Of a stretch of 28,223 bases of DNA, positions 1 through 28,223 are shown one piece after another. Within the stretch, counting starts at the first letter, position 1; every line of letters starts with the position of its first letter. Source of the stretch: Spirogloea muscicola (taxonomy: Eukaryota; Streptophyta; Zygnematophyceae; Spirogloeales; Spirogloeaceae); contig WELB01000258.1 in the NCBI GenBank assembly GCA_009602725.1, positions 81,591-109,813 of the forward strand, in the 5' to 3' direction. A program made the translations under genes and the position numbers. The notes under the pieces are model-generated. The model saw only the letters and a program-made list of their open reading frames with translations, searched no databases and was not told the origin of the DNA.

Positions 1-3000
1 GGCGGCGGTGGTGGTGGCGGCGGGAGCTCCAAGCGCGCCAAGGGCAAGTACTACAGCGTGAGCCGCGCCGCCGCCAGCGCCGCCATCGCCGCCGCCGCCG
101 CCACGGCGCAGAGCCGACGGGAAGCCGCCTCTGGCGCAGGGCCCGCGGCGGAGCTACCACGGGACGGTCGTGCCGCTGGGCGCCGAGGGGTTCCTGGTCA
201 CCTGCCTGGGCGGCAAGGAGCACGCCAGCGCGCAGGAGATCGCCAACGTCCTCGACGAGGTCTGCGCCTTCTCCCGAGCTAATGAACTCTCTTAGCTTTC
301 TACTATGGGAGCGGGCTGCCAAAATTTTAGACGAATATGTTGCTGGTAGTTCGACTGCACCTCTTGCCCGCCGGTTCCAAGGCTCAGGGCCCAGAGCTCA
401 GACCTTTGCTGTGGCTTTCGTTCCTCTTATGTTCATTCTGTTTCTGGGCTGGCCAGTCACAGCCATCGCCCTCCTCTGGAAGAATCCTTCCTTGTTGGCA
501 ACTATAAGGAGGTCAATCGTCTGAGCAGCAGAGCAGCATAGGCCTCAGACAACAGGCTCTGGCACATACAAGCCCATTGCGCCTCCTCGAACGCTAAGCC
601 CACAGTGCTGGGCTGCACTGTGAGCAGATACTGGGCTGCACTAAGAGCAAAACTGCTGATGCTGGCAAACGCTATCTGCATTCTGGGTGTTGTTGTCCTT
701 TTGGCTCAGTTCTACGAGAGGCTAGCAGAGGCCTCGGGGGCTGGCGCTGTTGCGTCGCAGCAGGCGTTCGTCGGAGTGGGAGCCGGTGGCGGCGTTGACG
801 ACGGCGAGGAGGAGGAAGAGGAGCAGGAGGAGGGCGCCGATGACTGTGATGGGCACAACGGAGAGGAGGCGCAGCAGCCGAGGGACGACCGGGAGGCCCG
901 AGAGGCTGCACCAGTGGACATCGCCACGGCGCTCGAGTCTGAGATGCAGGGCCTTCGGTCGCTGAAACAGGTGCACAGGCTCTGCAATTCTATGTGACCG
1001 CCAATTATACTTGTTATATGAGTACTCCCTCCTTGCAGTTATTTATTGCTAGGACGTGGCCGTATTTGCCACCTGCTGCATCTATGTTGTGATATGTAGT
1101 TTCAAGGACAGAGCGCCTGGTACTTTCCCAGGAGCATCTGCTTACTTCGTGGAGTTGCTGGGCTTGTCACCAGTAGAGCAACACTGACACCCTTGCCACT
1201 TGTGGCGCAGGTCAGGTTTGCGAGGGTCGAGACTGGCTGCAAGGGCCTCGTCTTTGTCCGCATGCGGCGGTCGCCCGACCGAGCAGGATTGGGCCCCTCA
1301 GAGCTCGCTGAGGCTGTGGCGCGTCATACGGCAGAGACCAGGGTATCCAAGACCAGGTCTGGCGGAGAGCCTTGCCTTCAGCTTTTGGGCGGCAGCTGCA
1401 TCAGTATGCAGATAAAATGTGGCCCTCGTTTTGAGACTCAATGGGCTCTTGTAAGGAATCTGCAGGTATTCCATGCGCCTGATGCCAGCTGAGGCCACCT
1501 GCTACGCATCACCAGCGGAGATTGCTCAAGCTGCTCGCCCAATAATTGCCCGACACTTTCCAACTGGCGACTCTGACAAGCAGCAGAAGGTACAATATAT
1601 GACCTGATCTGTTGTAAGACGACAACAAGGAAGGGAAGAGCAGATTGTGCACTTGGCAACATCAGTGGCATGTGGTGGTCCAACTTTCAGATGTGCTTGT
1701 ACTTCCTGTACTAAATTCGTAAGCAGTACATCTTGTGATGTATACTTGAGTTCCCCCAAGATACTCTCAGAATATGCCCATACAAACGAGAAGATCAGCG
1801 TACATACAAGTTGCAGCTTAACAGTGCAAGTTGCTGCCATCTCACTGTACTCCCAAGAAACTTTGCATGATTCATCCTGACAGGCTGCATCTAGCTGGAG
1901 TTTTATGCTAGAGATAAATCTACGGATGTATTAGGGCTGCTTTTTTCTAAAAACTCCTCATTGTTCCGCTATCTCTTGCTAGCTGTATCAGTTGTAATTA
2001 CCTAAGAGGTCAACTGGCTTGAGTAGGACTATGAAATTGCTCTTTGACCGTATCATTTGAGTCTGCTGTACCAATTTCAGAGCCATTGACAGAGTGATGA
2101 TGCAGACCTACTTAAAGTGAAAGGGGTTTGATTAGCGCTGGTCGTGTATGCCTCTTGTTTCTCTGTATCCACGACTGTGCATGTCATGTCTTAGCTGTGG
2201 TGCTGGCTCATTAGACACCTGACCGCTCCAGATTCTTTTTCCTTGCACTTCGCAGTTTGCTGTTGTATATGAGGCGCGCGCCAATGATGATGTAGACCGC
2301 ATGGCCATTATCAAGGAGGTTGCTTCTGTTGTGCCCAAGCCGCACTCTGTGGACCTCAGCAACCCCGACAAGACCATCCTCATCCAAGTTGTGAAGGTGT
2401 CGAGCCACACGTTTGTCGAGCCCCTCCATCCTGTGCACCTGACCTACAGATTAGCATTGCTTACTTTGATTTGGTCCTGCTCTTACTCTTGGCTGACAGG
2501 ACTTGCTCTTGACTTGGTCTTGCTTGACTATTGAGGGGCTAATTGGACCTCTCTTTTAGTAACACGATGACAACATACAATTTCCTGTGTACAAATGCTC
2601 ACATGACTAAGTTGTTCTTTTCCTTTGCAGACATCATGCATAATAGGGGTTGTGACTGACTTCAAGGGCCTTGGCAAGTACAACCTGAAGCAACTAACAG
2701 AGCCTCCTGACAACAAGCAGCAAGTGAAGGATGGGAAAGGCGCCACAGCAACAGAAGCCTCATGCCAACCAGCCAGGGATACGTCTGCAGCTGCACAGGA
2801 CCACCAAGGACAGCCAGACCTTAACGGCAAGACTGATGCACAGTTGGCAGACAATGCCGCTGGAGATGCTAAGGAAGCCGGTGGTGACAGTAATGCGCCA
2901 ACTGCACTGTCTACTGGGCTATTGAATCCTAACATACAGAGTAGCCTTGAAGATGCAGAGGCAATGAAGCAGACTCCACTTGATGAAACAGTGTCACAGC

Positions 3001-3059
3001 AGAGCGATGCTCAAGCAACCTACGAAGTACACAAGGACATCGTTGAGCAGGCGCACTAG
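1..3059 (+). CDS. THUMPD1: THUMP-domain tRNA acetylation adaptor (Tan1/THUMPD1-like), 5' partial
   Basis: In yeast and animals this protein carries tRNA to the Kre33/NAT10 acetyltransferase for N4-acetylcytidine at position 12 of tRNA-Ser/Leu. Exons that keep frame are <1-57, 140-259, 710-970, 1211-1356, 1466-1589, 2256-2396 and 2631-3059, all GT-AG, giving at least 425 codons with the start outside the window. Family signatures in order: a lysine-rich KRAKGKYY start; GFLVTCLGGKEHA followed by an acidic linker (about six consecutive Glu near 810-830); VETGCKGLVFVRM; KTRYSMRLMPAEATCYAS (codon split across 1356/1466); FAVVYEARAN; VDLSNPDKTILIQVVK; and TSCIIGVV...GKYNLKQL, the THUMP core. The last exon adds about 110 polar, low-complexity residues, as in animal THUMPD1. 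Without splicing, exons 1 and 2 lie in different frames; an 82-bp intron (58-139) reconciles them, though a GCC-run sequencing slip is possible. The 666-bp intron 1590-2255 shows nothing recognisable. Confidence 0.9.
429..466 (+). repeat. Solo stem-loop module of the retroelement family, in THUMPD1 intron
   Basis: A TGTTCATTCT tract runs into GGGCTGGCC and CAGCC, the same order (pyrimidine tract, then GGCTGG/CAGCC stem) as the module repeated about 20 times between 6.1 and 10.8 kb. It lies in the 450-bp intron 260-709 of the THUMP gene. The stem here is imperfect, so it is an older or divergent copy. The match is by eye. Confidence 0.5.
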
Positions 3060-3315
3060 CAAACAACAGGTGCAAATCGCGCTTGCCTCATAGCAAGGCT
3101 GCTGCCTGACACGCGGGTTAACACAATGAGGCTCCCAATTAAACGCTCCATGCCCTCTAGCATTCCTTTACCAACAAGGAGACCAATAGTACAGAGTCTC
3201 TAACGGCTGCCCAAGCTACCCTGGTATGATGCACAGGCTGCAACTCCTTGAATTCAATGACATCTTTCATCACCCTGCTGTCCAAGTGATAAGCTGGCTT
3301 AGAAAGTTCTACAAT
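3060..3315. other. Convergent intergenic region between THUMPD1 and actin
   Basis: These 256 bp hold the 3' ends of two convergent genes. No reading frame, hairpin or repeat stands out. The chlorophyte polyadenylation signal TGTAA was looked for on both strands and not found, so the 3' processing sites cannot be placed. Confidence 0.6.
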
Positions 3316-5626
<2,311 letters not shown>

Positions 5627-5714
5627 AGCTTAACGGACACCTAGGGCCAGCTCTGCAGCAGGCCCCTGCCCGACTAGCTTAACGGACACCTCGGGCCGGC
5701 TCTGCAGCCGGCCC
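5627..5714 (+). repeat. Tandem pair of 39-bp hairpin units, period 49 bp
   Basis: Two copies start with AGCTTAACGGACACCT at 5627 and 5676. Each carries a stem-loop: in the second copy (5693-5714) GGGCCGGCT pairs perfectly with AGCCGGCCC around a CTGC loop; in the first (5644-5665) the same stem has one A-A mismatch. The function is unknown. They sit at the left border of the retroelement cluster and may belong to its 5' region. Confidence 0.75.
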
Positions 5715-5940
5715 TCCTTGGGCCCCCGGTGGGCAGACCCGCCGGGACCCAGTGTGCCTATGTGATTCTGCATTCTTTCTATGTAGGCAAAAGGGGGTCG
5801 AGTGAGCTCAAGCTTGCTCACTCTAACAGGAGCCACCGTCCTCCTTTTGCCCACCGCTCCTCCTTGCTTGCCAGCGCCCACGCCACCTGCCTTGAGCTGC
5901 TGCCGGCCTGCTTCCTGCCGGACCCTGCCGCCATCACCGC

Positions 5941-6068
5941 CATGGGCAAGAAGGCTGTCTTTGCCGTGGGCAAGAAGGCGAGGAAGGAGCGCGGCGCTCC
6001 ATTCAAGAGCACCGCGTCCTCATCGCCCGAGCCTCAAGCTTCTTCACGGCCTGAGCCCCAACCGAGTG
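5941..6068 (+). CDS. Possible orphan first exon, basic Lys-rich N-terminus
   Basis: A frame beginning at ATG 5941 encodes MGKKAVFAVGKKARKERGAP, then a Ser/Pro/Glu-rich stretch to about residue 43, where GATG is followed by a plausible donor GTGAGA at 6069. The frame is also open upstream to 5729. A lysine-rich start resembles nuclear or nucleolar proteins, but no family is recognised and no downstream exon is visible before the retroelement fragments begin. It may be the 5' exon of a gene disrupted by insertions, part of the element itself, or a chance frame. Confidence 0.25.
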
Positions 6069-6226
6069 ATGGTGAGACTCTGGGTCCTGGGCATTCAGTT
6101 AGTCCTAATACGGCACTAACGAATAGCCCAGCTCAACACTGGGCGCGCACCCACCTTCTCGTTCGTTTCCTCCCTCCCTCAGGTCACCTCACCAGAATCC
6201 AACCCTGCCGACTCCTCACCACTGCT

Positions 6227-6284
6227 TTGTCCATTCTTTTGGGCTGGCCTTTCCCAGCCACCAGTCAATCTGGCCGCGCTTCCT
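6227..6284 (+). repeat. Stem-loop module, subfamily A
   Basis: TTTGTCCATTCTTTTGGGCTGG is followed by CCTTTC and CCAGCC, then a second small stem CCAG-TCAAT-CTGG and CCGCGCTTCC. Similar subfamily A copies are at 6448-6505(+), 7543-7600(+) and, inverted, about 9755-9835(-). A variant CCCAGCTCAACACTGGG hairpin at 6127-6143 may be a relic of the second stem. Confidence 0.75.
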
Positions 6285-6351
6285 TCACCCCAGACCCCGA
6301 GTCTGAAAGTTTCCCCTGTGGGCAGCGCTGCCCCCTTCGTTCTTTCCGCCA

Positions 6352-6393
6352 GCTAGCTACTCAGGCTTGCATCTCCTGACTAGAGGTTACTGA
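6352..6393 (+). pseudogene. Retroelement C-terminus fragment ending SYSGLHLLTRGY
   Basis: The frame GCTAGCTACTCAGGC... reads ASYSGLHLLTRGY then TGA at 6391-6393, matching the ends at 7853 and 9106. Only the last dozen or so codons align convincingly; upstream sequence is Pro/Ser-rich and divergent. Confidence 0.55.
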
Positions 6394-6406
6394 GCGTTCC
6401 CTGGCT

Positions 6407-6504
6407 GATGTCTTAGTCCTAGTCGTTCGCACTCAGCCTCCCTCAGACCTTGTCCATTTCTTTGGGCTGGCCTTTCCCAGCCACAGTCAATCTGGCCGCG
6501 CTTC
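6407..6504 (+). repeat. ~98-bp direct repeat, copy 1 (copy 2 at 7501-7600)
   Basis: GATGTCTTAGTCCTAGTCG, TTCGCACTCA, CCTCAGACCTTGTCC, the GGGCTGGCCTTTCCCAGCC hairpin and CAGTCAATCTGGCCGCGC occur in this order both here and at 7501-7600 with few differences. This is a subfamily A 3' UTR present twice in the same orientation. Confidence 0.85.
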
Positions 6505-6697
6505 TTCTTCGGAAACCTGCTTATTAACCTCAACGGCCATCACTCTTACTAGAAAGAGCTCAGTCAACGTAAGGCAATGGCTTCGAGAGGCCCCAAACGA
6601 ATGTACAAGGAAAGTACTGTAGGTAGGCTCTTACGCTTGCAAGCTCTTCCGAAGGCTGGCTTTTTCAGCCCCTATCCTCAAAGGGCTAAACCCTAAA

Positions 6698-6977
6698 GCC
6701 CGCCGCTTCCATGGGGAGCCGGTGGACTTCCCCGCCGCCGGGTCGTTGGCCCAGGTGTATCGCATGCGCCTGGCCGTCTCGCTGCAGAGGTCCATGGCCC
6801 GTGCGCTGCACCTGCGTGCTGGCCGAGCCCTTGCTGCTGCCTCTGGCTCTGGCCAGGGGACATACTTCCAGGAGCATAGCCTCTCCGACCTGCGCCTGCT
6901 TAGCAGGGGTTACTGAGTGGTTAGTAGCTGCTTTGTTTTTTCTTGTGTGCTTGTCATTTCTGCTGCTTCGCCTTAGG
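6698..6977 (+). pseudogene. Retroelement 3' fragment: C-terminal coding end plus start of 3' UTR
   Basis: In frame from 6698 the sequence reads ARRFHGEPVDFPAAG, then AQVYRMRLAVSLQRSMARAL, HLRAGRA and SDLRLLSRGY with TGA at 6914-6916. The copy begins abruptly just after a stem-loop module (about 6653-6686), so it is 5'-truncated. The frame is intact to the stop, unlike the 8323-8812 copy. Its last 210 bp are repeated perfectly in inverted orientation at 7075-7284. Confidence 0.75.
6768..6977 (+). repeat. Perfect 210-bp inverted repeat, left arm
   Basis: Bases 6768-6977 are the exact reverse complement of 7075-7284 as far as can be read by eye. The 97-bp spacer is itself nearly the reverse complement of 7285-7389. 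The arm ends in CCTTAGG. Confidence 0.9.
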
Positions 6978-7074
6978 AGAAGAAGGGCTCGCCGATTGAG
7001 AATATGGGCTGGAACAGCCAGCCCAAAAAGAATGAACAGAGTACAAGACGAGGGGGGGGGAAGCCAGGCGAAGC

Positions 7075-7284
7075 CCTAAGGCGAAGCAGCAGAAATGACA
7101 AGCACACAAGAAAAAACAAAGCAGCTACTAACCACTCAGTAACCCCTGCTAAGCAGGCGCAGGTCGGAGAGGCTATGCTCCTGGAAGTATGTCCCCTGGC
7201 CAGAGCCAGAGGCAGCAGCAAGGGCTCGGCCAGCACGCAGGTGCAGCGCACGGGCCATGGACCTCTGCAGCGAGACGGCCAGGC
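7075..7284 (-). repeat. Perfect 210-bp inverted repeat, right arm
   Basis: Right arm of the inverted repeat above. Read on the minus strand it gives the same retroelement coding end and UTR start, including the SDLRLLSRGY-stop end. It begins with CCTAAGG, the complement of the left arm's CCTTAGG. Confidence 0.9.
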
Positions 7285-7389
7285 CTTAGGGCTTCGCCTG
7301 GCTTCCCCCCCCCTCTTCTTGTACTCTGTTCATTCTTTTTTGGGCTGGCTGTTCCAGCCCATATTCTCAATGGGCGAGCCCTTCTTCTC
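7284..7389 (+). repeat. Retroelement 3' UTR tail with stem-loop, subfamily B
   Basis: This holds CTTCGCCTGGCTTCC, a nine-C run, ACTCTGTTCATTCTTTTTTG, GGGCTGG-CTGTT-CCAGCCC, ATATTCTCAATGGGCGAGCC. Its near-exact reverse complement lies at 6979-7081, with about two mismatches. Together with 6698-6977 it would complete one element end. Confidence 0.8.
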
Positions 7390-7460
7390 TTCTTTCTTTC
7401 CGAAGGCGGGTGAGGGGTGTGAAAGAAAGCGCGGCCGGTGTGAAAGGCCAGCCCGAAAGA

Positions 7461-7490
7461 GTGGAGAAGGAGATGCTTTCCCTTCTCCAC
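7461..7490 (+). repeat. Perfect hairpin, 10-bp arms
   Basis: GTGGAGAAGG at 7461-7470 pairs perfectly with CCTTCTCCAC at 7481-7490 around a 10-base loop. It lies between an inverted module (about 7420-7462) and the second 98-bp direct repeat. Function unknown. Confidence 0.7.
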
Positions 7491-7500
7491 TGGCTTCTGT

Positions 7501-7600
7501 GATGTCTTAGTCCTAGTCGTTCGCACTCAAGCTCCCTCAGACCTTGTCCTTTTTTTTGGGCTGGCCTTTCCCAGCCACCAGTCAATCTGGCCGCGCCTCC
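7501..7600 (+). repeat. ~98-bp direct repeat, copy 2
   Basis: Second copy of the subfamily A unit at 6407-6504, with a longer T run (TTTTTTTT) before the GGGCTGG stem. Confidence 0.85.
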
Positions 7601-7739
7601 TGCCAGCCCCTCTCTTCTATGGGCGAGCTTTTCCTTTTCTTAGCGCTTCCCCTGGCCCCCTTCTCGTCATTTGTTGATTGCTTTGGGCTGGCTTTTCCAG
7701 CCATTCTTTTTTGGCTGGCTTCTGCTCTCTTTGGCTCAT

Positions 7740-7853
7740 GCGGTCCACGCGCGGGCTGGCCGTGCTATGGCAGCTGCTTCCGGGTCTCGGCAAAGTGCCG
7801 CTTCTCCTGCTCCGAGTTACTCTGATCTGCTGTTGCTCACACGTGGATACTGA
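7740..7853 (+). pseudogene. 5'-truncated retroelement C-terminus
   Basis: The frame reads VHARAGRAMAAASGSRQSAA, then SPAPSYSDLLLLTRGY with TGA at 7851-7853. It starts where the 6698 copy reads LHLRAGRA, directly after a stem-loop module, so truncation occurred at a different point from the other copies. Confidence 0.65.
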
Positions 7854-7972
7854 GCAGCCATCTGCATCTCCCTCTGCACCATCTTGCACTTTGTAGTGTA
7901 GTCCTTTTTCAGCAATTTGTAGTGTAGTCCTTTTTCTTCTTTTTCAGCACCTCTTTCTTTGGCTTTGAACAT

Positions 7973-8087
7973 TGTCCATTCTTTTTGGGTTGGCTTTGCC
8001 AGCCCCTCTTCTCAATGGGCGAGCACCTTCTATGGGCGAGCTTTTTCTTCTTTTTCCAGCCCCTATTCTCAGTGGGCGAGCAATTTC
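7973..8087 (+). repeat. Two adjacent subfamily B stem-loop modules
   Basis: TTGTCCATTCTTTTTGGG, TTGGCTTTGCCAGCCCC and TCAATGGGCGAGC are followed by a second GGGCGAGC, then CCAGCCCCTATTCTCAGTGG and GGGCGAGC near 8066-8080. The second unit lacks its left stem strand. Confidence 0.7.
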
Positions 8088-8091
8088 TTTT

Positions 8092-8294
8092 CTTAGCGCT
8101 TTCCCGGGCCCCCTTCTTTCCTTCTCGTACTCTGTTCATTCTTTTTTTGGGCTGGCTTTTCCAGCCCCTATCCTCAATGGGCGAGCACTTTCTTTCAAGG
8201 AAACAAGTGCTCGCCCATTGAGAATAGGGGCTGGAAAAACCAGCCCGAAAAAGAATGAACAGAATACGAGAAGGAGGCCAGGGGAAGCGCTAAG
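8092..8294. repeat. Imperfect ~95-bp palindrome of two tail-to-tail 3' UTRs
   Basis: The left arm 8092-8190 (CTTAGCGCT... to ...GGGCGAGCACTT) and right arm 8205-8294 are inverted copies with a few mismatches, separated by a 14-bp spacer (8191-8204). Each arm contains its own GGGCTGG/CCAGCCC stem-loop. The plus-strand UTR and the UTR of the minus-strand coding fragment 8323-8812 meet here end to end. Confidence 0.85.
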
Positions 8295-8322
8295 AAACAG
8301 AAACAAAGCAGCTACGAATCAC

Positions 8323-8812
8323 TCAGTAACCCTCTGCTGAGCAGCCGCAGGTCGGAGATGCTAGGCTCGTTGAAGTGGGTCCCCTGGCCAGAGCCAGAGG
8401 CAGCAGCGAGGCTCTGCCGGCACGAAGGTGCAACGCCCGGGCCATAGACCTCTGCAGCGAGACGGCCAGGCGCATTCGATACACTTGCGCCAGCGACCCG
8501 GCTGCAGGAAAGTCGACCGGCTCCCTATGGAAGCGACGGGCGATGGTGTGGCGGGCGAGCTGGGTGAGCAGCTCGAGCCACCGAGCGCCCAGCGCCCCAT
8601 GGGTATCAATGGCCAACAGGAAGAACTCGTCTTCCCGCGGATGGTCTGCGTACTTCAGCTCTTTAGCCCGAGCAGCGCAGGCGACCACATACCCAGCCTT
8701 GGTGGCACATTGAACTGGGTGTGAGCGGTCGTAGGCATCAGTGGTCATCACGTCCAGGAGAAGACGTGGCCCGCCGGCCTGTGGGGTGGCCACCAGGTCT
8801 ACACGCCGGCCT
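8323..8812 (-). pseudogene. Longest retroelement fragment: post-RT C-terminal region
   Basis: The minus-strand frame from 8812 reads GRRVDLVATPQAGG, PRLLLDVMTTDAYDR, AKELKYADHP, FLLAIDTHGALG, TQLARHTIARRFHREPVDF and YRMRLAVSLQRSMARALHL. The arrangement (LDV..., K-YA, a hydrophobic stretch with D/E-T-x-G, then RLxVxLQRxxAR) resembles the segment after reverse transcriptase in many eukaryotic retroelements, possibly a restriction-endonuclease-like fold; that is family memory, not a search. A one-base deletion near 8405 relative to the 6698 copy shifts the frame, and an extra base at the end destroys the SRGY-stop, so it is not functional. It is truncated at 8812, where a CTTAA junction introduces a stop. 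Confidence 0.6.
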
Positions 8813-8924
8813 TAAGAGCAACAAGCACACAAAGAAACAAAGCAGCTACGAATCACTCAGTAACCCCTGCTAAGCCTGCTGCTTTGTTTCTGCTTTCGTT
8901 TCTTTGTGTGCTTGTTGTTCTTAA
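8812..8924. repeat. Inverted 27-bp arms around a UTR back-to-back junction
   Basis: TTAAGAGCAACAAGCACACA at 8812 onward pairs with a segment ending at 8924 (GTGTGCTTGTTGTTCTTAA), one mismatch in 27. Between them lie a minus-oriented coding end (GGGGTTACTGAGTG complement near 8870) and the start of a plus-oriented UTR. The minus element ends at CTTAA and continues directly into the 8323-8812 fragment. Confidence 0.75.
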
Positions 8925-9045
8925 GGCTTCCCCTGGCCCCCTTCTCGTACTCTGTTCATTCTTTTTTGGGCTGGCTTTTCCAGCCCCTAGCCTCAATGGG
9001 CGAGCACTTTCATCTTTCCAGCCCCTATCCTCAATGGTCTCGTCT
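8925..9045 (+). repeat. Retroelement 3' UTR with stem-loop and partial second module
   Basis: GGCTTCCCCTGGCCCCCTTC, TCGTACTCTGTTCATTC, GGGCTGG-CTTTT-CCAGCCC and CCTCAATGGGCGAGCAC form a subfamily B tail, followed by a half module CCAGCCCCTATCCTCAATGG near 9018-9037. Confidence 0.75.
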
Positions 9046-9106
9046 GCCTGCATCTTTTCCAGCTTCGAGCTACTCTGACCTGATGTTGCTAACCCGCGGG
9101 TATTGA
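9046..9106 (+). pseudogene. Retroelement C-terminus fragment ending YSDLMLLTRGY
   Basis: The frame reads PASFPASSYSDLMLLTRGY with TGA at 9104-9106, matching the 6393 and 7853 ends. It is joined without a gap to the preceding UTR module. Confidence 0.6.
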
Positions 9107-9265
9107 GCTTCCTGTGGTTTCGTTATGTCTAGTTGTCTAGATGCCTAGCTGTGTGTTTCCCTTCTTTCCTCTCCTCTCCTTCTTTCCGGCACCTGTTGTA
9201 GCTCTTTGGATTTTGTCCATTCTTTTTTGGCTGGCTTCTGCCAGCCCCTCTTCTATGGGCGAGCT

Positions 9266-9320
9266 CATTTCTTCCTGCTAAGCAGGCGCAGGTTAGAGAA
9301 GCTAGGCTCCTGGAAGTAGA
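9266..9320 (-). pseudogene. Retroelement coding-end scrap (minus strand)
   Basis: On the minus strand, TACTTCCAGGAGCCTAGC and following bases read YFQEPSFSNLRLLSRKK-stop, an altered form of the SDLRLLSRGY end. The last two codons are replaced at the junction with the 9212-9262 module. It follows directly after the UTR unit 9323-9395, out of normal order. Confidence 0.5.
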
Positions 9321-9322
9321 AG

Positions 9323-9470
9323 AAAGAAAGTGTTCGCCCATTGAGATAGGGGCTGGAAAAGCCAGCCCAAAAAAGCATAAACAGAGTACGAGAAGTAAAG
9401 AAAGTGCTCGCCCATTAAGAATAGGGGCTGGAAAAGCCAGCCCAAAAATGAATAAACAGAGTACGAGAAG
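9323..9470 (-). repeat. Tandem duplication of the 3' UTR stem-loop unit, period 74 bp
   Basis: Units 9323-9395 and 9397-9470 both carry AAAGAAAGTG, TCGCCCATT, ATAGGGGCTGG-AAAAG-CCAGCCC, AATAAACAGAGTACGAGAAG or close variants. They differ at about six positions. Only the second is followed by the normal GGGGCCAGGGGAAGCGCTAAG. Confidence 0.85.
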
Positions 9471-9519
9471 GGGGCCAGGGGAAGCGCTAAGAAAAACAAG
9501 CACACAGAGAAACAAAGCA

Positions 9520-9730
9520 GCTACGAATCACTCAGTAACCTCTGCTGAGCAGCCGCAGGTCGGAGATGCGAAGTGGGTCCCCTGACCAGAGCCAGAGGCA
9601 GCAGCGAAGGCTCTGGCGCGCACTTCTCTCTGCCAGCACGCAGGTGCAGCGCGCGGGCTATGGACCGCTGCAGCGAGACGGTCAGGCCCATACGGTACAC
9701 TTGCGCCATTCCTACTCTTGGGCTCTTGAC
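9520..9730 (-). pseudogene. Retroelement C-terminal fragment (minus strand)
   Basis: The minus strand encodes MAQVYRMGLTVSLQRSIARA, LHLRAGR, then a short insertion (EKCAPEPS) compared with the 6698 copy, and a frame-shifted coding end near 9530. It is truncated at about 9706 and preceded on the minus strand by a subfamily A stem-loop module (about 9755-9835). Confidence 0.6.
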
Positions 9731-9840
9731 CTTCTGCACCCACTTGCGTAACGAGCGTTGCCCCGACGGCAGCGAGGAGACAAGCGCGGCCAGATGGACT
9801 GGTGACTGGGAGAGGCCAGCCCAAAGAACCCAAAGCAAAG

Positions 9841-10924
9841 GAGTGGAAAGAGCAGGCAGGTGTGAGGTGTATCATTCATCGTCTTGATTTGATTGCTGCA
9901 GGCATTCTGGCCCCTATGCACTGCATGCAACTTTTTGCTTCCCTGCATTGTTTACCGGCCGATGCTTCAGCCCATTCTTTCCGGGCTTGCCTCTGATATC
10001 CATTGCCCACTCTCGCTGCCTTCCAGAAGAGCTGCTATTTCACAGCCATTGCCCCCCTTTTAGAGGACGTTCTCCCTCTCTTCTCTGTATAGCCCACTCC
10101 TGGCACTTCCTTGCCTTTTGCAAGAACAGTGAATGGCCCGGCCACCCTGTCTTCACATGCGCATTCCGCGCATTCCCTCTTGTGCCCTGCATGCGCTCGC
10201 TCGACTATCGTGAGTCGGGCCCCATCCAATATCCCCCTGTTCGGACCTTGTCCATCCTTTTTGGGGCTGGCCTTTCACTGCTAATTGCCCCTTCAAAGGC
10301 TCTCTCTTACCCGCACACTCCTGGTAATGGCAGCTCGGAAGCGACTGCCCCCTTCCCTTAAGACCTTGTTCGTTCATTTGTGTGCTGGCTTCTCTCAGCC
10401 TTCGCCCTCTTTGAACGGGCTTACTTCTGCATTCTTTTTGGGCTGGCCTTTCCCAGCCAAAGCCTAACAATTGGAAGAGCTGTTGCTCTTCCAAGACTGG
10501 GGACAGAGCGGCGAGACTGTGAGAGCGGGCAATGGCTTGTCCGGAGACGTAGGCTCATCGACAGGGTGCGAAGGCTGTGAAAAGTACAAGCAAGAACAAC
10601 ATTGACAAGGTCCGAGGGGCCGGAATGCATTCAACACAAATCTATTAAGTACTATACAAGATAGTCACTTAGTACTCCCTAGTAAGCACACGCCAATTGG
10701 AAGGGACAGCTCCATCCTCCGAAGGGCAAGAGCTTGAAAAGCCAGCCAGAAATGATTAGACAAACGTCCATAGGGGCCAGAAAGCGCGAAAAGGCAATGA
10801 GGATGGGGGCCCACGCAATACTTGGTCATAGTGCTATCTAGGCTGATAAATTGGTCAAACCAAGCAGGACAATGAAAGCCCAGAGTATCAGCAAAAGTTG
10901 TGCCTTGCTTGGTTGACATTCATT
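9841..10924. other. Gene-free interval with scattered stem-loop modules
   Basis: No coding frame with family signatures was found. Partial modules lie near 10249-10275(+, GGGGCTGGCCTTTCA), 10375-10400(+, GTGCTGGCTTCTCTCAGCC), 10430-10465(+, GGGCTGGCCTTTCCCAGCC) and 10735-10775(-). A perfect hairpin lies at 10471-10494. The last ~150 bp are presumably the 3' UTR of the amino-acid transporter. Confidence 0.5.
10471..10494 (+). repeat. Perfect hairpin TTGGAAGAGC / GCTCTTCCAA
   Basis: Ten-base arms at 10471-10480 and 10485-10494 pair perfectly around a TGTT loop. It directly follows a GGGCTGGCCTTTCCCAGCC module, so two stem-loops are stacked. No T-tract terminator follows. Confidence 0.7.
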
Positions 10925-13900
10925 CTACTGCAGATCTGTCAAGGGTGCCTGCTCATAGTCAGCTCGACTGTGATGTCTACCATATAATATGTATGCTACA
11001 ACAGCGAGCAATGTAATGGCTCCCAGCCTTATCCAAGCTTCGTAGTGCATCTGCATGACAGAGGCAGAACAAAGCACACAGAATATGGGATGGTTTTGGA
11101 TCAGAGTATCTTGCATTCAAGCAACACCTATTGGAGTCTCCAGAATCAGCAATACCGCTTGTCACTCAGTGAGACCTGTTCCAATACTTTACGTAGCAGT
11201 GACTAGTTTCTGTGTCTTGCTGACATCAAGCCAACAGCATCAACAAATTCAAGGACCCATAACAGACGTAGAGACGTGTCGGAAAGGTCACACATTCACT
11301 ATGCATAGTCCAGAGTGCTATTGCTACCTGTGCCAGAAGATAGACATTGAACACGATTCCTACAAGAGGGAGAGCTGGAACAAAAGGGCAGGCAAAATTC
11401 TGGGCCTTCGGAAATGCCTGCAAGAGCACAAGCAAAGGCAGGCTTTGTGAAGCAACAAATCACGTCCGTTGTGGCCAACTGATTGGTCTGGACAGAGGAG
11501 AGCCAAGATTTTGTTTTGAATGCACACAGCTTCTAGAGCTTGTAAGTGGCTGTGGAGAACGTGGGAAAGTCCCAGTAAGCAGGCACTGATACTTAAATTG
11601 CATAAAGCCCTACGTGATAAGAAATAGAGCTGAATTGTGACATACCTGGCGGGTGAGGAGGGAGACTACTGCAAGCCCTCCAGCGAGGACAATAGGTGCG
11701 AGCAACCAAGCGGGCAATTTCCAGCGAATGAGAAGGCCGGCAGTGAAGGCCAGGAGTGCGGACACGCCAATACAAGCAATGGCCTCCTGCTTGCGTGCCA
11801 GGCCTCCCCAGACGGCCCCTTGGGCGACTGCGTATGACTCGTCAACCCGGAGCACGATAACGCACGCACATACAACCGAGTAGCTAACCTGTTGGAAAGG
11901 CAAGCAGACAGGTGCTCTTGATGACCATCAGATACTCTATTTGCAGTAGTATCTGATGTTCTAGTTTCAAGGCTTCTTCGCAAAGACAGTAGGATTGCAG
12001 GCAGTCTACAGGCACTATCCTGATGATGGTTCAAGCGTGAGCTCACCAGCACACCAACAGAGAGGATGTGCGAAAGGCGGGCGACGTCAAAGAGCGCAGC
12101 TAGGATAAAAGCAACAGCGCCCACCCAGACTTGGGCTCGAACTGGCGTGTGCAGCACAGAGTGCACGACCGAAAGGCAATCTGGGAGCAGACCATCCCTT
12201 CCCACACCAAGATAAAGTCGTGACTGCAGAATCGGCTTGAAGCAGGTGTTATCAGCTGCACAACATGTGGTAGTTGCAAGAGCAGCCAGCCTTTAAGACT
12301 AACGTGCACACATTGACGATGTTGATCCTGTGAGCGAATAGAGCAACCAGGTCACTGGCTCCTTATGGCTTGCTCAAGCAGGCCGCACCTGCACGAAGAG
12401 CCCAACAAGTAATGTGGTGGTAAGCCCAACGACAGCTCCCACATTGATGAAGCCCTCAACAAAGGGCATCTTGTTGCGGGCAAAGGCATCAGCGAGTGGC
12501 GAGGACGGATCAATCTCGTCAAAAGGCACCATCCCAGTGATGACCAGAGACACAGCAACGTAGAGAACTGTACAGACTGCAAGTGAGACCATTATTCCAA
12601 TAGGCAGGTCCCTCTGCAAACATAAGCAAGAGCGAAAAGCCATTCATATTCAGGCTTTGCTTCGACACAGGAAGTCAGATTGCCACAGGCATGCGGACAC
12701 ATGGCACGCAAAGAACTCTGATGATAACAATCGGTACAGTGCAAGAAAGTGATTATATGGGGCAACATCTACACGAAGCCAGATACTGAGGAATGGACCA
12801 TTGCAGATGAAGTCATATTGCAACTTGCTAATATACATGCCTGTGGGTTCCTGCTCTCTTCGGCCGTATTTGCAACTGCGTCAAAGCCCACATAGGCAAA
12901 GTACACGGTGCTCGCTGCAGAGACGACCAGGCCTGCTCCATGGGGTGCGAAAGGGTGCCAGTTGGCAGGATTTACCCTGGTGGACCCTATGGCAATCACC
13001 AGAAGGACAATGACCACCTGCCACGGGGAGGATTGTAAGCGAGAAGCACTGCACATGCAAGCACAGAGATTGTGGAGCCTAACATGGGCTACGAGACTGT
13101 AGTGCCTTACATTGGCTACAAGAAGAAGTGTATAAAGTGAGGCCCCATGGATCAAGAGACACAGAGGGGGTGGCCAATGGCTACATGTGTGGCCGGAGTC
13201 TTTCATGTGGAGGGTTCATGTGGAGGGTGTTAATAAGCGGATAAAGCATAGCTGTGACAAGCCGCCTGATACACCCTCGTCACTGTGGCACCTGATAAGT
13301 AGTCATTGTGGCCACTGCCAGAATACTAGCTGGGAGCGGTGTATCTAGAGGTGCCGACTCTTTGGAAGGACTTGCACAGGCTTCTGAGCCGCAGAACGTC
13401 AAGGACCAGCAGACCTCTGATCAAGCACTGATTCGGAGGACATAACTTGCGCTCAGAACCTGCGCCTTCAGATCAAACCCTGTAACAGTGTATAGTGAAA
13501 CAACCTTTAACCCTGACTCTGATCTTTAGTGACCTGGCATCAAACACAAAAGGCGATGCTATGCTGAGGTTCGTTGCAGTACTGCGGCAGACCTTGAGAG
13601 TTGTCATGTATGTATTAAGTGTTGCTGACTTCCGCACGCCATGGCACAAGATCACAGTCAGTCCAGCCAATATGAGTGGCGCCAGGGCGTTGATAGAGAG
13701 CAGCCCCGACAGCAGCGGCATGCCGCTTGGGGAGAGCCACGCTGGAAGCCAGGCTATGGCCCCTGGGAGCACCTCAAGGAGCAGCGATGCCAGGTAGCTG
13801 CAGAGATCACAAGCAGAGAGTGCATAGGGGCTTGAGGTCTTGCGTGAATTAGACAGGCCATGGTTGTACACACAATAGCCAAACAATGGAAGCAACAGGC

Positions 13901-15610
13901 TACACTTAGCAGAAAAATGCTGTCCCAAACAATGCATGTCCCCAACAATGCATTGAAGATCTATACGAAGTGCTGCCCATCAGCTATCAGTGATGCTTAG
14001 GATCCTGATCTATGACGGACCTTGCGAGGCTGCGAGCAATCGATGCAGCGCCAATGTGATAATCAAACATGAGATTGCAGAAGACAAGAAAGGCTGCAAG
14101 CTCCCTGCATGCATGCGCAGCAGTATCAGCCTGTACACTCACACGGTTAAGGCGCTGCTCAAGGTTTGGACCTTGCAACTTCTTCAGAACTAAAGAGCAG
14201 CCTGCACAAGGTGGCTATGATACCAGAAGCTCCAGAGCGATAGTGTGTATGCAAGAGCCTAATGTCTTCAATCAAGGGTTAAGAACTTGGAGTATAGACC
14301 AATTTGCGTCAGAGTTCGGCTAATAAGGTGCAGGCCTCCTTTGACATGCGCTCACCCAAAGGTCGCATAAGTGTACAGGTAAGCGCCACCAACAACGGCG
14401 GGGAAGCGGCTGGCCAGCTCCGCGTAGCAGAGCGCATCGATGACGCACGCCAGCCCCGCGAGCGCGAAGCTCAGGGCCACCGCTGGCCACCAAACAGTCC
14501 AGACGAGGGGCCGGCGGCCTGCTTCAGAAGACTGACGCGCCAAAGCACCACATCCTCACCCTTGCACCCTTACCCTTGTCCAGGGTTGAAGATTTCAGGC
14601 ACTGCGGTTGAAGGTAAAGGTAATGGTAAGGAGGGTTTACGGTTTTAGGCATTGCGGTCAAAGGTAAAGGTAAAGGTAAGGGTCTAAGGGTAACCCTTAG
14701 ACACTGTTGTCGAGGGTGGTAAGGAGGCCTTTAAAAGCTGAGCAAGGTCCAGGCTCCACAGCAGCCGGGAGGGCAGCTGAGACCACCGCAAAGTGCACGT
14801 GGTCGTGCTACATCGCTGATCGCAGTGTAAACTGCCAGCAGCTGGGGCTGCAGGCTAGCACGTCGAGGGGCTCGTGGCCAACAAATTGCTGGCAGTGCCA
14901 CAGCCCCTGAGCTTGCTATGAGCGCAGACTTGAACACAGAAGACCAGGGCTGGGCTAGACCTTGAGCGGGAGGGCAATAAGGTGAGAAGGCGCGCGGCGC
15001 GCATGAAAAGGAAGTGTGGCCAATTCAAGCCAATACACTGTTCTGGTAAAACTTAGTGCAAATGTGGGAACTACGTGTCACAAAGCCCTGAGCTAAGGTG
15101 GCTACGGTAACAGTGCGACGTTAGCACCCAAGGGTAAGCACATACACATCCGACAAGCTAACTTGGGGTTTAGGCTTAGGGTTTAGGAGCGCCATGACGG
15201 AAGCCGGTGGCGGAGCGCGCCCAGCTACGCAATGATAGCCAGAGCTTGTGAACGCTGCGAACGCTAAGCGAGAGCCGCATGCGAGGCCATGAGGGAGGGG
15301 GGATGAAGGTACCTGGGCCGGCCTGCCTCGCCGCCACGCCGGTGACGACAAAGATGCCCGCGCCGATGGAAGCGCCGATGCCCAGCAGCACGAGGTCCAC
15401 CGGCCCCAGGCTGCGGCTCAGCTCCTTGTGCGGCGAGGCGGCGCCGCCATCGGCGGCCTCGCCGTCGCCGAGTCGTTGCAGCTGCGGCTTGGCGGAGGCA
15501 GAGCCGTTGTCGCCGCCCGCGGTGGCGCTTGGGACGGCCTTGACGCGGCCAGCGGCCTCCCAGAACGCCGCCCGCCGGCGGGGCGGCGCCGGCGGCGCGG
15601 CGGCCTCCAT
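10925..15610 (-). CDS. CAT: Cationic amino-acid transporter (CAT/SLC7, APC superfamily)
   Basis: Membrane permease for basic amino acids. Ten exons, minus strand: 15610-15313, 14482-14356, 14104-14021, 13797-13593, 13017-12841, 12613-12389, 12223-12047, 11888-11646, 11417-11328 and 11050-10925, giving 583 residues plus TAG. Residues 1-70 are an Ala/Gly-rich soluble tail. TM1 carries GASIGAGIFVVTG (79-91), the substrate-binding glycine motif; then CYAELASRFPAVVGGAYLYT, GVRKSATLN, FAYVGFDAVANTAEESRNPQ, RDLPIG, GMVPF, LGVGRDGLLP, SVGVL and FACPFVPALPLVGI, all in family order. About 12-14 TM segments are expected. Start ATG 15610 is the first Met before the homologous part; the frame stays open further upstream, so the N-terminus is the least certain part. 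Intron 12614-12840 is best read as GC-AG. The 830-bp first intron carries telomere-like repeats. Substrate preference cannot be read from sequence. Confidence 0.93.
14560..14705 (+). repeat. Degenerate GGTAAA/telomere-like repeats with 50-bp duplication (intron)
   Basis: GGTAAAGGTAATGGTAAGG (from about 14612) and GGTAAAGGTAAAGGTAAGGG (from about 14662) belong to two copies of a 50-bp unit beginning GGCAYTGCGG at 14598 and 14648. CCCTTACCCTTG precedes them and CTAAGGGTAACCCTTAG follows. They lie in the first intron of the transporter. Confidence 0.75.
15165..15187 (+). repeat. Short interstitial telomeric repeat
   Basis: GGGGTTTAGGCTTAGGG followed by TTTAGG gives about three TTTAGGG-like units, in the transporter's first intron about 130 bp from the exon 1 donor. 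Confidence 0.75.
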
Positions 15611-16483
15611 GGCCGCCGTCGCAACTGCGGCGTCCCAGCTGTGAAGGCCAGCCTTGACGTTGATGCTGATGGCTCGGCTGCGCCGCCGCAGGCTGGACTC
15701 GATGGCGGCGCGCCAGATAAGGCGACGGAGCTGCCGATGGCGAATTCCCCGGCAGCGGCAGCAGTCTCAGCGGCGTGACCTTTGGCGACGGGCGCCTAGC
15801 TGCTGCTGGCAAGCTCCATGGCTTCCGGCGGCCGCCCGGACTGGCGGCGGCGTGCTCGTGTTGTGGCAATGGCGGGCTTTCAGAAGAAAGCACCAATTGG
15901 CGTTCCTAGACAGCGCCTAGAGCTCATGGCTGAAAGGGTTGAAGGCTTAATGCTGAACCCCTAACCCTACACCCCTAACCCCTAAACGCTCAACCCTTAT
16001 GGCTGAGATTGCAATGGATGCTGGCAACTGCTTTCCTCAGCTCCGCCAGCTCCTTGCGGGAGTCATCCGAAGCACAGCGGCGATAGTATGACTTTGGAGC
16101 TGCAGCAAAGAGCAAGTGTAGGCGAGCACTTGCTAGTCACGCAAGTACAGAGGACACAGCTTGCTGAGGTGTGATCACAAGCAAGCCCGGATGCCCCACT
16201 GAGCGAGCACTGATGCCGACCACTGCAGGCCACAACCTCCTGAAGCCAGGGCATCGGCGACAGTACAGAGGACAGGTCTGATGCAGCAAGCAGTGGGTGG
16301 CCCTCCGCCGCTTTGCCGCAATGGCAATGGCTGGCGCTACCCTTGGATTGTCACTAAGACACAACGAAAGAATGAAAGATTGGCTTCAAGCAGCTGGGGT
16401 CAAGGTTTTTCATTTGGGAAGTCTGCAGAAACTTGGCGTTCATTTCTAGATTTCTTGAGTTGCTGTGGAGATTTCAAAGCATC
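15611..16483. other. Intergenic region between transporter and ZSWIM7
   Basis: The first ~250 bp are GC-rich and open in several minus-strand frames, and probably hold the transporter 5' UTR or an N-terminal extension. At 15951-16000 there is telomere-like DNA. The remainder is unremarkable and should include the ZSWIM7 3' UTR. Confidence 0.5.
15951..16000 (-). repeat. Interstitial telomeric repeat, C-rich on plus strand
   Basis: CTAACCCTACACCCCTAACC followed by CCTAAACGCTCAACCC is a degenerate CCCTAAA array, opposite in strand to 15165-15187. Confidence 0.75.
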
Positions 16484-17453
16484 TCAGCCCTCAATGAGGA
16501 GCTTGGCTAGCAGCGCATCCGGGACGCGCACCTCCTTGCAGCACTGCAAAGCCTGGGCCAGCCGTGCCGCCAGCTGGTGCTTGCACTACACGCCCCAACA
16601 CTCACGCCAGCAGCATCAACACTTTGCTGGTGCCACTCGACAATGCTGACGGCATGCAGCCCGACGCTCATGCTGTAGAACTGCTGAACTCGCTCAATAG
16701 GATATTGAGCAAGTTCGGCATTGCCGTCGATGACGATGCTCGACTAGCAGCGTGCTCACATGCAAGTGCACGCCCTTGTTGACAACGTTGTAGAAGAAGG
16801 AAGCGCAGGAGCAGTAGTGCGCCGGGAAGCACGTGTACTGGTCTGGCGCCTCCTTGCCTTCGTGGCCGCTGCCGCTGCCTCTCTTGCGAGGGTGTTGCCC
16901 CTGGACCTGCCATAACCCGCACCGGAGCAAGGCCCAGCAGCCGTCAGGGAGCCTGCCGGCTTGCCACCACGGAGAGGAAAACCTCAGATCTCATATGACA
17001 AAGAAGTTCTCATTCAGATCCAATACCAATCTAACACAATCTGTTTGGCTACGTCTATCTATATTATTATTGATATCAAAACACAACAACGCATTACCCT
17101 GGCACCGGACGGAAGCGGGGACCTGGAAGTGTGAGCGGCCGCTGCGCTCGGCGACCACCTTGCGGACGCCGCCGGAGTCGAGGATCTCCAGCGCGCCCTC
17201 CAGGTTCCTCTCGAACAGGGCGTGCAGCCTGCGGCAGCGACGGGGCTCGGCCACCGTCCACGGAGGCATGAGCGCCATAATCGCCGTCATGCCCGGCTAT
17301 GCAGGCAAGCCCGGCCACTGCCGCTGCAGACTGGCGGCGGCGCCGGCGGCGGTGGTGGTGGCGGCGGCGGCAATGGAGCAAGAGCGGCGGCGCCGTGGCT
17401 CACATCAGCAGGTGCTCCTCGGAAACTGCGGCAGTGCCGAAGGGCGGCGGGGG
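16484..17453 (-). CDS. ZSWIM7: SWIM zinc-finger protein ZSWIM7/SWS1-like, 5' partial
   Basis: In yeast and animals SWS1/ZSWIM7 works with Rad51 paralogues in the Shu complex to promote Rad51 filaments. Exons with matching phases, minus strand: about 17453-17404, 17228-17123, 16906-16760 and 16585-16484 (TGA at 16484-16486), all GT-AG. The protein reads VSEEHLLM (codon split over intron 1), LHALFERNLEGALEILDSGG, VRKVVAERSGRSHFQ, VQGQHPRKRG..., DQYTCFPAHYCSCASFFYN, VVNKGVHLHCKHQLAARL and a tail ending LLIEG. The SWIM ligands CxC...CxH appear as CSC and CKH, the latter formed across the 16586-16759 intron. About 135 residues are visible against ~140 in human, so only a few N-terminal residues are missing, in 17454-17576 or the gap. 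An insert (PRKRGSGSGHEG) lengthens the loop before the finger. No close alternative family fits this arrangement. Confidence 0.85.
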
Positions 17454-17576
17454 CTGGCAGTGAGGGCGGCGCCGCAGCAGCGGCGGCGGCAGCCCGGCGC
17501 GGCGGCGGCCTGGCGCCTCCTCCTACGCGGCGTGGCGAGCTCGTCCTCACTTGGCCGCGTGAAACAGCCCTTCCAA

Positions 17577-18143
17577 NNNNNNNNNNNNNNNNNNNNNNNN
17601 NNNNNNNNNNNNNNNNNNNNNNNNNNNNNNNNNNNNNNNNNNNNNNNNNNNNNNNNNNNNNNNNNNNNNNNNNNNNNNNNNNNNNNNNNNNNNNNNNNNN
17701 NNNNNNNNNNNNNNNNNNNNNNNNNNNNNNNNNNNNNNNNNNNNNNNNNNNNNNNNNNNNNNNNNNNNNNNNNNNNNNNNNNNNNNNNNNNNNNNNNNNN
17801 NNNNNNNNNNNNNNNNNNNNNNNNNNNNNNNNNNNNNNNNNNNNNNNNNNNNNNNNNNNNNNNNNNNNNNNNNNNNNNNNNNNNNNNNNNNNNNNNNNNN
17901 NNNNNNNNNNNNNNNNNNNNNNNNNNNNNNNNNNNNNNNNNNNNNNNNNNNNNNNNNNNNNNNNNNNNNNNNNNNNNNNNNNNNNNNNNNNNNNNNNNNN
18001 NNNNNNNNNNNNNNNNNNNNNNNNNNNNNNNNNNNNNNNNNNNNNNNNNNNNNNNNNNNNNNNNNNNNNNNNNNNNNNNNNNNNNNNNNNNNNNNNNNNN
18101 NNNNNNNNNNNNNNNNNNNNNNNNNNNNNNNNNNNNNNNNNNN
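17577..18143. other. Assembly gap (567 N)
   Basis: Unread bases between the divergent ZSWIM7 and FAM192A-like genes. The gap probably holds their first exons and shared promoter. Its right edge is a pure GCC repeat, which likely caused the break; the stated length may be an estimate. Confidence 0.95.

Positions 18144-18176
<33 letters not shown>
18144..18176 (+). repeat. GCC trinucleotide microsatellite at gap edge
   Basis: Eleven uninterrupted GCC units run from the gap edge. A second CCG/GCC run lies at about 18320-18352, inside the first visible intron of the FAM192A-like gene. Confidence 0.9.
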
Positions 18177-18177
<1 letters not shown>

Positions 18178-18233
18178 GTACAGCGCCGCCTGACGGCGCG
18201 CGACGCCGGGTTGGCCGCTGAAGGGGACCGCAG

Positions 18234-18321
18234 GGGTGATCAAGGGCGTCAAGAACCCCAACCGCGAGAAGCAGGAGGTGGAGGACGCCGCCTTCAAGCG
18301 CATGATGGCCAAGGTGCGCGC

Positions 18322-18352
<31 letters not shown>

Positions 18353-19556
18353 TGCCGCCATGGCGCCTCGGGCTCGCACTGCCGGCTGATGCTGCTCGAG
18401 CGCTCGCCGTGCCGCCAGTCTGTATTGAACCTGAGACCTTTGACTCACCGGGAAGGAGTCGTCCCGCAGGTGAAGGAGGGCGAGCACGCCGGCTTCTTGC
18501 ACGGCCGCGGCGGTGAACGGCGACGGACCCCGTTCACAATATGCATTGCGAGCTCGCCCATCAGGGGCCCCTCGTTAGCCGCAGATGTGCCCATGTTCGG
18601 CTTGTCGGCCAGCCATGGTCTGCGCTGCAGCAGGATGGCCAGAGCTTGACAGCTTTCCTGGGCTGCCGGTGCCCACTTGCCCCGTGCTGCAGCGCTCGAC
18701 AGCGACGACCTGCTGTACCTCAAGGAGCAGACACAGGCTGAGCAGGACGCCGAGACCATCCGGGACCGCGCCGAGAAGCGCGCATTCGCCGCCTTCAAGA
18801 TATCCTGCCAAACGTTTGCTTGCGGCTCTTCCAGGCTCCCATAGAATGCACGTTGCTTCTGAGTGCTATGGCCAGCGCAGGCTCGGGCAATGGTCGAGAC
18901 GTTCATATCGTGGTTGCTCTCTTGACCCGACGAGCATGCACGTGGCAGCCAATAAGGCGGACGCAGCTGGCCCTGCTGCCATGCGTGTGGATACCAAGCC
19001 GCGCAGCGGCATCAGGTGCATCTACAGCTGTCCTTATGAAAAGAGCTGCATTGCATTTTTCTTCTGACACGAGTTCTGATATTCGGTAGCCACGTTCTCC
19101 TTGTGAGGCTGCAGGCAGCACGATCTGCTGAAGAATATTGTGGAGATCAAGCCCAAGCGGCAGCGCTCTGACGCCTCCGAGAGGAGCAGTGGAACGCCGA
19201 GTCCCAGAGTGCAGGGGCGGACCACCACGCCCAGCTCTGCCGACCGCAGCAGCAAGTCGTGGAAGGACGATGTTCATGCCCTGCCAGAGGACAGAAAGGA
19301 CTCAGGAGCAGCAGCATCGGCTGATGCGTCTGCCTTCAATCAAGCAGGCCTTCGAGATGGCCCGAAGAATGCCACGAGTCTGCTCGGTCTCACCTATGCC
19401 AGCAGCGAGGACGAGGACGGGTCAGATGAAATGAAGCAGGGGGACATGTCTCACCTCGATGACGCTGCTCAATCCTCCAAGAACCCCAAGCAGGACCTGG
19501 CTGAGCTTTCGAAGGCCGCGCAAATGGGGGACGCAAGAGATGCTGGGGGGACTTGA
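18234..19556 (+). CDS. FAM192A: Probable FAM192A/PSME3IP1 (NIP30, Fyv6-like) nuclear protein, 5' partial
   Basis: Homologues bind the nuclear proteasome activator PA28-gamma (animals) or act in splicing (yeast Fyv6). Visible exons: about 18234-18313 (VIKGVKNPNREKQEVEDAAF, KRMMAK; acceptor CGCAG, donor GTGCGC), 18653-18813 (ALDSDDLLYLKEQTQAEQ, AETIRDRAEKRAFAAFK) and 19115-19556 (QHDLLKNIVEIKPKRQR, Ser-rich linker, SLLGLTYASSEDEDGSDE, TGA at 19554). The family pattern is a charged helix, a L-D-x-D/E-[DE]-x-x-[FY]-L motif, a second charged coiled coil, a basic V-x-[IV]-K-x-[KR] patch and an acidic C-terminal G-L-x-x-Y-x-S-S-[DE] motif; all are present in order. Middle-exon start 18653 is chosen because it keeps phase; the nicer-looking acceptor at 18692 would break frame. 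The N-terminus is in the gap. Assignment is from motif memory on short, charged sequence, so moderate. Confidence 0.6.
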
Positions 19557-19717
19557 CAGCTCCTGTGATGAATGTGCTCCTTCATACATACGCTTCTTAA
19601 CTATGTATTCTGTCATGCAGTCTTGTGGACTGGCTATGGCGGATGACTTGACTTGATGTGTACAATTGGACAATTTTGCTCAAAGTTACGAAGCTTGCAC
19701 TGGCAAGTAGTCTCAAT
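19557..19717. other. Convergent intergenic region, FAM192A-like / DNA2
   Basis: 161 bp separate two stop codons pointing at each other. No hairpin, repeat or TGTAA signal is seen. The two 3' UTRs probably overlap. Confidence 0.5.
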
Positions 19718-22700
19718 CTAGGCACATTGTCTTCTGCAGCCCATGTTGACGGGGAGCGCAGTAAGCGGTGGCCTAGCTGGCCCCAGTTCCCTGCCTCGCG
19801 TCCTCTTTGCTGAAGCTGCAGTTGACATGAATGCTTCTAGCGTGCTCTGCACCTTCGCTTGCCGCTTTGGGGCCTGGCAGAGCGGCCTCCACGACTGTGC
19901 AGGCTTGTCTTGGGGCAGCTCCACCGGCTCCACCACACTAAGTTTCGCAGGTGAAGTGCTGGTAGTGGCTTCTGATTGCTGGTTGCTGCAAGGCCTGAGG
20001 GCCATCAGAGAGTCGCTTGGCACCACCGGTATGTCAGACAGGGCGACAATCCAATCTCGTGCCTCCATCAGATCCAGGAGGTTGCTCAGCATAGAAAATC
20101 TGGACAAAGTCTTCTTGGACCCCACGAGAATTAGCTTCTTCTTTGCCCGAGTGAGGCACACATTGATGCGGCGCCAGTCGGTCAGCAGCTTGCCGGCATT
20201 GTCGTTGGTGCTTGAGCGTACAAAGGAGACGATGATGCAGTCCTTGTCCCTTCCCTGCAACAAGAGACCCAAGCTTCTGTGTCACCATAACTTCTTTCAT
20301 GAAACGATCACAGATCTGTACTACATATTTACTGCCCGACTTTGCCAATGAGCAATCTGCTCGAAAACGAGAACCTGTTCAGCAACATGAGCCTCGATTG
20401 CAGATAGAGACAGGATTACCTGATACCTGTCGATCGTATGCACTTCAAGGCCCTTGAGCCCGCTGTGGCCGAGTCTCTGATGCAGCGCATTCACCTGCGC
20501 TGTGTACGGGCTGATCACCCCTATGCAGTGAGCCTGGACACCCCTGCCTGTGAGCGCCGTGGCTATCTGGTCAACCACCTCAACCTCGCCTCCATTCAGC
20601 ACCGTGCCTCTTCCGCTCGTCTCAACGCACTCGGCAACTCCATCTGTGTCCAGGAAAATTGCCCTCCGCTGCGGTCTCAGCACCTCCAGTAGCCAGGCGG
20701 GATGATCATGGTCATCGCTCTCAGTGGCATACTCAAGGCAAGCTCCTCCGATGTCTTGCGAACCGCACACGAGGCGCCCACCATACACGAGGCTGTTGCT
20801 CAGGTCCATGATGTCCTGGCACATGCGGTACTGCAGACAGGCAGAGACGTACCCCATCAGCAGAGCGGCGGACTGTCCTGCAACTCAAGACTGCCCCTCT
20901 TGTTGTACCATGGAAACTCATTGTGGCCTGAACTGCTTAGAATGGCAAGGCATGGCCAGGCATAGCCGAGCACCCACGAGGACTGATGGTGGTACCTGTA
21001 TGCAGAGGGTCGCCACTGCCTGAGGATGAGCATTGGACAGCGTGCTGAAGAGGCTGGTCGCCATGCCCTTCGCCCTCGCCTCGGCACTTCGCACCAGCGG
21101 CGGGATCTGGTGGTCGTCGCCGACCAGCACAAACGCGCCGGCAAGGCGCAGCGGCCCGAGCACGATAGGCATTGTCACTTGCCCGGCCTCGTCGAGGATG
21201 CAGACGTCAAAGTGCTTGCCGTGCAGGAGAGGGTGGTTGACTCCCAGGCAGGTGACGCCCACAACTCGCGTTCGGGTCATCAGGGCCTCCGCATCCTTGA
21301 CGGACTTGATGCGCCTCTCTGCCATGTTGTGCACACGCCGTGATGGCGTCAGATGGTTTCTGCGAACTGATTTTGTCACCATCAAGCTGTGAGACTTGCG
21401 GTAAAAGTGATCCACAAAGAGCTCGAGTTGCTGCAGAAGTAGCCATTTGATGCACAAGTATGACGGATAGTCTTTACCTGGGGACCAAGTGGTATTGGAC
21501 ATGATATCTGGGTGTATGGCGCCAGGCCTGCCGAGGCGTAGGAATTCAACACCCTGGAAGTGACAGATACCGAAGAAGCTATCATCCGATAAGCCAACAC
21601 CAATGGTCTGGACTAGACGGCCACATTGCTTACTGGATATTGCTGTAAACATAGAAAATTGTTGGTATTGCAATCTCATGCTGCAGCTCGAGATTGCAAT
21701 TGTCTATCACAGTGCCTGCTCAGGACCTGGGAAGCATCCTCTTAGTGGGGTGTACCTTCTCTTTCAACTTCATGAGGATGTTGTCGAGTGCTGAATTCGT
21801 GTACGATGAGAGCAGGACGCTCTGCCCTCTCTCAATCAGAGCGCATACCGCGTGCATTATGGTGACCGTCTTCCCCGTGCCAGGCATGCCCTGCACGAGC
21901 ATGTATTCGCTTGTCCCCAGAATCTGCACTTCCAGAGGGCATCAAGGCATTGTGAGTGGCAAACAAGAACCTCTCAGCATCTATGAGCCGTACAGTGAGA
22001 AGAAGCGTTGGACTCTTCGCAAGTTGCTGACTAAGTTACTCTTAAGTGTGCATACTCTGTGGACGGCAGCCTGCTGGTCGCTATTCATCACGCCAGCTTT
22101 GTCTAGACAACAATTGCTCAAATACTGGCCCAAGCCTGCAGCATCTCCACCTCCTTCCACAACTGGTGGCTGCAACATACAAGCGACTTACTGAGCAACT
22201 GACTGAAGCAAGTGCAGACTGTAAATCTGGAAAACCTGAAGCCTGGCAGCACGACTTGCATGAATCTGGACGGCAATAGTATGTGAGATATGATCATGCA
22301 CTTAAAGGTGCATCATACAGGCATGCTTGTAATGGTCACAGTGCTTCTTCAGGACAAGCCTTTGGATGTTGCACTAAATATGCACTCACGATGGGGCTTA
22401 CCTGCAGATCAATGAGAAGACGCCGACGGTTGTCATTAAATTGAGAAGGAGAGAAAAGTTGCAGGAGATTGTACCTGCACTTAGACAAGTAAGCACCGGC
22501 TCTTACACTAGGCTGGGCACCAATAGGCAATCCTGTCTGACATTCACACGAGCTTCTTAATACTTGCAAATGAGTTGCACAACCGCAAGCAGACCATAGA
22601 AGGCATTGGTATTCCAAGGCATTACCATTAAGCAAGCTTTAAGAAGGGCTTAAGGATGTAAAGCACCAAAACCTCATCTGAGCAAAGTGCGTGGCCTGTT

Positions 22701-25700
22701 CACTCTTCTCAATCCGCCACTGCTCCTGCAGCAGACGTTCTGACGTCGAGCATCCAGGTGTGCTTGGTAATCTCAGAGGGCGAAAGAGGTCTAACTGCAG
22801 ACGCACAGAGGTAAAGCAGTGGCCAAGCCCATCAGAACAAGTGCAGAAGGTTCCTCACACTAGGATGCCATGCATTACTACAAGCAGCCATACAAGTGAG
22901 CAAATTGTAAACAGATCAGCATGCACTTGCTGTGCCAGTGGTCTACCGTGATGGAGTCCATTGTTACATCTTTGGTGATTCCTTTTGCAACGGCGACCTG
23001 CCCAGCCATGGTGCTAAGTTTCTGGGCGCAGCACCAGAAGAAAGCCATGGAATCATTACTACACGATGTTAATGCCAGGTCTGGCAGTGGAGCTGAAGCC
23101 TTCAATGGTCAGCTGACGTCTAGGTCCTTTGCATAAGTCTTGCCCCATAGCAATAAGTGTAGTGACCTGAAGATGCATCTGAGAGAATTGCCAGCCAGAG
23201 GGCTCACCACGTGGTCGCCTGGATGGAAAGAGCTCTCCAGCCCCCCTTGAGCCCTGCACCTTGCAGAGACATGGCTGCAGGATCTCTGGAACGTGTACAC
23301 ATTCCTGCCTTCGCTGTCAGATGATGGCGTAGGGATGAGCACCATAAAGTCACAGCAGTTCCCTTGGTCGTCTGGAGTGTCTCCAGAGGAGTGTTCTGCC
23401 TGTAGTACCACGTGCATCAAGTTAGACTGCTTACCAAGTCAAGAACCCAAAGGCAAGACTAGCCAGGTGCATCCACTGGAATGCGGAGCTAGTTCTAGTG
23501 CAAGTGCATAAGAATGCTGCCGACTGCCCTCATCACTAATCATTGACAAATGGGCTGCTCTTGAAAGCGTGCTTTTTCCAATCGTATGACTTGTGGAAGT
23601 TGCAAAAGGTGACCTGAGCAGCCTGGCATTCCAAGTCTATCAGCTGATCCCAATGTTGTAAGAACACGGCGTCAGCGCTGCTCAAATGCCCGGTGCGCTC
23701 CTCAAAGAGCCTCCCCAGTCCACTGGTTTCGACTGTGCCGCATTCAAGCGTCTGTGAGTGACACACTGCAATGTAGTCATGACATCATATGACTGCCTTC
23801 AGCCAACATATGACACTTGTTGCACTTAAGTATTAGACATGCATCCAACACCTGTCCTAATAGTACCTTGTGATAAGCAGTGCACACATCCAGGTGGGAG
23901 CAACCGCTGCAGATGTGCAGGTTCTGCACAGCGGAAAGCTTATCAAGCACTAACGCCTTGATGCAGACTTCTTCAGATATAAGGGCAAGAATTCTCACAA
24001 TCTGATTTACTGCCAAGCTGCTATTCAACCTACAGAATCTCGTTCTCAGGACCTTGTAAGTGCTACTTTGAGGACAGGATGTAGCCTTGGGAATGATAAT
24101 TTTCAATATTCAAATCCGTTAAGATGTGTACCTCGAGCATGGGGGGCAGAAGCTGAGACAGTAAAGCATCATGGAGCTGGGAGGCCATCTCATTGCGGCG
24201 CATGACGAGACCTACAAGGTCCGCTCGCTGAGGCGTCACGCCCTGCGGATCGTACCATGTCATGTCAGCTCGGGCTTACTATTAGCCACGGCGTTCTCAG
24301 AGATCACACTCCTCCACTGTCTGCCTTCCATCTCAATCTGAGCACAAATAGTGACCTCTTTTCCCCTGAAGTCTAAGCCCCAGTCTCTCAAGCTGTGCTC
24401 ATGGCAGCAGGCAGACGGCCACATGCGGATATCAATGAAGTTTATTGCTGGGTTACAAAGAGGGCCTGCTTGCACCTGCATGACGTCTATGTGCATGTGG
24501 TACAGGAGACCAGCATCCACCAATTCTCCATACCTATAATTTCAATGCAAAGATCGTTGGCAAGTATTTGATATACATACAAATCATGTATATCAAATAT
24601 AAAGTATCTGCATAGCAGGCAATGTGATGATCACCCTAGGTCCTCCTATTAGCCATTGTCCTTCTTGTAGAATTCTTGAGTCTACACACGAGAGTCAACC
24701 TCGAGATGTTCTTCATTGTGCTCGACAAATTACAGAAGATCAAAGCCTTGCCTCTCTGACATGAGAATTGTGTATATCATAACCTGAGCTCTGTGCTCCA
24801 GCAATGTCTGAAGCAATGCAGGAATCACAACATGGTATGTCAGTGATTTCTGAAGAAGCACTTCCAGCCCATCAAGTCAGGTCAGAGCCTTCATGTGCTA
24901 CAGTGGCTAATGGTATCTTACTATGACTGTCTCATCATGCTATCTTGGTCGTTGCAAGCCAAAGTGACTCGCATCCTTTTGTGCATATCATGCCAGGGTA
25001 AGATTAGGGGTTAGGGTTTAGGGTTTAAAGTTCGGGGGTTCAGCGTTTGCGGTTCAAAGCTAGGCTTTAGGATTTCAGGGTTTAAGGTCCAGGGGGTTAA
25101 GATATAATAGCGTGGCTGCTGCGTCGCCCTAAGATATACCTGGCCTGAGACAGAGGCACCCGTCTTCAGCTCAAACGGCATGATTGAGGCACCGCGTCCA
25201 ACTTCTTGTATTTTCACTGATGCGTCAATCATGCCCTTGAGCCCATACGTTGGTGAGCTGATAGACTCCTCTATGTCTAAGACCTGCTGCACAAAACACG
25301 CTTTGCATCAAGATTGCTGTACTGATGGCAAACCATGAAGGCATGGATTGGCATATGGGATGAGCAAAGGGGATGTCCTGCATGCAGAAAGCAGACGCAC
25401 GTGATACTAAAGGTGCAATTATTGACATGACCAACATCTGCAAGCACAGAGGAAGCAAGCACACCTCAGCCTTGCAGATACTTCTCATGCCCTGCTTGCT
25501 CCCAAAATCAACTGACTTCTGAGGTGGTGAAGTGCAAGCAAAAGGGCTCAGACGTACAGTCCAATCATACACCACACAAGCTTGTCACAGATGCAAGCAA
25601 GTAAGCAGCAGGGTGTAATGCACCTGTGCTTGCATGAAGGTCTCCACGAAGTCCAGTATCTGGGGAGCTTTATCCATAAGCTCCTCATACACCACTGTCT

Positions 25701-27483
25701 CCTTAGCTGCTCCATGTAGAAGGAGCACTTGGTCAAACGTTGTTCATTGATCCAGATCCATCAGTCAGGCGCCTCATCTTCTCCAGGAAATATATTGTGC
25801 AGACATGCCAACTTCTTTTAGCTTGTAGGCAAGAACTTTAGCTCCCCACAGAGATCTTTTATACGATGATTCTCTAGCTTTGTGAGCACTGCTTGACATA
25901 CCTTTGATCTCATACAGGGCGTCTATATGCTTCTGCACTATGTCCCAGGCCTGAGCAGACAGCAACTCTAAGCTGTTGGCATCTCCCAGCAGGGCCGCCT
26001 GCAATTCTATGTGCAGCTTGCTTAATGACCAATACGACAGCCGAATTGAAGTCAGCAATGAGACCCACAATGTTCAACAATATTTGAATGTGACAGATTT
26101 TGCAGTTCTGGTCATCGGAAGTTGCTACTAGGACCTGGAAAAGCTGGTGGAGTATAGTCCCCTTCAGTGCAGCAGCCGTGGCCTCCTTGGCCTGCACGCG
26201 CTCGTCGAGGACTGCCCTTCGGGCGCAGCCAAAGCTCCGTGCAACCTGGCACAAGCACGGGCGCCCATGAAGGGGACGGCATGTGCATCTTCTGTTGCTG
26301 TAGGGCTTAAGGGCCCAAACTCTAAGATAACTCTGACATCACCTAAACTCTGAATCACTTTGTAAGCATGTGATGAAACTAAAACGAAGCACCTGCATCT
26401 CTGCCTTCTGCAACCTGCCTCTCTTGAACGTAACAGGCTTATCTATTGCATCCAGTTTGCCACCTGGGTCGCCTCACCCTGGATCCTGAGAGGAGGAGCT
26501 GCGGATGCAGGATGATGAGGTTCTGCTGGTTGTTGACAGTAAACGGTGCATCCTGCAGCCCCGGCTCATCATCAGAGCCACGGTCCCTCAAGAGATTGAT
26601 ACGATCCCCCGGCTTGACATTTGAGTCGTACCTGTCACGCACAATTGGGCTCGTGTGAGGAACGGGGTTTAAAGCGCCAGTCATGTAGTACTCTTGCACT
26701 CCATGCTGAGGACAATGCTTCTGCATGCTGAATTCAGTGATCGACATATGCCTAGGCATTTTCCTGCACTGCTAAGGAGAACCTGAAGTATATATACTGT
26801 GGATTTCATACATTGTGCCGAGCTTCAGCCCCTCCATCTCTGACGAGCTCTGCCCACCACCGTTGCTCGTGGGCTCTTACCACTGGTCTTGCAGGCACGC
26901 AGCTCCAACTATTTCTTGCCCACTTTGCCGGAGGCGCAGGACCTGGAAGCACGTCCAACAGCCAGAGAATATAGCAGATGCCAATAGCAAGTGGGCAATT
27001 TTGTATGATGAAGTATGGCACCAGGAGTTGCCTCACGGAGGTGCCTGACTTTGCATGCTTGACTTACGAATCCCCAGAACGTCAGAACTAAAACGACAAG
27101 ACCTCGGGCCCAGTCGAGGTTGTATTAGACAACTATGTTTACTGTGTCTTTAAAGGGCGCTCTTTGGTGACAAGACTGCAGACATGCAGTTGCCAGACCA
27201 CATGGCTTACGCTTCCGAGTACGGCTCACCTTCTGGGGTCCAGTAGCACAAGCCTCCTCTGTGACCTGCAAGCCGCAAGAGGGTTTGAAAGTGCGGTATT
27301 AGCGCTCAAGGCGAGTCTAGGACTTGGTCTCGGACGGCAGTCGAGGGTGGATATGCCACTTGGGCTGGTGAATGCAGCACTGGCCATCGATACCAGCAAG
27401 CTCACCTCGGCAACGACGAAGCTGAACAGGTGCTGCGCCGCTTCTTGAGGGGCCCGGCAGCTCGGCGTCCCCATGGGCCGCAT
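19718..27483 (-). CDS. DNA2: DNA2 nuclease-helicase, complete, 24 exons
   Basis: DNA2 cleaves long Okazaki flaps and resects double-strand breaks with RPA and BLM/Sgs1. Exons, minus strand: 27483-27406, 27265-27230, 26942-26881, 26631-26478, 26245-26135, 25998-25902, 25706-25624, 25518-25465, 25283-25140, 24807-24752, 24533-24476, 24242-24132, 23923-23867, 23751-23614, 23399-23208, 23021-22947, 22794-22673, 22474-22402, 22169-22056, 21923-21756, 21553-21478, 21366-20996, 20830-20420, 20254-19718; all phases agree, 1125 residues. OB-like start (QKVLRL, DQWYDSNVKPGD); Fe-S cysteines C117 (GCARRAV) and C353/C356/C362 (CSGCSHLDVC); nuclease D245 (GLKGMID) and E263/K265 (FELKTG); Walker A GMPGTGKT (617-624); Walker B DEAGQ (745-749); GDDHQIPP (769-776); QYRM (810-813); YQGRDKD; WRRINVCLTRAK (974-985). 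No catalytic residue is missing. ATG 27483 is the first after an in-frame stop. Exon 22's acceptor is the least certain. Confidence 0.95.
24565..24599 (+). repeat. AT-rich hairpin with 14-bp perfect arms in DNA2 intron
   Basis: TATTTGATATACAT at 24565-24578 pairs exactly with ATGTATATCAAATA at 24586-24599 around a 7-base loop. It lies in the intron 24534-24751 that is best read as GC-AG, about 32 bases from the acceptor. Confidence 0.85.
25001..25105 (+). repeat. Interstitial telomeric repeat in DNA2 intron
   Basis: AGATTAGGGGTTAGGG, TTTAGGGTTTAAAG, then increasingly degenerate units (CTTTAGGATTTCAGGG, TTTAAGGTCCAGGGGG) form a TTTAGGG-like tract inside intron 24808-25139. It is the longest of four such tracts in the window. 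Confidence 0.8.
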
Positions 27484-28004
27484 CGCGCCGGCAGCGTCGG
27501 CTGCTCACGGCCGCGGCGACGAGGACTCAGGCCGGCGCTCGCGAGCCGCGGGAGGGCAGGCGAAGCTGCGCACGCCGGCCATAGCCGCCACAGGGCGCGC
27601 TGGCGTCAACAGGGGAAAATGGCGGGCCAGGTGGGGGGGGGGGGGGGTTGGGTTTTTNGGGGGGGTTTGGTTATTTGACTCGTAGCCAGGGCGCGCGCGG
27701 GAGGGAGCTTCGCGGGTGCGCCCCGAGTGGCGCGGCCTTGTCACCCAGAATGTCACCAAATGACACCTATTCTGTAGCTCAGTGTCACACGTATGTCCTA
27801 CTCGTGTTCTCAGTTTGCCTTTTGGCCAGCTCCTTGCAGTTCACGAGTCCGGATTGTTGAGGAGCATTGCTGCCAAACAAGGATGCATTGCTCGTTCCTC
27901 AAGCTTGGTTGGTCCCTCGGTGGGTGGATCCGACTAACTTAGTGCCCTGTTAGAAATCCCATGGGAGCTCGATAGATCGCCCTTGAGGACTACTTTGCAT
28001 CGAG
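27484..28004. other. DNA2 upstream region with poly-G run and ambiguous base
   Basis: A run of 15 G at 27633-27647, then GGGTTTTT, an N at 27658 and another G run suggest poor base calling or a slippery G-rich tract. The sequence near the DNA2 start is GC-rich, fitting a promoter/5' UTR. No gene is recognised. Confidence 0.6.
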
Positions 28005-28223
28005 ATGGAGGCCGCTTCCGTCGCAGCGCTCAACCCCGGAAGGCACGCCATAGCCGAACTTACAGCAGACCCATCCCAGACGCTCGCCCGCTGCAGCCCC
28101 CACTCCTCCCGCTCCGGGGCGCCATAGCCACGGCCCGAGGTCCCCGGCCCTCCCCGCGCCGCCGCCGCCGCTGCCTCCGCCGCCGTCGCCGCCGCTGCCG
28201 CCTTTTCCGCCGCCGCCGCCGCC
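28005..28223. other. GCC-rich right edge, possible start of another gene
   Basis: An ATG at 28005 opens 40 codons (MEAASVAALNPGRHAIAELT and on) to TAG at 28125-28127, followed by CCG/GCC runs to the window end. Alanine-rich GCC runs also mark the first exons of other genes here, so this may be the 5' end of a gene leaving the window, on either strand. No family is recognised. Confidence 0.3.

Follow-up and report, generated by a model that had tools for sequence, protein, structure and literature searches.

A cluster of nested repeat fragments

The window analyzed here is a 28,223-nt stretch of Spirogloea muscicola contig WELB01000258.1 (positions 81,591 to 109,813, forward strand), and all coordinates below are counted within it. 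Self-comparison of the window confined significant interspersed repeats to about 6.2-10.8 kb. Together with searches using the longest copy and the repeated module, this delimited a cluster of nested element fragments in both orientations (6120..10790).

A pattern search for GGGCTGG-N3..10-CCAGCC gave 20 matches at 13 distinct sites, palindromic ones being counted once on each strand; shuffled sequences gave a mean of 0.02 matches and a maximum of 1. With up to three mismatches allowed, TTCATTCTTTTTGG had 16 matches versus 2.0 expected. Fourteen modules were used to build a covariance model, and its search without filters gave 20 matches at E ≤ 1, including all 14 input modules and five others in the cluster, at 7664, 8036, 10241, 10359, and 10430. 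Ten of the 15 matches with E < 2e-6 were on the + strand and five on the - strand. The match at 422-492 (E 0.0057) reads as a piece of an open frame and seems fortuitous, and those at 8036, 10241, and 10430 (E 0.003-0.004) barely outscore it. The repeats are real, and the first-pass annotation, which had reported about 20 modules in both orientations, gave a fair count by the covariance-model search. The A and B tails and the B loop variants also match its description. To its subfamilies A and B a third, C, was added (modules at 7965 and 9206), so that there are at least three.

The leftmost fragments are, from subfamily A, a module (6220..6286, +; covariance model, E 1.4e-9), then a coding end, ASYSGLHLLTRGY-stop (6352..6393, +; ORF-end comparison and in-frame conservation), with its own module (6443..6508, +; covariance model, E 2.3e-10). 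Next came a diverged B-like module (6637..6697, +; covariance model, E 1.7e-6, and longest-copy search) and a B coding end with UTR, cut short by an inverted copy (6698..6977, +, stop at 6916; self-comparison, longest-copy search, and ORF ends). These were followed by a B copy with coding end, UTR, and module (6975..7284, -, stop at 7136, module 6980-7046; longest-copy search, ORF ends, and covariance model) and by a B 3' end (7283..7391, +, module 7319-7386; self-comparison, longest-copy search, and covariance model). The A UTR and module at 7500..7603 (+; self-comparison and covariance model) are 94% like 6406-6504. Adjoining them were a fragment that starts within the 3' arm of the hairpin (7601..7629, +; self-comparison and tail analysis) and two B/C-like 3' fragments, both cut within the hairpin (7630..7726, +; self-comparison, longest-copy search, and covariance model).

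The first C copy has a coding end, UTR, and module (7737..8031, +, stop at 7853, module 7965-8031; ORF ends, in-frame conservation, and covariance model), and behind it a weak partial module (8036-8088) precedes a B 3' end with module 8125-8193 (8036..8193, +; longest-copy search and covariance model). The longest B copy (8197..8812, -; longest-copy search, ORF ends, and covariance model) comprises an open frame (8323-8811), frame-shifted close to its end, a UTR, and module 8202-8269. Beyond it were a B coding end/UTR fragment lacking a module (8813..8875, -; self-comparison and longest-copy search), a B UTR with module 8945-9012 (8878..9012, +; self-comparison and covariance model), and the second C copy, again with coding end, UTR, and module (9036..9271, +, stop at 9106, module 9206-9271; self-comparison, ORF ends, in-frame conservation, and covariance model). 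Three B fragments on the - strand followed: a coding fragment (9274..9318; self-comparison and longest-copy search), a 3' end with module 9325-9391 (9318..9395; self-comparison and covariance model), and a copy with coding end, UTR, and module 9399-9466 (9393..9708, stop at 9532; longest-copy search, ORF ends, and covariance model). The covariance model placed the last features, an A module (9777..9833, -; E 1.8e-6) and three weak, diverged modules at 10241, 10359, and 10430 (10241..10487, +; E 0.003, 0.0001, and 0.004).

Coding ends, terminal blocks, and tails

One protein C-terminus, SxLxLLxRG(Y), was encoded at seven places in the cluster, and at six of them a module lay about 70-135 nt downstream. 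In-frame pN/pS was 0.13-0.62 in all 10 pairs of five coding ends, versus 0.73-2.95 for the two remaining frames in the 18 of 20 cases with a defined value. These seven ORF ends, related to one another and kept in frame, support the proposal that the modules form the 3' ends of a family that resembles mobile elements and has a coding region linked to it. The ORF of the longest copy had no relatives among viral contigs or GTDB genome contigs, which cover viruses and prokaryotes and say little about algae, and no match to PDB sequences at E ≤ 10; the ORF of a second copy had no relatives among viral contigs. By eye, a motif in the ORF resembles a PD-(D/E)XK-like endonuclease; there was no Pfam, NCBIfam, or PDB match, and the AlphaFold model of the longest-copy ORF had a pLDDT of 41.6.

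The last 58 nt aligned strongly between subfamilies (z 4.6-16.1, 12 pairs), whereas the spacer upstream did not (z -0.5 to 1.5), so this terminal block is specifically conserved between subfamilies. It contains the hairpin in A, B, and C, and homology extends about 14-20 nt beyond the hairpin, reaching GAGC/GCGC and a CT tail. The tails were 82% pyrimidine in 15 ends (p 0.0002), and none of the 15 contained AAAA; copies end in pyrimidines, not poly(A). Nineteen stretches in the cluster were similar to the longest copy, itself included. Eleven of these reach position 600 or beyond of its 616, with scattered 5' starts, and the other eight stop short of the 3' end. Some apparent 5' points, in C copies, reflect divergence and not truncation. 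Copies tend towards head-to-tail nesting with a shared 3' end, and no target-site duplications were seen by eye at two copies whose flanks are other fragments.

Three DNA patterns for the module had no matches in viral contigs. One pattern matched two genome contigs, in a Planctomycetota bin and a Clostridia bin, both times without the rest of the module; by rough estimate, about 1.4 chance matches are expected for this pattern. The 18-nt hairpin string was absent from the main text of the papers searched, where sequences are rarely printed.

Predicted RNA structure of the modules

The first-pass annotation had drawn a second small stem with a CAAT loop in the tails of both subfamilies. In A this stem can form, as CCAG-TCAAT-CTGG (with 3 bp in the 6452 copy); it was the predicted fold in two of three tightly folded copies and in one of four with wider flanks. 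For B it was misdrawn: in eight of nine B/C copies, the predicted fold paired an upstream TTCATT or TCCATT with AATGGGC(GAG), forming around the hairpin an outer helix that A modules lack. B/C RNAs folded better than shuffles (z -2.7 to -4.6, five tested), and A modules did not (z -0.3 to -1.4, three tested). The B/C outer arms alone had a moderate advantage, with 56 and 31 of 1000 shuffles equally good in the two copies tested; in the arm-swap control, swapped arms were equally good in 10 and 9 of 28.

The stems hardly varied among the nine copies compared. The proposed covariation check gave no compensatory change in 17 pairs, and the column-shuffle control was not exceeded; covariation is therefore unproven. 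Paired columns were 91.4% conserved versus 86.1% for unpaired columns, which was not significant (permutation p = 0.09). Candidate changes were set aside. The 10359 copy seemed to show an A-U to G-C compensatory change, but the 9-bp helix concerned is not homologous to the B helix, because this copy also carries GTTCATT in another register; 8 of 28 arm swaps were as good as or better than native. What looked like a paired deletion in the 6637 copy was equalled by 11 of 28 swaps and 63 of 1000 shuffles. A double change counted by RNAalifold (columns 9/69) was unused, since the pair is broken in three copies.

Element class, alternatives, and known systems

The reverse transcriptase (RT) domain expected upstream of the modules was not found in the window: no RT family was represented among its 56 open frames of at least 60 codons, and we therefore infer the element class. 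Five Pfam families, none of them RT, each matched one frame at E ≤ 0.1 (best 0.0038) and were taken as noise. Every copy seems to be cut off before it reaches an RT region. The cluster is probably a set of non-LTR (LINE-type) retrotransposon copies that inserted into one another, most of them truncated at the 5' end, with a stringent-type 3' hairpin as recognition signal. An RT would be encoded upstream, and its hairpin binding and target-primed insertion are presumed. The setting would be a green-alga-like nuclear genome, and each element would have at its end an ORF for a protein terminating in SxLxLLxRGY, followed by a 3' UTR with about 70-135 nt ahead of the hairpin, the terminal block (about 58 nt) that contains this hairpin, and a CT-rich tail. 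The terminal block would most likely be the 3' recognition signal, the element RT binding the hairpin in RNA and target-primed reverse transcription starting at the CT-rich end ("stringent" recognition). Early RT stops would then leave many short 3'-anchored fragments.

Conservation and folding alone do not identify what reads the terminal block, and in the same retroelement cluster the hairpin could instead serve as a 3'-end or stability signal of transcripts, or work as a structure at the DNA level. We consider this unlikely, as the block lies at the 3' terminus adjoining the tail, where LINE RTs are described as binding (PMC4176376, PMC10499050). The lack of compensatory changes and the difference between A and B/C in the second structural part are compatible with such a role. 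Within the LINE-type reading, a more specific version is speculative and improbable: a new green-algal lineage with a restriction-like endonuclease at its end. Its RT would read the constant GC hairpin in a subfamily-specific frame, provided by the outer helix in B/C and by a small additional hairpin downstream in A, and new copies would prefer the CT-rich tails of older ones and so build short head-to-tail nests.

Helitrons have a short GC hairpin near one end, closely followed by a CTRR end. The hairpin here recalls them, but homology continues to GAGC/GCGC and the CT tail, CTAG follows the hairpin in one copy only, and the 3'-anchored fragments have many lengths, making a DNA transposon or rolling-circle (Helitron-like) element with a terminal hairpin very improbable. 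Equally remote is a local, satellite-like repeat that rearranges and spreads by duplication and inversion instead of transposition. Some neighbors are indeed duplicated locally: 9318-9470 is a 75-nt tandem, one inverted repeat is identical over 210 bp, and 7603-7702 is paired with 8056-8166. But tandem arrays in the cluster are limited to two short two-copy ones (7886-7936 and 9318-9470), no regular period runs through it, copies occur in both orientations, and the coding ends of the three subfamilies are conserved in frame. The lack of a period over the cluster excludes a simple tandem satellite.

The LINE-type reading makes this family, which was not assigned to a named one here, a good example of a known mechanism and not a new one. 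Three related subfamilies within 4.7 kb retain both the block encoding the protein C-terminus and that of the last 58 nt, while the intervening spacer drifts, so a likely 3' recognition element is marked off by evolution alone. Green algae are described as bearing on whether ancestral L1 recognition was stringent or relaxed (PMC3747384). When a full-length copy becomes known, the modules can offer short RNAs of defined sequence for testing binding and priming.

In UnaL2/ZfL2, retrotransposition is reported from experiments to need a 3' stem-loop, to which the LINE protein binds (PMC4176376), and the R2 protein is described as recognizing a pair of stems plus a junction within its 3' UTR (PMC10499050). 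The modules share with them a 3' stem-loop, here a predicted one, and differ in matching no Rfam family at gathering scores. Below those scores there were 17 Rfam rows, the strongest of them being miRNA families at the 8127-8267 inverted repeat, which were interpreted as palindrome matches. Stringent-type 3' ends of monocot L1 and ZmSINE2 are described as having a hairpin with a conserved CGAG on its 3' side (PMC3747384), where B/C carry GGGCGAGC; these four common letters may be a weak sign of kinship. As described there, the monocot stem varies with compensatory changes, whereas the stem here is nearly constant and has none.

A RandI/Dualen-like clade is a lead. These green-algal LINEs are described as having non-A 3' repeats, their partner SINEX-2_CR ending in (CTTT)n (PMC3747384), and as encoding two endonucleases, one APE and one PD-(D/E)XK-like (PMC3636483). 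Compared by description, the family resembles them in its non-poly(A) 3' end, where CTTTCTTTC is similar to the SINEX-2_CR repeat. The ORF motif may, by eye, correspond to their C-terminal PD-(D/E)XK-like endonuclease, and the 5' part of the element, which would encode an N-terminal APE, is absent from the window. Clusters of nested copies, as here, are also described for Zepp and Zepp-like L1 elements in the green algae Coccomyxa and Chlamydomonas (PMC3446292, PMC8226300). The Zepp 3' repeat is listed as poly(A) (PMC3747384), in contrast to the pyrimidine tails here, and the present cluster differs further in being about 4.7 kb long and lying beside genes.

The 3'-end modules and their coding ends

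The repeats in the cluster at 6120-10790 are probably 3' ends of stringent-type LINEs, an already known type of system in which the reverse transcriptase (RT) recognises a specific 3' hairpin; the LINE class is one that we infer. The GGGCTGG/CCAGCCC hairpin pattern was found at 13 distinct sites (20 matches over the two strands, against 0.02 expected). Fourteen modules, the conserved 3'-end units that carry this hairpin, were used to build a covariance model, which recovered all 14 together with five others in the cluster, of which three were weak, and a single match outside it that is likely due to chance. The modules, named by start coordinate, fell into three subfamilies: A (6220, 6443, 7537, and 9777 (-)), with the 3' end CAATCTGGCCGCGC or a near variant; B, with seven strong modules; and C (7965 and 9206). 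Subfamilies B and C end in (C)AATGGGCGAGC or near variants.

The first-pass annotation had staked its retroelement reading on a coding region linked to the modules, and one was found, in the form of seven related frame ends. A frame ending SxLxLLxRG(Y/L) occurred in the cluster at 6393, 6916, 7853, and 9106 on the plus strand and at 7136, 8324, and 9532 on the minus strand. RGY-stop closed six of the seven; in the frame-shifted copy at 8324, the corresponding frame gave RGLL. A same-strand module followed six of the seven, its hairpin approximately 70-135 nt past the peptide, the exception being 6916, where an inverted copy comes before any module. Five coding ends were compared over 12 codons, with 7136 (same sequence as 6916 in this stretch) and 8324 (frame-shifted) omitted. 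In-frame pN/pS was 0.13-0.62 in all ten pairs; the two alternative frames gave 0.73-2.95 in the 18 of 20 pairs for which a ratio was defined, the remaining two having no synonymous difference. The pairs are non-independent and the compared stretch is short, but the pattern looks like protein-level selection across A, B, and C. The longer copies also agreed upstream of the coding end.

Alignments between subfamilies (12 comparisons) gave shuffle z-scores of 4.6-16.1 for the terminal 58-nt block and of -0.5 to 1.5 for the 38-58 nt directly 5' of it. For the pair of C copies, block and spacer scored 15.6 and 1.6; both parts aligned when B copies were compared with each other (18.8 and 9.8), and likewise for A copies (23.1 and 13.3). 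Protein C-terminus and RNA 3' end are thus kept and the spacer between them is lost, which would be the expected picture for a 3' recognition element. The hairpin block is probably the recognition signal, judging from its position, its conservation, and experiments described for other LINEs (PMC4176376, PMC10499050).

Predicted RNA structure

In the five B/C modules tested, the hairpin was predicted to be enclosed by an outer helix pairing GU(U/C)CAUU with AAUGGGC and part of GAG (z -2.7 to -4.6 against shuffles); this helix takes the place of the second stem previously proposed for B. Widening the flanks left the outer-helix fold in place in eight of nine B/C copies; it was lost in the 6980 copy, whose 3' arm carries a change. 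The outer arms alone, in two copies, had a moderate advantage (56 and 31 of 1000 shuffles as good), and swapped arms in the same copies equalled the native ones in 10 of 28 and 9 of 28 cases. Standard pairing over 17 pairs in the nine B/C copies was 96.7%, falling to 35-51% once slid. The covariation check proposed in the first-pass annotation gave no compensatory change: among these 17 pairs none had both sides changed, and no covariation measure in the nine copies rose above its own column shuffles. Column identity was 91.4% at paired and 86.1% at unpaired positions (permutation p = 0.09). By part, it was 96.8% in the hairpin stem, 80% in the hairpin loop, and 87.6% in the outer helix, in agreement with the constant stem and varying loop noted earlier.

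The outer helix was absent in A, where 564-831 of 1000 shuffles paired equally well (four copies), and A folds did not exceed shuffles (z -0.3 to -1.4). The A modules are able to form CCAG-UCAAU-CUGG, which was predicted in two of three tight folds and one of four wide folds.

Insertion pattern and tails

Most LINE copies are described as 5'-truncated (PMC3747384). When the longest copy (subfamily B, 8197-8812, minus strand) was used as a query, 19 of the 24 matches fell in the cluster. Eleven of these 19, query included, extended to at least position 600 of 616, with scattered 5' points, and eight ended earlier; in C copies the apparent 5' point marks divergence, not truncation. Fragments abutted the tails of others, for example at 7500-7603, 7601-7629, 7630-7702, 7700-7725, and 7737-8031. 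At 15 ends located with a pattern search, the 12 nt past the module, often CTTTCTTTC, were 82% pyrimidine (against a null of 52%; p = 0.0002), and none of these 15 tails contained AAAA. The diverged 6688 end was an exception (50% pyrimidine), and at least one copy, 6980, was not picked up by the pattern. No target-site duplication was seen at the two copies inspected.

Two segments, 6768-6977 and 7075-7284, form a 210-bp inverted repeat with 100% identity, against mostly 76-92% between other copies. The arrangement at 6751-7389, X, rc(XY), Y, points either to an inverted insertion that happened very recently or to an artefact of the assembly. A two-fragment unit of module tail and B UTR with an identical junction point occurs at 7603-7702 and 8056-8166 (76% alike), either a dimer copied in one piece or a duplication. 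Two imperfect long palindromes (8084-8303 and 8809-8927) represent copies that abut through their 3' ends or through their UTRs, and the first attracts sub-threshold miRNA-family matches.

Related elements and genomic setting

The 56 frames of at least 60 codons in the window included no RT, an outcome that truncation of every copy would predict. The longest of the frames, at 8323-8811 (-), starts GRRVDLV...RLLLDV and continues to ARAKELKY. Restriction-like endonucleases of LINEs have a D-x(12-14)-D ... K pattern, which this frame appears by eye to resemble; the endonuclease reading drew no support from Pfam, NCBIfam, or PDB sequence matches, and the AlphaFold model was unusable. As to clade, RandI/Dualen is the first lead, not a finding, because green-algal members are described as encoding APE and a PD-(D/E)XK-like endonuclease (PMC3636483), RandI 3' repeats are non-A in all eight families tabulated, and a RandI partner SINE terminates in (CTTT)n (both PMC3747384). 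The non-A repeats, as published, are like the tails found here. Zepp elements are also reported as nested copies (PMC3446292, PMC8226300), but have a poly(A) 3' repeat in the published table, unlike these tails.

By its gene content the window is a stretch of eukaryotic nuclear genome, with actin-coding frames (Pfam Actin E 2e-69; top PDB match a pollen actin) and fragments of an amino-acid permease and an AAA_12 helicase; we infer that the host is a green alga. When the window was compared with itself, significant interspersed repeats were confined to approximately 6.2-10.8 kb, and the remaining matches were mostly low-complexity GC runs. An open stretch at 5920-6075 (+) starts MGKKAVFAVGKKARKERG with a GT-like donor behind it; should this prove to be a first exon, its intron could contain or adjoin the repeat cluster. 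GGC/GCC triplet runs were present at 17333-17371, 18144-18176, 18322-18359, and 28157-28223, one of them adjoining the run of Ns at 17577-18143; this gap may represent a GC repeat that collapsed.
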